DNA from: Streptomyces sp. DG2A-72
GTDB taxonomy: Bacteria; Actinomycetota; Actinomycetes; Streptomycetales; Streptomycetaceae
DNA length: 64,000 nt
Assembly: GCF_030499575.1 (NCBI RefSeq)
Contig: NZ_JASTLC010000001.1
Location: 372,001 to 436,000 of the forward strand
Direction: 5' to 3'
This document shows positions 1 to 64,000 of this stretch, piece after piece; the first letter of the stretch is position 1, and every line of letters begins with the position of its first letter. Position numbers and translations under genes: made by a program. Under the pieces are notes generated by a model. That model was not told where the DNA came from and searched no databases. It saw only the letters and a program-made list of their open reading frames with translations.

Positions 1-49
1 GGCCGGACGGTGTGACAGGGTCGTGGCACCGGAGGCCCGCACCGGCTAG

Positions 50-286
50 CTCCACATCGCTCGTCTCGCCGGCGACGACCTCACGAACCCCGAGATCGGC
101 GCCCAGTTGTTCATCAGCCCTCACACGGTCGAATGGCACCTCCGCAAGGTGTTCTCGAAGCTCGGCATCTCCTCCCGCAAGGAGATCCGCACGACGCGTC
201 TCGCAGACCAGGCGCCGACCCAGCACTCCAACTCCGTCGGGATCTGCCATAGCCGAATTGGTTTCAATCGCAACCGTAACGAATGA
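50..286 (+). pseudogene. LuxR-type HTH regulator, C-terminal relic
   Basis: The frame reads a typical LuxR/GerE helix-turn-helix: [14 protein letters not shown] residues (here [15 protein letters not shown]), then [17 protein letters not shown] and a short tail ending at the TGA at 284-286. Immediately upstream, where the family has an LTPQE-like start of the HTH, an in-frame TAG sits at 47-49 and the preceding bases do not continue the protein. In Streptomyces this HTH is normally the last 60-70 residues of a large AAA-type (LAL) or two-component regulator. Only the DNA-binding tail is left here, although the rest could lie before the window only if a frameshift joined it. I treat it as a degraded tail. 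Confidence 0.6.
254..271. promoter_or_regulatory. candidate MarR operator
   Basis: An imperfect dyad CGAATTGGTTTCAATCG (arms ATTG/CAAT, 4-base centre) lies about 40 bases before the marR start, inside the tail of the LuxR relic. MarR proteins usually bind 16-20 bp dyads in their own promoters. Position fits, but the arms are short. Confidence 0.25.
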
Positions 287-308
287 ATGGCGACGGTACT
301 GTGGCCCC

Positions 309-794
309 ATGAACGCCGACGTTCCTCCCAAACCCACCGCCCCACGCGCGACCGACCGGCCCGGGGACGAATCGCCTTTCGCTCTCGGTCTGCTGCTGCG
401 CCGGGCGCACTGGCATGCGGCGACGGTGATGACGGAGGCGCTCCGGCCCCTCGGAATCGAGCTGCGGCATTTCGCCGTACTGCTCGTACTGGTCGACCGC
501 GGGCCCACGGTGCAGCGGGACTTGGTAACGGCGACGGGGTCGGACAAGGCGGGAATCATGCGGGTCGTGGACGACCTGGAGCGCAAGGGGCTGGCCGTAC
601 GCAAGGCCGTTCCTGGGGACCGCCGGGTTCGCGCAGTGGACATCACACCGCAGGGCATCGAACTTTTCGACGCGGCTCATGTGGCGGCGGCGCCGCTGGC
701 CGAGCGTCTGGTTGCCGGACTTGGGCCCGGCGAACCGGAGCGACTGACGGAATTGCTGACCCGGTTCGCCCACCCCGAGGGCGATGAAGCGTAG
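309..794 (+). CDS. MarR-family transcriptional regulator
   Basis: A 161-residue winged-helix regulator. The recognition region reads TVQRDLVTATGSDKAGIMRVVDDLERKGL at about residues 72-100, followed by the wing (VPGDRRVRAVDITPQG), the usual MarR layout. It probably senses a small aromatic or oxidant ligand in the cytoplasm. The ATG at 309 is chosen because the family's N-terminal helices begin shortly after it; no clear ribosome-binding site precedes it, so the message may be leaderless. It converges on the azoreductase gene, with a strong hairpin between them. The azoreductase/nitroreductase pair next door is a plausible target, by analogy with MarR control of such enzymes. Confidence 0.85.
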   Translation: MNADVPPKPTAPRATDRPGDESPFALGLLLRRAHWHAATVMTEALRPLGIELRHFAVLLVLVDRGPTVQRDLVTATGSDKAGIMRVVDDLERKGLAVRKAVPGDRRVRAVDITPQGIELFDAAHVAAAPLAERLVAGLGPGEPERLTELLTRFAHPEGDEA

Positions 795-850
795 GAGCGA
801 CCGCGCACCGGTCGCCTGCGGCGTAGTCCAGGCCGTCGGCAGCGAGAACG

Positions 851-882
851 CCGTGTGACTCCTGAGTCACGGAGTCACACGG
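851..882. terminator. bidirectional intrinsic terminator
   Basis: Perfect 12-bp stem CCGTGTGACTCC / GGAGTCACACGG with an 8-base loop (TGAGTCAC), placed between the convergent ends of marR (794) and the azoreductase gene (900). There is no T-tract, as is common for Streptomyces terminators. Confidence 0.7.
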
Positions 883-899
883 TGTGACCAGTCCAGGGA

Positions 900-1550
900 T
901 CATGCGGCGAAGCGCTCCGCGAACTCCTTGGCCTTGTTTGCCGCGTCCTCGAAGGCACGCTCGCGGGAGGCCTCGTAGAGGGGGACCAGCTCGGACATGG
1001 CCGGGTTGCGGGGCGCCATGGTGAGTTCCGGGACGATGAAGTGGAGGTCCATGCGGAGGGTGCCCTTGAGTACGGCCTCCAGGTAGTTCTGGACGAACTC
1101 GAAGCCCTCGCGCGGGGTGCCCGGTGCGTAGGAGCCGCCGCGGCTCGCGACCACGATGACCGGAGTGCCCTGGGCGGAGGGGGCCTCACCCGCGGTACGG
1201 CCGAGCAGCAGCACACTGTCCAGCCACGCCTTGAGGGTCGACGGGATCGAAAAGTTGTACATGGGGGCGCCGATCAGGACGGCGTCCGCCTGCTCCAGTT
1301 CCTCGATGAGCTCCACGCGCGCAGCGAACGCGGCGGCCTGCTCCGGGGTGCGCTCGGACGGGGCGGCGTAACCGGCGGACCAGGCGTCGGCGGTGATGTG
1401 CGGTACGGGGTCGGCAGCGAGGTCGCGGTAGATCACCGTGCCCTCCGGGTGCTGCTCCTCCCAGGCCGTGCGGAAGGCGGCCGTGACCGAACGGGACGAG
1501 GACGCCTCGCGAGGGAACACGGACGAGTCGATGTGCAGCAGCGTGGCCAT
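900..1550 (-). CDS. azoR: FMN-dependent NADH-azoreductase
   Basis: A 216-residue flavodoxin-fold enzyme of the AzoR family, which reduces azo bonds and quinones by two-electron transfer from NADH through FMN. Visible landmarks are the N-terminal LLHIDSSVFPREASSSRSV phosphate-binding loop, the PMYNFSIPSTLKAWLD segment (about residues 96-112), and the SRGGSY loop, all diagnostic for AzoR. Length is normal (200-216). It is transcribed away from a nitroreductase relic, and the shared 150-bp gap has two short dyads that could be operators. It may have been part of a divergent detoxification pair before the nitroreductase decayed. Confidence 0.9.
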   Translation of the reverse strand: MATLLHIDSSVFPREASSSRSVTAAFRTAWEEQHPEGTVIYRDLAADPVPHITADAWSAGYAAPSERTPEQAAAFAARVELIEELEQADAVLIGAPMYNFSIPSTLKAWLDSVLLLGRTAGEAPSAQGTPVIVVASRGGSYAPGTPREGFEFVQNYLEAVLKGTLRMDLHFIVPELTMAPRNPAMSELVPLYEASRERAFEDAANKAKEFAERFAA

Positions 1551-1608
1551 GGACGTTCTCCAAAGGGCTGCGCCCGGGGCGGGGCGCCGAGGGCGGTGGA
1601 TTGATGTT

Positions 1609-1645
1609 CAACGTTGGTTATACGCGCGACCGTATTGAATGATAC
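1609..1645. promoter_or_regulatory. candidate operator(s) in azoR / nitroreductase divergent region
   Basis: CAACGTTG (1609-1616, perfect 8-bp palindrome) and GTATTGAATGATAC (1632-1645, arms GTAT/ATAC) lie in the AT-richer gap between the divergent azoR gene and the nitroreductase relic. MarR- or HxlR-type control is possible. The evidence is symmetry and position only. Confidence 0.25.
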
Positions 1646-1699
1646 CATCGCGAATACAACGGAGGGGGGAACGTTGAGTACATGGGGAGGTAGGCGATC

Positions 1700-2180
1700 T
1701 TGGACGTCTATGAGGCGGTCACGAGTCGCCGCGCGGTACGTGGATTCACCGACCGGCCCGCACCGAGGGAGGTATTGGAGCGCGTGGATGCGGGCGACTC
1801 CTGGGACGAGCCGGAGTACCAGCAGTACCCGCCCGCGCTGAAGTCCCCGTACTCCGACCGCCGTTCCGCCTTCGGTGAGCAGCGCTACGGTGCACTCGGA
1901 ATTCCGCGCGAAGACCTGGAGGCGCGCCAGAGGGCCGCCGCCGAGAACTGGAACCGCTTCGGCGCACCCGCCGCCCTGTTCTGCTACATCGACCGCGACA
2001 TGGGCCCGCCCAGTGGTCCGACGTCGGCATGTTTCTGCAGACCGTCATGCTGCGCTCCGTGCCGAAGCGCTGCACAGCTGCACGCAGATGGCGTGGGCGA
2101 AGTATCACAAGGACGTCACGGTGGACTACACGCGTACGGGCCGGGCGCCACTCGACGAGACGGTCACGTTCGTCGGCTGC
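1700..2180 (+). pseudogene. nitroreductase, internally deleted and frameshifted
   Basis: A TTG start with GGGAGG upstream opens MDVYEAVTSRRAVRGFTDRP, the typical start of an FMN nitroreductase. After EVLERV the sequence jumps straight to DAGDSWDEPEYQQYPPALKSPY. The roughly 35-40 residues expected between (the SGSNIQPW-type FMN-binding segment) are missing. The frame holds through FGAPAALFCYIDRDMGPP and is then lost. QWSDVGMFLQTVMLRS continues in a second frame, and LHSCTQMAWAKYHKDV, then YTRTGRAPLDETVTFV (the family's C-terminus), in a third. One internal deletion plus at least two frame changes mean no functional enzyme. Confidence 0.8.
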
Positions 2181-2291
2181 CGGCACCGAGCGGCTACGCG
2201 GTCGGCCGCGGGAAAGGTCTCACAAGATCCGCGTGTGTCCGGTCTCGCGGATGGAGACGAGAGGGCTCAGCCGACGGAGGGAGCACGCCGT

Positions 2292-2903
2292 ATGGACCAC
2301 ACGGATGCGGTGTCGATCGCGGTGTTGCTCGACGAGCGTCGGTTTCCGCTGGATGTCGTCTACTGGTTGCTGGGCAGTCCGGGTGAGGCGGAGAGTGTGG
2401 TCGATGAGACCTACCGCAGGTCGTACCGGCTGTCCGACGGTGCGCGACAGGAGATCACGGTGCCCCGGTCGTGGCCTGCCAGGACCACGGGCGGGATCTG
2501 CCTGGTCCGGGGACGCAGGTGGAGTCGGAGGCCGAGGTCAGCCGGGTTCTGCTGCATGTGCTGGATTCCTTGTCGCCGGCCGAGCGGGCGGTGTTCGTAC
2601 TCAATGACGTCTTCGGGATGGCTCCGGGTACGGTCGCCGACATCGTCGGACGCACCGAGCCGGAGTGCGCCGAACTCGCCGAGCAGGCACGTCAGTGCCT
2701 TCGCCGGCAGCGTTCACGCCCCACGACACCGCGACGGCACGGGCCGGTCCATGGCAGCCGGCAGGTCGCCCACAGTCTGCTCACCCTCCTGACCCGCCGC
2801 CCACGCACCACCGTGAACGCCCAGTCCGTCAACGGCCGCGCCGGCCTCGTCGCCCGCGACGATCACCAAGTCGCCGCCGTCATCAGCCTCGACATCGCCG
2901 ACC
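2292..2903 (+). pseudogene. sigma-70-like (ECF/SigJ-type) factor, internally deleted
   Basis: The start (MDHTDAVSIAVLLDERRF, LGSPGEAESVVDETYRR) is a region-2-like segment of a sigma-factor-like protein. After TGGICLVR the frame changes, and ESEAEVSRVLLHVLDSLSPAERAVFVLNDVFGMAP continues as region 4 (HTH TVADIVGRTEPECAELAEQAR). After RPTTPRRH it jumps to GPVHGSRQVAHSLLTLLTRR, part of the C-terminal SnoaL-like domain, which then stops after ISLDIAD without the usual end. The linker, about 40 residues after region 4, and the C-terminus are missing. An intact SigJ-type gene starts 34 bases downstream, so this may be a decayed neighbour copy. Confidence 0.7.
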
Positions 2904-2936
2904 TGTGTCCCTGCCTGAGGCCTGAACCGGAGGATC

Positions 2937-3893
2937 ATGGATCTCGACCCGCCTCCCACGTCGAGTGGCATCGAAGAGGCTCTGGCTGTCTTTGTGCAGC
3001 ACCGAACGCGCCTGTTCGGCATCGCCTACCGCGTACTCGGCAGCGCGGTCGAGGCTGAAGACGTGGTCCAAGAGGTATGGCTGCGCTGGCAGAAGACCGA
3101 CCGCTCCGTGGTGGTCAGCCCGGTGGCCTTCCTCTCCAGTACGACGACCCGCTTGGCCATCAATGTCGGGCAATCCGCGCGAGTGCGTCGGGAAACCTAC
3201 ATCGGACCGTGGTTGCCGGAGCCCATCGACACGAGCTCCGACCTGGAGGCCGGCGCGCAGCGCGCGGAGGCTCTTGAACTGGCGCTGCTGTTGGTCATGG
3301 AGAAGCTGAGCCCCGCTGAGCGCGCCGCGTACGTACTGCGCGAGGCATTCGACTACCCCTATCCCGAGATCGCCGAGATCCTTCAACTCAGCCTCGTCAA
3401 CGTGCGGCAGATCGTGAGCCGCGCTCGCAAGCATCTGTCGGCCGAGCAGCGGGAGCGCGTGGACACCGCGGAGCACCGGCGACTTCTCAACGCGTTCGTC
3501 TCAGCAGCTCAAACGGGAGATGTGGCTTCACTTGAGGCCCTGCTCACCCCCGATGCCGTCAGTCTGTCCGACGGCAACGGCATGCGGGGCTGCGCTCGCC
3601 TGCCTGTGCTGGGCCGCGCACGTGTGGCCAAGCTGTCGACGCATCGGCAGTTGTGGCGGGAAGCGGAGCCCGAGTTGGTGGACGCCAACGGCTGTACGGG
3701 CGTGATGGTCCGACGAGACGGCCAACCGATCGCGTTCATGACCGTCGCCGCCTCGCCCGAAGGCATCTACAAGGTGCTGTGGCTCTTCAGCCCGGCCAAG
3801 ATCGCCGCATTCCTTGACTCGCGTTCCCGCTTCGCAACTGTTCCCGGCCAGAACCGCATCAACGAACGGTCAGCTTTGAATCCGCCGCCATGA
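2937..3893 (+). CDS. ECF sigma factor, SigJ family, with SnoaL-like C-terminal domain
   Basis: A 318-residue SigJ-type (ECF41-like) sigma factor. Region 2 spans about residues 15-85 (RLFGIAYRVLGSAVEAEDVVQEVWLRW). Region 4 spans about 118-170 (LSPAERAAYVLREAFDYPYPEIAEILQLSLVNVRQIVSRARKHL). A C-terminal NTF2/SnoaL-like domain follows from about 185. In this family the C-terminal domain tunes sigma activity in place of a separate anti-sigma factor. GGAGG eight bases before the ATG supports the start. Its 3' end overlaps the convergent quinone-oxidoreductase gene by 35 bases. SigJ factors often control nearby oxidoreductase genes, so the flavoenzymes here are candidate targets (inference). Confidence 0.9.
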   Translation: MDLDPPPTSSGIEEALAVFVQHRTRLFGIAYRVLGSAVEAEDVVQEVWLRWQKTDRSVVVSPVAFLSSTTTRLAINVGQSARVRRETYIGPWLPEPIDTSSDLEAGAQRAEALELALLLVMEKLSPAERAAYVLREAFDYPYPEIAEILQLSLVNVRQIVSRARKHLSAEQRERVDTAEHRRLLNAFVSAAQTGDVASLEALLTPDAVSLSDGNGMRGCARLPVLGRARVAKLSTHRQLWREAEPELVDANGCTGVMVRRDGQPIAFMTVAASPEGIYKVLWLFSPAKIAAFLDSRSRFATVPGQNRINERSALNPPP

Positions 3894-4539
3894 GCGTGAC
3901 AGCTTTCCCGACGCGCTCCAGCGCCGCTGACCTCTCCTGGTCGGTCATGCGGGCCGGTCCGTAGGTGATGACGGGGTCGAGGACCTCGTAGCCGACGAAC
4001 TCCAGCATGCCGCGGTGGATATGGAACAGGAAGTCGTCCATCGCGCCGAAGGCGCCACCGGGGCGGAACGACTCACTCGAACTGCCCGTCGTGAACAGCA
4101 GCATCGCTCGTTTCCCGGCGAGCGCCGCGTCACCGAAGAGTCCGTGGTCGCCACCGAAGACCGCGCCCATCACGAAGACCCGGTCCACCCACCCCTTGAG
4201 GATGGCCGGCAGCGAGAACCACCACAGCGGGAACGACAGCACGAGCAGGTCGGCGGCGAGCAGCCGATCGAGATGGGCCTTGACGGCCGCGTCGAGCGTC
4301 CCCTCCTTGACCGCGCGCTGTTGCTCGGCCTGCGGCTTGAAGTGGCCGTCCACCGGCCCGAACTCCTCGCGTGCGAGGGCCGGGGCCCATGCCTCGGCAT
4401 AGAGATCGAGGACGTCGACTCGGTATCCGGCATCGCGCAGGGCGTGGGCCGCGGTCGCCATCTGGGCGGTGCTGAACGAGTGGGGCTCGGGGTGGGCGTG
4501 AACGATCAGGGCTGTCGGGGCAGCATCGAAGGTCGACAT
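3859..4539 (-). CDS. NAD(P)H-dependent oxidoreductase, flavodoxin-2 / NQO1-like
   Basis: A 226-residue flavodoxin-like quinone reductase (KefF/MdaB/NQO1 type). The N-terminal ALIVHAHPEPHSFS loop and the FPLWWFSLPAILKGWVDRVF segment (about residues 99-120), with FTTGSS following, are the FMN- and NAD(P)H-site signatures. It catalyses two-electron reduction of quinones, limiting redox cycling. It lies 34 bases downstream of the ArsR gene on the same strand, and the gap holds a copy of the same dyad that precedes arsR. The regulator therefore probably represses both genes. The start is followed closely by the LIVHAHPEPHS loop, which fixes the frame. Confidence 0.88.
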   Translation of the reverse strand: MSTFDAAPTALIVHAHPEPHSFSTAQMATAAHALRDAGYRVDVLDLYAEAWAPALAREEFGPVDGHFKPQAEQQRAVKEGTLDAAVKAHLDRLLAADLLVLSFPLWWFSLPAILKGWVDRVFVMGAVFGGDHGLFGDAALAGKRAMLLFTTGSSSESFRPGGAFGAMDDFLFHIHRGMLEFVGYEVLDPVITYGPARMTDQERSAALERVGKAVTLMAADSKLTVR

Positions 4540-4548
4540 GATGAGATC

Positions 4549-4562
4549 ATATCGACGTATCG
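4549..4562. promoter_or_regulatory. second ArsR-type operator copy
   Basis: ATATCGACGTATCG matches, at 12 of 14 positions, the dyad upstream of arsR read on the opposite strand (ATATCGAGATATCG). It fills the gap between arsR and the oxidoreductase gene, which suggests a second promoter or operator for the enzyme. Confidence 0.5.
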
Positions 4563-4573
4563 CGATGCGTCAA

Positions 4574-4906
4574 TCAGAGGGTGGTGCCGATCGCTCGCGC
4601 GACCTGCGCCAGCCGCTCTTCATCGCGCCGGTAGTGGGTCCACTTGCCCACCCGGGTGGGATGCACGAGCCCCGCCCGTTCGAGCGTGCTCATATAGCTG
4701 GAGACGGTCGACTGCGCGAGTCCCGACTTCGCCTGGATGTGCGTGACGCACACGCCCACCGACTGGCGGTCCGCGATCGGCTCGTACTCGCTGAAGTGCT
4801 TGTCGGGGTCCTTCAGCCACTGCATGATCTGCAAACGGGCAGGGTTGCCAAGGGCCTTGAACACCTCGATCAGATCACTTGACCCCGATCCCACCGCCGT
4901 GGCCAT
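4574..4906 (-). CDS. ArsR-family winged-helix regulator
   Basis: A 110-residue single-domain ArsR/SmtB-type repressor. It opens with LIEVFKALGNPARLQIMQWLKDP (helix 1-2), with the recognition helix region VTHIQAKSGLAQSTVSSYMSTLERAGLV at about residues 52-80 and the wing GKWTHYRRDEERL. No CxC metal site is visible, so it more likely senses a redox or organic signal than a metal. It is first in a two-gene operon with the quinone oxidoreductase. A GATATC-TC-GATATC dyad lies about 40 bases upstream of the start. Confidence 0.88.
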   Translation of the reverse strand: MATAVGSGSSDLIEVFKALGNPARLQIMQWLKDPDKHFSEYEPIADRQSVGVCVTHIQAKSGLAQSTVSSYMSTLERAGLVHPTRVGKWTHYRRDEERLAQVARAIGTTL

Positions 4907-4942
4907 GCGTCACCTCTTTCGCCTTTCACTCCGACACACCAC

Positions 4943-4956
4943 GATATCTCGATATC
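4943..4956. promoter_or_regulatory. ArsR autoregulatory operator
   Basis: GATATC repeated around a 2-base centre (GATATCTCGATATC), nearly perfect two-fold symmetry, 37 bases upstream of the arsR start. It is AT-rich in a GC-rich region, which is usual for ArsR binding sites overlapping a promoter. Confidence 0.55.
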
Positions 4957-5122
4957 TCATCGGGTCGGACTCGCTGTCACCGCTGAGAGCCCCGCCGAGC
5001 ATCAGGCCGCCTGCGGGTGACCGGTCGCACGACCGCGACCGTTCCTTCACGGTTCCGGCGTTGCCCGGATCTGCGTGCTCACAACAAACTGTCTGCCACG
5101 CGCGGACATGGGAGATCACGCG

Positions 5123-5623
5123 ATGGCGGAGACCACGGGCGGTGCCGACAAGCCGCCTCCGAAGGCCGCTCTGGGTCGGCGTACGCTCCTGACTTACCTG
5201 GTCGCCGCCCCCACCCTGACCGTGGCCACCGGCCTCGCTCCCGCCACAGCCGCGGCTGCCGCTCCCAGAGCGGTGATCGCGGTGGACGTCGGGCGGCCGA
5301 TCAACCCGCGCGGCATCGAGGCACAGATGGTCGGCGGGCTGACGGACGCGATCTCGACGACGCTGACCGCAGGACTGCATATCGACAAAGGGCTGCCCCT
5401 GGAGGGCAGTTACTCGCAGTTCCACTATGCGCGGCAGCGGAATTCGCCGACCGATGTGCAGGTCATCGTCATGCCCGCGCACGGCGAACCGGGCGGGGCG
5501 GGTGAGCTGGGCGTCCCCGCCGCGGTCGGCGCCATCGCGAACGCGTACGCCCGGGCCACCGGCACCCGTCCTCGCAGTTTCCCCGTCGACTTCCCCGTCG
5601 ACTTCGAACCCTTCCCGCGCTGA
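5123..5623 (+). pseudogene. molybdenum hydroxylase large subunit (IorB-like), huge in-frame deletion
   Basis: The first 47 residues are a Tat-type signal region (LGRRTLLTYLVAAPTLTV) typical of isoquinoline 1-oxidoreductase beta subunits. It then runs directly into the extreme C-terminus of such a protein: [71 protein letters not shown] full subunit is about 700-750 residues and this reading is 166. Almost the whole molybdopterin-binding body is gone, while the frame is preserved. The short protein could be made (GGAGA nine bases before the ATG) but has no catalytic core. The [2Fe-2S] partner follows 46 bases later. Confidence 0.8.
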
Positions 5624-5669
5624 GGCCCCCCACCACAGGCCCGGCCCCACACCGCGCAGGAGCGCCCGC

Positions 5670-6155
5670 ATGCCCCAGCACACCTTCACCGTGAACGGCA
5701 CCTCCGTGACCGTCGACGCCCCCGCCGACCTGCCTCTGCTGTGGGTCCTGCGTGACCTTCTCGGCATCCGCGGGCCCAAGTACGGCTGCGGCATCGACGT
5801 CTGCAAGGCCTGCACCAGCCATCTGGACGGCGAGGCCGTCAACCCGTGCGTGGTCCCCGTCTCCGAGGCCGCCGGACGACAGGTCACCACCATCGAGGGC
5901 CTCGCCGACGGCGAGCGTCTCCATCCTGTCCAGGAGGCCTGGCTGGAGCAGGACGTCCCCCAGTGCGGTTACTGCCAGCCCGGCCAGATCATGGCCGCCG
6001 TCGCCCTGTTGAAGAGGACCAGCAACCCCACCGACGCCGATATCGACGCGATCGACAACGTCTGCCGCTGCGGGACGTACTTCCGCGTCCGTGAGGCCAT
6101 CAAGCTGGCGGCGGCGAAGATGGCGGCGGCCGAGACCTCCCAGCAGACCGTCTGA
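5670..6155 (+). CDS. iorA: [2Fe-2S] small subunit of a molybdenum hydroxylase (IorA-like)
   Basis: A 161-residue two-cluster ferredoxin subunit of the xanthine-dehydrogenase superfamily, which passes electrons from the molybdopterin site. The plant-type cluster ligands are C40, C45, C48 and C60. The second, alpha-helical cluster has C99 and C102 (CGYCQPG) and C132 and C134 (CRCGTY). All eight ligands are present, so the gene looks intact. CAGGAG eight bases upstream marks the start. Its partner large subunit immediately upstream is reduced to its two ends, so this gene is probably an orphan unless another large subunit exists elsewhere. Confidence 0.9.
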
Positions 6156-6184
6156 AGCCCCCATGACCGGGGTCGATGCGGTGG

Positions 6185-6718
6185 TCAGCTGACGTGCGCG
6201 GCGATGGTTCGCGCACACAGCAGGGACTCGGTGTGCGTCGTGTCCACCTCCACGTCGTAGGACACCCCTTCGTGAACCACGTCGGCCTGCAACGCGGCCA
6301 TCCCACGGACGCGGTCGCCGCGTGCGATCTCACGGCCTGCGGCGACCGCACTCTCACACCTGACGCCGACCCACAGCACGGCCAGTCCGTCCACGGTCTT
6401 CTGCCACCCCTGCTGGGACCCCGCTCCGCCGAGGAACACGTCATCGATGATGACCCTGGCGCCCGCTCGGGCCATCGCCGCGACGCCGTCCATCCAGGCC
6501 GTCTGCAGCGCCATGAACTCCGCCCCGACACTCACCCCGCCGTCCGCGGCGAACACGATGCCCTCGTCCGACGCCTGCATCCTCGCGGGCAGCGCGTCGA
6601 CGAACGAGTCGCACCCGAACGCCAGCCACGGGTCGGGCAGTTCGGCTTGGAGACACCGTACGATCCCGGACTTTCCCGAGCTCGAACCACCGTTGAGAAT
6701 GATCATCTGAGTCGTCAC
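6185..6718 (-). CDS. chloramphenicol phosphotransferase-like kinase
   Basis: A 177-residue P-loop kinase. [20 protein letters not shown] contains the Walker A motif (residues 10-17), and the catalytic-base region WLAFGCDSF puts Asp at residue 37, the same position as the known catalytic Asp of Streptomyces venezuelae chloramphenicol 3-O-phosphotransferase. [16 protein letters not shown] and the [11 protein letters not shown] end also match that protein by memory. It would inactivate chloramphenicol or a related alcohol by ATP-dependent phosphorylation in the cytoplasm. The start is taken as a GTG; a neighbouring GTG (6721) is equally possible. No chloramphenicol biosynthesis genes are nearby. 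Confidence 0.85.
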
Positions 6719-6780
6719 CACGCCACGGTAGAGCGCTCCCCGATCCGCCCGAAACGAATTTCGGCGTGGCTCGGAGTGGA

Positions 6781-7794
6781 TCACCTCTCGCGCCGCTGCG
6801 GGCGGGGGCCGTCGATGTCCGGCGGTGGCCGGGTGCGCGGAGCGTCGCCGGCCGTGAGGTGTTCCAGCACCTCGACGAGGTCCTGGCAGGCCCGCTCCAC
6901 CGAGCGTCTGGTGTGGTGCTGCTCGGTGATGACGGCGGACAGAAGCAGGGCCGTGAGGGCCATGGAGCCGTTGAAGGCCTGGAGTTTGATCATCACCTCG
7001 ATATGGGTGAGGTGCTCGAAGGGGCCCGTCTGGTCCGTCGCCGCGATGGTGGTCGTGGTGGAGGCGAGGAGGGCACACAGGATGCTGCCCGCCAGCTGGA
7101 AGCGCAGGGCGGCCCAGATCAGGAGTGGATAGACGAGGAAGAGCATGCTGATGGTGCTGTACGCGGCCAGTGGTACGAGACCGCAGGCGATGAGGGCCAG
7201 CCCGGTCGCCTCCTTCCAGCGGGCGGGACTAGGCGGCCGGCGCACCGTGTGGAGCAGCAGCAGAACGGGGGTGACGAGCAGGACTCCCATCGCGTCGCCC
7301 ACCCACCATGCGAGCCACACCGGCCAGAAACCGGGCGCATCGAGTTTGTCCGTGAGAACGAGCAGACCGACGCCGGCGCTCGCGCTGATCAGCATGCTGG
7401 CCAGGGCTCCCAGGAACACCAGCGCGACGCCGTCCCGCAAGCGGCTGAGGTCCGTCCGGAACCCCACCCTGCGCAGCAGGAGGTATGCGCAGAGGGGGGC
7501 CGCTGTGTTGCCGGCCAGTGTCCCGATCACCGCGGGCTGGAGGGAGGTGATCGACATGACCACGAAGAGGACCCCCAGGGTGATGCCCGGCAGGGCACGG
7601 ATCCCGAAGATCAGCAGGCAGGCCAGCGCGACGCCCGTGGGCGGCCAAATGGGTGTCACCACGGCGCCCTGGACGACGAGCTGCCGCATGAGGCCCAGCC
7701 GCCCCGCGGCGAAGTAGCAGGCGGTGACTGCCAGCGTCTCGAGGGCGTAGAGGGCTGGTCGCCGTAGATCATGGATACCCACCACAGCAGCCAT
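6781..7794 (-). CDS. MASE1-domain integral membrane sensor without output domain
   Basis: A 337-residue membrane protein with about eight hydrophobic segments. It contains the MASE1 hallmark stretches [14 protein letters not shown] near residue 27, [16 protein letters not shown] near 46 and [23 protein letters not shown] near 155. In most proteins MASE1 is an N-terminal sensor fused to a kinase, GGDEF or phosphatase domain. Here it ends with only a short helix ([15 protein letters not shown]) and a charged tail. The PP2C phosphatase gene 52 bases upstream on the same strand may supply the missing output. The ligand is unknown. Confidence 0.8.
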
Positions 7795-7846
7795 CAGACA
7801 ATGACACCGCCCTCTCGGCGAGCCGAGGAGGCAGCGGGGCTCTCCC

Positions 7847-8677
7847 CTACCGGCGTACGTCTGCCGCGTCGTGGCCTACGACCAGTACGGCCGCGTCGTC
7901 CTCGTGTCCGACCCGCTCGGCTCCCTTGATCACGGCGGCGGCGAGCGAGCCGGCGTCCATGCCCGCGACGGCGGCGACTCCCGCGAGCCTCACCACCTGG
8001 TCGAGTCCGTCGTCCAGGCTCAGTGAGGGCCCCTCCACCACGCCGTCCGTCATCAGGACGAACACTCCTCCCGTGCTGAGCCGGTACCGGGTCACCGGGT
8101 AGTCCTGCCCCGCTTCGATGCCCAGAGGTGGTCCCCCTTCGTCCTCGGCGATGCCGGACTTCCCGTCCGCGGTGGCCCACACACACGGGATGTGCCCGGC
8201 CCTGGCGCTCTCCAGCACCCCGGTGGACGGGTCGAGCCGCATGAAGGTGCAGGTCGCGAAGAGGTCGGCGCCGAGCGTCAGGAGCAGGTCGTTCGTCCTG
8301 GAGAGAAGCTCACCCGGCTCGCTGGTGACCGAGGCGAGCGCGCGCAGCCCCACCCGGACCTGTCCCATGAAGGCGGCGGCCTCGATGTTGTGGCCCTGTA
8401 CGTCGCCGATGGACAGGCCGATGCGTCCATCGGGCATCCGGAAGGCGTCGTACCAGTCGCCTCCCACGTTCAGGCCGTGGAAGGCAGGTGAGTACTGGAC
8501 GGCCAGGTCGAACCCGGGCGCGACCGGCATGTCCGCGGGAAGCATCCCGCGCTGCAGGGCGACGGCCAGCTCCACCAGGGAACGCTGGAGCTCGGCTCGC
8601 TCCCGTGCCTGAGCGGTCAGCGTCCTGAGCCTGGCCAGCAGTTCGTCGGCGTCGTCGGTTGAGTGATTGCGGGACAT
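7847..8677 (-). CDS. PP2C (SpoIIE/RsbU-type) serine phosphatase
   Basis: A 276-residue protein with a short coiled N-terminus (residues 5-40, ADELLARLRTLTAQARERAELQ), then a PP2C-type phosphatase domain. It carries the metal-binding aspartates in GLNVGGDWYDAF and GLSIGDVQGHNIEAAAFM, the RAGHIP loop, the VLMTDGVVEG motif and GHEDDAAVLVVG at the end. Such enzymes dephosphorylate anti-anti-sigma (STAS) proteins to release stress sigma factors. CGGAG six bases upstream supports the ATG. It leads an apparent operon with the MASE1 membrane protein. Confidence 0.88.
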   Translation of the reverse strand: MSRNHSTDDADELLARLRTLTAQARERAELQRSLVELAVALQRGMLPADMPVAPGFDLAVQYSPAFHGLNVGGDWYDAFRMPDGRIGLSIGDVQGHNIEAAAFMGQVRVGLRALASVTSEPGELLSRTNDLLLTLGADLFATCTFMRLDPSTGVLESARAGHIPCVWATADGKSGIAEDEGGPPLGIEAGQDYPVTRYRLSTGGVFVLMTDGVVEGPSLSLDDGLDQVVRLAGVAAVAGMDAGSLAAAVIKGAERVGHEDDAAVLVVGHDAADVRR

Positions 8678-9021
8678 CGACCGCTCCGGAAAGTTGGCGT
8701 CCCTTCGGGCATTAAAACCTATATGCCCCATTTGTGTGATGTCGGCCCGGCGGGTGGTCGCGCCCCCGGGTGGCTGACCGTCGCGGCGGGCGCCCGCACG
8801 GTGAGAGGGGGGATCACGGACCGATTCCACTGGGGCGGGCGCCATGGCCCGAAGACGGCCTATCCCCGCCGGGCCGCGCCCGGCACAATGGGCGCTGCCC
8901 CGCCTCCGGTACGCGCAGCGCGGCGGCCCCATCGCACCAGCACCACGGGCACAGCACAGCCCACCTGGCGACCGGTGGGGCATGCCCGAGCCTGACCGAC
9001 CGTCTTCGGGGAGATGTGGGT
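8678..9021. other. 344-bp divergent intergenic region
   Basis: This gap lies between the divergent PP2C gene and the secreted protease gene. I see no gene, long repeat or convincing hairpin. The only AT-rich patch is around 8711-8726 (ATTAAAACCTATAT), which could hold the PP2C promoter on the minus strand. The protease promoter is not obvious. Confidence 0.5.
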
Positions 9022-9918
9022 ATGAGAGCACGGCGTACGACCATCAGGCGCTCACGGCTGCTCACTTCAGTGCTGAGCCTGCTCGGCATGGCAGTCCTCG
9101 CGGTGTCCGGCACCAGCGCGACGGCCGCGCCCACGGCCGGCGCCGGAGCGTCGACCGCGTCGGTGTCCGGCGCGGCTTCGGCCGTCGAGGCCCTCGGAAT
9201 CGACGGGACGGCCTGGACCATCGACGAGCGCACCGGGAAGCTGCGGGTCGTCGCCGACTCCATGGTCACGGACACCGACCTCGCCCAACTTCGCCAAGCC
9301 GCCGGGCGTTTCGTCGGTGCCATGACCCTCGAACGGCTCGACGGCCGGCTGCGCACCCTCCTGTCGGGCGGCGACGCCATCTACGCCGGCGGCGGACGCT
9401 GCTCGGCGGGTGTCAACGTACGGAGCGGGTCCACGTACTACTTCGTCACGGCCGGTCACTGCACCGACGGCACGACCACCTGGTACACCGGCCCCGCCAT
9501 GGACACCGTCGTCGGCCCCACCACCGGAACCAGCTTCCCCGGCAACGACTTCGGCGTCGTCCAGTACTCCAACCCGGCCGTACCGCGCCCCGGCACCATC
9601 GGAACCGTCGACGTGACCGGGACAGCGACCGCCTACGTCGGCCAGCGCGTCTGCACCCGGGGCGCCACCACGGGTGTCCGATGCGGCGTCGTCACCGGGC
9701 TGAACGCGACCGTCAACTACGGTGGCGGCACCATCGTGTACGGGCTGATCCAGACCAGCATCTGTGCCGAGCCCGGCGACAGCGGAGGCCCGCTCTACGC
9801 CGGCGACAAGGTCATCGGCATCCTCTCCGGCGGCTCCGGGAACTGCGCGACCGGCGGCACCACGTACTACCAGCCGATCCAGGAAGTACTGAGCGCCTAC
9901 GGCCTGTCCGTCTACTGA
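9022..9918 (+). CDS. secreted streptogrisin-type serine protease (S1 family)
   Basis: A 298-residue prepro-protease. A Sec signal ([22 protein letters not shown], cleavage near residue 36) is followed by a short pro-region and a mature chymotrypsin-fold domain starting near residue 114 ([14 protein letters not shown]). Catalytic residues are His146 (TAGHC), Asp176 (GNDFGVV) and Ser254 (GDSGGP). Disulfide cysteines pair as in streptogrisin A/B, to which the mature part is strikingly similar. It is processed outside the cell and degrades protein. GGGGAG eight bases upstream sets the ATG. A perfect hairpin follows the stop. Confidence 0.93.
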
Positions 9919-9990
9919 CGGAGCATGGGGCGTCGCGGCGGAGCTGTCATTCGTGCCGCGAACAGAATTCGTTCGACTGAGCGGCGTACG

Positions 9991-10020
9991 ACCGCCACGT
10001 CCCGGTCGGGACGTGGCGGT
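9991..10020. terminator. bidirectional terminator
   Basis: Perfect 13-bp stem ACCGCCACGTCCC / GGGACGTGGCGGT with a GGTC loop, between the convergent protease gene (ends 9918) and the PAS/PP2C gene (ends 10032). Confidence 0.85.
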
Positions 10021-10031
10021 CACCGTGCTGT

Positions 10032-12497
10032 TCACGGGATCTCCTGCTCCGCCCAGATGATCTTTCCGTCGGCCGTGTACCGGGCGCCCCAGCGATGGGT
10101 GAGCTGGGCCACCAGGAAGAGACCGCGGCCGCCTTCGTCCATACTCCGGGCGTGTCTCAGCCGCGGGGCGGTGCTGCTGGCGTCGGCGACCTCGCAGGTG
10201 AGGCGGGCGTCGCGGAGCAGTCGTAGCCGTATGGGCGGCGCGGCGTGGCGGATCGCGTTGGTGACCAGTTCGCTCACGATGAGCTCGGTCGTCATGGCCA
10301 GGTCGTCCAGCCCCCACTCCGCCACCCGGCGGGTCGCCCGCGCTCGGATGTCGGCGACGGCGGCCGGGTCCGCGGGCACGTCCCACGAGGCGACGTGGTC
10401 GGCGCCCAGACCGTGGGTGCGTGCCAGGAGAAGGGCGATGTCGTCGGGTTGGGGCACGGGCACGAGTTGCCGCACCGCGGAAGCGCAGAGCGTGGTGAGA
10501 TCGGAGGCCGAACGGGCCAGCGCGTCGCCGAGTCGGAACATGCCCCGCTCCATGTCACGGTCGGCACCCTCGACGAGCCCGTCCGTGTAGAGGCCGAGCA
10601 GGCTGTTCTCGGCGAGTTCGATCTCGGTGGCCTCGAAGGCCAGTCCGCCCAGCCCGAGCGGAGGCCCGGCGGGCAGCTCGGGGAAGGAGACCTGGCCGTC
10701 GGGCGTGATCACCACTGGTGGCGGATGGCCGGCCCGGGCCATCGTGCAGCGCCTGCGCACCGGGTCGTAGACGGCGTACAGGCAGGTTGCCCCGACGAAC
10801 GCGGTCGCGCTCTGTACGGCCGCCTCGTCGTCGGTCTTCGCCTCGCTCAGCCGGAGCACCAGGTCGTCGAGGTGCGCCAGCAGTTCGTCGGGAGGCATCT
10901 CCATGTCGGCGAGGGTCTGCACCGCGGTGCGCAGCCGGCCCATGGTCGCCGCCGCGGTGGTGCCGTGCCCGACCACATCGCCGACGACAAGGGCCACGCG
11001 GGCGCCGGACAGCGGGATCACGTCGAACCAGTCGCCACCCACTCCGCCCGTCGGGTCGGCCGGCTGATAGAAGGAGGCCACCTCCAGCGCGGTTCCGCCC
11101 GTCAGGGCCTGGGGCAGCAGACTGCGCTGCAGCGTGACCGCCGCCGTGTGCTCGCGGGTGTAGCGGCGGGCGTTGTCGACGCAGAGCGCGGCCCGTGCCA
11201 CCAGCTCCCTGGCCAGCAGGACGTCGTCGGGCTGGAACGAGACGGGATTGAGCGACCGTATGAACGTGGTCAGGCCCAGGGCGGTGTTCCGCGCGTGCAT
11301 CGGCACGGAGATGAGGGAATGCAGCCCGAACTCGCGGATGCTCGCCGCTCTCGCGGGCTGCTCGGCCATCCAGAGGTCGTCGGACGGGTCGAGGACGGGG
11401 ATGAGGATCGGCTCGCCGTCGATGAAGAGACGGGCGTCGTGCGACGGGGGAAGGAAGTCCACCCTCTCCCCGACCCGCGCCACGGCCTCGGGGCAGCCCT
11501 CTCGCACCGAGCTCAGTCCGGCGCGTTGCATCGTCGGCGTGGCGGGTGCCGGGCCCGCGTCGGTCAGCCAGGCCCCGTGCCCCTCGGTGCTGAGGACGGG
11601 CTCCAGAAGGTCTACGACGACGAAGTCCGCGAAGCGGGGAACGGCGAAGTCGGCCAGTTCCTGTGCCGTCCGCAGCACGTCGAGAGTGGTGCCGATGCGC
11701 GTTCCGGCCTCGTTGACCATCGACAGGAGCTGGCGGGCGTTCCAGCGCTCGGTGACGTCCAGGACCATGTAGCAGACTCCGGTGACGGAGTTCTCGGCGT
11801 CCACCAGGGGGAAGAAGGACGTGGAGTAGGCGTGCTGGCGGTGTGGATCGGCCCAGCTCCATCCCACGTACTCGTAGTCGGTCACCGGGACGCCGGTCGT
11901 CAGCACCTTGCGCATCAGCCCCTCGATGGTCTCCGCCTGCAGGCCGGGCAACAGCTCGCTCAGACGGCGCCCCAGCCGCTGTTCCCGGGGCACGCCGCCG
12001 AAGCGTTCCAGCGTGTCGTTGAGCCAGACGTAGCGCAGCTGGGTGTCCATGACCGCCATGCCGACCGGCGAGCGGGTCAGGAATCCGTCGAGGACGGACT
12101 GGCCGACCGTCCATTGCGGCCGCTGCTCCCGCGCCGAGAGCAGGAAGCAATCGCCCTCGCCGATGCGGAAGCACGCGGAGACCCGCAGGTCGACGTCGAG
12201 GGACCGGCCGTCACGGTGCCGTACGGGGATGAGGCCGCTCCACCCCATTCCGGCGCGGCAGCGGTCCGCGACGCCGGCGACACGTGCCGGGTCCCCGGGC
12301 ATCGCCAGCAGCCGCGCGGCGGAGCCGCCGACCACCTCTTGTGCCGGGTAGCCAAGGAGTTCTTCGGCGCCCCGGGTCCAGCCGATCACGACGCCGTCGG
12401 CCGCTACGACCGCCGCCGCGTCGGTGGACGCGTCGAGCAGGTCGCGCGGCCCCGCCGGTGTCGGCTGCTCATCGGAACCTTTTCGCGCAGAATCCAT
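10032..12497 (-). CDS. PAS-PAS-GAF-PP2C-HATPase regulatory phosphatase/kinase
   Basis: An 821-residue soluble multidomain signalling protein. It has a PAS domain at about 20-115 (VIGWTRGAEELLGYPAQEVVG), a second at about 130-255 ending VLDVTERW, a GAF domain at about 270-440, and a PP2C phosphatase at about 455-670 (GGVGGDWFDVIPL, LVVGDVVGHGTTAAATM, GLYTDGLVEG). The C-terminal GHKL/HATPase domain (about 690-815) has N- and G-boxes ELVTNAIRHA and EGGRGLFLV. This is the RsbU-plus-RsbW layout common in Streptomyces, probably acting on anti-sigma/anti-anti-sigma partners. It diverges from a paralogue 180 bp away. A start nine bases earlier (GTG) is possible. Confidence 0.9.
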   Translation of the reverse strand: MDSARKGSDEQPTPAGPRDLLDASTDAAAVVAADGVVIGWTRGAEELLGYPAQEVVGGSAARLLAMPGDPARVAGVADRCRAGMGWSGLIPVRHRDGRSLDVDLRVSACFRIGEGDCFLLSAREQRPQWTVGQSVLDGFLTRSPVGMAVMDTQLRYVWLNDTLERFGGVPREQRLGRRLSELLPGLQAETIEGLMRKVLTTGVPVTDYEYVGWSWADPHRQHAYSTSFFPLVDAENSVTGVCYMVLDVTERWNARQLLSMVNEAGTRIGTTLDVLRTAQELADFAVPRFADFVVVDLLEPVLSTEGHGAWLTDAGPAPATPTMQRAGLSSVREGCPEAVARVGERVDFLPPSHDARLFIDGEPILIPVLDPSDDLWMAEQPARAASIREFGLHSLISVPMHARNTALGLTTFIRSLNPVSFQPDDVLLARELVARAALCVDNARRYTREHTAAVTLQRSLLPQALTGGTALEVASFYQPADPTGGVGGDWFDVIPLSGARVALVVGDVVGHGTTAAATMGRLRTAVQTLADMEMPPDELLAHLDDLVLRLSEAKTDDEAAVQSATAFVGATCLYAVYDPVRRRCTMARAGHPPPVVITPDGQVSFPELPAGPPLGLGGLAFEATEIELAENSLLGLYTDGLVEGADRDMERGMFRLGDALARSASDLTTLCASAVRQLVPVPQPDDIALLLARTHGLGADHVASWDVPADPAAVADIRARATRRVAEWGLDDLAMTTELIVSELVTNAIRHAAPPIRLRLLRDARLTCEVADASSTAPRLRHARSMDEGGRGLFLVAQLTHRWGARYTADGKIIWAEQEIP

Positions 12498-12677
12498 GGG
12501 GCTCACCCTCTACACGACCATGTTCCTGCTCGCCCGCCCGATGCGCACGGTCCCGGCCCAAGCCACTGTTCGCCAACGCGGAGGGCCGGGGGCAGCATGG
12601 AAGTGCCGGTCGCCGGTACCCGGGAGTGGCCGACACAGGTCGGTACGTCCTGCCGGCCGCTGGAGGAGGGCCGAGGG

Positions 12678-14744
12678 ATGACAGCCGAATCCTTCCCGTC
12701 CGACGGTGACGAGTACCGCCCCGAGCCGCCCCGGCCGACCGGCCTGCTGGATGTCCTGAGCGTGGCGGCGGTGGTCGTCGACGCCGACGGGCGCATCGTG
12801 TTCTGGACCCCACAGGCGGAGGATTTGTTCGGGTACACCTCCGAAGAGGTTCTCGGCAAGTACGCGGCGCGGCTGTTCATCCACCCCGAGCATCTGCAGG
12901 TCGTGGCGAAGCTGTTCGCGGACGTACTGGAGACCGGCCGGAGCTGGGCGGGCACCTTCCCCATCCGGCTCAAGGACGGCAGCACCCGTCTGACGGAGTT
13001 CCGCAACATGCGGCTGCTGGACGATCTCGGAGACGTCTACGCGCTGGGCATCGCGGCCGACCACAGCCTGCTCCAGCGCGTCGAGACCGATCTGGCCCTG
13101 TGCGAGCGGCTGATAAACCAGTCCCCCATCGGGCTGGCGCTCATGGACCCGGACCTGCGGTATCTCCTGGTCAACCCGGCGCTGGAGCGCATCGACGGCA
13201 TTCCCGCCGAGGCCCACATCGGCCGTACGCTGCGGGAGACCCTGCCCCTGCCCGACATCGACACGATCGAGTCCGCGCTGCGTCAGGTGCTCACCACGGG
13301 CACTCCGCTGCTCGACCAGTACCACGTGGGCCGTCCCCCGGCCGATCCGGAGCACGAGCACGCCTGGTCCCTGTCGTTCTACCGGCTGGAGGACCCCGGC
13401 GGTCGGGTCCTGGGGGCAGCCACCTCGGTCGTCGACGTCACCGAACGGCACCGCGCGGCCGCCGAGGCCGACCGGGCCCGGCGGCGCCTGGCGCTCATCG
13501 CCGACGCCTCGACGCGCGTCGGCACCAGTCTGGAGGTGGAGCAGACCGCCCGGGAACTGGCGGAGGTCGCCACCGGAGCGCTCGCGGACGTGGTCGCCGT
13601 GGACGTCCTCGACTCGGCCCTGGCCTGCCGGCGTATCCGCAGAACCGACAACAGCCCGGAGTACTTCCGCGCCCTCGCCCTCAAAGCGGCCCACCCGACG
13701 GTGGCCCTGCGCGCCGCCGGCCCTCCCGGTGACCTGGCCGCCTACGACGGTGACCGGCTGGTCACCCTGTGCGTCCACACCGGGCGGCCGATCCTCGTCC
13801 CCCATGTCGACGACCACGATCTGCCGCGCATCGCCCGCGATGCCGAAGCCGCCACGCTCCTGGCGCAGGCCGGTGTCCACTCCTATCTCGCGGTGCCGTT
13901 GATCGCCCATGGCGAGGTGCTCGGCGCGCTCGACCTCAAGCGCACCGGCAATCCGCTGCCCTTCGACGCCGACGATGTCGTCCTCGCCTGTGAGCTGGCC
14001 GGCCGTGCCGCCGTGGCGATCGACAACGCCCGCTGGTTCCAGAGCGTGCGCAACACCGCCCTCACCCTCCAGCGCAGCCTGCTGCCCGACCATCCGCCGC
14101 ACCACACCGGTCTGGAACTCGCCTCCCGCTACCAGCCCGCTCAGGCCACCAGCGAGGTCGGCGGGGACTGGTACGACGTCATCCCCCTGAGCGACGACAA
14201 GACCGCCCTGGTCGTGGGCGACGTCATGGGCAACGGCATCGACGCCGCCGCCACCATGGGACGGCTGCGCACCGCCACCTGCGCCTACGCGGACCTCGAC
14301 CTCGCTCCCGGCGCCGTGCTCCAGCACCTGGACAAGATCACCTGCGACCTGGAGCACTACATCGTCACCTGCCTCTACGCCGTCTACGACCCGCGGACCA
14401 GGCAGTGCCTCGTCGCCAACGCGGGCCACATGCCACCGGCGCTGGCCGGCCCCGGACACGCCCCCGCACTCCTCGATCTGCCCTCGGGGGCCCCGCTCGG
14501 AGTCGGCGGCATCCCCTTCGAGACCACCACGGTCGATCTGGTCCCCGGCGATCTGCTGGTCCTCTACACCGACGGCCTCGTCGAGACCCGCCACCACCCG
14601 ATCGACGAACGCCTGAACGTCCTCCTCAGCTTCCTCGACGAATCACACCGCCCGCTCGAGGAGACGTGCGACCTCCTGCTGTACGGCCTGCGCACCTCCG
14701 ACGACCATGACGACGTCGCCCTTCTGGTGGCTCGGGCCCTGTGA
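12678..14744 (+). CDS. PAS-PAS-GAF-PP2C phosphatase
   Basis: A 688-residue signalling phosphatase. It has PAS1 at about 20-130 (RIVFWTPQAEDLFGYTSEEVLGK), PAS2 at about 140-260 ending VVDVTERH, a GAF domain at about 275-450, and PP2C at about 465-685 (SEVGGDWYDVIPL, VVGDVMGNGIDAAATM, VLYTDGLVETR, HDDVALLVAR). Unlike its divergent paralogue it lacks a C-terminal ATPase domain. GGAGGAGGG upstream of the ATG supports the start. It likely dephosphorylates a STAS-domain protein in response to a ligand bound by the PAS/GAF modules. The two proteins share module order and segment wording such as VLTTG and DVTER, so they are duplicates. Confidence 0.9.
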   Translation: MTAESFPSDGDEYRPEPPRPTGLLDVLSVAAVVVDADGRIVFWTPQAEDLFGYTSEEVLGKYAARLFIHPEHLQVVAKLFADVLETGRSWAGTFPIRLKDGSTRLTEFRNMRLLDDLGDVYALGIAADHSLLQRVETDLALCERLINQSPIGLALMDPDLRYLLVNPALERIDGIPAEAHIGRTLRETLPLPDIDTIESALRQVLTTGTPLLDQYHVGRPPADPEHEHAWSLSFYRLEDPGGRVLGAATSVVDVTERHRAAAEADRARRRLALIADASTRVGTSLEVEQTARELAEVATGALADVVAVDVLDSALACRRIRRTDNSPEYFRALALKAAHPTVALRAAGPPGDLAAYDGDRLVTLCVHTGRPILVPHVDDHDLPRIARDAEAATLLAQAGVHSYLAVPLIAHGEVLGALDLKRTGNPLPFDADDVVLACELAGRAAVAIDNARWFQSVRNTALTLQRSLLPDHPPHHTGLELASRYQPAQATSEVGGDWYDVIPLSDDKTALVVGDVMGNGIDAAATMGRLRTATCAYADLDLAPGAVLQHLDKITCDLEHYIVTCLYAVYDPRTRQCLVANAGHMPPALAGPGHAPALLDLPSGAPLGVGGIPFETTTVDLVPGDLLVLYTDGLVETRHHPIDERLNVLLSFLDESHRPLEETCDLLLYGLRTSDDHDDVALLVARAL

Positions 14745-14754
14745 TCGGACCCCC

Positions 14755-14786
14755 TTGACGTACTGATCCCCTTCGGTCACTACGAT
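14755..14786 (+). promoter_or_regulatory. possible promoter for the MMPL gene
   Basis: TTGACG at 14755-14760 with TACGAT at 14781-14786 (20-base gap) or ACTACG at 14779 (18-base gap) resembles a housekeeping promoter, about 120 bases before the MMPL start. The spacing is not ideal. Confidence 0.35.
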
Positions 14787-14901
14787 TGAGAGCCTCAGAC
14801 AACCATTCGACCGGCTCGGTCGGTGAGGGCCGGTCGAGGTCGCCGATGCCAGGGTCCGCTCCCCGGGCTGCGGTGATCTTCCTTCCAGGAGGACCCCCCG
14901 C

Positions 14902-17085
14902 ATGTTCCGACGTATTGGCAGCGCTGTCGTCCGACATCCCGTCTGGACGATCGCGGCATGGCTGATCGCGGCGGTTGCCATCGTGGCCACCGCCCCGAGC
15001 CTGCCCTCCACCAGTGACGAGAGCAGTTTCCTGCCCAAGAGTTACGAGTCCATCAAAGCCGCCGACCTCCAGGAGAAGGCGTTCCCCAGCGCCTTCACCC
15101 CCTCCGCGATCGCGCTCTACCAGCGCACCGACGGCGGCGAGTTGACCGCCGCCGACCAGCAGGACGTCGCCCGGATCACCACCGAGCTGGGCAGGAAGAA
15201 CATCGACCAGGTGCAGAAGGTCGTCCCCGGCCAGCCGTCCGAGGACGGCAGGTACGCCCTGACCCTGGTTCAGATGGACAGCAACAACGCCGGCACGCCC
15301 AAACAGGCCGACGCGGCCGAGGTGTTGCGCGAGGACGTCAAGGAACTCGCCCAGGGCACCGATCTGGACGTCAAGCTCGGCGGCTCCGCAGCACAGGCCC
15401 TGGACCAGCAGGACTCGTCCCAACGCGGCGAGGCACTGATCGGCATCGGCACCTTCGTCATCATCCTGGTGACCCTGCTGATCATCTTCCGGGCGCCGAT
15501 CCTGGCCGTGCTCCCCCTGGTCCTGATCGGCGTGGTGGCCGCGATCGCCAACGGGCTGATCGCTTACGCCACCAAGCTGTTCGACCTGCAGGCCAACAGT
15601 TCGATCTCGTCGATCCTGATCGTCGTGCTCTTCGGCGTGGGCACCGACTACTTCCTCTTCCTGATCTTCCGTTACCGCGAACGCCTGCGCGCCGGCGACG
15701 AACCCAAGCAGGCCATGGTCAACGCGGTGGCCCGGGTCGGCGAGGCCATCGCCTCGGCCGCCGGGGCGGTCATCATCGCGTTCCTGGCGCTGGTGCTGTC
15801 CACGCTGGGCTTCCTCAAGCAGATGGGGCCCGCGCTGGCCATCGCGGTGGCCGCCACCCTGGTCGCGGGCCTGACCCTGATCCCGGCCGTGGTCTCACTC
15901 ATCGGGCCGAAGGTCTTCTGGCCCTCCAAGTCCTGGCAACGGGAGCCGGAGAACGCCCGCTTCGCCGCCCTCGGCCGGAGCGTGCAGCGCCGCCCCGCGC
16001 TGACCGCCGTGGTGTCCGGTCTCGTCCTGCTCGTGTTGTCGCTGGGTACCTTCGGCTACAAGGCGACGTTCGACCTGGCCTCGGGCTCCATGCCCAAGAC
16101 CAAGGAGTCCATGGTCGTCCAGGACGAGATGGAGAAGGCGTACTCGGCCGGCGCCGCCGCGCCGACCGACGTCTACCTGTCCAGCACCGACGGCGAGCCA
16201 CTCGACAAGGCCGCCTTCGACACGTACGCAAAGAAGCTCGGTGCCGTGGACGGCGTCGCGAGTGCCCGTATGACGCAGGTGAACAAGGAAGGCACCACCG
16301 CGGACTTCACCGTCACGCTCCGGTACGAGGCGTCGACGGACAAGGCGATCGACGCGGTGAGCCGGGTACGGGACGTCGCGCACTCCGACGCGCCCGAGGG
16401 CACCGAGGCTCTGGTCGGCGGTATGTCCTCGATCTACAAGGACATCGACACCGCGGTCAACCACGACTACCGGACGGTCTTCCCCGTCGCCGCCGTGCTG
16501 ATCATGGTCATCCTGGGGCTGCTGCTGCGCAGCGTGGTCGCCCCCTGGTATCTGATCGCGTCGGTGGGGCTCGGATTCGGCGCCACCCTGGGTGCGACGG
16601 TGTGGATCTTCCAGGACGGGGCGGGGCATTCGGGCCTGATGTTCATGCTGCCGGTGATCATGTACCTCTTCGTGGTCGCCATCGGCACCGACTACAACAT
16701 CCTCATGATCGCCCGGCTCCGCGAGGAGGCACGCGAGGGCCGCGAACCGCGCGAGGCGGCCAGCATGGCAATCAAACACGCCGGTCCGACCGTGGCCGCC
16801 GCGGGTGTCATCCTCGCGGCGACCTTCGCCACGATGATGCTGGCGGGCAACTCCCTGCTCACGGAGATGGGTTTCGCCGTCTCCTTCGGCATCGCGATCG
16901 CCGCGTTCGTCATGGCGATGTTCTTCACCCCGAGCCTCACCGCGCTGATCGGTCACGCGGCGTGGTGGCCGGGTCACGGGGACCGGGCGGAACCGGCAGC
17001 CGACGCGGGCACCGGCACCGCGTCCATCACCACCGGGGCGGAACGGGAGGCGACGGCGAACGATCCGGCGGGACGTCGCGGCTAG
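14902..17085 (+). CDS. MMPL/RND-type membrane transporter
   Basis: A 727-residue transporter with about 12 membrane segments. It has the two-fold RND layout: one TM helix, a large outside loop (residues 35-180), a five-helix bundle with VVLFGVGTDYFLFLIFRYRERL near residue 245, a second loop (about 375-520), then a second bundle with the parallel VVAIGTDYNILMIARLREE near residue 595. The paired GTDY motifs are MMPL signatures and likely proton-relay sites. MMPL proteins export lipids or hydrophobic compounds. AGGAGGA precedes the ATG. The substrate cannot be told from the sequence. The charged 35-residue C-terminal tail is unremarkable. Confidence 0.92.
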   Translation: MFRRIGSAVVRHPVWTIAAWLIAAVAIVATAPSLPSTSDESSFLPKSYESIKAADLQEKAFPSAFTPSAIALYQRTDGGELTAADQQDVARITTELGRKNIDQVQKVVPGQPSEDGRYALTLVQMDSNNAGTPKQADAAEVLREDVKELAQGTDLDVKLGGSAAQALDQQDSSQRGEALIGIGTFVIILVTLLIIFRAPILAVLPLVLIGVVAAIANGLIAYATKLFDLQANSSISSILIVVLFGVGTDYFLFLIFRYRERLRAGDEPKQAMVNAVARVGEAIASAAGAVIIAFLALVLSTLGFLKQMGPALAIAVAATLVAGLTLIPAVVSLIGPKVFWPSKSWQREPENARFAALGRSVQRRPALTAVVSGLVLLVLSLGTFGYKATFDLASGSMPKTKESMVVQDEMEKAYSAGAAAPTDVYLSSTDGEPLDKAAFDTYAKKLGAVDGVASARMTQVNKEGTTADFTVTLRYEASTDKAIDAVSRVRDVAHSDAPEGTEALVGGMSSIYKDIDTAVNHDYRTVFPVAAVLIMVILGLLLRSVVAPWYLIASVGLGFGATLGATVWIFQDGAGHSGLMFMLPVIMYLFVVAIGTDYNILMIARLREEAREGREPREAASMAIKHAGPTVAAAGVILAATFATMMLAGNSLLTEMGFAVSFGIAIAAFVMAMFFTPSLTALIGHAAWWPGHGDRAEPAADAGTGTASITTGAEREATANDPAGRRG

Positions 17086-17176
17086 CTCCGCTGGAAGTGC
17101 GGTGATGGTCCGTCGGTCGTCTGCGGCGTCGTCGTGGCTGGTCGCGCCCGCGCGGCGGAGCCGCACATCGATACAG

Positions 17177-17201
17177 CCCCGCGCCCCTTCGGGGCGCGGG
17201 G
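17177..17201. terminator. bidirectional terminator
   Basis: Perfect 11-bp stem CCCCGCGCCCC / GGGGCGCGGGG with a TTC loop, between the convergent MMPL gene and purU. This is the common Streptomyces CCCC-TTC-GGGG hairpin type. Confidence 0.85.
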
Positions 17202-17209
17202 AGCCGTCG

Positions 17210-18073
17210 TCAGCGAAGCACCACCGTGCGTCTGCCCTGGACGAACACCCGGCCTTCGCAGTGCCATCGGACCGCTCGGGCCAGGGCCGCCGATTCCGCG
17301 TCGCGGCCGATGGCGGCGAGGTCGTCGGGGGTGTGGCGGTGGTCGACGTCGATGACCTGCTGGGCGATGATCGGGCCTTCGTCGAGGTCGGCGGTGACGT
17401 AGTGGGCGGTGGCGCCGACGAGTTTGACGCCGCGGTCGTGTGCCTGGTGGTAGGGCTTGGCGCCCTTGAAGCTCGGCAGGAACGAGTGGTGGATGTTGAT
17501 CATCCGGCCGGCCAGGCGCGTGCACAGGCCGTCGGTGAGCACCTGCATGTAGCGCGCCAGGACGACCAGGTCGACGTCGAACGAGTCGACGATCTCCAGG
17601 AGCCGGGCTTCTGCCTCGGGCTTGGTCGCGGCGGTGACCGGCACGTGGAAGAACGGGATGTCGTGCCAGGTGACGAGCGCCTCGTGGTCGCGGTGGTTGG
17701 AGACCACCGCGACCACGTCGATGGGCAGGTCGCCGCTGCGGGCGCGGAAGAGGAGGTCGTTGAGGCAGTGGCCGTAGCGGGACACCATGATCAGCACGCG
17801 GCGCCTGGCGGTGATCGGTTCGAGGTGCCAGCGCATGGCGAACGGGGCGGCCACGGTGGCGAAGTCGCGGTGCAGGGTCTCCGTGGTGTTCTCGCTGCCG
17901 AGGGTGGCAGCGAAATGCACCCGCATGAAGAAGTGGCCGTCACGGCGCTCGCCGAACTGCTGGTTGTCGATGATGTCGCAGCCGTGATCGAGCAGGAACC
18001 GCGAGACGGCGTGGACGATGCCGGGCCCTTCTGGGCAGTCCAGGGTGAGTACGTGCTCGACCGGCGCCCCCAT
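17210..18073 (-). CDS. purU: formyltetrahydrofolate deformylase
   Basis: A 287-residue PurU. An N-terminal ACT domain (residues 1-80, LTLDCPEGPGIVHAVSRFL) is joined to a formyltransferase-fold hydrolase with the Asn-His-Asp catalytic set in MINIHHSFLPSF and ADLDEGPIIAQQ. It hydrolyses 10-formyl-THF to formate and THF. It is the last gene of the sarcosine-oxidase operon, and its ATG shares a base with the soxG stop (TGATG), with GGAGGTG upstream. Here it would regenerate free THF, the cofactor that accepts the methyl carbon in sarcosine oxidation. Confidence 0.93.
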   Translation of the reverse strand: MGAPVEHVLTLDCPEGPGIVHAVSRFLLDHGCDIIDNQQFGERRDGHFFMRVHFAATLGSENTTETLHRDFATVAAPFAMRWHLEPITARRRVLIMVSRYGHCLNDLLFRARSGDLPIDVVAVVSNHRDHEALVTWHDIPFFHVPVTAATKPEAEARLLEIVDSFDVDLVVLARYMQVLTDGLCTRLAGRMINIHHSFLPSFKGAKPYHQAHDRGVKLVGATAHYVTADLDEGPIIAQQVIDVDHRHTPDDLAAIGRDAESAALARAVRWHCEGRVFVQGRRTVVLR

Positions 18074-18693
18074 CACGGCACCTCCGGGCCGTCGTGCTCG
18101 CTCATCGCGTCGATGAGCCAGCGCGCCAGGTAGTCGGCGAACGAGGACCGCGGGAACAGGCGGTACGTCGGCGCGTCGTCGACCTGCCAGAGCAGCACCG
18201 CGACCGGTCCCACCGTGGTCGACACCGCCCGGCCGGGTCCGAAGACCCGGGGATGCAGGTCCAGCGGGCAGCCCTTCTCCAGCACCTGCCGGGCGGCCGG
18301 GCCGGTCAGCTCCAGTGTGGTGCGGTTCGCCGAGACGTCCACCACCGAGCCCGGGTCCCCGCCGAGCGCCTCCGTCAACTCGGCGGCCAGGGCGGTCGCG
18401 TCGGCCTGGGACAGCACGAGCCACTCGTCCGGGCCGAGCCATACGACCGCGTGGGGGCCGGATGCGGTGGTGTCGCCGCACTGCCGCGGGAGCGGCGCCC
18501 CCAGGGCCTTTTCGATGCGGTCGGCCGCTTCGGAAGCGGGGTCGACGCGCAGGTTCGCCATGGCGAGGAACGGCCGCTCGGTCAGCGCGACAGCGCGGGC
18601 GCCGGTGACCGTGGCGGCGCGCATCCGGTCTTCCAGGTGTTCCAGGGGGCTGCGGCGCGGGCGCACCGGGCCGGACTCGGTCAGCTCAGCCAT
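18073..18693 (-). CDS. soxG: sarcosine oxidase gamma subunit
   Basis: A 206-residue gamma subunit of heterotetrameric sarcosine oxidase, a small GcvT-like subunit with no cofactor of its own. Recognisable stretches include [37 protein letters not shown] and [10 protein letters not shown], with [21 protein letters not shown] near the end. It overlaps soxA by eight bases and purU by one, so the genes are translationally coupled. Confidence 0.92.
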
Positions 18694-21502
18694 CTCGCTT
18701 GGTCCCTTCGGGGTCGTAGAGGACGAAGTCGGCCACCTCGACGGGCACCAGGTCCTCGCCCACCGGGGCGAGCAGGGTCTCGCCGATCCTCGACCGCCCG
18801 TCGGCGACGAGGGCGAGAGCGAAGGGGCGGCCGAGGGCCGGGCTGTGGTAGCTGGAGGTGACGTGGCCCAGCATCGGCACGGGCACCGTCTCCAAGGGGA
18901 CGTCCGGCGCGACGAGTTGGGTACCTTCCGGCAGCCGGGTCGTGCGGTCGCTCGGCAGCAGTCCGACCAGCTGCTTGCGGTCGGTGCGGGAGGTGTCGGC
19001 ACGGGAGTAGGACCGCTTGCCGATGAAGTCCTTCTGCTTCGAGACCACCCAGGACATGCCCGCGTCCTGCGGGGTGACGGTGCCGTCGGTGTCCTGGCCG
19101 ACGATGATGTAGCCCTTCTCGGCCCGCAGGACGTGCATGGTCTCGGTGCCGTACGGGGTGATGCCGTACGGCCGGCCGATCGCGTACACCTCCTCCCAGA
19201 CCTCCAGGCCGTACCACGCGGAGACGTTGATCTCGTAGGCGAGTTCGCCGGAGAAGGAGATCCGGCAGATGCGGGCCGGGATGCCGGAGGCCAGGGTGGT
19301 CTCGCGGAAGGCCATGAAGGGGAAGGCCTCGGCGGACAGGTCGACGTCGGGCGCGAGACCCGCGACGACCTCGCGCGACTGCGGGCCGACGACGGCGATC
19401 GTCGACCACTGCTCGGTCACCGAGGTGCAGTGGACGTCGAGTTCGGGCCACTCGGTCTGCAGCCACTCCTCCAGCCAGTCCAGGACCCCGGCGGCGCCGC
19501 CGGTCGTGGTGGTCATGAAGTAGCGGTTGTCGTCGAGGCGCAGGGTCACGCCGTCGTCGAAGATCATGCCGTCGGGCTTGCACATCACGCCGTAGCGGGC
19601 CATGCCGGGCTTCAGCTTCTTGAAGGCGTTGGTGTAGACGCGGTTGAGGAACTCGCCCGCGTCCGCGCCCCAGATCTCGATCTTGCCGAGGGTGGACGCG
19701 TCCATGAAGGCCACGCCCTCACGGGCCGCACGGCATTCGCGGGCCACGGCCGTGTCCATGTCCTCGCCCGGCTGGGGGTAGTACCAGGGGCGCTTCCACT
19801 GGCCGACGTCCTCGAACATCGCGCCTTGAGCGACGTGCCACCTGTGGATGGAGGTGGTCCGCTCCGGATCGAACAGCTCACCGCGCTCACGCCCCGCCAG
19901 GGCGGCGAAGGCAACCGGCGCGTACGGCGCCCGGTAGGCCGTGGTGCCGATCTCTCCCAGGGAACCGCCCAGCACCTCGGCGATCACCCCGATCGCGTTG
20001 ACCCCGGACGTCTTGCCCTGGTCGTTCGCCGTGCCGAGCGAGGTGTAGCGCTTGACGTGCTCGACGCCGCGCATGCCGGCGCCGGTGGAGCGCCAGACAT
20101 CGGCGACGGTGACATCGCGCTGGAGATCGACGAAGTGGGTGTCCCAGCTGTCGTCAGTGCCCGGCACGAGCCACAGGGCGCGCACCTCAGGACGCACCTC
20201 CTCGTACGACGCCGTCGGCACCGGCACCGGGAATCCGGCCTCCGTCGCCGCCAGCGCACCGGCTCGCGCCCCCTCGGCCACGCATCCGTCGAGCGAGTAC
20301 GTCCCGCGCGCCGCACCGACGACTTGCTGGTCCCGCACGTTCCCGTCGGGCACGAAGGCGACCAACTCGGAGTCCCAGCGCAGCCGCCCCTGCCGCTGGC
20401 TGTGCAGGTGCACCACCGGGCTCCAGCCGCCCGAGACGGCGAGCAGGTCGCACTCGAAGGACTCGGCCACACCGGTGAGTCGGCCGTCCGCATCAAGGCC
20501 CTGGACCGCGACCGAGGAGATCCGTCCCTCGCCCGCCGTGTCGACGACCGCGCTTTCCGTCAGGACCCGTACGCCGGTAGCCGCGGCGACCTCGGTGGCC
20601 CGCTCGGACAGCTCGGGGCGTGCGTCCACCACAACGGTCACCGCGACACCCGCGGCGTGCAGGTCGGCGACCGTGTCGTAGGCGCTGTCGTTGGTCGTGC
20701 TCACCACGACCCGGGAACCCACCACCACGCCATACCGGTTGAGGTAGGTACGGACGGCACCGGCGAGCATCACCCCGGGCCGGTCGTTGCCCGCGAAGAC
20801 CAGCGGACGCTCATGCGCGCCGGTCGCCAGAACCACCTGACGGGCGCGGATGTGCCACAGCCGCTGCCGCGAGACGCCGGCGGGGGCGTCGGCTCCGAGA
20901 TGGTCGGTGCGCCGTTGCAGCGCCAGCACGTAGTTGTCGTCGTACGACCCGAACGCCGTGGTCCGATGCAGTACGACGGCCTCGGGCGCCGCGTCGAGCG
21001 CCGCCCGCATCTCGGTGGCACCCTCCCAGTCACCGGTCTCCGGCTGCTCGTCGATGAGGATCACGCGGGCACCGGACTCGGCGGCAGCGGCGGCGGCAGC
21101 GAGCCCGGCCGGTCCGGCGCCGACGACCAGGACGTCGGTGTGGACGTACTTCTTGTCGTAGACGGCGGGGTCAGGGGTCGGGTCCAGTCGGCCCATGCCG
21201 GACAGCGTGGTGGCGGACAGGCCGTCGTACAGCTCCACGGTCGTCGCCGGCAGCATGCCCTCGGAGCACGAACCGTCGATCTGCAACAGCGCGTTGGGCT
21301 CCTCCACACCCGCGGCGACGATGCCGCGCGGGCGGCTGCGGTAGAGCGAGGGGGCGACCTCGACGAGGCCGTTCGCCAGCATCGCGGAGGCGACGGTGTC
21401 ACCGGGGTGCCCGGTCAACTCCCGTCCGTCGACGGTGAACCGCAGCACGGTGCCGCGGTCGATGCGGCCCCCTTGCCGGAGCCGGAAGTGCTGGTCGGTC
21501 AT
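18686..21502 (-). CDS. soxA: sarcosine oxidase alpha subunit
   Basis: A 938-residue alpha subunit. The N-terminal ferredoxin-like fold binds the product side ([20 protein letters not shown]). A Rossmann NAD+ domain follows near residue 140 ([20 protein letters not shown], then VILIDEQ), with a middle FAD/NAD oxidoreductase module. The C-terminal half is GcvT-like and binds THF ([37 protein letters not shown]). It oxidises sarcosine with soxB and transfers the methyl carbon to THF, giving glycine, 5,10-methylene-THF and H2O2. Length is close to the usual 950-1000. The start overlaps the soxD stop by four bases. Confidence 0.95.
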
Positions 21503-21795
21503 CGGTTCCCTCCGGCCTGGGGCAGTTCGGGGCGGGGCTCGTCGACCCGGTAGGAGGCGAGCACCTGGTAACTGACGGTGTCGCGCAGGACGTTGAACCA
21601 GCGGCGGCAGCCGGTGCTGTGCATCCAGCGCTCGGCGAAGGGGCCCTTGGGGTTGTCGCGGTAGAAGACGTACTCGGCCCACTGCTCGTCGGTGAGGTCG
21701 GCGGGGGTCTCGGGGTAGGGGACGTGGGCCTGTCCCCCGTAGTGGTACTCGGTCTCGTCACGCGGACCGCACCATGGGCAGCGGATGAGCAGCAC
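21499..21795 (-). CDS. soxD: sarcosine oxidase delta subunit
   Basis: A 98-residue delta subunit. The Zn ligands known for this family are all present at the expected positions: Cys6, Cys9 (CPWCG), His59 and Cys63 (HSTGC). It stabilises the heterotetramer and is cytoplasmic. It sits 10 bases after soxB and overlaps soxA by ATGA. Confidence 0.95.
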
Positions 21796-21805
21796 AGTGT
21801 CCTCC

Positions 21806-23026
21806 TCAGTGGGCCACGGCCGCGGCGCCGTGCTCGTCGATCAACGCGCCCGTCGTGAAGCGTTCGAGGGCGAAGGGGGCGTTCAGCGGATGCGGTTCGC
21901 CGGTGGCGAGGGTGTGTGCGAAGGTCCAGCCGGCGGCCGGGGTGGCCTTGAATCCGCCGGTGCCCCAGCCGCAGTTGACGTAGAGGTTCTCCACGGGGGT
22001 GCGGCCGATGATCGGGGAGGCGTCCGGTGTGACGTCGACGATGCCGCCCCAGGTGCGCAGCACGTGCGCGCGGGCGAAGACGGGGAACAGTTCGACGGCG
22101 GCGGCCATCTGCTGCTCGATCACGTGGAAGGAGCCGCGCTGCCCGTAGCCGTTGTACGAGTCGACGCCCGCGCCCATCACCAACTCGCCCTTGTGCGCCT
22201 GGGAGACGTAGACGTGCACGTGGTTCGACATGACGACGGTGGGGTGCACCGGTTCGTGCAGTTCGGAGACCAGGGCTTGCAGCGGGTGCGACTGCACCGG
22301 CAGTCGTACGCCCGCCCGCTCGGCCAGCACGCTGCTGTGCCCGGCCGCCGCGAGACCGACCCGCCCGGCGAGGATGCGGCCCCGGTTCGTCTCGACCCCC
22401 ACGACCCGGTCGCCGTCCTTGAGGAAGCCGGTGACCTCGCAGCCCTGGATCAGGTCCACACCCAGCTCGTCGGCGCGGCGGGCCAGCGCCCAGGCGACGT
22501 GGTCGTGCTTGGCGATGCCGGCCCGCGGCTGGAAGGTGCCGCCGAGGACCGGATAGCGGGTGCGGGACGAGACGTTGAGGATGGGGCAGACCTTGGCGAC
22601 CTCGTCCGGCTCCAGCCACTGGGCGTCGACTCCGTTGAGGCGGTTGGCGCCCACGCGGCGCATGCCCTCGCGGACGTCCTGGAGGGTGTGCGCGAGGTTG
22701 AGCACGCCGCGCTGGCTGAACAGGAAGTCGTAGTCCAGCTCCTCGGGGAGCTGCTCCCACAGCTTGAGCGCGTGTTCGTAGATCGCCGCGCTCTCGTCCC
22801 ACAGGTAGTTGGAGCGGATGATCGTGGTGTTGCGGGCCATGTTGCCGCCGGCCAGCCAGCCCTTCTCCAGGACGGCGACGTTGGTGATGCCGTGGTTCTT
22901 GGCGAGGTAGTAGGCGGTGGCCAGTCCGTGGCCGCCCCCGCCGACGATGACGACGTCGTAGGAGGAGCGCGGCTCGGGGTTGCGCCAGAGGAAGTCCGGG
23001 TGCTCCGGCAGCGGCTCGGCGCTCAT
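21806..23026 (-). CDS. soxB: sarcosine oxidase beta subunit
   Basis: A 406-residue flavoprotein with an N-terminal FAD-binding Rossmann motif ([19 protein letters not shown], residues 25-43). It carries the [10 protein letters not shown] segment, where a histidine (by alignment with known enzymes, His174) holds the covalent [18 protein letters not shown] near the end is typical of the family. It performs sarcosine oxidation and oxygen reduction. It overlaps glyA by four bases (ATGA). Confidence 0.95.
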
Positions 23027-24339
23027 GCCGCGGCTCCGTTCAGGTGGGGGTAGAGGGGGAAGGCGGCGGCGAGCTTCTCGACGCGGTCGCGCAGCAGGCC
23101 CGCACGCTCGTCGCCGAGCCGTTCGTCCTTCAGGGCCTGGGCGATGATGTCGGCAACCTCCCGGAACTCCGTGTCGCCGAAGCCTCGGGTGGCGAGGGCC
23201 GGGGTGCCGATCCGCAGGCCCGAGGAGACCATCGGCGGGCGGGGGTCGAACGGCACCGCGTTGCGGTTGACGGTGATGCCGATGCGGTGCAGGCGGTCCT
23301 CGGCCTGCTGCCCGTCCAGCTCGGAGTTACGCAGGTCGACGAGGACCAGGTGGACCTCGGTACCGCCGGTCAGCACGGTGATCCCGGCCTCGGCCACGTC
23401 GTCGGCCAGCAGCCGGCCGGCGAGGATCCTGGCGCCGTACAGCGTGCGCTGCTGGCGCTCCTTGAACTCCTCCCCCGCCGCCACCTTGAAGGCCACCGCC
23501 TTCGCCGCGATGACGTGCTCCAGCGGACCGCCCTGCTGTCCCGGGAAGACCGCGGAGTTGATCTTCTTGGCGAGGCCGGCACGGCTGAGGATCACCCCGC
23601 CGCGCGGGCCGCCGAGGGTCTTGTGCGTGGTGGTCGTGACGACGTCGGCGTACGGTACCGGGCTCGGGTGCAGGCCCGCGGCCACAAGACCGGCGAAATG
23701 CGCCATGTCCACCAGCAGATACGCGCCCACCGCGTCGGCGATCCGCCGGAACTCGGCGAAGTCCAGCCGGCGGGGGTAGGCCGACCAGCCGGCGACGATC
23801 ATCTTGGGCCGGTGTGCGAGAGCGAGCTGCTCGACCTCGTCCATGTCGATGCGCATGTCCGACGTGCGCACGTGGTACGGCACGACGTTGTAGAGCTTGC
23901 CGGAGTAGTTGATGCGCATGCCGTGGGTCAGGTGCCCCCCGTGCGCGAGGTCGAGGCCGAGGATGGTGTCGCCGGGGTTCAGCAGCGCGAACATGGCCGC
24001 CGCGTTGGCCTGGGCACCCGAGTGCGGCTGTACGTTCGCGGCCTCGGCGCCGAAGAGTTCCTTGACGCGGGTGATGGCCAACTGCTCGATGACGTCGACG
24101 TGTTCACAGCCGCCGTAGTAACGGCGGCCCGGGTAGCCCTCGGCGTACTTGTTGGTCAGGACCGAGCCCTGCGCCTCCATGACGGCGGCCGGGGCGAAGT
24201 TCTCCGAGGCGATCATCTCGAGGGTCGACTGCTGGCGGTGCAGCTCGGCGTCCACCGCGGCGGCGACGTCCGGGTCGAGTTCGCTGAGCGGGAGGGAGAG
24301 GGGGGAGGTGACCGTGGTGATCGACGGGTTCGTTGCCAT
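23023..24339 (-). CDS. glyA: serine hydroxymethyltransferase
   Basis: A 438-residue PLP enzyme interconverting glycine plus 5,10-methylene-THF and serine plus THF. PLP Lys240 lies in [16 protein letters not shown], with the substrate- and PLP-binding stretches [19 protein letters not shown] and [12 protein letters not shown]. As first gene of the sox operon it consumes both products of sarcosine oxidation (glycine and methylene-THF) to make serine. It is probably a catabolic second copy, the housekeeping glyA lying elsewhere (inference). Its promoter region holds the GntR palindrome. Confidence 0.95.
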
Positions 24340-24373
24340 CTGCGCACCGTCCTGAGAGTCAACTAAAGAGCAA

Positions 24374-24385
24374 CTGATATATCAG
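24374..24385. promoter_or_regulatory. GntR/FadR-type operator
   Basis: CTGATATATCAG, a perfect 12-bp palindrome and the most AT-rich block in the 95-bp gap between divergent glyA and gntR. Its position suits repression of both promoters by the adjacent GntR protein. Confidence 0.6.
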
Positions 24386-24434
24386 CCTGTGCGGTAAGGT
24401 ATGGGAGTTCGCCGGACAGGTCAAGGGGGCATTC

Positions 24435-25100
24435 ATGCAGCAGCTGGCGACCGAGCCCACGGGTGAGGAGCTGTCCCTCGCCGAACGCGCCTACCGCGCC
24501 ATCCGCGACCGGCTCGTGATGCTGGAGATCCGCCCGGGCGCGCCGATCAACGAGGACCAGCTGGGCCAGTCCCTCGGCGTCGGACGGACGCCGGTGCGCG
24601 AGGCGCTCAAGCGGCTCCAGTACGAGCGCCTGATCACGACCTACCCCCGGCGCGGCACCTTCGCCACCGACGTCAACATCACCGACCTGGCGCATATCTC
24701 CGAGGTGCGCCAGGAGCTGGAGCCCCTGGCCGCCGCCCAGGCCGCGCGGCGGGCCACGGCCGCGGACCGGGCGACCCTGGCGGCCGTACTGCGGGAGCTG
24801 GAGAGCGTGGATTCCCGCCGGCAGGACGCCGCCGAGCTGATGCGCCTGGACCTTCAGGTCCACCGCGCCATCTATGCCGCCACGCACAACCCGTATCTGG
24901 AGGACACCCTCGTCCGCCACGACAACCTGGCCACCCGCATCTGGTGCCTGTTCATCGACCGTCTGCCCGACATGGCCGGTCACGTCGAGGAGCACGGACC
25001 ACTGATCGAGTCGATCGTCGCCGGTGACCCCGACAAGGCGGCAGAGATGGCCCGCAGCCACGTAGTGGGCTTCGAACGAGCCATTCGCGACGCCATCTGA
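24435..25100 (+). CDS. GntR-family (FadR/FCD-type) regulator
   Basis: A 221-residue regulator. The N-terminal winged helix (residues 15-80, YRAIRDRLVMLEIRPGAPINE then LGVGRTPVREALKRLQ) is joined to an all-helical FCD ligand domain with the metal-binding Asp/His pattern (DLQVHRAIYAATHN, H at the later helices). It probably senses sarcosine, glycine or a relative and represses the divergent sox operon. AAGGGGG before the ATG supports the start. Confidence 0.9.
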   Translation: MQQLATEPTGEELSLAERAYRAIRDRLVMLEIRPGAPINEDQLGQSLGVGRTPVREALKRLQYERLITTYPRRGTFATDVNITDLAHISEVRQELEPLAAAQAARRATAADRATLAAVLRELESVDSRRQDAAELMRLDLQVHRAIYAATHNPYLEDTLVRHDNLATRIWCLFIDRLPDMAGHVEEHGPLIESIVAGDPDKAAEMARSHVVGFERAIRDAI

Positions 25101-25359
25101 GACGACCTCGTGGCGTTCGCCCCCCGGGTCCTCGCGGAGCGCGGCCACGAAGTGCACCTCTTGCGGCAACCAGGCTTCGACTCACTGGGGGCGAGCACTC
25201 GGCGAGCCGCCTTCGGGAAGGACATGTCGCGCCACCCCTTCCGCCGCGTAGAAATATCTACGAGCATGCATATGCCCAGCTGGTGTGCCGCCGAAGGCTG
25301 CCGGCCGGTACGGCCCTCCGCACAGCGCGGGGCCGAGCGGACAGCACCCGGAGCACGAC
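25101..25359. other. 259-bp region with an unplaced coding-like scrap
   Basis: Bases about 25110-25185 read LAERGHEVHLLRQPGFDSLG in one plus-strand frame and look protein-like, but I cannot place them and there is no start, domain or continuation. They are possibly another relic. The rest holds no obvious feature. Confidence 0.3.
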
Positions 25360-25836
25360 ATGAACGACACGATGTGGACGCATGGTGTGGAGTGGCTCGC
25401 CGCCGCCTCCCCCGACCCCCAGGCCTGCAAGCGAGCATGGGACCGGGGTGAAGGGATCGCGCTCCTCGAAGCGGGCCGTTTCTGGGACCTGCTCAGCGTG
25501 CCCGACCGGCTGGGCCTGCTCACCCTGGACCTGCTGTGGCAGCCGTCGCTGCCCACGCCGGGCCCGACGCTCGTGGACACCGCGGCCCACCGGATCGGTT
25601 TCCTCGTCCCGCCGGACCCGGGCAGCCGGTGGATCGGCGAGGGACTGCGCTGTGCGAGCAGGGGCTCCTGGGTGGCCACGCCGCCGCCGTACCGCGCCGC
25701 CCGGTTCCTCGAGTGGCTCATCCCACCCGATGGAACCGGCGCGCTGCACCGACCCGTGACGCTCGAAGTGGCACTGCGCCAGGCCAACGGGACGCTCGCC
25801 ATGCTCGAGCCCTTGCGCGGCGACAGGACGACGTAG
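25360..25836 (+). CDS. conserved actinobacterial hypothetical protein
   Basis: A 158-residue soluble protein, rich in Trp and Pro, that I recognise only as a Streptomyces hypothetical of the kind annotated as resembling the N-terminal part of bifunctional DNA primase/polymerase proteins (weak memory). It has no signal peptide or membrane segment. Segments such as GEGIALLEAGRFWDLLSVP and RIGFLVPPDPGSRW look well folded. GGAG seven bases upstream supports the ATG. It stands alone, and no function is assigned. Confidence 0.7.
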   Translation: MNDTMWTHGVEWLAAASPDPQACKRAWDRGEGIALLEAGRFWDLLSVPDRLGLLTLDLLWQPSLPTPGPTLVDTAAHRIGFLVPPDPGSRWIGEGLRCASRGSWVATPPPYRAARFLEWLIPPDGTGALHRPVTLEVALRQANGTLAMLEPLRGDRTT

Positions 25837-26068
25837 GGAGGACGCCAGGGCCGCGGGACGGTCGCCCCGACGGGCGAGTACGACATCGAGGCCTACAGCG
25901 GCCACCACCTCGTCGACGGCGCCTGCACAGCCGTATGAGATACGAACAGAAAACGGTCCCTTTCGGATCGATGTTTCCATCGACCGTGCGAGACCGGTCA
26001 ATGACGGTGTGTACTGGGCGACGAGTGCCTTGTCCATGGGCCTCGGACCCTCCCCTGCCCGACTTCGT
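25837..26068. other. 232-bp gap before the conservon
   Basis: Bases about 25860-25938 read GEYDIEAYSGHHLVDGACTAV and then TGA in one plus-strand frame. This resembles the end of a small protein, but I see no start or family. The remainder is unremarkable and must hold the conservon promoter, since the next ATG has no obvious ribosome-binding site. Confidence 0.3.
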
Positions 26069-28234
26069 ATGGATACCGATTCGATGATCGAACTACCGGA
26101 CCTGGTGGTCGGCGGTCTCGCCGTCGGCACACTGTCCGCGCTCGCCCTCCTCGGCGGGCTGCTGCGATCCCGGCGTCAACAAGCCTCGCAGCGTGAGGAG
26201 GTAGCCCGATTACGTGCCCAACTCGACGGCGCGCCAATGGCGTTCATCACCGAGGTCGAGCATCTCGCGGCACGCCGCGTGCCCGCCGCCGCACGGCAAC
26301 TGGCGCATCCGCACGTCGTGGTGCCGGGGCCGCTGAATCCGCAGAACGCCGGTACGCCGCTCGGTGTCGCGATGGAGCACGTGCTCAAGGGGCTGCGCAC
26401 GGAGCTGGCGGCGCAGCGCACCCGGATCGACGCGGCGGCGCAGGCCGGGATGCGCGGCGCCACCCGGGAGATCCAGGCGGGCCTGTACCGGCTCCAGGAC
26501 GCCCTGCGCGGGCTGCAACAGCGGTACGACGAACCGGAGTTGGCGCAGACGCTGTTCCAACTGGACCACGAGAACGAGCAGTCGCTGCGGCGGGCGCAGG
26601 TCGCCGGGGTCGTGTGCGGGGCGTGGGTCGGACTGGCCCGCGAGGAGTCGCACCTGGTGGAGGCGGTGACGGGCGGTCAGGCCCGGCTGGCGGGCTATCA
26701 CCGGGTCCGGGTCCACAACCACCTGGAGACGGGCACCGCCCTGGTGTCCCACGCGGTCGAGCCGGTCGCCATCATCGTCGCCGAACTCCTCGACAACGCC
26801 CTGCGCCACTCCGCACCCGACACCGACGTCACGGTCAGCCTGGAGCACGTCCACCACGGCGTCTGCGTCACCATCGACGACGCGGGTCTCGGCATGACGC
26901 AGGACGAACGGGCCCGCGCCCAGCGGATGGTGGCCGGTACCGAGCCGATCCTGCTCACCGACCTCGGTGACCCGCCGCGCATGGGACTCGCCGCGATCGG
27001 CCGGCTGACCCGGCAGTTCGACCTGAGCGTGGACCTCTCCTCGCCCTCCCCGTACGGCGGCGTACGCGCGGTGCTGCTCGTCGACAGCCATCTGCTCACC
27101 CGTATCGACCCCGCCGAACAGCCGCCGGCGGCCAGCGCCCCGCGCTCGACGCGCAAGAACGTGCCCGCCGCCGTCCACAGTTACGGGAACGAGCAGGACG
27201 AGGAAGCCGCCGGGTCCGGGCACCACAGCCCGCCGGACGCCGGAGGCCTGCCGCAGCGCCGACGCCGTACCCGGGCCGCCGCCGCACCGGCCGAACCCGA
27301 GCCGCGGCCTCCCGCGCGCCGCCCCGAGGACGCCGCCGCGGCACTCGGCGCGCTGCAGTCCGGCACCGCCGCCGCACGCGCGCGGGAGAACGACGCCGTA
27401 CCCGCCACGACACACGAGACCGAACAGACCGACCACGAGGGGGAGCGGCCAGATGACCAGCCGCGATACGGGCGAGACGGCGTGGGTGCTGGAACCGATC
27501 CTCCAGGTACCGCATGTCGTGGCCGCCGTCCTGCTGACGCGGGACGGCCTGGTGAAGGGGTACACGGACGCGCTCGCGCAGCCGTCGGCCGAGCGGGTGG
27601 CCGCCATCACCAGCACCGTGCAGGGGGCGTGCCGGACGGCAGCGGCAGCCTTCGCCGACCGGGACCAGGCGGAGGTACGGCAGGTCGTCATCGAGTCCGA
27701 CCACGGCTATGTCCTCATCGTCCCGACGGATCACGGCACGTGCGTGGCCGCGTACGGGGACGGCGAGGTACGCCTCGACCTGCTCGCGCACCGTGTCCAC
27801 TCGCAGGTGGCGCGGCTGGGCGAGAAGGCGATGACGGCCACGCCCCGAGGAACCGACGGCGACACGCCCGTATGACCGGCCGGCGTGGCGGCCGTCCCCT
27901 CGTACCCGCGTATCTGTCGACCGGCGGCGTGGCCCGGCCGAGCCGCCCCCAGTTGGAGCGGCTGACGGTGCTCACCGGCAGCGGAGCACCCGCGCCCGCG
28001 GACCTGCCCGCCGCTCAACTGGCCCTGCTGGACGCCCTGGACGGCGGATCGCTGACCGTGGTGGAGGCCGCGGCTCTGCTGGAGCTGCCGGTGTCCGCGG
28101 TGCGCGTGCTGGCCGCCGATCTCGTCGACCGGGGCCTGGCGCTGGCCCGCCCGCCGATCCCGCCCGCCGAACGGTTCGCCCCCGACCTGCTGAAGAGAGT
28201 GGCCGATGGCCTCCGCGCCCTCAAGCTCGACTAG
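26069..28234 (+). CDS. cvnA: conservon sensor kinase-like protein CvnA; frame open through to cvnC
   Basis: The first 460 or so residues are a CvnA: a short N-terminal membrane segment (VVGGLAVGTLSALALLGGLL), a coiled/helical region, and a GHKL ATPase domain with VAIIVAELLDNALRHSAP (N-box) and DDAGLGMTQDE. A Pro/Arg-rich tail then ends with AAAALGALQSGTAAARA, the family's usual C-terminus. CvnA proteins partner roadblock and GTPase proteins in membrane signalling. The oddity is that no stop follows. The frame stays open across cvnB (in another frame) and enters cvnC in register, giving 721 residues. The real protein probably ends near 27455; one extra G in the run of five at 27438-27442 would create the expected TGA overlapping the cvnB ATG. 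Confidence 0.75.
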   Translation: MDTDSMIELPDLVVGGLAVGTLSALALLGGLLRSRRQQASQREEVARLRAQLDGAPMAFITEVEHLAARRVPAAARQLAHPHVVVPGPLNPQNAGTPLGVAMEHVLKGLRTELAAQRTRIDAAAQAGMRGATREIQAGLYRLQDALRGLQQRYDEPELAQTLFQLDHENEQSLRRAQVAGVVCGAWVGLAREESHLVEAVTGGQARLAGYHRVRVHNHLETGTALVSHAVEPVAIIVAELLDNALRHSAPDTDVTVSLEHVHHGVCVTIDDAGLGMTQDERARAQRMVAGTEPILLTDLGDPPRMGLAAIGRLTRQFDLSVDLSSPSPYGGVRAVLLVDSHLLTRIDPAEQPPAASAPRSTRKNVPAAVHSYGNEQDEEAAGSGHHSPPDAGGLPQRRRRTRAAAAPAEPEPRPPARRPEDAAAALGALQSGTAAARARENDAVPATTHETEQTDHEGERPDDQPRYGRDGVGAGTDPPGTACRGRRPADAGRPGEGVHGRARAAVGRAGGRHHQHRAGGVPDGSGSLRRPGPGGGTAGRHRVRPRLCPHRPDGSRHVRGRVRGRRGTPRPARAPCPLAGGAAGREGDDGHAPRNRRRHARMTGRRGGRPLVPAYLSTGGVARPSRPQLERLTVLTGSGAPAPADLPAAQLALLDALDGGSLTVVEAAALLELPVSAVRVLAADLVDRGLALARPPIPPAERFAPDLLKRVADGLRALKLD
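27453..27875 (+). CDS. cvnB: roadblock/LC7-domain protein CvnB
   Basis: A 140-residue Roadblock/LC7 protein: LEPILQVPHVVAAVLLTRDGLVKGYTD begins the fold and VVIESDHGYVLIVPTDHGTCVAAY completes it. In conservons it interacts with the CvnD GTPase and CvnA, possibly as its regulator. GGGGGAG precedes the ATG. Its stop overlaps the cvnC start by four bases (ATGA). Confidence 0.93.
   Translation: MTSRDTGETAWVLEPILQVPHVVAAVLLTRDGLVKGYTDALAQPSAERVAAITSTVQGACRTAAAAFADRDQAEVRQVVIESDHGYVLIVPTDHGTCVAAYGDGEVRLDLLAHRVHSQVARLGEKAMTATPRGTDGDTPV
27872..28234 (+). CDS. cvnC: DUF742 protein CvnC
   Basis: A 120-residue DUF742 protein. The start MTGRRGGRPLVPAYLSTGG and the C-terminal winged-helix-like segment (LTVVEAAALLELPVSAVRVLAADLVDRGLA) are typical. 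It is the third conservon component with a presumed adaptor role. It starts within the ATGA overlap with cvnB and ends 29 bases inside cvnD. It is in the same frame as cvnA, with no stop between them, so automatic annotation may merge the two. Confidence 0.88.
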   Translation: MTGRRGGRPLVPAYLSTGGVARPSRPQLERLTVLTGSGAPAPADLPAAQLALLDALDGGSLTVVEAAALLELPVSAVRVLAADLVDRGLALARPPIPPAERFAPDLLKRVADGLRALKLD

Positions 28235-28814
28235 CCGCACCCATTTGCCCCAGACCGCCCGCGACTTGGTGAAGATCCTCGTCGCCGGGCCCTTCGGGGT
28301 GGGCAAGACGACCCTGATCGACTCCGTCTCCGAGATCCGGCCGCTGCACACCGAGGAGCCGCTCAGCGAGGCCTCCGCGCAGACGGACGATCTCGTCGGC
28401 GTGCAGGACAAGTCGACGACGACCGTCGCCATCGACTTCGGGCGGATCAGCCTGCCGGACGGCATCGTGCTCTATCTCTTCGGCACGCCGGGGCAAAAGC
28501 GGTTCCGTTCGCTGTGGGACGACATCGCGTACGGGGCGCTCGGCGCGCTCGTCCTGGTGGACAGCCGTCGGATCGACGCGTCGTTCGACGTGCTCGGCCT
28601 GGTCGAGGAGACCGGGCTGCCGTACGCGGTCGCCTTCAACGCCTTCCCCGACGCGCCCCGGCACTACACCGACGAACAGCTGCGCGCCGCCCTCGACCTG
28701 GAGCCGACGACCCCGATGGTCGTGTGCGACGCGCGGGACGCGAACTCCTCGATCGACGCGCTGCTCGCGCTGGTCCAGCACCTGATCGACCGCCACCCCC
28801 CGGAGCACAGGTGA
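28206..28814 (+). CDS. cvnD: Ras-like GTP-binding protein CvnD
   Basis: A 202-residue small GTPase of the bacterial conservon class. The P-loop is GPFGVGKTT (residues 28-36), switch II is FGTPGQKRFR, and FNAFPDA replaces the usual NKxD specificity loop, as in other CvnD proteins. It acts at the membrane with CvnA-C. It overlaps cvnC by 29 bases and the following P450 gene by four (GTGA). Confidence 0.93.
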   Translation: MASAPSSSTSRTHLPQTARDLVKILVAGPFGVGKTTLIDSVSEIRPLHTEEPLSEASAQTDDLVGVQDKSTTTVAIDFGRISLPDGIVLYLFGTPGQKRFRSLWDDIAYGALGALVLVDSRRIDASFDVLGLVEETGLPYAVAFNAFPDAPRHYTDEQLRAALDLEPTTPMVVCDARDANSSIDALLALVQHLIDRHPPEHR

Positions 28815-30049
28815 CCACCTATCCCCCCGCCCAGCAGGCCTTCTCCCTCTCCGCGCCGGTACGGCTGTGGGAGGACGGTTTCGCGCTGGATCCCTACGGC
28901 TACTACGACGCCCTGCGCGCCCAGGGCCCGGTCGGCTGGGCGGAACTCGCCCCGGGCGTACCGGCGTACGTCGTCACCGAACGGCGGGCCGCGCTGGAGC
29001 TGCTGCACGACACGGACACGTTCTCGCACGATCCGCGGCCGTGGGAGGCCACCGTCGCCGACGACTCGCCGGTGCTCGGCATGATGCGCTGGCGGCCCAA
29101 CTCCCTGTTCGCGGACGGGGCGGCCCATCTCCGCTACCGCACCACGCTGATCGACACCTTCGACGGGATCGAACCGCACGACCTGCGCGCCCGTGTCCAC
29201 CGGGCGGTGCATGTGCTGGTGAGCCGGTTCGGGCCGCAGGGCGAGGCGGACCTGGTCGGCGAGTTCGCGCGGCCGTTGATGGCGCTGGTGTTCAACAGCC
29301 TGTTCGGGCTGCCGGACAGCCAGAGCGACCGGCTCGACGCGGCGCTCGGCCGGATGATGGAGGGCGGCGCGGAAGCGGCGCAGGGCGAGGCGGAGTTCGG
29401 CGGCTACGTCATGGAGCTGATCGCCGCCAAGACCGAGCAGCGCGGCGACGACCTGCCGAGCCGGCTCCTCGACCATCCGGCCGGGCTCACTCCGGAGGAG
29501 GTCACCTGGCAGGTGTTCCTCACCCTCGGCGCCGGACACGAACCGACGGCGAACCTGGTGTCCAACGCGCTGTCCCGGATCCTCGGCAACCCGCTCTACT
29601 ACTCGACGCTGACCAGCGGTTCCCGCCCCGTGATGGACGCCGTGGTGGAGGTGCTGCACCACGAGACGCCCCTGGCCAACTACGGCATCCACTACGCCCG
29701 CAGGGCCGTGACCTTCCACGGGGCGTGGATCAGGGCCGCGGTGCCGGTCGTGATCTCGTACGGGGCACTCGCACACTTCGCCGAGCAGGAGCTCACCGAC
29801 GGCCGCCACCGCCAGGACGCCTCCCATCTGTCCTGGTCGGCGGGCCCGCACGCCTGCCCGGTCAAGCAGCACACGCTGCTCATCGCCACCGAGGCGATCG
29901 AACGGCTCACCCAGTGGCTGCCCGATCTGCGGCCGGTCCTGCCGCGCGAACGACTGAGCTGGCGGCCGGGACCCTTCCACCGCTCGCTGACCTCACTGCC
30001 CGTCCGGTTCAACCCCCGCTCCCCCGACCAGCCAGGAGATCCGTCGTGA
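28811..30049 (+). CDS. cvnE: cytochrome P450 (conservon-associated), atypical haem loop
   Basis: A 412-residue P450-like protein. The I-helix region (VFLTLGAGHEPTANLVSNAL) and the haem segment SWSAGPHACPVKQHT are visible. The consensus FxxGxHxCxG is altered: Trp for Phe and Val for the last Gly (G-x-H-x-C-P-V), and an ExxR-like helix with EVLHHETP is weak. The cysteine ligand is present. Conservons with one or two P450s after cvnD are known, and cvnE-type proteins in them share this divergence. It may be a non-catalytic or specialised haem protein. The GTG start overlaps cvnD. Confidence 0.87.
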   Translation: MTTYPPAQQAFSLSAPVRLWEDGFALDPYGYYDALRAQGPVGWAELAPGVPAYVVTERRAALELLHDTDTFSHDPRPWEATVADDSPVLGMMRWRPNSLFADGAAHLRYRTTLIDTFDGIEPHDLRARVHRAVHVLVSRFGPQGEADLVGEFARPLMALVFNSLFGLPDSQSDRLDAALGRMMEGGAEAAQGEAEFGGYVMELIAAKTEQRGDDLPSRLLDHPAGLTPEEVTWQVFLTLGAGHEPTANLVSNALSRILGNPLYYSTLTSGSRPVMDAVVEVLHHETPLANYGIHYARRAVTFHGAWIRAAVPVVISYGALAHFAEQELTDGRHRQDASHLSWSAGPHACPVKQHTLLIATEAIERLTQWLPDLRPVLPRERLSWRPGPFHRSLTSLPVRFNPRSPDQPGDPS

Positions 30050-31278
30050 CCGTCACCGACCGCATCGCTCTCGACCCGTTCGGCGCCGACATCCTCGCCG
30101 AAAGCGCCCGGTTGCGCGCCCTCGGCCCGATCGTGCCGGTGGAGCTGCCCGGCGGCATCCCGGCCTGGGCGCCCACCGGCTACGACACGCTCAAGGAACT
30201 GATCCTCGATCCGCAGGTCAGCAGGGATCCCCGGCTGCACTGGAAGTTGTGGCCGGAGATCGGCGAACACCCCTCCTGGGGCTGGGTCCTGGGCTGGGTG
30301 GGCGTGGTCAACATGCTCTCGACATACGGTGCCGACCACGCGCGCCTGCGCAAGCTGGTCTCGCCGAGCTTCACGCACCGGCGCACCGAGGCGATGCGCC
30401 CGCGGGTGGAGGCGATCACGGCGGAGCTGCTCGACGGCCTTGCGCAGACGGGCGCGGACGGTTCCGTGGTCGATCTGAAGGCGGGGCTGGCGCACCCGCT
30501 GCCCATGCGGATGATCTGCGAACTGTTCGGTGTCCCCGACGAGTTGCAGGACGCGACCGGCACAATGATCGCGGCCATCATGGACACCTCCGACCCGAGC
30601 CCGGAACACGCCGCGTCCGTTCAGCAGCAGATCGGCACCGTCCTGCCCGCGCTGATCGCCCACCGCACCGCACACCCCGGGGACGACCTCACCACCGAAC
30701 TGATCCGGGTGCGGGACGAGGACGGCGACCGGCTCAGCGACGAAGAGCTGCTCTACACGCTGCTGCTGGTCATCGGCGCCGGCTTCGAGACGACCGTCAA
30801 CCTCATCGGCAACGCGGTCGTCGCCCTGCTGACGCACCCCGAGCAGCTGGCCGCCGTACGGTCCGGGAAGCTCGGCTGGGAGGCGGTCGTCGAGGAGACG
30901 CTGCGGGTCCACCCGTCCATCGCCTCGCTGCCGTTGCGGTTCGCCGTCACGGACCTGACCGTCGGCGACGTCACCATCCCCGCCGGCGACGCCATCATCA
31001 CGACGTACGCCGCCGCTGGGCTCGATCCCGCGCACTACGGTCCCGACGCCGACACCTTCGACGCCGGGCGCGGAGCCGACGACCATCTGGCTTTCGGGAT
31101 CGGTGTGCACCGGTGCATCGGTGCGCCCCTCGCCCGTATGGAGGCTCTCACCGCCCTGCCCGCGGTCTTCGCCCGCTTCCCCGGGGTGGAACTGGCCGTG
31201 GACGAGGGCGCGTTGCGGCAGGTGCCGTCCTTCATCGCGTTCGGCTGGCAGGAGATTCCGGTACGGCTGGGCGGGTGA
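30046..31278 (+). CDS. cvnF: cytochrome P450 (conservon-associated)
   Basis: A 410-residue soluble P450 with complete signatures: I-helix VIGAGFETTVNLIGNAV, K-helix EETLR, and haem loop FGIGVHRCIGAPLARME. Electrons would come from a ferredoxin encoded elsewhere. The GTG start overlaps the preceding P450 stop by four bases, so it is coupled to the conservon. Its 3' end overlaps the convergent glycosyltransferase gene by 47 bases. Confidence 0.92.
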   Translation: MTVTDRIALDPFGADILAESARLRALGPIVPVELPGGIPAWAPTGYDTLKELILDPQVSRDPRLHWKLWPEIGEHPSWGWVLGWVGVVNMLSTYGADHARLRKLVSPSFTHRRTEAMRPRVEAITAELLDGLAQTGADGSVVDLKAGLAHPLPMRMICELFGVPDELQDATGTMIAAIMDTSDPSPEHAASVQQQIGTVLPALIAHRTAHPGDDLTTELIRVRDEDGDRLSDEELLYTLLLVIGAGFETTVNLIGNAVVALLTHPEQLAAVRSGKLGWEAVVEETLRVHPSIASLPLRFAVTDLTVGDVTIPAGDAIITTYAAAGLDPAHYGPDADTFDAGRGADDHLAFGIGVHRCIGAPLARMEALTALPAVFARFPGVELAVDEGALRQVPSFIAFGWQEIPVRLGG

Positions 31279-32404
31279 GCCGGCCGCTCCGGGACCCCGC
31301 CGACTCCGCCACCCACTTCTCCAGCCACTCTACGAACTCGTCTGCGCGCGCGGGCCAGTTGAGGTCGGTGAGGGCCGCGTCGCGCCCCCGCAGCGCGGCG
31401 CGCAGCCGCAGTTCGGTGTCGCTGTTCAGGCGCCGTATCGCGGCCGCGGCCGCGGCCGGGTCCTCGTAGGGGACGACGAGGCCGCAGCCGTGGCCCCGGA
31501 CGAGTTCGGCGGCGAGAGGGGTCGGCGTGGTGACGACGGGGACGCCGTGAGCCATGTACTCGACGACCTTGGTGGGGCGTGAGTGGCGGTAGTTGGGCTG
31601 GTCGTGCAGGAGAGAGAGGCCGGCCGTGGCGCCGGACAGCAGGGCGAGGGCGCGGTCGTTGGGCAGGAAGTCGTGCCAGCGCAGGACACCGTCGCGGTCG
31701 GCCTCGGCGAGTGCGTCGCGTACGTCGGGATCCGCCGCGCCGATCACTTCGATCCGGAACGACGGGCCGAGCAGTCGGGCCGTCTCGATCAGGTCCAGCG
31801 CGCCGCGGGCCCGTGACAGATGCCCCACGTAGACGACCCGGTCGTCGCCGGGCGGAGCCGGCACGGCCGTGGGAACGACGGCGAGGTTCGGCACGACCGG
31901 GTGGGATCGGCGAAAGCGCGCCTGGTAGGCGTCCTCGGCGAGCAGCAGACGCAGCCGGCGCTCCGCCAGGCGTTCCGCCGCGCGCACCGCGAGGCGCAGG
32001 GGCGGGCGCAACGGAACCGGCACCCAGCCCTTCATGGCAAGTGCCGCCGCCGTGTCCTCGTGCACGTCCCACACCGTCACCGGAGACCGGCCGGTGCGCT
32101 GCCACCGACGCAGGGTGCCGGGGAGGGCCAGCAGCAGTTCGGGGTCGTGCAGCAGCACCAGATCCACTTCGGGTCCGCGTTCGGCGAGCAGGGCGCGGGC
32201 CGCACGCAGTGCCGCGCGGCGGCTGCGGCCCGCGGCCCGCGGCAGGTCCACACCCTCGACGTACGGCCGCGGCGCCACTGAGCGGGCAGTGAAGGGGGCC
32301 GCGTAGACGATCTCGTGGCCGCGATCCCTCAGGGCCGTTATCTCCCTGTGCAGGATGCGGGCGTCCTCGGGGTGGTGCACGACGGTGATGACGAGTATCC
32401 GCAT
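31232..32404 (-). CDS. GT-B glycosyltransferase (family 4-like)
   Basis: A 390-residue GT-B enzyme. It has an N-terminal acceptor domain with MRILVITVVHHPEDARILHRE and LLHDPELLLALP, and a donor domain with VVYVGHLSRARGALDLIETARLL, then the PNYRHSRPTKVVEYMAHGVPVVTT nucleotide-sugar motif. It is last in a minus-strand group with a UDP-sugar dehydrogenase and another glycosyltransferase. AAAGG seven bases before the ATG supports the start. The C-terminal tail overlaps the P450 gene on the other strand. Confidence 0.87.
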   Translation of the reverse strand: MRILVITVVHHPEDARILHREITALRDRGHEIVYAAPFTARSVAPRPYVEGVDLPRAAGRSRRAALRAARALLAERGPEVDLVLLHDPELLLALPGTLRRWQRTGRSPVTVWDVHEDTAAALAMKGWVPVPLRPPLRLAVRAAERLAERRLRLLLAEDAYQARFRRSHPVVPNLAVVPTAVPAPPGDDRVVYVGHLSRARGALDLIETARLLGPSFRIEVIGAADPDVRDALAEADRDGVLRWHDFLPNDRALALLSGATAGLSLLHDQPNYRHSRPTKVVEYMAHGVPVVTTPTPLAAELVRGHGCGLVVPYEDPAAAAAAIRRLNSDTELRLRAALRGRDAALTDLNWPARADEFVEWLEKWVAESAGSRSGRLTRPAVPESPASRTR

Positions 32405-32451
32405 AGGGGCGCCTTTCAACTCCGTGGGACGCAGCCGTGAGGAGGAGCTGC

Positions 32452-33774
32452 CTAGAGCTCCTCGATCCCCGGCCGGAAGATCCGCCCCCGGGTGTCGAAC
32501 AGCAGTCGGGCCTCGTCGGCGAGGGCCGGCAGGTCGTAGGCCGAGTGGTCCTGCAGCAGGATCGTCAGGTCGTGGTCCCGCGCGGCCGCGATGGCGTCGC
32601 CGACACGTGGGACGGCCACGCCGTCGACGGACCACTCGGGCACGTGGGGGTCGTGGAAGGAGATCTGAGCCTCCCGTTCCCGCAGCAGCCGGGCCACCGG
32701 CACCGCGGGCGACTCGCGTTGGTCGGCCACGTCAGGTTTGTAGGTGACACCCATGAGCAGCACCCGAGAGCCGTGCAGCGGTTTGCCGACGCTGTTGAGG
32801 AGGTCCTGGGCGCGGCGCACGACGTACTCCGGCATCCGGCGGTTGATCTCCTGGGCGAGCTCGACGAAGCGGAACTCGTAGCCGAGCGAGGAACGCACCT
32901 TGTACGACAGGTAGTTGGGGTCGATGGGAATGCAGTGGCCGCCCACGCCGGCGCCGGGTCTGAATGCCTGGAAGCCGAACGGCTTGGTGGCGGCGCAGCG
33001 GATGGCGTCCCAGACGTCGACGTGCAACTCGTGGCTGATGATGGTCAGTTCGTTGACCAGGGCGATGTTGACGTGCCGGTAGGTGTTCTCGATGAGCTTG
33101 GCCAGTTCGGCCTCGCGGGTGCCCTTCGCCTGGACGACGGTGTCGACGAGCTTGCCGTAGAAGGCGACGGCGCGTGCCGCGCAGGACGGGGTGCAGCCGC
33201 CGACGACCTTCGGGGTGTCGCGCAGTTGGTGCGCGGAGTTGCCGGGATCGATGCGCTCCGGTGAGAAGGCCAGGGCGAAGTCCTCACCGACGCGCAGCCC
33301 GGACTCCTCCAGCAGCGGGCGGACGATCTCCTCGGTGGTGCCGGGGTAGGTGGTCGACTCCAGGACGACGAGCTGCCCGCGCCGCAGCCGGCCGGCGATC
33401 GTCCGGGTGGCGTCGGTCACCGCGCTCAGATCGGGGCCCCCGTCCTGGCCCAGCGGGGTCGGCACGCAGATGACCACGTTCTGTGCGCGGGCGAGACAGC
33501 GGTCGTCCGTGTACGCCGTGAATCCTGCCGCCCGCATGCGGCGGACGTCCTCGTCGGACACGTCGTCGACGTGCGAGCGCCCGGCGTTGAGCGCGGTGAC
33601 GACGTCTGCGTTCCGGTCGAGCCCCACGACTCTCAGGCCGACCGAGGCGGCTTCCCGAGCGAGGGGCAGCCCGACGTAGCCGAGCCCGAGTACCGCGAGT
33701 TCGACGTCGTCGGTCTCTTCGTCCCCGAGCGGTTGGCTCACAGCTGCGAGCGGTTCGGTCTCGTCGACCTGCAT
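32452..33774 (-). CDS. wecC: UDP-N-acetylmannosamine (or related) dehydrogenase
   Basis: A 440-residue nucleotide-sugar dehydrogenase. It has an NAD+ Rossmann motif (AVLGLGYVGLPLAREAA, about residues 27-43) and a second NAD contact (VVICVPTPLGQDGGPDLSAV). The catalytic Lys lies in AELAKLIENTYRHVNIALVNEL and the catalytic Cys in PGAGVGGHCIPIDPNYL. The C-terminal UDP-binding domain has VTYKPDVADQRESPA. It oxidises C6 of a UDP-hexose to the uronate in two steps. The neighbouring UDP-GlcNAc 2-epimerase makes UDP-ManNAc the likely substrate, giving UDP-ManNAcA. UDP-Glc or UDP-GlcNAc are alternatives, so the symbol is provisional. Confidence 0.85.
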   Translation of the reverse strand: MQVDETEPLAAVSQPLGDEETDDVELAVLGLGYVGLPLAREAASVGLRVVGLDRNADVVTALNAGRSHVDDVSDEDVRRMRAAGFTAYTDDRCLARAQNVVICVPTPLGQDGGPDLSAVTDATRTIAGRLRRGQLVVLESTTYPGTTEEIVRPLLEESGLRVGEDFALAFSPERIDPGNSAHQLRDTPKVVGGCTPSCAARAVAFYGKLVDTVVQAKGTREAELAKLIENTYRHVNIALVNELTIISHELHVDVWDAIRCAATKPFGFQAFRPGAGVGGHCIPIDPNYLSYKVRSSLGYEFRFVELAQEINRRMPEYVVRRAQDLLNSVGKPLHGSRVLLMGVTYKPDVADQRESPAVPVARLLREREAQISFHDPHVPEWSVDGVAVPRVGDAIAAARDHDLTILLQDHSAYDLPALADEARLLFDTRGRIFRPGIEEL

Positions 33775-33791
33775 ACGGGTTCACCCGGCTT

Positions 33792-35255
33792 TCAGGGCGG
33801 GAGTCGGCATCCAAGCGCGCGATAGGCATCGCGGGTCATGGCGGCGACCCGGCTCCAGGTACGGGCCCGCGCGACGATCGAGCGGGCGTTCATTCCCATG
33901 TCACTTCGCCGTGTTTGAGAATAAAACAGCCCTTCGATAACTTCCGCCCAAGCTTGTGGGGATTCAGAAGGAATGAGCTCACCGCTTGCGCCGGGCTCCA
34001 CCAGCTCCCTCATCGCGGCGAGATCGCTGGCCACCACCGGCAGACCGCTCGCCATCGCCTCGACCGGCTTGAGTGGCGTCACCAGACGGCAGACGCGCTC
34101 GTCGGTGCGCGGCACCGCGAACACGTCCAACACCGCGTGATACGACCGCACTTGGTCGTGCGGCACCCGTCCGGTGAACAGGGCCCCTCCGTCTCCGAGA
34201 CCGAGCCGGACGGCCAGTGCCCGCAGCGCCGCCCGCTCCGGACCGTCGCCCACGATCAGCAGCCGCACGGGGACGCCGCGGCGGCGCAGCTCGGCACCCG
34301 CATGGAGCAATGTGCCGATTCCCTCGTATGGAGTAAGACTGCTGACGGTGCCGACGACGAGGTCGTCCGGCGGGATGCCGAGGCGGGCCCGCAGCGGCGC
34401 CCCGTCCGGCAGCGGGGCCAGGAAGTCGTCGTCCACCGCGTTCGGCGCGATCAGGACCCGCTCCTCGGGCACTCCACGGGCCACGATCTCGGCGCGCATC
34501 GCCGCACCCAGCGTCAGGACCAGATCGGCCTCGCGCATGCAGTACGTCTCGAGCGCGCGCCGCGTGCGGTAGGTCGGGTCGTCCGGGCTGCGCCCCGGTG
34601 CCTGCGTCAGCCAGGTCTCCTCCAGAAAGCCCCGCACCTCGTAGACCACGGGCAGCCCATAGGCCTCGCGCAGCGCGAGGGCGACCCGTCCGTTGCCGTG
34701 GTCGGTGGCCGCATGCAGGACGGCGGGCCGCAACCGCTCCACCAGCCGCCCGGCCAGCTCGGCGTTGCGGGCCAGCACGGCATCCTGGCCGTACGGCAGC
34801 CGCGACGGGAGCAGTCGGTGCTGCGGTACGCCGCCCACGATCTGCAGCGGGCGCGCGTCCAGCACGCCCTGCGCCACCGGGAAACCGACGCGCGTGACCA
34901 CGTGCGGATCGAGTCCGTCCGCCCGCTGGGCCTCGGCGAGTTTCTGGGTGCGCACGGTGTAGCCGGCGTGCTTGAACGGCAGCCCGTTGGTGACCAGATG
35001 CAGTACCCGGCCCGGCACCGGACTGACGGTCCGCCCGGTGGGGGCGGGCACCCGCGCCGCACCGGACGGAGTGGCGGTGGGCCCGGCCGTGCGGGCGCGG
35101 GCGGCGAGCCGCCGTTCGACGCCCCCCAAGCGGCCCCCGACGGGGGTCGGCAGCAGCCGCAGACCGAGCAGTGCCGCCCGGACGGGGTCCTGGCGCAACT
35201 CGCCCCATGCCACGGAGGCAGCCAGACTGAGAGCACGGGGGACATGACGTGACAT
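33792..35255 (-). CDS. glycosyltransferase family 4 protein
   Basis: A 487-residue GT-B enzyme with a basic, helical N-terminal 90 residues before the catalytic fold. The fold starts at GRVLHLVTNGLPFKHAGYTVRTQ. PNAVDDDFLAPLP and VGTVSSLTPYEGIGTLLHAGAEL begin the donor half, with VRTDERVCRLVTPLKPVEAMASGLPVVAS as the nucleotide-sugar site. It leads the minus-strand arm of the glycan locus and starts only 38 bases from the divergent epimerase gene. The last 40 codons (33900-33980) use noticeably more A/T-ending codons than the rest. Confidence 0.87.
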   Translation of the reverse strand: MSRHVPRALSLAASVAWGELRQDPVRAALLGLRLLPTPVGGRLGGVERRLAARARTAGPTATPSGAARVPAPTGRTVSPVPGRVLHLVTNGLPFKHAGYTVRTQKLAEAQRADGLDPHVVTRVGFPVAQGVLDARPLQIVGGVPQHRLLPSRLPYGQDAVLARNAELAGRLVERLRPAVLHAATDHGNGRVALALREAYGLPVVYEVRGFLEETWLTQAPGRSPDDPTYRTRRALETYCMREADLVLTLGAAMRAEIVARGVPEERVLIAPNAVDDDFLAPLPDGAPLRARLGIPPDDLVVGTVSSLTPYEGIGTLLHAGAELRRRGVPVRLLIVGDGPERAALRALAVRLGLGDGGALFTGRVPHDQVRSYHAVLDVFAVPRTDERVCRLVTPLKPVEAMASGLPVVASDLAAMRELVEPGASGELIPSESPQAWAEVIEGLFYSQTRRSDMGMNARSIVARARTWSRVAAMTRDAYRALGCRLPP

Positions 35256-35293
35256 ACCGGAACATTAGGTCGACAGAGCGGAGAACCGACACC

Positions 35294-36382
35294 ATGACCG
35301 GCCGCGTACTCCATGTCGTCGGCGCCCGGCCCAATTTCGTCAAGGCGGCGCCGGTGGTCGCCGCCCTGCGCTCGGCCGGATGCGAGCAGGTGCTCGTCCA
35401 CACCGGGCAGCACTACGACGAACGCCTGTCGGACGTCTTCTTCCGGCAGCTCGGCCTGCCCGCACCGGACACCGACCTGGGCGTCGGCTCCGGCAGCCAC
35501 GCCCGGCAGACCGCCGAGCTCCTGATGGCGCTGGAGACCGAACTGATCGCCCGCGCACCCGCCCTCGTCCTGGTCTACGGCGACGTGAACTCCACCCTGG
35601 CCGGTGCCCTCGCCGCCGCCAAACTGGGCATACCGGTCGCCCATGTGGAGGCGGGCCTGCGCAGCTTCGACATGACGATGCCGGAGGAGGTCAACCGCCG
35701 CCTGGTGGACCAGCTGGCCGAGCTGCTGTTCGTCACCAGCCCGGAGGCCATCGGCCATCTCACCCGCGAGGGAATGGACGTGGGCCGTGTCCACCTCGTC
35801 GGCAATCCGATGATCGACACCCTGCTCACCCATCTGGACCTGTTCGACCCGGCCGCCGCGCGCACCGCTCACGACCTCCCCGAGCGCTACGGCGTGGTCA
35901 CGCTGCACCGCCCCTCGAACGTCGACGACCCGGAAGCGGCCCGGGCCGCCGCCCTCGTCCTGACCGAGGCGGCCCGCCACCTCGACCTCGCCGTGCCACT
36001 GCATCCGCGTGGCCGGCGGGCACTGGAGGCAGCGGGCCTCTGCGGCGCTCCTGGCGTGAACGTGCTCGAACCGCTGGGATACGTCGAGTTCATGAGCCTG
36101 GTCCGGGGAGCCGCCGCGGTGATCACCGACTCCGGCGGTGTTCAGGAGGAGACCACCATCCTGGGCGTGCCCTGCCTGACCCTGCGCACCACCACCGAGC
36201 GCCCGGTCACCGTCACCGACGGCACCAACCGCCTCGTCCAGCACGCCGAGTTGATTCCCGCGCTGCGCAAGGCGCTGGACGGCGAGCAGACGGCGCGCGG
36301 AGAGGGCCCACCGCTGTGGGACGGCAAGGCAGGCGCCCGGATCGCCCGCATCGTCACCAGGTGGCTGGATCACCATGACTGA
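35294..36382 (+). CDS. wecB: UDP-N-acetylglucosamine 2-epimerase (non-hydrolysing)
   Basis: A 362-residue enzyme converting UDP-GlcNAc to UDP-ManNAc. Family landmarks are GARPNFVKAAPV at the N-terminus, HTGQHYD, VYGDVNSTLAGALAA, HVEAGLRSFD, VVTLHRPSNVDDPE and ITDSGGVQEETTILGVPCLTLRTTTERP. All residues of the UDP site look intact. GGAGA about ten bases upstream supports the ATG at 35294. It heads a five-gene plus-strand operon, its stop overlapping the next start by eight bases. Confidence 0.95.
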   Translation: MTGRVLHVVGARPNFVKAAPVVAALRSAGCEQVLVHTGQHYDERLSDVFFRQLGLPAPDTDLGVGSGSHARQTAELLMALETELIARAPALVLVYGDVNSTLAGALAAAKLGIPVAHVEAGLRSFDMTMPEEVNRRLVDQLAELLFVTSPEAIGHLTREGMDVGRVHLVGNPMIDTLLTHLDLFDPAAARTAHDLPERYGVVTLHRPSNVDDPEAARAAALVLTEAARHLDLAVPLHPRGRRALEAAGLCGAPGVNVLEPLGYVEFMSLVRGAAAVITDSGGVQEETTILGVPCLTLRTTTERPVTVTDGTNRLVQHAELIPALRKALDGEQTARGEGPPLWDGKAGARIARIVTRWLDHHD

Positions 36383-37028
36383 CCGCGCAGCCACCCGGAC
36401 GGCGGAACGCAGCCGCGTGTACTGGGACTCCCGCCACCGCGAGCACGACGACCTCACCTCCGGCGGTCACATCGGCCTCGATCACGCCGGCAACGAGATC
36501 TTCTACGCACAGCGGCTCGGCACCCTCCTCACGTTGATCGGCGACCTGTCCAGCCCGCAGGCACCGCTGTTCGTTCTCGACGCGGGGTGCGGCAAAGGGC
36601 ACTTCGCCCGCGCACTGGCCCGCTGCGGCCACCGCGTCGACGCCTTCGACGTGAGCGGGGAAGCCGTGACCCACGCCCGCGCCGACGGCGGCGGCCCGCG
36701 ATACGCGGTGGCTTCGCTCGCCGACTGGCGCAGTCCCTGGCCGTACGATGCCGTGCTCTGCGTCGACGTGCTCTTCCACGTCCTCGACGACACGGAGTGG
36801 TCCGCCGGACTGCGCAACCTCGCCTCCCTGGTCCGCCTCACCGGCCGGCTGATCGTCACCGACGAGGACATCGGGGAGCGCAGACCGCGCGGTGACTACA
36901 TCGTGCACCGCCCGACGGCCGCGTACCGCGCGGAGCTCGAACCCCTCGGCCTGCGGCACACGCTGTTCGAGCCGTACGACTTCCGCGAGAACGAGGTCGG
37001 CTTCCACGTCTTCACAAGGACCCGATGA
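36375..37028 (+). CDS. class I SAM-dependent methyltransferase
   Basis: A 217-residue methyltransferase: motif I LDAGCGKGHFARALARCG, motif II region DAFDVSGEAVTHAR, and motif IV DAVLCVDVLFHVLDD. It probably methylates a sugar residue or lipid-linked intermediate of the glycan, judging by position between an epimerase and glycosyltransferase genes. It overlaps both neighbours by a few bases. Confidence 0.87.
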   Translation: MTDRAATRTAERSRVYWDSRHREHDDLTSGGHIGLDHAGNEIFYAQRLGTLLTLIGDLSSPQAPLFVLDAGCGKGHFARALARCGHRVDAFDVSGEAVTHARADGGGPRYAVASLADWRSPWPYDAVLCVDVLFHVLDDTEWSAGLRNLASLVRLTGRLIVTDEDIGERRPRGDYIVHRPTAAYRAELEPLGLRHTLFEPYDFRENEVGFHVFTRTR

Positions 37029-38842
37029 TGCGCCTGACCGATCTGCTCCACCCACACCTGGACGGCGTCACGACCGTCATCGACGCGACCACCGACGGTG
37101 GACTGAACCTGACGCCCTATCTGCACCTCCCGGACGGCGTCGCGCTGCGCGCGGCTGACGAAAGCCCCGTGGAAGCAGGCGAGTTGGTGCTGCTCTCGTA
37201 CGGCCCGGACCCCGCTCTGCACGGCACCGAGGCCGACTGTCTCGCCGTACTGGAGCGGATGCGGCCCGGTGGGCGCGGCCTCATCGTGTTCGGGCACCCG
37301 GGGCGCCAACTCCCCTACCACCGCCTCCTGGACGCCCTGGTCACCCGGCGCTGTCAGGTGCTGCGCGCCGTCCCGCTCGACTATGTCCACCTGAATGCGG
37401 GCGCCGTGTTCGCCCGCACGGACGAACTCCTGCCGCCGCACGACTGGTTCGGGCGACCGGTCCCGTCCGAGGGCCTGCCCACGGCGCTGCGGACGGCGAG
37501 CGAGTACGTCCTCGCCGACCTGGTCTCCCGGTCCCTGCGGGCCCGCGTCCTGGACCTGGAGAAGGAGGCCGGGGAAGCGGAACACGGCGGTGCCGGAACC
37601 CGGCAGGACGGGCTCGCCGACCGGCTGGCCGTCGCCGTGCGGGAGCGGGAGCAGCTGACGTCCGCGCTGCGCGGGGCCCGCGAGCGGGTCGATGCGCTGC
37701 AGGCACGGGTGGCCATGCTGGAGGGCTCGACCTCGCTCAGGGTCGGGCGGGCGTTGGTGGCGGCGGCCCGTTCGCCGGGGCGGGGGACGGCGCGGCTGCC
37801 CCGGGAGCTGTACGGGATGTGGCGGGGGCGGGCGAAGTCCCGGCCGCGTCCGGCCGGGCGGAGTGCGCCGGGGACCGCATCGCCTCAGGTGCTCGACGGC
37901 CGGTTCCACCTCGCCCACCGTGCCCTGTCCTCGGCTCCACGTGACCGCCTGGTCGTCGCCGGCGTGCTCACGGACCGCACAGCCGAGGACTTCGCGGCGG
38001 ACGCCGTGGTGAACCGTCTGCTGCCGCACGACGGGCGTCTGCTCGTGCAGCGCACCGATCCGGACGCCGTCGTCGTGCAGCTGAGCGCCTGCACGGGCGA
38101 CGGCCCCTGGTCGCCGGCGGGCACCGGCCTGGCCCCGGACCTGGACCGGCAGCTGGCCGAACTCCTCACTGAGGCACGGGCGTTGGGCCGGGCGGCCGTC
38201 CTGTGGCGGGACGCTCCCACGGCCGGTGCCCCCGGCCTGACGCAGCTCGCCTGGGACGCCGTGCTGGATGCGGACACCGGCGTACGGCTCTCCCGCCTCG
38301 ACCCGCAGATGTGCGGGCGGGACGGGCTCCGGGAGGCCTTCCTGCGGGACAGCACCCGGGTGCGGCTGGCGGAGCTGGCGCGGCGGGTCGGCGGCCCGGA
38401 CCCGCTGGCCGCGCGGCGCGTCGCCGTGCTGGCCGCGCCCCGCGACCGGGACGAGGTGGCACGGCTGGTCGGCCAGGTGCTGGGGCAGCTCCATCGGCCC
38501 GCCGAGGTCGTCGTTCCCCGTCCGGCGGGCGGCGTCCTCGACGAGCTGACCGGCGCCGGTGTGACCGTCCGGGAAGGACGGCCCACGGCGCCCTGGGTCG
38601 CGGACTGGACCGAGCTGTCCGTGGACCGTCCGGACACGCTGCTGCTGGACCTGATGTGCGCCCAGGAATACTCCGGCGCCGACGCGGTCGGGCACACCGG
38701 CGCCGACGACGACTACATCTTCGTACCGGCCCTCACCCCGCTCCTCGTCCGCCGGTCGCTGCATCTCGCCGGTACACCGCCCGAGGACTGGCTGGGCCTG
38801 GGGTACCGCCTGTTCGCCGTGCACGGGAAGGAGTCGTCATGA
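37025..38842 (+). CDS. coiled-coil protein of a glycan locus, function unknown
   Basis: A 605-residue protein that I do not recognise as a whole. Residues 1-150 resemble a degenerate methyltransferase half (ERMRPGGRGLIVFGHPGRQLP) lacking a motif I. Residues about 177-235 form a predicted coiled coil (Glu/Arg/Leu heptads). This is followed by TSLRVGRALVAAARSPGRG, a linker seen after coiled coils in actinobacterial glycan-locus proteins. A basic Pro-rich hinge leads to a C-terminal domain of about 300 residues, with a GT2-like strand-helix (VLAAPRDRDEVARLVGQVLGQLH) but no obvious DxD donor motif. It could be an inactive glycosyltransferase scaffold that tethers the pathway enzymes. Confidence 0.75.
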   Translation: MMRLTDLLHPHLDGVTTVIDATTDGGLNLTPYLHLPDGVALRAADESPVEAGELVLLSYGPDPALHGTEADCLAVLERMRPGGRGLIVFGHPGRQLPYHRLLDALVTRRCQVLRAVPLDYVHLNAGAVFARTDELLPPHDWFGRPVPSEGLPTALRTASEYVLADLVSRSLRARVLDLEKEAGEAEHGGAGTRQDGLADRLAVAVREREQLTSALRGARERVDALQARVAMLEGSTSLRVGRALVAAARSPGRGTARLPRELYGMWRGRAKSRPRPAGRSAPGTASPQVLDGRFHLAHRALSSAPRDRLVVAGVLTDRTAEDFAADAVVNRLLPHDGRLLVQRTDPDAVVVQLSACTGDGPWSPAGTGLAPDLDRQLAELLTEARALGRAAVLWRDAPTAGAPGLTQLAWDAVLDADTGVRLSRLDPQMCGRDGLREAFLRDSTRVRLAELARRVGGPDPLAARRVAVLAAPRDRDEVARLVGQVLGQLHRPAEVVVPRPAGGVLDELTGAGVTVREGRPTAPWVADWTELSVDRPDTLLLDLMCAQEYSGADAVGHTGADDDYIFVPALTPLLVRRSLHLAGTPPEDWLGLGYRLFAVHGKESS

Positions 38843-41028
38843 GCCGCACGCCACGTGCCCTCGTCTACGGCGATGTGGACCTCAACCTCATCGACGGCTC
38901 CGCGGTGTGGGCCCAGTCGACGGTGGAGGCGCTGTCGGCAGCGGGCTGCGCGACCCGACTGGTCCTCAAGGCCCCTGTGCGCACGGGCCGGTTGATCGAC
39001 CCGATCGCCGGGCTGCCCGGGGTCGCGGTTCTCCGCCCGCACGAGGACCGGCTGCTGCCCTCCGTGAACGACCGCCCCCTGTCGCCGGTGCAGGCTTCGC
39101 AGGTGCTCGCCCTGCTCGACCAGGACGACCCCTGCGATCTGCTGGTACTGCGCGGCCGTCGGCTGGTCACGCGCGTGGTCGCCAACGGGCACTTCGACGG
39201 GCGGATCTGGGCCTACCTCACCGACATCCCGCAGTCGCCCGCCGAGATGACGGAGCAGGCCCGGGAAGACCTCACCCGTATCGCCGAAGCGTCCGCGCGA
39301 CTCCTGTGCCAGACCGAGGAGTTGCGCTGCTTCCTGGAGACCTGGGTGCCCGAGGCCTGCGGTCGCTCTCTGCTCAGCCCGCCGGCCGTGCCCGACCCCG
39401 GCTTCACCGTGCCGGAACACGACCGCCCGCACGACCCCTTCCGCCTCGTCTACACGGGCAAGTTCGCGCCCCGCTGGAACACCCTTCCCATGACCCGGCT
39501 GCCGGCGCTGCTCGCGGAGCGGGACATCCGAGTCGAACTGCACACCGTCGGCGACAAGATCCACCACGACCCCGCCCATCCGGACTTCCGGGCGGCCATG
39601 GCACGAACCCTGGACGGCGCCGCCCCGGGCGTCACGCACCATGGCGGGCAGCCGCGTGAGGAGGCCATGCGCATCGCCGCCGACTGCGACCTGGGCCTGG
39701 GCTGGCGCGACCCCGTCCTCGACGCCAGCCTCGAACTGTCCACCAAGGTCCTGGAGTTCGGCGCACTGGCGCTGCCCGTCGTCCTCAACCGCACGCCCGC
39801 CCACGAGGCACTGCTCGGCGACGACTACCCGCTCTTCGTACCCGGACGCGCCGAACTCCCGGACGCGGTCGAAGCCGTCGCCCGTGCCGTGCGCGAGCCC
39901 GAGTCCCGGTTGCTGGCGGCCGACCGCTGCCGTCAGGCCGCCCGCCGGTACACGCTGCAGGGCGCGGCGGAGCGCTGGCGTGCCCACCTCGACCGGGCCT
40001 TCCCGTCCACGCCGGCCGCCGTCGCCCGCCGGTCGGGACCGCTGCGGGTCGGGGTCGCGGGCCACGACCTGAAATTCCTCACCCGGCTCCTCGACCACTT
40101 CCGCGCCCTGCCCGGCCTGGAGGTACGGCTGGACAGCTGGCCCGCACTGGCCCGCCACGACCCGGCGGCCAGCCGGGAACTCGCCGACTGGGCCGACGTG
40201 ATGGTCGTCGAATGGTGCGGTCCGGCCGCCGTCTGGTTCAGCCGCCACAAACGGCGCGGCAGCCGGCTCATCGTCCGGCTGCACCGGTTCGAGCTGGACG
40301 CCGACTGGCCGCGGCAGGTCGACATCGACGCGGTCGACCGGGTGGTATGCGTCAGCCCGTACTACGCCCGCCGCACCCGGGAGGTCACCGGCTGGCCCGA
40401 GTCCAAGATCACCGTCATTCCGAACTGGGTCGACACCGACCAGCTCGACCGGCCCAAGACGCCCGGCGCGCACTTCCGGCTCGGCATGATCGGCATCGCG
40501 CCCAGCCGCAAACGCCTCGATCTCGGCATCGACGTCCTGGAGAAGCTGCGGTCCCATGACCGGCGCTGGCATCTGTCGGTCAAGTCCAAGCCGCCGTGGG
40601 AGTACTGGTGGATCTGGAACAAGCCCGAGGAACGCGAGCACTACGACGCCGTACTGCGCCGGATCCAGACCGCGCCGCTGCTCGAAGGGGCCGTCGTCTT
40701 CGACACGTTCGGGCCGGACGTGGCGAACTGGCTCCGGCGCGTCGGGCATGTGCTGTCCACCAGCGACGACGAGAGCTTCCACCTCTCCCCTGCCGAGGGC
40801 ATGGCCTCCGGCGCCGTACCCGCGCTGCTGCCGTGGCCGGGGGCGGACGAGATCTACGACCGGCGCTGGATCCACGACAGCCCGGAGGCGATGGCGGAGG
40901 CGATCGCCGAACTCGGGGAACCGGAGCCCTGGCGGTCCGCCGGGGAACTGGCCCGCACCCAGGTACGGCAGGCGTTCTCGCTGGAGCAGGTGGCGCGGTC
41001 CTGGACCGACCTGCTGGTGAGCGGGTGA
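38839..41028 (+). CDS. tandem two-module GT-B glycosyltransferase
   Basis: A 729-residue protein with two complete GT-B halves in series. Module 1 (about 1-395) has LVYTGKFAPRWNTLPMTRLPAL and WRDPVLDASLELSTKVLEFGALALPVV. Module 2 (about 400-729) has KITVIPNWVDTDQLDRP, RLGMIGIAPSRKRLDLGIDVLEKL and STSDDESFHLSPAEGMASGAVPALLPW. Fused pairs of this kind often add two successive sugars of a repeat. ATG at 38839 overlaps the upstream stop by four bases (ATGA); AAGGAG precedes it. It is cytoplasmic, with no membrane segment. Confidence 0.85.
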   Translation: MSRTPRALVYGDVDLNLIDGSAVWAQSTVEALSAAGCATRLVLKAPVRTGRLIDPIAGLPGVAVLRPHEDRLLPSVNDRPLSPVQASQVLALLDQDDPCDLLVLRGRRLVTRVVANGHFDGRIWAYLTDIPQSPAEMTEQAREDLTRIAEASARLLCQTEELRCFLETWVPEACGRSLLSPPAVPDPGFTVPEHDRPHDPFRLVYTGKFAPRWNTLPMTRLPALLAERDIRVELHTVGDKIHHDPAHPDFRAAMARTLDGAAPGVTHHGGQPREEAMRIAADCDLGLGWRDPVLDASLELSTKVLEFGALALPVVLNRTPAHEALLGDDYPLFVPGRAELPDAVEAVARAVREPESRLLAADRCRQAARRYTLQGAAERWRAHLDRAFPSTPAAVARRSGPLRVGVAGHDLKFLTRLLDHFRALPGLEVRLDSWPALARHDPAASRELADWADVMVVEWCGPAAVWFSRHKRRGSRLIVRLHRFELDADWPRQVDIDAVDRVVCVSPYYARRTREVTGWPESKITVIPNWVDTDQLDRPKTPGAHFRLGMIGIAPSRKRLDLGIDVLEKLRSHDRRWHLSVKSKPPWEYWWIWNKPEEREHYDAVLRRIQTAPLLEGAVVFDTFGPDVANWLRRVGHVLSTSDDESFHLSPAEGMASGAVPALLPWPGADEIYDRRWIHDSPEAMAEAIAELGEPEPWRSAGELARTQVRQAFSLEQVARSWTDLLVSG

Positions 41029-41741
41029 CGCGCATGGCCACCCTGTGGCAGCTGATGCGGGACTGCATTCCCGGCGACCATGCCCGCCAGGTGACCTCGC
41101 GCCACTACCTCGACGAGGCCATGCGCTCTGCCGGCGCCCCCGACCGGGTCATCGATCTCGGGTGCGGGCGCGGCAGCTCGGCCCGGCTGTTCCGCCGTCA
41201 CGATCCGAAGGTGCGGTGGGTGGGGGTCGACATCCGCGACTCGCCCGAAGCGGCCCAACGGTCGCCCGGCGACGACCCGGTGGTGTATTACGACGGCGTC
41301 CGCCTGCCCTTCCGTACGGACGGCGTTCCGTTGATCTACTCGCACCAGGTCTTCGAGCACGTCGCCCGCCCGCGCGAGTTGCTCGCCGAGATCGGCCGGG
41401 TACTGCGGCCGGGCGGACTGTTCATCGGCAGCACCTCGCAGCTGGAGCCGTACCACTCCTACAGCCTGTGGAACTACACACCGTACGGATTCCGGGTCCT
41501 GGTCGAGGAGGCCGGGCTGACGCTGGAGGAGGTGCGGCCCTCGCTCGACGGGGTGGCGCTGATCATGCGGACCTACCACGGCCGGCCATCGGAGTACGGG
41601 CGGTACTGGGAGGAGGAGTCCCCGCTCAATGCGGAGATCGACACCTGGGCACGCCAAAGCCGCCGCCGGACGGCCCTGGTGAACCTTCGCAAGCTCACTT
41701 TCTGCGGCCAGTTCGCGTTCCGCGCCCGCAAGCCCCGGTGA
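41025..41741 (+). CDS. class I SAM-dependent methyltransferase
   Basis: A 238-residue methyltransferase: motif I VIDLGCGRGSSARLFRRH, acidic loop WVGVDIRDS, motif IV PLIYSHQVFEHV and post-motif RVLRPGGLFIGSTS. It is last in the epimerase operon. The GTG at 41025 overlaps the previous stop (GTGA); an ATG nine bases later is also possible. It likely modifies a glycan sugar or terminates the chain by methylation (inference). Confidence 0.87.
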   Translation: MTRMATLWQLMRDCIPGDHARQVTSRHYLDEAMRSAGAPDRVIDLGCGRGSSARLFRRHDPKVRWVGVDIRDSPEAAQRSPGDDPVVYYDGVRLPFRTDGVPLIYSHQVFEHVARPRELLAEIGRVLRPGGLFIGSTSQLEPYHSYSLWNYTPYGFRVLVEEAGLTLEEVRPSLDGVALIMRTYHGRPSEYGRYWEEESPLNAEIDTWARQSRRRTALVNLRKLTFCGQFAFRARKPR

Positions 41742-41810
41742 GCGGCAGCCGACGGCCGCCGATCGGTTCGGCGTGTGCAGAGTCGCACGTACGTCGCCGA
41801 TCCTCCGTCG

Positions 41811-42752
41811 TCACGAGGAGGGCAACCGCCAAGCGGGTGTGTCGGTGTCGAGGGCCGCGGTACGAAGGGCGGTTGCCACGCGGGTGACCGGCTCGGTCGG
41901 TGGGTGGGGAAGGCGGGCCAGCAGCAGGCGCCGCTGTTCCTGGGGCCCACCGCGGACAGGGAGGATGCGCACACCGGGTGGCGCCGCGGGCGCGAGCGAG
42001 GCAGGCACGGTGGTCAGCCCACAGCCTGCCGCCACAAGGTGGAGCTTGGCCAGCCAGTCGCGGGCGGTATGGGCGATCTCGGGCCGCTCGTCCAGGCCCG
42101 GCCACACGCCCAGCATCCGGTCCCCTGCCGAGGAGGAGCCCGCGATCCAGCGCTGCCCTCGCAGGTCGGCCACGTCGACGAAGTCGCCGCGGGCCAGCGG
42201 GTGGGTGGCGGGCACCGCCAGACACAGCGCACGTTCGGTGAGCGCCGCCAGTACCAGCGGGGGCGACTCCGCGTCCGGCGGGCGGAACGGAGGCGCCGAC
42301 GCGAGCAGGGCCAGGTCTAGGCTGCCGGCCCGCAGAGCACGCACCAGCGCCGGGGTGCTGCCCTCCCGGCTGACCACACACAGGGCGGGATCCGTTCGGC
42401 GCAGCGCGGCCAGGGCGTTGGGCACCAGAACGGCTCCGGCGCTGGGGAACCACCCCAGACGGACCGTCCCGGCCTGCTCAGGCAGACCGGACAGTTCGCG
42501 CGCGGTGGCGTCGATCTCGTCGAGCACGACCGTGGCGTGGCGCATCACGACACGACCGGCCGGGGTCAGCCGTACTCCGTCGCGCCGCCGCTCCAGCAGT
42601 TCGGCGCCTGCCACCCGTTCGATCGCGGCGATCTGCCGGGACACCGCCGACTGGGTGTAGCCCAGCCATGCCGCGGCTGCGGTGAAGGTTCCCTGCTCGG
42701 CCACCGTGCGGAAGACCCGCAACGCGGTCAGCGACACATCCGTGAAATCCAT
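41811..42752 (-). CDS. LysR-family transcriptional regulator
   Basis: A 313-residue LysR. The N-terminal HTH is LTALRVFRTVAEQGTFTAAAAWLGYTQSAVSRQIAAIERVAG, followed by a periplasmic-binding-like effector domain (VRLGWFPSAGAVLVPNALAAL). It is divergent from an SDR gene with a 72-bp gap that holds a LysR-type dyad, so it probably activates or represses that gene and itself. Confidence 0.93.
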   Translation of the reverse strand: MDFTDVSLTALRVFRTVAEQGTFTAAAAWLGYTQSAVSRQIAAIERVAGAELLERRRDGVRLTPAGRVVMRHATVVLDEIDATARELSGLPEQAGTVRLGWFPSAGAVLVPNALAALRRTDPALCVVSREGSTPALVRALRAGSLDLALLASAPPFRPPDAESPPLVLAALTERALCLAVPATHPLARGDFVDVADLRGQRWIAGSSSAGDRMLGVWPGLDERPEIAHTARDWLAKLHLVAAGCGLTTVPASLAPAAPPGVRILPVRGGPQEQRRLLLARLPHPPTEPVTRVATALRTAALDTDTPAWRLPSS

Positions 42753-42757
42753 GACGA

Positions 42758-42780
42758 TTACGCATGCTAGCCGTGCGCAA
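42758..42780. promoter_or_regulatory. LysR-type binding site
   Basis: TTACGCA-N9-TGCGCAA, arms matching at six of seven positions, just upstream of the lysR start and about 45 bases before the SDR start. The length and arm spacing fit a LysR recognition site (T-N11-A class). Confidence 0.5.
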
Positions 42781-42824
42781 CTCTCGTTGGACTCATGGGG
42801 CCTTGCGTTCCTAGCGTGGCTTGC

Positions 42825-43712
42825 ATGAACGCTTCACGCATTGCCCTCGTCACGGGCGCCAACCAAGGACTCGGCCGCGCCCTCGTCGACGGACTGGCGG
42901 CCCGCATGGCCCCGGACGACCTGGTCCTGCTCACCGGCCGTAGCCATCAGCGCGTCATGGACGCCGCGCACGAGGTCACTCAGCTGCCCGACAGGCGGGC
43001 CCGCGTCGAGGGGCGAGTGCTGGACGTCACCGACACCGACGCCATCACCCGCCTCGCCGACGAACTCGGGGCACAGCACGGCGGCGTGGACATCGTGATC
43101 TCCAACGCGATCGCCCGGCTCCTGCCGGAGGAGTCACAGGCCGAGCGGGCCGACGAGTTCATCGACGTCTCCAACACCGCCACCCACACGATCCTGCGCT
43201 CCTTCGGCCCGATCCTGCGCCCGGGCGGCCGTCTGATCGTGGTGGCCAGCACCCTGGGCGCCCTCGGCCACCTCAACCCCCGCCTGCACCATCTGTTCGA
43301 CAACGTGAGCCTCGACCAGGTCGAGTACGCCGTCGAGGCCTGGCGCAGCGCCATCCACAGCGGGACCGCCGCGGAAGCGGGCTGGCCGCGCTGGCTGAAC
43401 GTGCCCTCGAAGGTGGCGCAGGTCGCCGCCGTCCGCGCGGTCGCCGCCGAGCGCCGCGAACACGACCTCGCCACCGACACCCTGATCGCCTCCGTCTGCC
43501 CGGGCATGGTCGACACCGCCACCTCTCGCCCCTGGTTCAGCGACTACAGCCACGCCCAGACGCCGGCCCGTGCCGCCGGCCCCGTGCTCGACCTGGTCTT
43601 CGCCGACCGCATCAATCCCGCTCTCTACGGCGAGTTGGTCCGCTTCGGCAGGGCCCTGCGCCGGCACGAGGGCACACCCCCGGTGGAGCAGGACCGCATA
43701 CTCACGCCCTGA
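42825..43712 (+). CDS. short-chain dehydrogenase, carbonyl-reductase-like, active-site Tyr replaced
   Basis: A 295-residue SDR. TGANQGLGRALVDGLA (residues 9-24) is the NAD(P) motif, DIVISNAIARLL the NNAG-equivalent, and RLIVVASTLGALG holds the catalytic Ser strand. The roughly 40-residue insert before the active site (HLFDNVSLDQVEYAVEAWRS) resembles CBR1-type carbonyl reductases. The YxxxK motif reads N-V-P-S-K, so Asn stands where Tyr is expected. It may be inactive or use another proton donor. Expression is presumably controlled by the divergent LysR. Confidence 0.82.
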   Translation: MNASRIALVTGANQGLGRALVDGLAARMAPDDLVLLTGRSHQRVMDAAHEVTQLPDRRARVEGRVLDVTDTDAITRLADELGAQHGGVDIVISNAIARLLPEESQAERADEFIDVSNTATHTILRSFGPILRPGGRLIVVASTLGALGHLNPRLHHLFDNVSLDQVEYAVEAWRSAIHSGTAAEAGWPRWLNVPSKVAQVAAVRAVAAERREHDLATDTLIASVCPGMVDTATSRPWFSDYSHAQTPARAAGPVLDLVFADRINPALYGELVRFGRALRRHEGTPPVEQDRILTP

Positions 43713-43817
43713 ACGCAGTGAGACGCCAGTGCGTGGCTGCGCGTCCCAGTGAGGGCGGCACACCGCCGAGTTCCGAGCCTGCGCGGGCACCGCGACGTGA
43801 CCGCATAAGCTCGGCGG

Positions 43818-44438
43818 ATGGCGAAGTACTTCGACGTGCACCCCGACAACCCCCAGCCGCGCACCATCGCTCAGGTCGCCGACAGCGTCCGCTCGGGTGC
43901 GCTGATCGCTTATCCGACGGATTCCTGCTACGCGCTCGGCTGCCGGCTGGGCAACCGCGACGGTATCGAGCGGATCCGTACGATCCGCCACCTGGACGAC
44001 CGGCACCACTTCACCCTCGTGTGCCAGGACTTCGCGCAGCTCGGCCAGTTCGTGCACGTCGACAACGACGTGTTCCGCGTGATCAAGGCGTCGACGCCCG
44101 GCAGCTACACCTTCATCCTGCCCGCGACGAAGGAGGTGCCGCGCATGCTCCAGCACCCGAAGAAGAAGACGGTCGGCGTGCGGATCCCCGATCACGTGGC
44201 CACCCAGGCCCTGCTCGCCGAGCTGAGTGAGCCGCTGCTGTCCAGCACGCTGCTGCTGCCCGACGAGGACGAGCCGATGACGCAGGGCTGGGAGATCAAG
44301 GACCGGCTCGACCACATGGTGGACGCGGTCGTGGACTCCGGGGACTGCGGGACCGAGCCGACGACGGTCATCGACTTCTCGGGCGGTGAGGCCGAGATCG
44401 TACGGCGAGGGGCGGGGGACCTGGCGCGGTTCGAGTAA
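43818..44438 (+). CDS. YciO/YrdC-family (L-threonylcarbamoyladenylate synthase-like) protein
   Basis: A 206-residue YrdC-fold protein. GALIAYPTDSCYALGC near residue 28 and the ATP/threonyl segment RIRTIRHLDDRHHFTLVC are present, then GSYTFILPATKEVPRM and KTVGVRIPDHVATQALL. This wording matches the YciO subgroup, whose role in tRNA t6A synthesis is less certain than that of TsaC/Sua5. It stands alone, with a normal actinobacterial length. Confidence 0.88.
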   Translation: MAKYFDVHPDNPQPRTIAQVADSVRSGALIAYPTDSCYALGCRLGNRDGIERIRTIRHLDDRHHFTLVCQDFAQLGQFVHVDNDVFRVIKASTPGSYTFILPATKEVPRMLQHPKKKTVGVRIPDHVATQALLAELSEPLLSSTLLLPDEDEPMTQGWEIKDRLDHMVDAVVDSGDCGTEPTTVIDFSGGEAEIVRRGAGDLARFE

Positions 44439-44553
44439 GAAGGCGGTGAGGATCTTCTACAGGTCGCCTTAACCGTGCGTGCAACCATGGCCCGGGCCGG
44501 ACCCTCGCACCGACCGGCCCGCCGACTCCCCCACGCAGAGAGGCAGCCCCACC

Positions 44554-45309
44554 ATGACCGCCGTACAGGGAACCACCGTCGACATCCCCACCGAGGACGG
44601 CACCGCTGACGCCTATCTCAGCCACCCCGGCGACGGGAGCCCCCGTCCGGCGGTCCTGCTGTACATGGACGCCCTCGGCCTGCGTCCGCGGCTGAACGCC
44701 ATGGCCGACCGGCTGGCGGAGGCCGGCTACACGGTGCTCGTGCCGAACGTGTTCTACCGTCATGGGCGCGCGCCGGTCTTCGAGCTGCCGGAGTTCATCG
44801 ACGACGCGTCGCGTCCGGCGCTCTTTGAGCACATCCTCCCGATCATGCAGTCTCTGACGCCCGACGCGGCGATGCGGGACGCCGATGCCTATCTGCGCTG
44901 GCTCGCCGACTGCCCGGCGGCGGCCGACGGACCGGTCGCGCTCACCGGGTACTGCATGGGCGCCGGTCTGGCCCTGCGCACCGCCGGCACATATCCGGAG
45001 CGGGTCGCGGCGGCTGCCGGTTTCCACGGCGGACGGCTGGCGAGCGACAGCCCGGACAGTCCGCACCTGGTGGCCGAACACATCACCGCCGAGCTGTACT
45101 TCGGCCACGCCGACGAGGACCCGTCGCTGTCTCCCGAGCAGATCCAGCGCCTCGAGGACGCGCTGACCGCGGCCGGCGTCCGCCACCAGTGCGAGGTCTA
45201 CCCCGGTGCGCACCACGGGTTCACGCAGTCCGACACCTCCGCGTACGACCGTGAAGGGGACGAGCGGCACTGGGCGGCGCTGCTCGACCTGCTCAAGCGC
45301 ACCTTCTGA
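44554..45309 (+). CDS. dienelactone hydrolase family protein
   Basis: A 251-residue alpha/beta hydrolase. The Cys nucleophile lies in TGYCMGAGLAL, the Asp in FGHADEDPSL and the His in GAHHGFTQ, the dienelactone-hydrolase triad. It hydrolyses lactone or ester bonds. A purine-rich GAGAGGCAG lies about ten bases before the ATG. A strong T-tailed terminator follows. Confidence 0.9.
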   Translation: MTAVQGTTVDIPTEDGTADAYLSHPGDGSPRPAVLLYMDALGLRPRLNAMADRLAEAGYTVLVPNVFYRHGRAPVFELPEFIDDASRPALFEHILPIMQSLTPDAAMRDADAYLRWLADCPAAADGPVALTGYCMGAGLALRTAGTYPERVAAAAGFHGGRLASDSPDSPHLVAEHITAELYFGHADEDPSLSPEQIQRLEDALTAAGVRHQCEVYPGAHHGFTQSDTSAYDREGDERHWAALLDLLKRTF

Positions 45310-45339
45310 GGGCCTCGCCCCGAGTCACCTTTCCAAGAG

Positions 45340-45368
45340 ACGGCGGCACGCGCGCGTGCCGCCGTTTT
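45340..45368 (+). terminator. intrinsic terminator with T-tract
   Basis: A 26-bp perfect palindrome, ACGGCGGCAC-GCGCGC-GTGCCGCCGT, followed by TTTT, 30 bases after the dienelactone hydrolase stop. One of the clearest terminators in the window. Confidence 0.9.
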
Positions 45369-45380
45369 CTGTACCAGTTG

Positions 45381-45409
45381 TTGACATGCTCGCGTCGCGG
45401 CGCAACGCT
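45381..45409 (+). promoter_or_regulatory. promoter of the glucanase gene
   Basis: TTGACA at 45381-45386 and AACGCT at 45404-45409, 17 bases apart, about 75 bases before the GTG start. The -35 is perfect, the -10 weak. The LacI-type operator begins at its last base. Confidence 0.5.
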
Positions 45410-45422
45410 GAGAGCGCTCTCA
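45409..45422. promoter_or_regulatory. LacI-type operator (CebR-like)
   Basis: TGAGAGCGCTCTCA, a perfect 14-bp palindrome. The known Streptomyces CebR site is TGGGAGCGCTCCCA, two mismatched positions away and symmetric. It lies right behind the promoter -10 of the glucanase gene, so a sugar-responsive LacI repressor is likely. The cognate repressor is not obvious in this window. Confidence 0.7.
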
Positions 45423-45481
45423 GATCAGGTACGGACCAGACCGGCAGTCCCCTCGAGTGACCCCACACACGGAGGTGGAGA

Positions 45482-46678
45482 GTGCTACGACGTCCAGCCC
45501 ACCGATTCCCGGCCCTGGCCGCGACGGCCGCCCTGCTCGGCGCGCTGTTCGTGTTCGGCGCACCGTCGCCCGCACGGGCGGTGCCCGACACGATCCCCTT
45601 GAACATCACCAACAACTCCGGCCGCGGCGAGCCGGTCTACGTCTACAACCTCGGCACCTTGCTGACGACGGGTCAGCAGGGCTGGGCGGACGCGAACGGC
45701 ACGTTCCATCCATGGCCCGCCGGCGGCAACCCGCCCACGCCCGCGCCGGACGCGTCCATCGCCGGACCGGCCGCGGGGCAGTCGAAGACGATCCGGATCC
45801 CCAAGTTCTCGGGGCGGATCTACTTCTCGTACGGACAGAAACTCGTGTTCAAGCTGACGACCGGCGGCTTGGTGCAGCCGGCCGTGCAGAACCCGGGCGA
45901 CCCGAACCGCGACATCCTCTTCAACTGGTCCGAGTACACACTCAACGACTCCGGGCTGTGGCTCAACAGCACCCAGGTGGACATGTTCTCCGCGCCGTAC
46001 GCGGTGGGCGTCCAGCGGGCCGACGGCAGCACGAGCACGACCGGCCATCTCAAGTCGGGCGGCTACAACGCGGTGTTCAACGGACTGCGCGGACAGTCGG
46101 GCGGCTGGGCAGGTCTGGTGCAGACGCGTTCCGACGGCATCGTGCTGCGGGCGCTCTCTCCCGGTCACGGGGTCGGGTCCGGGGCCCTTCCGGCGACCGT
46201 GATGGACGACTACATCAATCGCGTCTGGCAGCGGTACGCCACGTCGACCCTCACCGTGACGCCGTTCGCCGACCAGCCGAACACCAAGTACTTCGGCCGG
46301 GTCTCGGGCGGGGTCATGAACTTCACCAACGGCTCGGGGGCCGTCGTCACCAGCTTCCAGAAGCCGGACGCGGACAGCGTCTTCGGCTGCCACAAGCTGC
46401 TCGACGCCCCCAACGACCAGGTACGCGGGCCGATTTCGCGCACCCTGTGTGCAGGCTTCAACCGTTCCACACTGCTCGTCAACCCGAACCAGCCGGACAC
46501 CTCGTCGGCGAACTTCTACCAGGACGGGGTGACCAACCACTACGCCCGACTCATCCATGGCCAGATGGCCGACGGGAAGGCGTACGCGTTCGCCTTCGAC
46601 GATGTCGGCCACCACGAGTCACTCGTCCACGACGGCAATCCGCGGCAGGCGTATCTCACGCTGGATCCATTGAGCTGA
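45482..46678 (+). CDS. secreted GH64 beta-1,3-glucanase
   Basis: A 398-residue exported enzyme. The Sec signal FPALAATAALLGALFVFGAPSP ends near residue 33 (ARA-VPD). The mature part is a glycoside hydrolase family 64 (laminaripentaose-producing, thaumatin-like) domain: PLNITNNSGRGEPVYVYNLG, KFSGRIYFSYGQKLVF, FNWSEYTLN and DVGHHESLVHDGNPR at the end. No carbohydrate-binding module follows. It would degrade fungal-wall beta-1,3-glucan outside the cell. The GTG start has GGAGGTGG before it. Its 3' end overlaps the convergent gene by 23 bases. Confidence 0.92.
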   Translation: MLRRPAHRFPALAATAALLGALFVFGAPSPARAVPDTIPLNITNNSGRGEPVYVYNLGTLLTTGQQGWADANGTFHPWPAGGNPPTPAPDASIAGPAAGQSKTIRIPKFSGRIYFSYGQKLVFKLTTGGLVQPAVQNPGDPNRDILFNWSEYTLNDSGLWLNSTQVDMFSAPYAVGVQRADGSTSTTGHLKSGGYNAVFNGLRGQSGGWAGLVQTRSDGIVLRALSPGHGVGSGALPATVMDDYINRVWQRYATSTLTVTPFADQPNTKYFGRVSGGVMNFTNGSGAVVTSFQKPDADSVFGCHKLLDAPNDQVRGPISRTLCAGFNRSTLLVNPNQPDTSSANFYQDGVTNHYARLIHGQMADGKAYAFAFDDVGHHESLVHDGNPRQAYLTLDPLS

Positions 46679-47513
46679 GCGTTGCCGGCTCGACGTGGGC
46701 ACGGAAGGTGCGGGGCGCGCGCCCGGTGATGCGCTGAACGGTGTCGGTGGTGCGGTCCTCGGCCCCGTCGGCGATGGCTCTGTCGAGGCCGGCCAGGAAC
46801 GTCGCGTACTCGGCGGGCATGGTCGTCGCCAGTCGGTCACGCAACTGCTCGTAGGTGAGGTGCCGGTGGGTGACCGGGCGCCCGGTGACCGCCGTGAGCG
46901 TGGCCGCGATGTCGCTGCAGCTCAGCGTCTCGGGGCCGGTGATCAGGAGGTCGGTGTTGGGCGCGGGGTCGTCGGTCAGCGCGTGGGCGGCGACCGCGGC
47001 GATGTCGTCGGCGTCGACGAAGGCGACGCGTCCCTCGCCGGTCGCCGTCCACAGCGTGCCGTCCGCGCGGATGCTGTGCGCGTGCAGGTGGCCGCCGGTG
47101 AAGTTCTGCATGAACCAGGAGGGCCGCAGGACCGCCCACTCGTCGAAGAGGCCGGGCAGGGCCTGGTGTATCTCTCCGGTGGCCGGGCCGCCCGCGGGAA
47201 CCGCCGATGAGCTGAGCAGCACGGCGCGGCGCACTCCGGCGGTGCGCGCCTGTTCCAGGAAAGGCAGCACGGTGGCGGCGGGTGCCGCCGAGCCCGGCGG
47301 CGGGACGAGATAGACGCGATCGACCCCGCTGAGGGCGTCGCCGAAGGTCGTGGGGTCGTACCAGTCGAAGTGGACGGCCCGGGCGCCGTCGACTGCGGTG
47401 GCGCGGCGGCTCGCCGCCACAACTCGGTGGTTGCGGGCGGCGAGTCGGGAGACCAGGCGGCTGCCGGTGGTGCCGGTGGCTCCGATGACCAGTACGTGGG
47501 CGGGGACGGTCAT
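46656..47513 (-). CDS. NmrA/SDR-like NAD(P)-binding protein
   Basis: A 285-residue Rossmann protein: VLVIGATGTTGSRLVSRLAAR (N-terminal NAD(P) motif), HFDWYDPTTFGDALSGVDRVYLVPPPG and LRPSWFMQNF match the NmrA/quinone-reductase QOR2-type atypical SDR group. These act as redox sensors or NADPH-dependent reductases. It is second in an operon with an NTF2-like protein (start and stop share a base) under a divergent TetR gene. Confidence 0.87.
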   Translation of the reverse strand: MTVPAHVLVIGATGTTGSRLVSRLAARNHRVVAASRRATAVDGARAVHFDWYDPTTFGDALSGVDRVYLVPPPGSAAPAATVLPFLEQARTAGVRRAVLLSSSAVPAGGPATGEIHQALPGLFDEWAVLRPSWFMQNFTGGHLHAHSIRADGTLWTATGEGRVAFVDADDIAAVAAHALTDDPAPNTDLLITGPETLSCSDIAATLTAVTGRPVTHRHLTYEQLRDRLATTMPAEYATFLAGLDRAIADGAEDRTTDTVQRITGRAPRTFRAHVEPATLSSMDPA

Positions 47514-47941
47514 CAGGCGGCACTCCGGGCGAAGTCGGCCGCGCCGTCCTGCGGCAGGGCGAGCGGGTTCCAGTAGTCGCGGTAGTGGGTGATGAGGCCG
47601 TCCTCGACGGTCACGACGGCGATGTAGGTCATGTCGAAGGGGGCTCCGCTCTTCACCAGCCGCCCGGTGCCGCGCATCTCGACGACGACGGTCGTGGGCT
47701 CGGTGGTCTGGTGGATCTTCAGCGAGGGGAAGTCGTGGAGGTCGATGTGCTCGGGGTAGCCGCGCATGTAGTCGGCGACGGCGGCCTTGCCTTCCAGCCG
47801 CCGCGGCCGGCCCTCGGGAGCGAAGGGGAACTCCATGACACCGTCGTCGGCCCACAGGTCGACCCAGTCGGGGATGTTCTTGTCGAGCAGCAGGGCGAGG
47901 CCGTGGCGGAAGAGGTCCGCCGGGTGCGCAGGGGTGGGCAT
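47513..47941 (-). CDS. SnoaL/NTF2-like protein
   Basis: A 142-residue single-domain cone-fold protein: NIPDWVDLWADDGVMEFPFAPEGRP, MRGYPEHIDLHDFP and VTVEDGLITHYRDYWNPLALPQ are typical of SnoaL-like ketosteroid-isomerase relatives. They act on small hydrophobic substrates. It is first in the operon with the NmrA-like gene, divergent from tetR with two operators between. Confidence 0.88.
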   Translation of the reverse strand: MPTPAHPADLFRHGLALLLDKNIPDWVDLWADDGVMEFPFAPEGRPRRLEGKAAVADYMRGYPEHIDLHDFPSLKIHQTTEPTTVVVEMRGTGRLVKSGAPFDMTYIAVVTVEDGLITHYRDYWNPLALPQDGAADFARSAA

Positions 47942-47963
47942 GAGGACTCCGTCCAGTAGAATA

Positions 47964-47978
47964 CGGACCCCGGGTCCG
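47964..47978. promoter_or_regulatory. TetR operator 1
   Basis: CGGACCCCGGGTCCG, perfect arms CGGACCC/GGGTCCG around one base, 22 bases before the NTF2-like start. It is nearly identical to operator 2, 29 bp away centre to centre. Confidence 0.75.
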
Positions 47979-47991
47979 CTTCTCCAACGAT

Positions 47992-48008
47992 ACGGACCCA
48001 GGGTCCGT
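47992..48008. promoter_or_regulatory. TetR operator 2
   Basis: ACGGACCCAGGGTCCGT, perfect 8-bp arms around one base, ending 20 bases before the tetR start. Two such sites about three helical turns apart suggest cooperative repression of both divergent transcripts. Confidence 0.8.
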
Positions 48009-48028
48009 TTTTGCAAGAGAGGACTCCC

Positions 48029-48616
48029 GTGCCCGAGCGCAAACCCCGGGTGGACGCCGCCCGCAACCGCGAGGCCGTACTGGCGGCGGCCGACGCGCTG
48101 TTCGCCGAGTGCGCCAGCCCGGACGCCGTGACCATGGCCGACATCGCTGCCGCGGCCGGGGTCGGCAAGGCGACCCTCTTCCGCGGGTACGGCGATCGCA
48201 CCGGCCTGATCCACGCGCTGTACGCGGCCCGCCTCGAACCGCTCCGGCAGGCCGTGACCGACGGCCCCCCTCCCCTCGGCCCCGACACCCCGCCGGCGGA
48301 ACGGATCCCCGCCCTGCTGGACGCCCTGCTCTGCTTCAAGCTCGACCACCGGCACCTCTCGCTGGCCCTGGAGGGAACGGGTTCCGACAGCCCCTACCAG
48401 GCCGCGCACTACGAGTGGTGGCACGGCATCTTCCGGGACGTCCTGGACCGGCTCCCCGGCTTCACCGGCGGCGACTTTGCCGCGCATGCACTGCTGGCGG
48501 CGGTACGCGCGGACCTGGTCGCCCATCTGGCCGACCGGCGGAACATGACGCGTGAAGTCTTGCGGGCGGAGCTGGCCGCCTACACCACGAAAGTCCTTAC
48601 GGGCCGGGCACGTTGA
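48029..48616 (+). CDS. TetR-family regulator
   Basis: A 195-residue TetR. The HTH is MADIAAAAGVGKATLFRGYGDRTGLIHALY at about residues 36-65, then a helical ligand domain. The GTG at 48029 is chosen for AGAGG seven bases upstream; a TTG at 48011 is possible but lacks a site. It controls the divergent NTF2/NmrA operon and itself through the two operators. Confidence 0.9.
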   Translation: MPERKPRVDAARNREAVLAAADALFAECASPDAVTMADIAAAAGVGKATLFRGYGDRTGLIHALYAARLEPLRQAVTDGPPPLGPDTPPAERIPALLDALLCFKLDHRHLSLALEGTGSDSPYQAAHYEWWHGIFRDVLDRLPGFTGGDFAAHALLAAVRADLVAHLADRRNMTREVLRAELAAYTTKVLTGRAR

Positions 48617-48637
48617 GAGTCCTCGCCGTGGGTCCGG

Positions 48638-48866
48638 TCAACATGTCGCAGCGCCCGCGGCATTGGCGTACCGGCGGGCCAACCGGCCGAAGGGGTCCTT
48701 GAGTTCGGCCGGGCCGACGACCTCGGCGTCGGCGCCGAATCTGCCGATGGTGACGGCGAGGGCAGGCCATGACCACGAGCCCAGAACGAGCCGGTCTTCT
48801 GCATGCTCCCCATAGCGCCCCGAGAAGCGGCCACACCCTGTCCGCTTCTGCTGCGACGGTGATCAC
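48638..48866 (-). pseudogene. WYL-domain (DeoR-like) regulator, C-terminal relic with frameshift
   Basis: Read on the minus strand, ITVAAEADRVWPLL is one frame, then the continuation SGRYGEHAEDRLVLGSWSWP, ALAVTIGRFGADAEVVGPAE, LKDPFGRLARRYANAAG follows in another and ends at TGA (48638-48640). That is the characteristic end of HTH-WYL regulators (GSWSW, GRFGADVEVVGP, RLARRYA). The N-terminal HTH and most of the WYL domain are absent and the frame is broken at about 48826, so it is a fragment. Confidence 0.65.
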
Positions 48867-48922
48867 CGAGCGGGGCCGAGCGAGCCGATGCTCACCACCG
48901 ATCGAGAGGCAAGGAGCCAGTC

Positions 48923-49226
48923 ATGTCCGTCAACGCTGTGACCCACCTGAACTTCCGGGGCGACGCCCGCGCGGCGCTCAGGTTCTACCAGTCCGTACGA
49001 CGTTCCCTCCCACCTGCCGTGGAACCAGGGCGAGAACGCGTTCTTCGTCTCGCTGCGCGGCGAGACGGCCGAGGAGATCACGTCGTACTGGGAGAAACTC
49101 TGCGACGGCGCGCACATCGTGCAGCCGCTGGAGCCCGCGCAGTGGGCGCCCCTCTACGGGATGCTGACGGACCGGTTCGGCGTCACCTGGGTCGTGGACG
49201 TCGCCACCGAATACAGCGCGTCCTGA
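48923..49226 (+). pseudogene. PhnB-like VOC-family protein, internally deleted
   Basis: MSVNAVTHLNFRGDARAALRFYQSV is the N-terminus of a PhnB/VOC (glyoxalase-fold) protein, typically about 140 residues. After it the sequence jumps, one frame over, to DVPSHLPWNQGENAFFVSLRG and on to QPLEPAQWAPLYGMLTDRFG and WVVDVATEYSAS-stop, the family's C-terminal half. About 40-45 middle residues and the reading frame are lost. Both ends are otherwise well conserved, so the event looks recent. Confidence 0.78.
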
Positions 49227-49234
49227 CCGCGTGA

Positions 49235-49264
49235 GTCCGGGCGGCGGATTTCCGCCGCCCGGAC
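49235..49264. terminator. intrinsic hairpin terminator
   Basis: Perfect 13-bp stem GTCCGGGCGGCGG / CCGCCGCCCGGAC with loop ATTT, eight bases after the stop of the VOC relic. It survives although the gene does not. Confidence 0.8.
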
Positions 49265-49429
49265 AGACGGAAAGCGGGGCCCGTGGCCGGTTTTCGACCC
49301 CGCGTCACATGAATCGACTGGACTGTTTCAGAGTTAACCCGCGAACCATCGGTAAGGGCTTGCTGTTGCATGCCTTTCACACGTAGACATTCCTTCACAA
49401 CAAGCGTGGCTCTGGGGGGAGTTCGGAAC

Positions 49430-50314
49430 GTGGAAGGCACGGTAGACGGTTTCCGCTACGGAGCGGTGACCCCGGTGGCGGCCTATGTCATGGCCTGCCT
49501 GGGAGGAGCGCTGGGGCTGCGCTGCATCGTCCGGTCCCTGCTCAACGAGGATTCGTGGAAGCCCGGTTGGCTGGCGCTGGGCGCCGCGTCGATCGGCTGC
49601 GGCATCTGGACGATGCATTTCATCGCCATGATCGGCTTTCAGGTCGAGGAGACCCGGATCGGCTACGACGTGGGCCTGACCGTCCTCAGTCTCGCCGTCG
49701 CCATTGTCGTGGTCGGCATCGGTGTGTTCATCGTGGGCTACCGCGGCGCCAGCAAGGTCACGCTGTCCGTCGCGGGCGTCATCACCGGTCTCGGCGTCGC
49801 CGCGATGCACTACCTGGGCATGGCGGCGATGCGGCTCAGCGGCAGAATCCACTACGACGACTTCACCGTCGTCCTCTCGGTACTGATCGCGATCTTCGCC
49901 GCGACCGCGGCACTGTGGGCGGCGGTCACCATCCGGGGCTTCCTGGCGAGCCTCGGCGCGAGCCTCGTGATGGGCGTGGCCGTGTCCGGGATGCACTACA
50001 CGGGCATGGCCGCCGTGGGTGTCCATCTGCACGGCAACTCCGGCGGCTCCTGGGACGGCGACTCGCCCACCTCCCTGCTGCTTCCCATGCTCGTGGGGCC
50101 GTTCATCTTCCTCGTACTGGCCGGCGTGGTGGTGATGTTCGACCCGCTGCTGGTGCTGGGCGACGGCGACTGGAACCATGTGCCGCGCAAGAAGGCCGCC
50201 GACACGCCGAAGCCCGCGGCAGCGCGCCCGGACCCCCACCCCGAGGGCCAGGACGGCCCCGTATGGCGTCGCCCGGAACACGAGGCGACACCACCCGGCC
50301 GCCACCAGTGGTGA
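49430..50314 (+). CDS. MHYT-domain integral membrane sensor
   Basis: A 294-residue seven-helix membrane protein with three MHYT-type motifs: IWTMHFIAMIG, AAMHYLGMAAM and SGMHYTGMAAV. In the family the conserved His/Met/Tyr face a metal (probably Cu) near the outer membrane face, sensing O2, CO or NO. The protein ends in a Pro-rich cytoplasmic tail with no GGDEF/EAL or kinase output. The GTG start has GGGGGGAG eight bases before it. Partner unknown. Confidence 0.9.
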   Translation: MEGTVDGFRYGAVTPVAAYVMACLGGALGLRCIVRSLLNEDSWKPGWLALGAASIGCGIWTMHFIAMIGFQVEETRIGYDVGLTVLSLAVAIVVVGIGVFIVGYRGASKVTLSVAGVITGLGVAAMHYLGMAAMRLSGRIHYDDFTVVLSVLIAIFAATAALWAAVTIRGFLASLGASLVMGVAVSGMHYTGMAAVGVHLHGNSGGSWDGDSPTSLLLPMLVGPFIFLVLAGVVVMFDPLLVLGDGDWNHVPRKKAADTPKPAAARPDPHPEGQDGPVWRRPEHEATPPGRHQW

Positions 50315-50426
50315 ACGGTCCCCGGAGGGGGGCGAGTTCGGGGCGGGAGCGGCGGCGGTCAGCTCTGGATCACTGGGCCCGCATACCCCGAACGGACCTC
50401 TCCTAGATCATTGCTACGGTTCACCG

Positions 50427-51929
50427 GTGTCTGACTCTTCACGCGATACCGCAGAAGGCGCCGGCTGGGGCAGCGCCGAACCCGGCCTGTACCGGCGGCT
50501 GATGCCGTCCAAGGTCGAGAAGATCTCGTGGCTCGACCCGAGAATGCTGTGGGCCGCCCGCAACGGTGTGCTGGCCTCCTGGTTCGGTGACCCGACGGGC
50601 GGGACCCGCAGCCGGTGGGTGGAGCAGCGGGCGGCGGCCGGAGTGCCCGCCGACAAGGTGATCCGGCGCGACGATCCGGACCGGTTCTCGTTCCTGGTGA
50701 TCGGCGACACGGGCGAGGGCGACGACCCCCAATATGCTGTCGTGCCGGGCCTGTTGAAGGTGGGGCAGGACACGCGTTTCGCCGTCGTCGCCAGCGACGT
50801 GATCTATCCGGTGGGCAGCGCCGACGACTACGGCACCAAGTTCTTCCGCCCGTACCAGGACTACCAGGCACCGATATACGCGATACCCGGCAACCACGAC
50901 TGGTACGAGGACCTCGCCGCCTTCATGCGCGTCTTCTGCGACGACGCCCCACCCCTCACGCCCGAGCCGCAGCCCCGCCTGTTCAGCCGGGCCCGGCTGC
51001 GGTCGCTGCTGTGGCACCGACCGCGCCCGAAGGACGGTGGGCGCCTCGCCGAGGCCAGGAAGTTGCGCTCCTCCCCCGCCCAACAAGCCGTCCAGCCGGG
51101 CCCGTACTGGGCGATCGACGCCGGCCCGGTGCGGATCATAGGCATCGACACGGGCCTGCTCGGAACCGTCGACGCCGAACAGGGCGCCTGGCTGCGGGAA
51201 GTGTCCCAGGGCCCCCGCCCGAAGATCCTCATCACCGGCTCGCCCCTGTACGTGGACGGCAAGCACGACCCCTGCGCGATCGACGGCGGCGGCACGGTCG
51301 ACGACATGGTCCGCGATCCGGCCCATCACTACGTCGCGGCGATCGGCGGCGACATCCACAACTACCAGCGCTACCCGGTGCCGGTGGACGACCGCACCAT
51401 CCAGTACATCGTCGCGGGCGGCGGCGGTGCCTTCATGCATGCGACGCACACCATTCCGCGCGTCGACATCGCGAAGGTCACCGAGAAGGAATTCCGCTGC
51501 TACCCGCTGCGTGGCGACTCCCTGGCCTTCTACAGCAAGCTGTACGGGCGCCGACTGCGCCTGCCCCGCTTCTTCACCCTCACCGAGGCCGAGGCGACGG
51601 CCGTCGTCGCCGAGCGGCTGGAGTTCCGGCCGGGGCGCTCACCGGCGCCCAACGCCCGTATCACCTGGCGCACCCGCCTGGTCGCCGGACTGCTGGGCAC
51701 CGGGCGTCGACCCGACCGAACCAAGCGGCTGCGCCTCCCCGTGCGGAAGATCTACACGCAGTTGTTCTCGCCGAGCTCGGCGACGTACAGCCCGCCGTTC
51801 TTCAAGTGCTTCCTGCGCCTGGACGTCACCCCGGAATCGGTACGGCTGCGCTGCTACGCCGCGACCGGCAACCGGGCCCAGGAGACCGACCCGCCGGTCG
51901 AGGACGAGGTCACGATTGAGCTGGTCTGA
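50427..51929 (+). CDS. metallophosphoesterase
   Basis: A 500-residue calcineurin-like phosphoesterase. Metal ligands lie in FLVIGDTGEGDDPQ, AIPGNHDWYEDL, and the late GGDIHNYQRYP. It has a 60-residue Arg-rich insert and a C-terminal region of 120 residues ending in a beta-rich stretch (FLRLDVTPESVRLRCYAAT) seen in actinobacterial homologues. It has no signal peptide, so it is likely cytoplasmic or membrane-associated. The GTG start is preceded by no strong ribosome-binding site. Confidence 0.88.
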   Translation: MSDSSRDTAEGAGWGSAEPGLYRRLMPSKVEKISWLDPRMLWAARNGVLASWFGDPTGGTRSRWVEQRAAAGVPADKVIRRDDPDRFSFLVIGDTGEGDDPQYAVVPGLLKVGQDTRFAVVASDVIYPVGSADDYGTKFFRPYQDYQAPIYAIPGNHDWYEDLAAFMRVFCDDAPPLTPEPQPRLFSRARLRSLLWHRPRPKDGGRLAEARKLRSSPAQQAVQPGPYWAIDAGPVRIIGIDTGLLGTVDAEQGAWLREVSQGPRPKILITGSPLYVDGKHDPCAIDGGGTVDDMVRDPAHHYVAAIGGDIHNYQRYPVPVDDRTIQYIVAGGGGAFMHATHTIPRVDIAKVTEKEFRCYPLRGDSLAFYSKLYGRRLRLPRFFTLTEAEATAVVAERLEFRPGRSPAPNARITWRTRLVAGLLGTGRRPDRTKRLRLPVRKIYTQLFSPSSATYSPPFFKCFLRLDVTPESVRLRCYAATGNRAQETDPPVEDEVTIELV

Positions 51930-52009
51930 GGCCCGGAGGCGGGAACACCGCCGGGCGCGATCCGGTTGTCATCGCGGTACGAGCTGATCGACGAACGCTG
52001 GAGGAGCCC

Positions 52010-53068
52010 GTGCCGCCGACCTCACGTCCCCTGCGCAAGCTCGGGTTCCTGACCATCGGGCTGTTCGACGAGGCCGACCCGCGCCGGGGCCACGAGTCGA
52101 CCCTGGAGATCATCGAGCTGGGCGAGCGGCTCGGCTTCGACAGCGCGTGGGTGCGCCACCGCCATCTCCAGTACGGCATCTCCTCCCCCGTCGCCGTCCT
52201 GGCCGCCGCCTCCCAGCGCACCCGCCGCATCGAACTGGGCACCGCGGTCATCCCGCTCGGCTGGGAGAACCCGCTGCGGCTGGCCGAGGACCTGGCCACG
52301 GTCGACCTGCTGTCCGGCGGCCGTCTCAACCCGGGTGTCAGCGTGGGCCCACCGATGCACTACGCCCAGGTCAAGGAAGCCCTGTATCCGGACACGGCCG
52401 ACACGGAGGACTTCAGCTACGAACGGGTGCGGCGGCTACTGGACTTCGTACGCGGCAAACCGGCCACCGACTTCAGCGGGGTCGAGGGCTTCGAAGCCAC
52501 GCGGCGGCAGCCGCACATCGAATACAGCTCGGATCGCGTACAGCCGCACTCGCCCGGCCTGGGCCGCCGCCTGTGGTACGGCGGCGGCAGCCTCGGCTCT
52601 GCGCGGTGGGCGGGCGAACACGGCATGAACTTCCTCACCAGCAGCGTCGTCAAGGCAGAAGGACCCGATGAGTCGGCGGACTTCGCCGAGATCCAGCTCT
52701 CTCACGTGCGCACGTTCCGCGCCCACCACCCCGACGGCGACGACGCCCGTGTCTCCCAGGGCCTCGTCGTCATCCCCACCGACTCGGCCACGCCCGAACA
52801 GCGCGCCAGGTACGAGGAGTACGCCGCCCAGCGCACCCCTCGTACGGCATCACCGCAGGGCCCGGCCCGTCTGATGTTCGCGCCCGACCTCGTCGGCAGC
52901 AGCGCGGAGATCGCCGAACGGCTGCACGCACACGCAGCGTTCCGCGAGGTCGACGAGGTCGCGTTCGCGCTGCCGTTCACCTTCGAGCACGCGGACTACG
53001 TGCAGATCCTCACGGACATGGCGACGAGGCTGGGCCCGGCGCTGGGATGGCAGCCGAAGACCGGCTGA
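52010..53068 (+). CDS. LLM-class flavin-dependent oxidoreductase
   Basis: A 352-residue luciferase-like monooxygenase (F420- or FMN-dependent TIM barrel). LEIIELGERLGFDSAWVRHRHLQYG, IELGTAVIPLGWENPLRLAEDLATVDLLSGGRLNPGV and RLWYGGGSLGSARWAGEHGMNFLTS are family signatures. GGAGG precedes the GTG. It is convergent with a TauD gene two bases away, so the two share a 3' border. Confidence 0.9.
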   Translation: MPPTSRPLRKLGFLTIGLFDEADPRRGHESTLEIIELGERLGFDSAWVRHRHLQYGISSPVAVLAAASQRTRRIELGTAVIPLGWENPLRLAEDLATVDLLSGGRLNPGVSVGPPMHYAQVKEALYPDTADTEDFSYERVRRLLDFVRGKPATDFSGVEGFEATRRQPHIEYSSDRVQPHSPGLGRRLWYGGGSLGSARWAGEHGMNFLTSSVVKAEGPDESADFAEIQLSHVRTFRAHHPDGDDARVSQGLVVIPTDSATPEQRARYEEYAAQRTPRTASPQGPARLMFAPDLVGSSAEIAERLHAHAAFREVDEVAFALPFTFEHADYVQILTDMATRLGPALGWQPKTG

Positions 53069-53070
53069 CC

Positions 53071-54021
53071 TCACCAACGCCCGGGCTGCGTCCCGACGAT
53101 GGGCTCGGACGGCTTGCCGTCCACGCCGACCGGCACATCACCGGCCAGCATCACCCGGTGCATGATCCGCGGGAAACCGACGACGTTGTCGCTGGGCGCC
53201 AGGTGGATGGTGGCCCGGTTGTCCCAGAAGGCGACGCTGCCCGGCTCCCAGCGGAAGCGGACCGTGTACTCGGGCCGGACCGCCTGCTCCAGCAGCATGT
53301 CCAGGATGGCCCGGCTCTCGGCGCGGGAGACGTCCGTGATCTGCTCCAGGTAGTAGCCGTTCACGAACAGCACCCGCTCCCCCGTCTCCGGGTGGACACG
53401 CACCAGCGGGTGCACCGAGGCGACCTGATGGTCCAGCAGATGCCGGACATACGCGTCGTCGCCCGGCCGGGGCTGATATCCGACGCCCAGCCGGTGCTCG
53501 GCCCTGAGCCCGTCCACGAACTCCCGGACCGGGGCGGACAGTCCGGCGTACGCGGCCGCCAGGTTGGACCACGTCGTGTCGCCCCCGTACGGCGGGACGG
53601 TCTCGGCGCGCAGGATCGTCGCGGCGGGCGGGTCGACTCGGGCGCCGTGGTCGCAGTGCCAGCCGCGCAGCAGGGTGTGCCGCCGGCGCCGCAGCCACTC
53701 ATCGTGCTCCATGCCGAAACGTCCGCCCAGCTCCAGGCGGTCGGCGGTCGTCTCGATCTCCGGGACATCGGGCGGCGAGGCCTTCCCCCGCCGCCCGAGC
53801 ACCACGAGCTCACCGAATCGCCGCGCGAACGCCACATGCCCGGAGTGATCCAGTTCCTGTCCGCGGAAGAACACCACCTTCCAGCGCAGTACGGCCGCCT
53901 TGATCGCGGCTACTTGGGCGTCGTCCAAGTCCCCGGCCAGGTCGACACCTGTGATCTCGGCTCCGATGTGACCCGCGACGGGGTTCACCTCGATACCCGC
54001 CGTGGTCCTGTCCGTCGTCAT
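53071..54021 (-). CDS. TauD/TfdA-family Fe(II)/2-oxoglutarate dioxygenase
   Basis: A 316-residue dioxygenase. The facial triad His and Asp are in GWHCDHGARVDPPA and the distal His in IMHRVMLAG. The 2-oxoglutarate Arg lies near the C-terminus (AFWDNRATIHLAP region). VFFRGQELDHSGHVAFARRFGEL is the characteristic TauD N-terminal. The substrate is not predictable; sulfonates or alkyl sulfates are common. GGAGC before the ATG at 54021 favours this start over one 27 bases earlier. Confidence 0.9.
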   Translation of the reverse strand: MTTDRTTAGIEVNPVAGHIGAEITGVDLAGDLDDAQVAAIKAAVLRWKVVFFRGQELDHSGHVAFARRFGELVVLGRRGKASPPDVPEIETTADRLELGGRFGMEHDEWLRRRRHTLLRGWHCDHGARVDPPAATILRAETVPPYGGDTTWSNLAAAYAGLSAPVREFVDGLRAEHRLGVGYQPRPGDDAYVRHLLDHQVASVHPLVRVHPETGERVLFVNGYYLEQITDVSRAESRAILDMLLEQAVRPEYTVRFRWEPGSVAFWDNRATIHLAPSDNVVGFPRIMHRVMLAGDVPVGVDGKPSEPIVGTQPGRW

Positions 54022-54246
54022 ACGCGCTCCGGTGATCGCCGACATCAACTACGCATCAGAGGGTGACAGCCGATCCCCAAAGTGGCCACCACAGCGCCTG
54101 AGGCCGGGGGGCGGCAGGAAACTCCTCGGGGGCTGCTTGCTCACGACGGTGCTGGTGACGACCCGTGGCACCTACAGCGGCGCCTTCCGGGGCGAGCGGT
54201 GGCAGTGCGCGCTGACCCAGCTGACGTCGGTCGGGTGACTCGCCCG
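54022..54246. other. 225-bp gap between tauD and the regulator relic
   Basis: A plus-strand frame at the end reads GTYSGAFRGERWQCALTQLTSVG then TGA (54236-54238), protein-like but unplaced, possibly another scrap. The rest shows no clear gene or repeat. Confidence 0.3.
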
Positions 54247-54790
54247 TCACGCGAGGTCGTCGCCCTCCAGGCGGTAGCCCTGTCCACGCACTGTCGCGAT
54301 CCTCGACGCGCCCAGCTTGCGGCGGAGGTGGCGGACGTACACGTCGACGACATTGGAGCCCTCCGACGCCTCATACCCCCAGACGACGGAGAGCAGGTCC
54401 TCGCGGCCCAGCACGGTGCCGGCGTTGCGCACGAGGTGTTCCAGCAAGGCCGCCTCCCGCGCGCTGAGCTGGGTGATGCGGCCGTCGACGTAGGCCTGGC
54501 GGGTGCGGGTCTCCAGGGCGATACCGGCGCGGCGCAGGACGGAGCTGTCGGTCTCTGAAGGGCTTGGTCATGTAGTCGGCCGCCGCACGGAGGCGGGTGA
54601 CCACGGTGAAGCCGTCCTCGCCAGGGACTCCGATGTCCAGAACCATCAGGTCGTACCTGCCCGACATGGCCGCGCGCCAGGCCGCCTCCCCGTCGGTGAC
54701 GACGGTGGTGCCAAAGCCGTGGGCGGTGAAGCGTTCCGAGAGGTAGGAGGCGATGTGGGCCTCGTCCTCCGCTATGAGGAGGTGGAGGTC
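54247..54790 (-). pseudogene. OmpR-family response regulator, deleted and frameshifted
   Basis: The N-terminal receiver is present (HLLIAEDEAHIASYLSERFTAHG, YDLMVLDIGVPGEDGF with the phospho-Asp) up to VTRLRAAA. It then leaps to DYMTKPF, losing the mid-receiver (about 20 residues, including the conserved Thr/Ser). The frame then changes, and LRRAGIALETRTRQAYVDGR continues in another frame into the winged-helix DNA-binding domain (LSAREAALLEHLVRNAGTVLGREDLL, VYVRHLRRKLGASRIATVRGQGYRL). The start codon is also missing. No sensor kinase remains nearby. Confidence 0.75.
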
Positions 54791-54801
54791 CCGCCCGTCA
54801 G

Positions 54802-54901
54802 GGCCAGGTCTTCGAACTCGACCCGGCCACCGACGGGTTCCGCGTGCTCTTCGCCTCACCCGGCGCCGAGGTCCTCAGACAACGTCGACCTGCGCGGCGG
54901 C
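54802..54901 (+). pseudogene. fragment of a PhoX-like (DUF839) phosphatase
   Basis: GQVFELDPATDGFRVLFASP with GAEVL resembles the beta-propeller strand of PhoX-type alkaline phosphatases (family memory: WELDP...SPGAEVLDNPDNV...RGG). DNVDLRGG follows after a frame change. Only about 33 codons are left, joined directly to the regulator relic on the opposite strand, so the two genes were probably cut by the same event. Confidence 0.45.
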
Positions 54902-55117
54902 ACCGCGGGCAAGAACGTCCCCGCGGCCGATCATCGGGGTCGCGATCACCGGCTTTTGGACCCAGGGCGCCCTCTGAGCCGATTTGGGTAAGTGCCGGAA
55001 TAGGTACCCCTAATCGGGATATCGCGGCCCGCGTGTAACACAGCCGCACCGGCATGGCGCAGACATACGGGGAGAGCGTTTCTCCTGTCGAACGCAATGC
55101 GCCAGATTGGAATTCCT

Positions 55118-55474
55118 GTGAGCAGCACTGACCCGGTACCCGGATACCAGACGTATGACCAGCACCAAAGCGGCTCGCCCCGCCCCGTCCGCAGCCAAGC
55201 AGCCGCCCGGCGAGGAGCCCTGGCTGTCTGCACGATCGTCGACCTCGCCGCCGGTTTCCTGGTCCTTTGGGTTCTGCTGTATCTGCTCGACGCCAACCAG
55301 GCCAATGTCTTCGTCGAATTCGTGCGCGGAACGGCCGACTGGCTGGCCTGGTGGTCACAGGATATTTTCACCATGGACACAGAAGGTCTGCGAATTGTCC
55401 TCAACTATGGCCTGCCGGCCGTGATGTATTTGCTGATCGGTCACGGAATCGCCGCTCGGCTGAACCGCATATGA
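55118..55474 (+). CDS. small two-helix membrane protein, unknown function
   Basis: A 118-residue protein with a hydrophilic N-terminus (residues 1-35, Ser/Gln/Pro-rich) and two membrane segments (CTIVDLAAGFLVLWVLLYLL and LNYGLPAVMYLLIGHGIAARL). These are separated by a Trp-rich loop (GTADWLAWWSQDIF). It resembles conserved Streptomyces hypotheticals. The start is a GTG with a weak site; an ATG 21 bases upstream is possible. Its stop overlaps the next start (ATGA). Confidence 0.75.
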   Translation: MSSTDPVPGYQTYDQHQSGSPRPVRSQAAARRGALAVCTIVDLAAGFLVLWVLLYLLDANQANVFVEFVRGTADWLAWWSQDIFTMDTEGLRIVLNYGLPAVMYLLIGHGIAARLNRI

Positions 55475-55695
55475 GCCAGTCCGACCCAGCCACGGAAAGG
55501 ACCGGCACTGTGACACGTGACCGACGGCAAGACGATCAGCTCCCCATCTACGAGGGCCTGGTGCGCGAATGCGGCGACGTGCTGGCGGAGGCCCGCCAGG
55601 CGTCGCAGCAGGTGCTGCATCAGGCGGCGGCGCTGCTCGGGTCGGGAGCGGCCCGGCCCGAGCAGCAGAGAGAGCGGCAGGACTTCAGCGCCTGA
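55471..55695 (+). CDS. small helical protein, unknown function
   Basis: A 74-residue soluble, mostly helical protein (VRECGDVLAEARQASQQVLHQAAALLGSG), coupled to the membrane protein by ATGA overlap. The pair may form a small membrane-bound unit. An internal GTG (55510) with AAGGA upstream could give a shorter product. Its end overlaps the convergent GH32 gene by 11 bases. Confidence 0.6.
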   Translation: MSQSDPATERTGTVTRDRRQDDQLPIYEGLVRECGDVLAEARQASQQVLHQAAALLGSGAARPEQQRERQDFSA

Positions 55696-57241
55696 CCGCG
55701 AACTCCCGTATCACCGTGTTCCGGAACACCGCGCTGCCGTCGATCGTGAACAGCGCCAGCCCGGTGTCGACCAGGTACGGGAAGGCCTCGCTGGAGTGCA
55801 CGTACCGGCCGTCGTCGACGAACATCTCCACGGATGTGCGGTCGACGAGGACGCGCAGCCGGACCGTGCGCGCCGACGGGTCGAAGGGGCTCTTGCTCTC
55901 CTGCCAGTTGCCGGAGGCGTCGGGGTTCACCGTGTTCCGGCGGTTGACGAAGGCGTAGTCGCCGTAGATCCCGGCGTCGATGTGGCGTCCGCCGTCCGAC
56001 GAGCGGCGCAACTGGAGCCCTGCGCCGGTGAGTTGGTCCCAGGTGATCTCGGTGGTCAGCTCGTACGCCGTGCCGGTGTGGTCGAGCAGGCGAGTGCCGG
56101 CGACTTCGAGGTCACCGAGGTGCACCGTGCGCGCGACGTGGTCGTCCAGGGCGGCGACCGGCCGGGAGGCGAGGTAGTACGTGCCGGAGGCGTCACGCTT
56201 CAGCGTCACCTCGCGGACGATCGAGTCCGTGCCGTTGAAGCCGTCGCAGTCGATCGTGGGCGTGGTGCCCGCGTAGTCCCAGTGGTTCAGCCAGCCGATG
56301 GCGTACCGGGCGGCCGGGTCGAGGCTGCCGTTCGCGTTCCGCTTCTCGAAGGTGACGGCGCCGTACCAGTCCCAGCCGTGGTCGAGCCACTGCGGTTCGG
56401 CGGCGTCGGGGGTGAACACGCTCCCGTCGAAGGCGCCCGTCCAATAGGCGTACGTGCTCGGCAGCCCGGCGCCCTTGCCGTTGGCGCTCACGCCCAGCAC
56501 CCACTTCCAGGTGCCGTCCGCCGCCCGGATGCGGAACAGGTCGGGGCACTCCAGGACCCCGATGCCGTCCTTGATGAACCCGCTGACGTACGTCCACGAC
56601 TTCAGGTCGACGGAGTGGTAGAAGCCCACCTTGTTGCCCTCGGCGAGCGTCATCACCCACCGCCCGCGCTCCTCGTCGCGGATCACCTTGGGGTCACGGA
56701 AGTCCCGTACGCCGGGGTTGGGCAGGACGGGGTCGGTGCCGTGGCTGGTGAACGTACGGCCGCCGTCCGTCGAGTAGTGCAGGTACTGCGCCTGAGTGAC
56801 CTCGTCGGGCGCCATGGTGGCGAGGACGATCACCGCCCCCGCGCCGAAGCCCGCCGTGTTGTCCGAGTCCACCACCGCCGAGCCCGACCAGACGTCACCG
56901 TTGGGCGTGGCGTCCTTCGGCACGGCGATCCCGCGGTCGGTGAAGGCGACCAGGTCGCCGCTGGTGGCCAGGCGCCAGGCGGTGCCCGCCGTGGTGCCGC
57001 CCGTGAGGTAGTCCGAGTTGTACAGGTAGTAGTAGTGGTACTCCCCGTCGATCCAGATCGGCCGCTGCGGATCGTTCTTCCACTGGTCGGGGACCGTGAA
57101 GTGGTACTCGGCGCGGTAACTGGCGCAGGTGGACGCGGATTTGGGCTTCGCGGCGGCCGTGGGCGCGGCGGGTAGCAGCGCGGCCGAGGCGCCCGCGGCC
57201 GAGCCCGCGAGCAACGCTCTCCTGGACATCATGCGCATCAC
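55685..57241 (-). CDS. exported GH32 fructan/sucrose hydrolase
   Basis: A 518-residue enzyme with a Tat signal (MMSRRALLAGSAAGASAALL, cleavage near residue 31). The GH32 five-blade propeller includes the nucleophile Asp57 in QWKNDPQRPIW, RDFRDPK (transition-state Asp) and LECPDLF (acid/base Glu). A C-terminal beta-sandwich follows (VRLRVLVDRTSVEMFVDDGRYV). It hydrolyses levan, inulin or sucrose outside the cell, releasing fructose or oligosaccharides. It is divergent from the ABC importer that presumably takes these up; shared operators lie between. The GTG start follows AAGGGA. Confidence 0.92.
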   Translation of the reverse strand: MMRMMSRRALLAGSAAGASAALLPAAPTAAAKPKSASTCASYRAEYHFTVPDQWKNDPQRPIWIDGEYHYYYLYNSDYLTGGTTAGTAWRLATSGDLVAFTDRGIAVPKDATPNGDVWSGSAVVDSDNTAGFGAGAVIVLATMAPDEVTQAQYLHYSTDGGRTFTSHGTDPVLPNPGVRDFRDPKVIRDEERGRWVMTLAEGNKVGFYHSVDLKSWTYVSGFIKDGIGVLECPDLFRIRAADGTWKWVLGVSANGKGAGLPSTYAYWTGAFDGSVFTPDAAEPQWLDHGWDWYGAVTFEKRNANGSLDPAARYAIGWLNHWDYAGTTPTIDCDGFNGTDSIVREVTLKRDASGTYYLASRPVAALDDHVARTVHLGDLEVAGTRLLDHTGTAYELTTEITWDQLTGAGLQLRRSSDGGRHIDAGIYGDYAFVNRRNTVNPDASGNWQESKSPFDPSARTVRLRVLVDRTSVEMFVDDGRYVHSSEAFPYLVDTGLALFTIDGSAVFRNTVIREFAVRR

Positions 57242-57292
57242 ACATCGTTCCCTTCGTCGGGACGGCGGCTCATGTGATGCAGGACTGTGCGA

Positions 57293-57302
57293 CCTAACTC
57301 GT
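57293..57302 (-). promoter_or_regulatory. LacI-type half operator, GH32 side
   Basis: CCTAACTCGT, the reverse complement of ACGAGTTAGG found at 57381-57390. It lies inside a short dyad (TAAC-TC-GTTA) about 50 bases upstream of the exported GH32 start, and probably belongs to the LacI repressor downstream. Confidence 0.5.
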
Positions 57303-57326
57303 TAAAGGTCAAGTGGTTCACGAGTA

Positions 57327-57356
57327 TTGACAGGCTCATGGCCCGCTTCGCATCAT
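57327..57356 (+). promoter_or_regulatory. promoter of the ABC importer operon
   Basis: TTGACA (57327-57332) and CATCAT (57351-57356), 18 bases apart, about 45 bases before the binding-protein ATG. The LacI-type operator lies 20 bases downstream of the -10. Confidence 0.5.
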
Positions 57357-57375
57357 CTGGGGCATCAACCCTGAT

Positions 57376-57390
57376 CTAACACGAGTTAGG
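57376..57390. promoter_or_regulatory. LacI-type operator, importer side
   Basis: CTAAC-ACGA-GTTAG (perfect 5-bp arms) plus G, just before the binding-protein start. It shares the 10-mer ACGAGTTAGG with the copy on the GH32 side. Confidence 0.6.
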
Positions 57391-57398
57391 CCCGTTGG

Positions 57399-58808
57399 AT
57401 GACCGACTCGCACGTCACTCGCCGCACACTGTTGCGGTACGGCGCCTATGGCGCGGGGGCCGCCGCGCTGGCCGGCACCGCCGCGAGCTGGGACCGGCTC
57501 ACCGGAGCCGACATTCCCGGCCGGGACGACGGCTCCCTCGTCGTCGCCACCCTCGGCCCCGCCTACGGACCGGAGGCCATACGCACGCTCACCGAGGGCT
57601 TCAAGAAGGTCCACCCCGACATCAAGCTGCGCATCAACGCGGTGCAGGCCGTCGACTGGTCGGACTTCTTCGCGAAGATCCTCACCCAGATCGCCGCGGG
57701 CACCGCCCCGGACCTCGTCTACGTCGCCACCGAGGGCGTCCAGCTGTTCGCGCAGCGCCTCGGGGTCGCACTGGACCGCTGGGTGAAACGGGACGCGGCC
57801 GAGCTGCGCGAGTACTTCGCCGACGTCCACCCCTCGCTGGTGGAGTCGATGATGTACGAGGGGAGCCTCTACCAGCTGCCGGTCGAGTTCAACGCGGCCG
57901 ACATGTACTTCAACACGCAGGTGCTCAAGCGGGCGGGCGCGGAGCTGCCACCCGCCGACTGGACCCGCGACGACTTCACCACGCTGCTGCGGGACATGAA
58001 GAAGTCGAGCGGCTCCCAGTTCACGCCGTACTTCTGGACCAACCGGCTGTGGGGCGGTGTCGTGCCCTGGCTGTTCGCGAACGACACGAACCTGCTCGCC
58101 GAGTCCAAGGCACCCGGCGGCGCCTGGCTGTGGGACTCCTTCTACCCGGCCGCCCAGCGGCAGGGTCGCGGGGGCGGTTTCCGCTGGACGACGCCGCAGG
58201 CCACCCACGACCGGGTGGAGGAGGCGTACGACTATCTCGCCTCCCTCATCCAGGAAGACCTGTGCACCCGCCCCGAGGGCGGCAACGGCCAGAACCTCAT
58301 CGGCGTGTTCTCCACCGGCCGGGTCGGCGTCACCCCCGCGGGCGGCTTCTGGGCGGGCGGCCTGCATCTGGCGGGCATGCGGCGCGACGGCTTCGACGTG
58401 CAGTACTTCCCGCGCTGGCGCACCCAGCGCATGCAGTACGGCGCCGCCGGCTACGCGCTGCTGCGCACCTCGAAGAAGCAGGACGAGGCATGGGAGTTCA
58501 TCAAGTTCGCCGCGCGCAGGGACACTCTGATGCGGCTGTTCGAGACGAACCAGACGACCCCGGCCCGCCGTTCGATGCTGACTGCCGACCGCTACCGGGA
58601 GTCCGGCCCGAGCCACTGGCAGGTCTTCTACGACACCCTCGACCAGTTCCCCGACACCGGGCCGATCCCCGCGCCGCCGCAGGTCGCCGAGGTCGAGCAG
58701 GTGCTGCTCAAGCACACCGGAACCGCCCTGGCCTCGCCGCGCTCGGTGCGCGGCGCGCTGCGCCGGATGCAGGGCGACCTGGAGAAGGCCATGGAGCGTG
58801 ACGTATGA
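57399..58808 (+). CDS. ABC-type sugar-binding lipoprotein/Tat substrate
   Basis: A 469-residue extracellular solute-binding protein (family 1). The N-terminal twin-arginine signal is TRRTLLRYGAYGAGAAAL. There is no lipobox Cys, so it may be anchored by the uncleaved signal or secreted. FKKVHPDIKLRINAV, DFFAKILTQIAAGTAPDLVYV and YFPRWRTQRMQYGAAGYALLRTSKKQDEAWEFIKFAA are typical. It delivers fructo-oligosaccharide or sucrose to the permeases (inference from the GH32 neighbours). It overlaps the first permease gene by four bases. Confidence 0.92.
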   Translation: MTDSHVTRRTLLRYGAYGAGAAALAGTAASWDRLTGADIPGRDDGSLVVATLGPAYGPEAIRTLTEGFKKVHPDIKLRINAVQAVDWSDFFAKILTQIAAGTAPDLVYVATEGVQLFAQRLGVALDRWVKRDAAELREYFADVHPSLVESMMYEGSLYQLPVEFNAADMYFNTQVLKRAGAELPPADWTRDDFTTLLRDMKKSSGSQFTPYFWTNRLWGGVVPWLFANDTNLLAESKAPGGAWLWDSFYPAAQRQGRGGGFRWTTPQATHDRVEEAYDYLASLIQEDLCTRPEGGNGQNLIGVFSTGRVGVTPAGGFWAGGLHLAGMRRDGFDVQYFPRWRTQRMQYGAAGYALLRTSKKQDEAWEFIKFAARRDTLMRLFETNQTTPARRSMLTADRYRESGPSHWQVFYDTLDQFPDTGPIPAPPQVAEVEQVLLKHTGTALASPRSVRGALRRMQGDLEKAMERDV

Positions 58809-59755
58809 CGAACACCCAGGTCCCGCCCGTACGTACGCGTCCCGCGGCCCCGCCGCCTGACGTACCGCGTCCCTCCGCCCGCGAGCGCGGCACCCGGCTG
58901 CTCGCGACGCTGTTCCTGGCGCCCACCATCGTCGGCATCGTGGTCTTCACGGTCGTACCGATCGTCGGCTCGGTCGTGCTGAGCCTCTTCCACTGGAACG
59001 TGATCGACTCACCCAGCTTCGCCGGAGCGGCCAACTACCGTGAGGTGTTCGGCGATTCGACCGTACTGGTGTCCTTCCGCAACACGCTCGTGTTCATGGT
59101 GTTCGCGGTCGCGTTGCAGCTGCTGATCGCCCTGGTCCTGGCGCTCGCGGTGAACGGGCGGATGCCGGTGTGGCTGCGGTCGGTGTTCCGCTCGGCGTTC
59201 TTCTTCCCGCTGGTGCTGTCCGCCGCGTCGATCTCGGTGGTGATGAAGTACCTGTTCAACCAGGACTTCGGCCTCGTCAACTGGCTGCTCGGCGAAGTCG
59301 GGATCGCCCCGGTGCCCTGGCTGACGTCGGAGAACGCAGCGATGGCGACCGTCGTCCTCGTCTACGTCTGGCAGCAGTTCGGCTTCTCCTTCCTGCTGTT
59401 CGTCGGCGGTCTCAACAACATCCCCAAGGAGATCCACGAGGCCGCCGCCCTCGACGGCGCGACCGGCCTGCGCAAGCACCTGCACGTCACGCTGCCGCTG
59501 CTGTCACCCACGCTGCTGGTCGCGTCGGTGGTCGGCATCATCAACGCGCTCCAGGTCTTCGAGCAGCCGTACGTCCTCACCAACGGCGGGCCCGGCGACT
59601 CCACCCGCACCGTCGTGATGGTGATCTACGAGAGCGCCTTCGAGCAGCTCCGCTTCGGCGAGGCGTCCGCGGTGGGCGTGCTGCTGTTCGTGCTGATCAT
59701 GGCGGTGACCGCCGTCCAGTTCCGGCTCAGCCGGCGTTTCGTCCACTACCAGTGA
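58805..59755 (+). CDS. ABC sugar permease (MalF-like)
   Basis: A 316-residue permease with six membrane helices and the EAA loop NIPKEIHEAAALDGATGLRKHLHVTLPLL at residues about 204-232. It overlaps both neighbours by a few bases. The ATPase is not encoded here; Streptomyces commonly share MsiK for such importers. Confidence 0.93.
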   Translation: MTNTQVPPVRTRPAAPPPDVPRPSARERGTRLLATLFLAPTIVGIVVFTVVPIVGSVVLSLFHWNVIDSPSFAGAANYREVFGDSTVLVSFRNTLVFMVFAVALQLLIALVLALAVNGRMPVWLRSVFRSAFFFPLVLSAASISVVMKYLFNQDFGLVNWLLGEVGIAPVPWLTSENAAMATVVLVYVWQQFGFSFLLFVGGLNNIPKEIHEAAALDGATGLRKHLHVTLPLLSPTLLVASVVGIINALQVFEQPYVLTNGGPGDSTRTVVMVIYESAFEQLRFGEASAVGVLLFVLIMAVTAVQFRLSRRFVHYQ

Positions 59756-60624
59756 GCCGGGTGAGTCCCTTGAGCCAAGCAACCCTGTCCCTGAGCCGTG
59801 CGCGGTACTCACTCGCGCCCTGGGCACGGATCGCCGGCCTGACGGTGTGCGCCCTGCTGACCCTCGGCCCGGTCATCTGGACCCTCTCCACCTCGCTGCG
59901 CACCCCGGCCGAGTCCTTCGACCTCCCACCGCAGATCATCCCGACCAGCCCCACCACCGAGGCCTACAGCGGAGTCTTCGACCAGATCGACGTCTGGCTG
60001 CTCGCCCTCAACTCGACGCTGGTCACCGCGCTGATCGCCGTCGGCCAGATGATCACGGCGGGGCTGGCCGGCTACGCCTTCGCACGCCTCGAATTCCGGT
60101 TCAAGAAGCCGCTGTTCGGTCTGGTCCTGGCCACCATGATGGTGCCGTTGCAGGTCACCATCGTGCCGGTGTTCCTGGTGCTCAAGCAGCTGAGCCTCAC
60201 CGACACCCTGCTCGCCCTGATCATCCCGGCCTTCCCGACCGCCTTCGGCACCTTCCTGATGCGCCAGTACTTCCTCGGCATGCCGAAGGATCTCGGCGAG
60301 GCGGCGATGCTGGACGGCGCCGGGCCCTGGCGGATCTTCCGGTCCGTCTACGCCCCGCTGGCCGCCCCCGGGCTCGCGATCGTCGGTGTGCTCGCCTTCA
60401 ACTACCACTGGAACGAATTCTTCCGACCGCTGATCCTCGAAACGTCCGGCCAGAACTACACGCTTCCGCTGGGCCTGGTCTCCCTCCAGGGCAATCTCGG
60501 CACCGGATCCATCTCGGTCGTACTCGCCGGAGTCGTCCTCTCCATGCTCCCCGCCGTCGCCGTGTTCATCGTCGGCCAGCGCCCTCTGCGTGAGGGCATC
60601 ACGTCCGCAGGAGTCAACCGTTGA
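59752..60624 (+). CDS. ABC sugar permease (MalG-like)
   Basis: A 290-residue permease with six membrane helices; the EAA loop is MPKDLGEAAMLDGAGPWRIFRSVYAPL. GTG at 59752 overlaps the previous stop (GTGA); another GTG nine bases later is possible. It ends in TTGA overlap with the GH32 gene. Confidence 0.92.
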   Translation: MSRVSPLSQATLSLSRARYSLAPWARIAGLTVCALLTLGPVIWTLSTSLRTPAESFDLPPQIIPTSPTTEAYSGVFDQIDVWLLALNSTLVTALIAVGQMITAGLAGYAFARLEFRFKKPLFGLVLATMMVPLQVTIVPVFLVLKQLSLTDTLLALIIPAFPTAFGTFLMRQYFLGMPKDLGEAAMLDGAGPWRIFRSVYAPLAAPGLAIVGVLAFNYHWNEFFRPLILETSGQNYTLPLGLVSLQGNLGTGSISVVLAGVVLSMLPAVAVFIVGQRPLREGITSAGVNR

Positions 60625-61991
60625 GCCTCGCCGCTCCGCCCCAGGACCCCAACGCCCCCCGCTTCCGGGTCCGCCCGCCCGCCAACTGGATCAACGACCC
60701 CAACGGCCCCTTCAGTTGGCGCGGCCGGTACCACCTCTTCTACCAGCACAACCCCGAGGCTCCGATCCACACCAACGTCCACTGGGGCCATGCCTCCAGC
60801 CCCGACCTGGCGCACTGGGAGCACCACCCCCTGGCGCTCACCCCGACGCCCGGCGGCCCGGACGAGGCGGGCTGCTGGTCCGGGTGCGTGGTCGACGACG
60901 ACGGCGTGCCCACGGCCGTGTACACGGGCGTCGACCGCCATCACACCGGCCTCGGCACGATCTGCCTGGCGCGGGCGCTGGTCCCTCAGGACGAGACCCT
61001 CACCGACTGGAAACCGCTGCCCACACCCGTCGTGACCGGCCCGCCCGCCGGTCTGGACGTGGTGATGTTCCGCGACCCGTTCGTCTTCCGGCACGGAGGC
61101 CGCCGCTGGGCGCTGGTCGGCGCGGGTCACGGGGACGGCACCCCGTCGGTACTGCTGTACGACTGCGACGACCTGGCCGACTGGCGGTTCGCCGGAGTGC
61201 TCCTGGACGGCAACGACCCGGTGGCCGTCGAAGCGTTCGGAGACCGGGCGACAGGCTGGGAGTGCCCGCAACTGTTCACGACCGAGGCCGGGGAGTGGGT
61301 GCTGGTGGTGTCGCTGTGGGACGGGAACCCGTGCACCACGGGCTACCTGACGGGGCGTCTGGAATCTGGCGGAGAACGGGGATTGCGCTTCCGGCCGTAC
61401 ACCGGAGGCCCCCTCGACCACGGTCACGCCTTCTACGCTCCCGCCGTACTCCAGGAATCGGACCGGGCGTTGATGTGGGGCTGGTCCTGGGAGGCCCGTG
61501 AGCAGGTCGAGGTGGACCGCGCCGGCTGGGCCGGTGTCCTGACCGCGCCCCGCGTCGTCGACGTGCACCCCGACGGATCGCTGCGCGTCGTCCCGGCCCC
61601 GGAACTCGAACTGCTGCGTGCGGCGGAGCCGTTCGTCACCGCGCCGGGCCGGGTACCGCTTCCACAGTCGTACGACGTGACGATCACCGCCGTGGCCCGG
61701 ACGACCGTGAACCTGCTGCGCTCGACGGTGCGGCTGGACCCGGACACGGGAACCGTGGTGTTCGACTCCGGGGAGGAGGGTTCCGCGCCGATCGGGGTGC
61801 GGGTGCCGGGCGGGGAGCGGCTGGAGGTGCGCATCCTCGTCGACGGCTCGCTGTTCGAGCTGTTCGTCGGCGACCGGGCGACGGTCACCGAGCGGGTCTA
61901 CCGGCGCCCGGACGACGTGCCCGAGCTCGTCGTCACGGGTGCCGCGGCGGCCGTCACCGGGTGGGAGCTGGTCCCACCGACGCCCGGCTGA
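60621..61991 (+). CDS. intracellular GH32 enzyme (sucrose/fructan hydrolase)
   Basis: A 456-residue GH32 without signal. Nucleophile Asp26 is in NWINDPNGP, Asp152 in FRDPF and the acid/base Glu214 in GWECPQL; the C-terminal beta-sandwich is reduced. It would hydrolyse imported sucrose or fructo-oligosaccharides in the cytoplasm. The TTG start overlaps the permease stop, and the family's N-terminus begins just after it. Its 3' end overlaps the LacI gene by 38 bases, convergent. Confidence 0.92.
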   Translation: MSLAAPPQDPNAPRFRVRPPANWINDPNGPFSWRGRYHLFYQHNPEAPIHTNVHWGHASSPDLAHWEHHPLALTPTPGGPDEAGCWSGCVVDDDGVPTAVYTGVDRHHTGLGTICLARALVPQDETLTDWKPLPTPVVTGPPAGLDVVMFRDPFVFRHGGRRWALVGAGHGDGTPSVLLYDCDDLADWRFAGVLLDGNDPVAVEAFGDRATGWECPQLFTTEAGEWVLVVSLWDGNPCTTGYLTGRLESGGERGLRFRPYTGGPLDHGHAFYAPAVLQESDRALMWGWSWEAREQVEVDRAGWAGVLTAPRVVDVHPDGSLRVVPAPELELLRAAEPFVTAPGRVPLPQSYDVTITAVARTTVNLLRSTVRLDPDTGTVVFDSGEEGSAPIGVRVPGGERLEVRILVDGSLFELFVGDRATVTERVYRRPDDVPELVVTGAAAAVTGWELVPPTPG

Positions 61992-63036
61992 TCACCGGGC
62001 AGGCGAGGCGCCGTGTGGTGGCGGGCGGGGTGCGGCCGGTTTCGATGGCGTCGAGCAGCAGCCGGGTGGCGGCCTCGCCCATCGCCCGGTGCGGCAGCGC
62101 GACCGAGGTGAGGGGCGGGGTCAGGAAGGCGGCCATGTGCTCCTGGTCGTCGTAGCCCACGATCGACAGCTCGTCGGGGACGATGATCCCGAGCCGGGTC
62201 GCGGCGTGCAGGACGCCCGCCGCGACCCGGTCGTTGTAGCAGAAGATCCCGGTGGGCCGCCGGGCGGCGGGGGCGTCGGCGAGCAGCTGCTCGGCGCCGC
62301 GGTAGCCGCCGGAGATCTCGCCTCCGGTCCGTACGACCCACTCCTTGGGGACGGTGATCCCCTCGGCCCGCAGCGCGTCCCGGAAGCCGCGCAGCCGCTC
62401 CACCGACGCGATGTCGTCCTGCCCTCCCACCAGGCCGATCCTGCGGTGGCCCTGCTCCAGCAGCAGCCTCGCCGCCGTACGGCCACCGGCGCGCTCGGCG
62501 GGGATGACGGAGGGCAGCGAGTCGTCCTCGGGCAGGCAGTTGGCGAGCACCGAGTGGGTGCGGTGCAGGCCTTCGGGGACACGGACACGACGCAGGGACA
62601 TGGCCGCGTAGATGATGCCGTCCACCCTGCGGTCGAGGAGTTCGGCGACGGCCGCGTCCTCCTTGGCCGGGTCGCCGCCGGAGTCGACGGTCAGCACCAG
62701 GTGCTCACTGCTCCAGGCCGTCTCCATCGCGCCCCGCAGCAGCCGGCCCGCGAACGGCGACGAGGCGATCTCGTCGGTGACCAGCCCGATCACGGCCGTA
62801 CGACTGCGGCGCAGACCGCGTGCGAGAGGGTCGGGCCGGTAGCCGAGCTGGGCGGCGGCCTGCCGGATGCGTTCCTGGGTGGCGGGCGAGAGGTTGCCCT
62901 GGGCGCGGCCGTTGAACACGAAGGAGACAGCGGTGTGCGACACGCCGGCCAGCCGGGCCACGTCCCGTGACGTGGGACGCGCGGTGCCGTTCGTCTTCCT
63001 GTCCTCGGCGCTGCCCATGCCGTCCGCCGCCCTCAT
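61954..63036 (-). CDS. LacI-family repressor
   Basis: A 360-residue LacI. The HTH is SRDVARLAGVSHTAVSFVFNGR at residues 23-44, with hinge helix ATQERIRQAAAQLGYRPDPLARGL and a periplasmic-binding-fold effector domain (VVRTGGEISGGYRGAEQLL, SIVGYDDQEHMAAFLTPPLTSV). It is the likely repressor of the GH32/importer genes. The ATG at 63036 has GGTGGGGG upstream; an internal ATG at 63018 is possible. It shows an unusually long stretch before the HTH. Confidence 0.92.
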   Translation of the reverse strand: MRAADGMGSAEDRKTNGTARPTSRDVARLAGVSHTAVSFVFNGRAQGNLSPATQERIRQAAAQLGYRPDPLARGLRRSRTAVIGLVTDEIASSPFAGRLLRGAMETAWSSEHLVLTVDSGGDPAKEDAAVAELLDRRVDGIIYAAMSLRRVRVPEGLHRTHSVLANCLPEDDSLPSVIPAERAGGRTAARLLLEQGHRRIGLVGGQDDIASVERLRGFRDALRAEGITVPKEWVVRTGGEISGGYRGAEQLLADAPAARRPTGIFCYNDRVAAGVLHAATRLGIIVPDELSIVGYDDQEHMAAFLTPPLTSVALPHRAMGEAATRLLLDAIETGRTPPATTRRLACPVISRASVGPAPTR

Positions 63037-63159
63037 CCCCCACCCGTCCGGTTGATCACTCCTCAGCCTATCCGGCACCCGGAGGCATCGGCCCTGCCCG
63101 CCCGGGCGCGAAATCGCATACTGGCTGGACGACGACACAGTCAACGGGAAGGTCCGACC

Positions 63160-63990
63160 GTGCTCAGCATCCCGGCACACACGCTCAACGACGGTACGCA
63201 GATCCCCGCCATCGGCCTGGGCACCTGGCCGATGAACGACACACAGGCCGAGCAGGCGGTCGGCGCCGCGCTGGAGATGGGCTACCGGCTCGTCGACACG
63301 GCGACGAACTACCGCAACGAGACCGGAGTCGGCCGGGGCGTCGCGACCAGCGGCGTGCCTCGTGAGGAGGTCGTGGTGACCACGAAGCTTCCGGGACGGC
63401 ACCACGGTTACGAGGAGACCCTCGCCTCCTTCGAGGAGTCCCGCGGCCGGCTCGGCCTGGACTACGTCGACCTGTATCTCATCCACTGGCCGCTCCCCCG
63501 CGTCGACAAGTACGTCGACTCCTGGAAGGCCATGATCAAACTCCGCGAGGACGGCCTCGTGCGGTCGATCGGGGTCTCCAACTTCACGGCCGAGCACATC
63601 GAACGGCTGGAGAAGGAGACCGGGGTCCTGCCGTCCTTGAACCAGATCGAGCTGCACCCGCTGTTCCCGCAGGAGGACCTGCGGGCCTTCCACGCCGGCA
63701 AGGGCATCGTCACCGAGAGCTGGAGCCCGCTGGGCCGTGGCTCCCAGCTGCTGGACGATCCCGTCGTCACCGGCATCGCCGAGGCGCACGGGGTGAAGCC
63801 GGGCCAGGTCGTGCTGCGCTGGCACACACAGCTGGGCGCGCTGCCCATCCCGAAGTCGGCCAGCCCCGAGCGGCAGCGCGAGAACCTCGACGTCTTCGGC
63901 TTCGAACTCGATGACGCGCAGCTGGAGGCGCTCGCCGACCGCACTCACCGGCGCCTGGGCGGGGACCCCGAGGTGCACGAGGAGTTCTGA
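63160..63990 (+). CDS. aldo/keto reductase
   Basis: A 276-residue AKR. The catalytic tetrad is Asp46, Tyr51, Lys76 and His109 (LVDTATNYRNE, VVVTTKLPGR, YLIHWPLP); the NADPH site is IPKSASPERQRENLDVF. GGGAAGG seven bases before the GTG supports the start. It reduces small aldehydes or ketones, possibly methylglyoxal. It diverges from the LacI gene. The stop is ten bases before the window end. Confidence 0.92.
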   Translation: MLSIPAHTLNDGTQIPAIGLGTWPMNDTQAEQAVGAALEMGYRLVDTATNYRNETGVGRGVATSGVPREEVVVTTKLPGRHHGYEETLASFEESRGRLGLDYVDLYLIHWPLPRVDKYVDSWKAMIKLREDGLVRSIGVSNFTAEHIERLEKETGVLPSLNQIELHPLFPQEDLRAFHAGKGIVTESWSPLGRGSQLLDDPVVTGIAEAHGVKPGQVVLRWHTQLGALPIPKSASPERQRENLDVFGFELDDAQLEALADRTHRRLGGDPEVHEEF

Positions 63991-64000
63991 GTCGGCTCCT

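Follow-up and report, generated by a model that had tools for sequence, protein, structure and literature searches.

Gene relics at a Streptomyces locus: repeated small deletions in two adjacent genes beside a rearrangement boundary and a single large loss

How did four genes within 5.6 kb come to survive only as remnants while the genes between them stayed open? The window (the whole 64,000-nucleotide stretch that was analysed) lies in a Streptomyces contig of 10.3 Mb, 372 kb in from one of its ends and presumably on a chromosome arm. The original prediction was that a LuxR, a nitroreductase, a sigma-factor (SigA) and a molybdenum-hydroxylase gene had all been reduced by internal deletions; this holds for the last three, but LuxR ends at a rearrangement boundary. 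The cluster mixes three processes: small repeated deletions, the LuxR boundary and a single large deletion in the molybdenum hydroxylase. The nearest syntenic relative among the genomes searched, S. blattellae TRM63209 (G022), has the same gene order, with open frames for both nitroreductase and SigA, and its syntenic open copy is approximately 90% identical. The window lies in a mosaic of insertions and losses against S. blattellae. The genes concerned are as follows.

53-286, plus strand: LuxR relic, C-terminal HTH end only (family type read from the translation)
309-794, plus strand: MarR-family regulator, intact (Pfam MarR_2)
900-1550, minus strand: flavodoxin-fold/FMN-dependent reductase, intact (216-aa ORF)
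1700-2190, plus strand: nitroreductase relic, 111- and 69-bp deletions relative to S. blattellae
2284-2930, plus strand: SigA relic, a sigma-70-like protein (region 2/4) with three segments and a further 1 bp missing relative to S. blattellae
2937-3893, plus strand: SigB, sigma factor with a SnoaL-like tail, intact (318-aa ORF)
3859-4539, minus strand: flavodoxin-fold reductase, intact (Flavodoxin_2)
4574-4906, minus strand: ArsR/IclR-type regulator, intact (HTH_IclR / HTH_5)
5075-5623, plus strand: molybdenum-hydroxylase large-subunit relic, one open frame of 182 aa
5671-6155, plus strand: putative small [2Fe-2S] subunit of the hydroxylase, an open frame within ORF 5427-6155

As predicted, the genes between the relics are intact. 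Open frames remain for MarR, SigB, the ArsR-type gene and the two flavodoxin-fold genes, and those common to S. blattellae (MarR, the first flavodoxin-fold gene and SigB) carry no large indel relative to it. MarR differs from its S. blattellae counterpart mostly at third codon positions (10, 5 and 30 differences at the three positions), the first reductase has the same length in S. blattellae, where its orthologue matches Flavodoxin_2, and SigB is 90% identical to its S. blattellae orthologue, which matches Sigma70 r2 and r4. The second reductase belongs to a segment missing from C88 of the S. blattellae genome; its DNA is 82–88% identical in four other genomes (G009, G032, G021 and G035).

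Relative to S. blattellae, the nitroreductase and SigA relics together lack segments of 111, 69, 69, 123 and 111 bp and show three 1-bp losses. The five larger losses could be read as junctions D1 to D5.

D1, 1778-1786, plus strand: 111 bp missing, frame kept, a single GAGCGCGTG copy left
D2, 2105-2125, plus strand: 69 bp missing, frame kept, imperfect flank similarity
D3, 2505-2515, plus strand: 69 bp missing in a linker
D4, 2738-2744, plus strand: in-frame loss of 123 bp (41 codons) with 2-bp microhomology
D5, 2901-2907, plus strand: 111 bp missing, comprising the SigA 3' end, the stop and intergenic DNA

The S. blattellae nitroreductase is an open frame of 222 aa whose protein matches PF00881; in the relic, D1 and D2 are accompanied by 1-bp losses at positions ~2005 and ~2054 and by a rearranged 3' end (~2179–2188). 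SigA, which has 294–305 aa in S. blattellae, carries a 1-bp loss at ~2514, 4 bases from D3, which brings the net loss there to 70 bp and breaks the frame. At D5, losses of 1 and 7 bp some 20 bases away give a net loss of 119 bp, with no coding frame to keep. Colinear alignment to S. blattellae over window positions 53–3845 revealed no inserted element in the two genes, in line with the prediction that transposon damage was not responsible.

The relics had also been described as genes with missing middles and clean flanks, shaped by deletion and not by point-mutation decay. The missing segments are real and the deletions repeated, but this wording is too strong, since the relics contain frameshifts and SigA also appears to be undergoing point-mutation decay. 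Nonsynonymous/synonymous counts for SigA are 21/10 on its own branch versus 5/12 on the S. blattellae branch (Fisher P = 0.016), with changes by codon position of 12/11/8 and 2/2/13, respectively; own-branch counts for SigA and SigB do not differ significantly (P = 0.56). The nitroreductase shows no relaxation (7/7 on its own branch versus 6/7, P = 1.0), which indicates that the four losses in it (D1, D2 and two of 1 bp) arose fast relative to point changes.

An assembly or consensus error, by which pieces that exist in the organism were dropped from the assembly, would be in keeping with the three 1-bp losses falling in the same two genes. However, the flanking genes common to S. blattellae are free of frameshifts, a nearby 10.4-kb block has a single 3-bp indel overall, substitution in SigA looks relaxed, DNA searches of the genome found no second intact nitroreductase copy, and the lost segments are not unusually structured. 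Such an error is thus very improbable. Hairpin-driven deletion was likewise rejected: folded together with their flanks, the five lost segments come 51st to 199th in energy among 200 when compared with random segments from the same contig, which is no excess of structure.

Short forms shared by many relatives, which would have spoken against decay, were looked for in a sample of the genus and not found among the matches listed. The sample comprised 392 genomes (the strain's own included), 306 of them with a match. In a separate bridging test, 94 loci outside the strain's own region gave hits, several loci covering one place. None of the 94 bridged D1, D2, D4 or D5, and ten bridged D3, each with 37–71 gap positions; the D3 linker differs in length among relatives. 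Across 171 other loci (own genome and S. blattellae excluded), the lost segments with their flanks occur as 37, 36, 13, 24 and 11 distinct sequences for D1 to D5, the last being the SigA 3' end. A match in G092 that seemed to bridge D1 was rejected: it is a nitroreductase paralogue with a different, frame-keeping 69-bp loss. None of the best 120 of 3944 nitroreductase homologues is shorter than 221 aa, in a list whose ranking by score favours full-length proteins. Judged from these alignments, the nitroreductase and SigA losses look derived and private to this lineage, with D3 lying in a variable-length linker.

Selection for the shortened forms, as compact in-frame versions that serve some separate function, could account for the kept frame at D1, D2 and D4 and for the hydroxylase relic, which is one open frame and differs from its relatives mainly at third positions in its C-terminus. 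Yet 1-bp losses break the nitroreductase and SigA frames, core protein segments are gone, and the forms are common to no relative searched, so that this explanation is scarcely credible.

The deletions had been tentatively attributed to end joining or slippage, with short direct repeats to be looked for at the junctions. Repeated deletions in two adjacent genes are evident, but the junctions do not demonstrate a uniform slippage mechanism. In S. blattellae, a 9-bp GAGCGCGTG stands at each end of the segment missing in D1 (P = 0.0038 for an equally strong repeat at such spacing), whereas repeats at D2–D5 are within chance (P = 0.23 for D2, and up to 1.0 among the four) and exact microhomology there is 0–2 bp. 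The genome has two Ku genes above the cut-off, and the D2–D5 junctions together with the presence of Ku are compatible with NHEJ, although not proof of it.

Three junctions (D1, D2 and D4) keep the reading frame (naive P = 0.037; P = 0.11 with phase bias allowed). A broader pattern, that all five lengths are divisible by three (P = 0.004 when taken naively and 0.014 after correction for phase bias), is weakened by the net losses of 70 bp at D3 and 119 bp at D5. Chance matches of at least 1 bp lying 60–132 bp apart in this DNA are in phase in 36% of cases, and those of at least 9 bp in 68–74%. Strong codon periodicity in very GC-rich genomes might supply short repeats mainly in phase and, with them, frame-keeping deletions at repeats or microhomology, so that genes would shrink in frame first and break later, with compact relics as the outcome. 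Besides D1, D2 and D4, the hydroxylase loss and the separate 69-bp loss of the G092 paralogue keep frame. We nevertheless regard this phase reading as rather unlikely; it loses probability because D3 is out of frame if its 1-bp neighbour belongs to it. The papers listed by a literature search on microhomology and frame-keeping loss in GC-rich DNA are, to judge by title and abstract, about other subjects.

Window-side losses of 60 bp or more number five, all of them within 1.2 kb; the other colinear blocks, eight with 25,504 aligned bases in total, contain none above 35 bp. This control covers BLAST blocks only, so that a block-ending loss would escape it, and between blocks the window side mostly has extra DNA. 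This clustering, along with the still constrained look of the nitroreductase substitutions, could reflect a local burst, in which one break-and-join episode, or several in rapid succession, took many pieces. But clustering of losses in pseudogenes is expected, because intact genes could not tolerate them; SigA looks relaxed and the nitroreductase does not, a contrast that may point to separate times, and the junction types are unlike (a 9-bp repeat versus none). A burst is therefore quite unlikely.

The other two relics have different histories. Homology to S. blattellae starts at window position 53, and C1:355315-372052 (16.7 kb) occupies the place of the 2.6 kb that holds the rest of LuxR in S. 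blattellae, whose copy itself looks 5'-truncated. LuxR does not consist of joined ends: the C-terminal HTH end alone is left, the 5' part of the gene being replaced by the 16.7 kb of other DNA, and its left border marks where a rearrangement broke the gene and not a deletion within it.

For the molybdenum hydroxylase, the description as joined ends is apt in that the N-terminus is joined to the C-terminus, but through a single large loss and not repeated small ones. A signal-like N-terminus is followed, with the frame kept, by the last ~117 aa of a protein of ~750 aa (753 aa in full-length form in G012), with ~580 codons (about 1.7 kb) gone in one in-frame piece, and the relic matches only the C-terminal part of PF20256. 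Among the matches listed in other genomes, homology starts at window position ~5248 or later, and the nearest relatives are 79–81% identical, in the C-terminus only. Breakpoint mapping against homologues, which succeeded for the five junctions in nitroreductase and SigA, cannot place this one or assess its repeats because these relatives are too divergent. The small-subunit DNA is 77–78% identical at two loci (L048 and L054), where it adjoins full-length large subunits.

The explanation we hold with high confidence is ordinary deletion-rich pseudogene erosion by illegitimate recombination or end joining, with point-mutation decay alongside. Nitroreductase and SigA would no longer have been needed; an open SigA-like and SigB-like pair 6–8 kb upstream (C1:364296-366701) offers possible redundancy. 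Separate illegitimate deletions of ~70–120 bp and 1-bp losses would have built up in both genes while selection held their neighbours. The unrelaxed nitroreductase substitutions, the SigA counts that do not differ significantly from those of SigB, the single junction of five with a repeat above chance and the frame kept at D1, D2 and D4 weigh against this account. D1 probably arose through slippage or annealing between the 9-bp direct repeats, and at D2–D5 the ends seem to have been joined across little microhomology, or none at all. The hydroxylase would have undergone its ~1.7-kb in-frame loss separately and once, and LuxR would have been cut through replacement by other DNA. Which enzymes acted, the count and sequence of the events and the redundancy that would have caused them are our inference. 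The relics look like the usual piecemeal loss of unneeded bacterial genes, with nothing new as a process.

Deletion-biased erosion of bacterial pseudogenes is described in PMC5447742, which cites Mira (2001) and Kuo (2009); there, unneeded genes likewise shrink by repeated small deletions and functional neighbours stay; by comparison, the losses in the window are medium-sized (69–123 bp), several per gene, and three keep frame. RecA-independent loss at short direct repeats is discussed for Streptococcus agalactiae in PMC3637634, where short repeats at indels are described, and D1 likewise lost one 9-bp repeat plus the intervening DNA, whereas D2–D5 lack a repeat above chance. The two Ku genes and the four junctions with 0–2 bp of microhomology recall the Ku-type end joining of Streptomyces covered in an extract of PMC5124664, although nothing ties these junctions to Ku, and replication errors could leave equal scars. 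The position of the window and its mosaic of insertions and losses fit the fast-evolving, indel-enriched Streptomyces arms described in part of PMC8627663, which concerns arm indels in general, whereas the window has relics with several internal deletions.

The locus provides a resolved example of gene disappearance in Streptomyces, as the main breakpoints of two genes are readable against an open copy that is ~90% identical. Three causes of truncation within 5.6 kb also urge caution against invoking one exotic process. The phase effect, should a survey bear it out, would amount to a minor rule of mutation in GC-rich genomes.

A DNA search of 61 genomes, including the source genome, revealed a single strongly colinear relative, S. 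blattellae TRM63209, whose contig C88 (25677–29983) is colinear with window 53–3845 at about 90% identity. The source genome comprises 10.58 Mb in three contigs; the window occupies positions 372001–436000 of the 10.30-Mb contig C1 and therefore starts 372 kb from one contig end, presumably in a chromosome arm. Global alignment of window 53–3850 with S. blattellae revealed five window-side losses longer than 60 bp (D1–D5), which fall in a nitroreductase gene and in the adjacent SigA, a sigma-like relic (window 2284–2930) that precedes an intact second sigma-like gene, SigB (window 2937–3893). In S. blattellae, the nitroreductase is open (222 aa) and SigA is 294–305 aa long.

Losses and rearrangement in the window relative to S. 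blattellae (window coordinates)
1778: D1, 111 bp lost inside the nitroreductase gene
2110: D2, 69 bp lost inside the nitroreductase gene
2510: D3, 69 bp lost inside SigA
2740: D4, 123 bp lost inside SigA
2903: D5, 111 bp lost, SigA 3' end gone
2179–2188: rearranged patch
about 2005, 2054 and 2514: 1-bp losses
about 20 bases past D5: two small losses of 1 and 7 bp

The MarR, flavodoxin-fold and SigB genes alongside show no comparable indel in this alignment. Across 25,504 aligned bases in eight further colinear blocks, no window-side loss exceeded 35 bp, a control confined to BLAST blocks in which a block-ending loss would go uncounted; between blocks, extra DNA lies mostly on the window side. 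Window 3846–6179 (a flavodoxin-fold gene, an ArsR-type gene and the molybdenum-hydroxylase genes) is missing from C88, where about 420 bp stand instead, and synteny resumes at window 6180.

In 171 of 204 loci, all from genomes other than these two, the lost segments with their flanks were represented by 37, 36, 13, 24 and 11 distinct sequences for D1–D5, respectively. Six of the 13 D3 sequences have more than six gap positions, so this linker is variable in length. None of 94 loci with hits outside the source region (several cover one place) bridges D1, D2, D4 or D5, and the ten that bridge D3 always do so with 37–71 gap positions. Among the matches listed (392 genomes), those from other genomes break off right at the junctions or only a few bases away, except at the D3 linker and in one G092 match that seemed to bridge D1. 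The latter was rejected: it comes from a paralogue in which a different 69-bp segment is missing in frame, and a full-length copy is present in G092 too. This paralogue (locus L203 1506–2115, G092 contig C1, minus strand) gives a translated match without a stop, and its independent loss overlaps the segment lost at D1. A protein search returned 3944 nitroreductase homologues at E 1e-30, the best 120 of which, in a ranking by score that favours full-length proteins, all have at least 221 aa. Full segments elsewhere, unbridged junctions and homologue lengths thus indicate that the D1–D5 losses are derived and, in the sequences searched, confined to this lineage; an assembly error that dropped these pieces is an unlikely source of the gaps.

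The segment lost at D1 is bounded in S. blattellae by a perfect 9-bp repeat, GAGCGCGTG, of which the window keeps one copy (P = 0.004 for a repeat that strong at that spacing in the same contig). The D2 flanks share weak, imperfect similarity (P = 0.23), and no repeat above chance was found at D3, D4 or D5 (P = 0.53, 0.93 and 1.0); judged by folding energy, the lost segments carry no excess structure. The genome has two Ku genes above the family cut-off. These junctions are compatible with slippage at D1 and with end joining or similar illegitimate joining at D2–D5, with the enzymes putative in both cases.

As aligned, all five losses are multiples of three, a count that overstates the pattern: the naive P = 0.004 is too strong because D3 breaks the frame (a 1-bp loss four bases away gives a net 70 bp) and D5, which removes the stop (net 119 bp with neighbouring losses), has no frame to keep. 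Frame is clearly kept by D1, D2 and D4. Chance direct repeats 60–132 bp apart in C88 and C1:300001–436000 are in codon phase in 36% of cases at 1 bp or longer, 39% at 2 bp or longer and 68–74% at 9 bp or longer (at 12 bp or longer, 70% and 33% of only 10 and 6 pairs). Longer repeats are thus more often in phase, and repeat-mediated deletions here should often keep frame. With these rates, three in-frame losses have P = 0.11 (0.037 naive), and the pattern is suggestive at most.

Substitutions were assigned to branches using 6–7 outgroup sequences per gene, with DNA identity rather than a tree as the criterion for picking them; sites with under 60% outgroup agreement were set aside (8 in the nitroreductase, 7 in SigA and 31 in SigB). 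The original prediction opposed deletion to point-mutation decay, a contrast that fails for SigA, which has 21 nonsynonymous and 10 synonymous changes on the source branch versus 5 and 12 on the S. blattellae branch (P = 0.016), the former spread evenly across codon positions. The corresponding SigB counts are 12/9 and 15/16, and the source-branch counts of SigA and SigB do not differ significantly (P = 0.56). No relaxation was seen in the nitroreductase (7/7 versus 6/7). Judged by these substitutions, SigA has probably been in decay for longer and the nitroreductase was probably broken late.

An open SigA–SigB pair lies nearby at C1:364296–366701 and is possibly redundant. Behind its SigB paralogue, in reverse orientation, is another SigA relic of only the last ~46 codons (C1:366985–367119; L009 6985–7119, minus strand). 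SigA and SigB are tail to tail in loci L088, L173, L093, L087, L047 and L174 versus codirectional in S. blattellae, the window and the upstream pair, which implies an inversion.

Repeated small internal deletions had been proposed for LuxR, nitroreductase, sigma-factor and molybdenum-hydroxylase genes alike. This stands for the nitroreductase and SigA, and takes another form for the hydroxylase, whose ORF (5075–5623) fuses a Tat-like N-terminus, without a break in frame, to the final ~117 large-subunit residues. A full-length form with a similar N-terminus (753 aa, genome G012) and open frames of 617–619 aa reaching the locus edge at nine further loci put the missing part at about 580 codons. 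Differences from relatives in the C-terminus are mainly third-position, as between the relatives themselves, and the loss thus looks recent; no relative close enough to place the breakpoint was found. The LuxR truncation is different in kind, and the proposal fails for it. The C1/C88 match ends at 355314/23068 and restarts at 372053/25677, so that 16.7 kb of other DNA replaces 2.6 kb of S. blattellae holding most of LuxR. In S. blattellae, the frame of LuxR continues without a stop into an oxidoreductase upstream of it (1434 codons), and LuxR itself appears to begin mid-protein; the gene was thus probably truncated there already. The replacing DNA (C1:355315–372052, left of the window) carries the SigA–SigB paralogue pair and a pyridine-nucleotide oxidoreductase.

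These observations are best explained by deletion-rich pseudogene decay within a variable part of the chromosome, a process whose separate ingredients are on record in PMC5447742, PMC3637634, PMC8627663 and PMC5124664.
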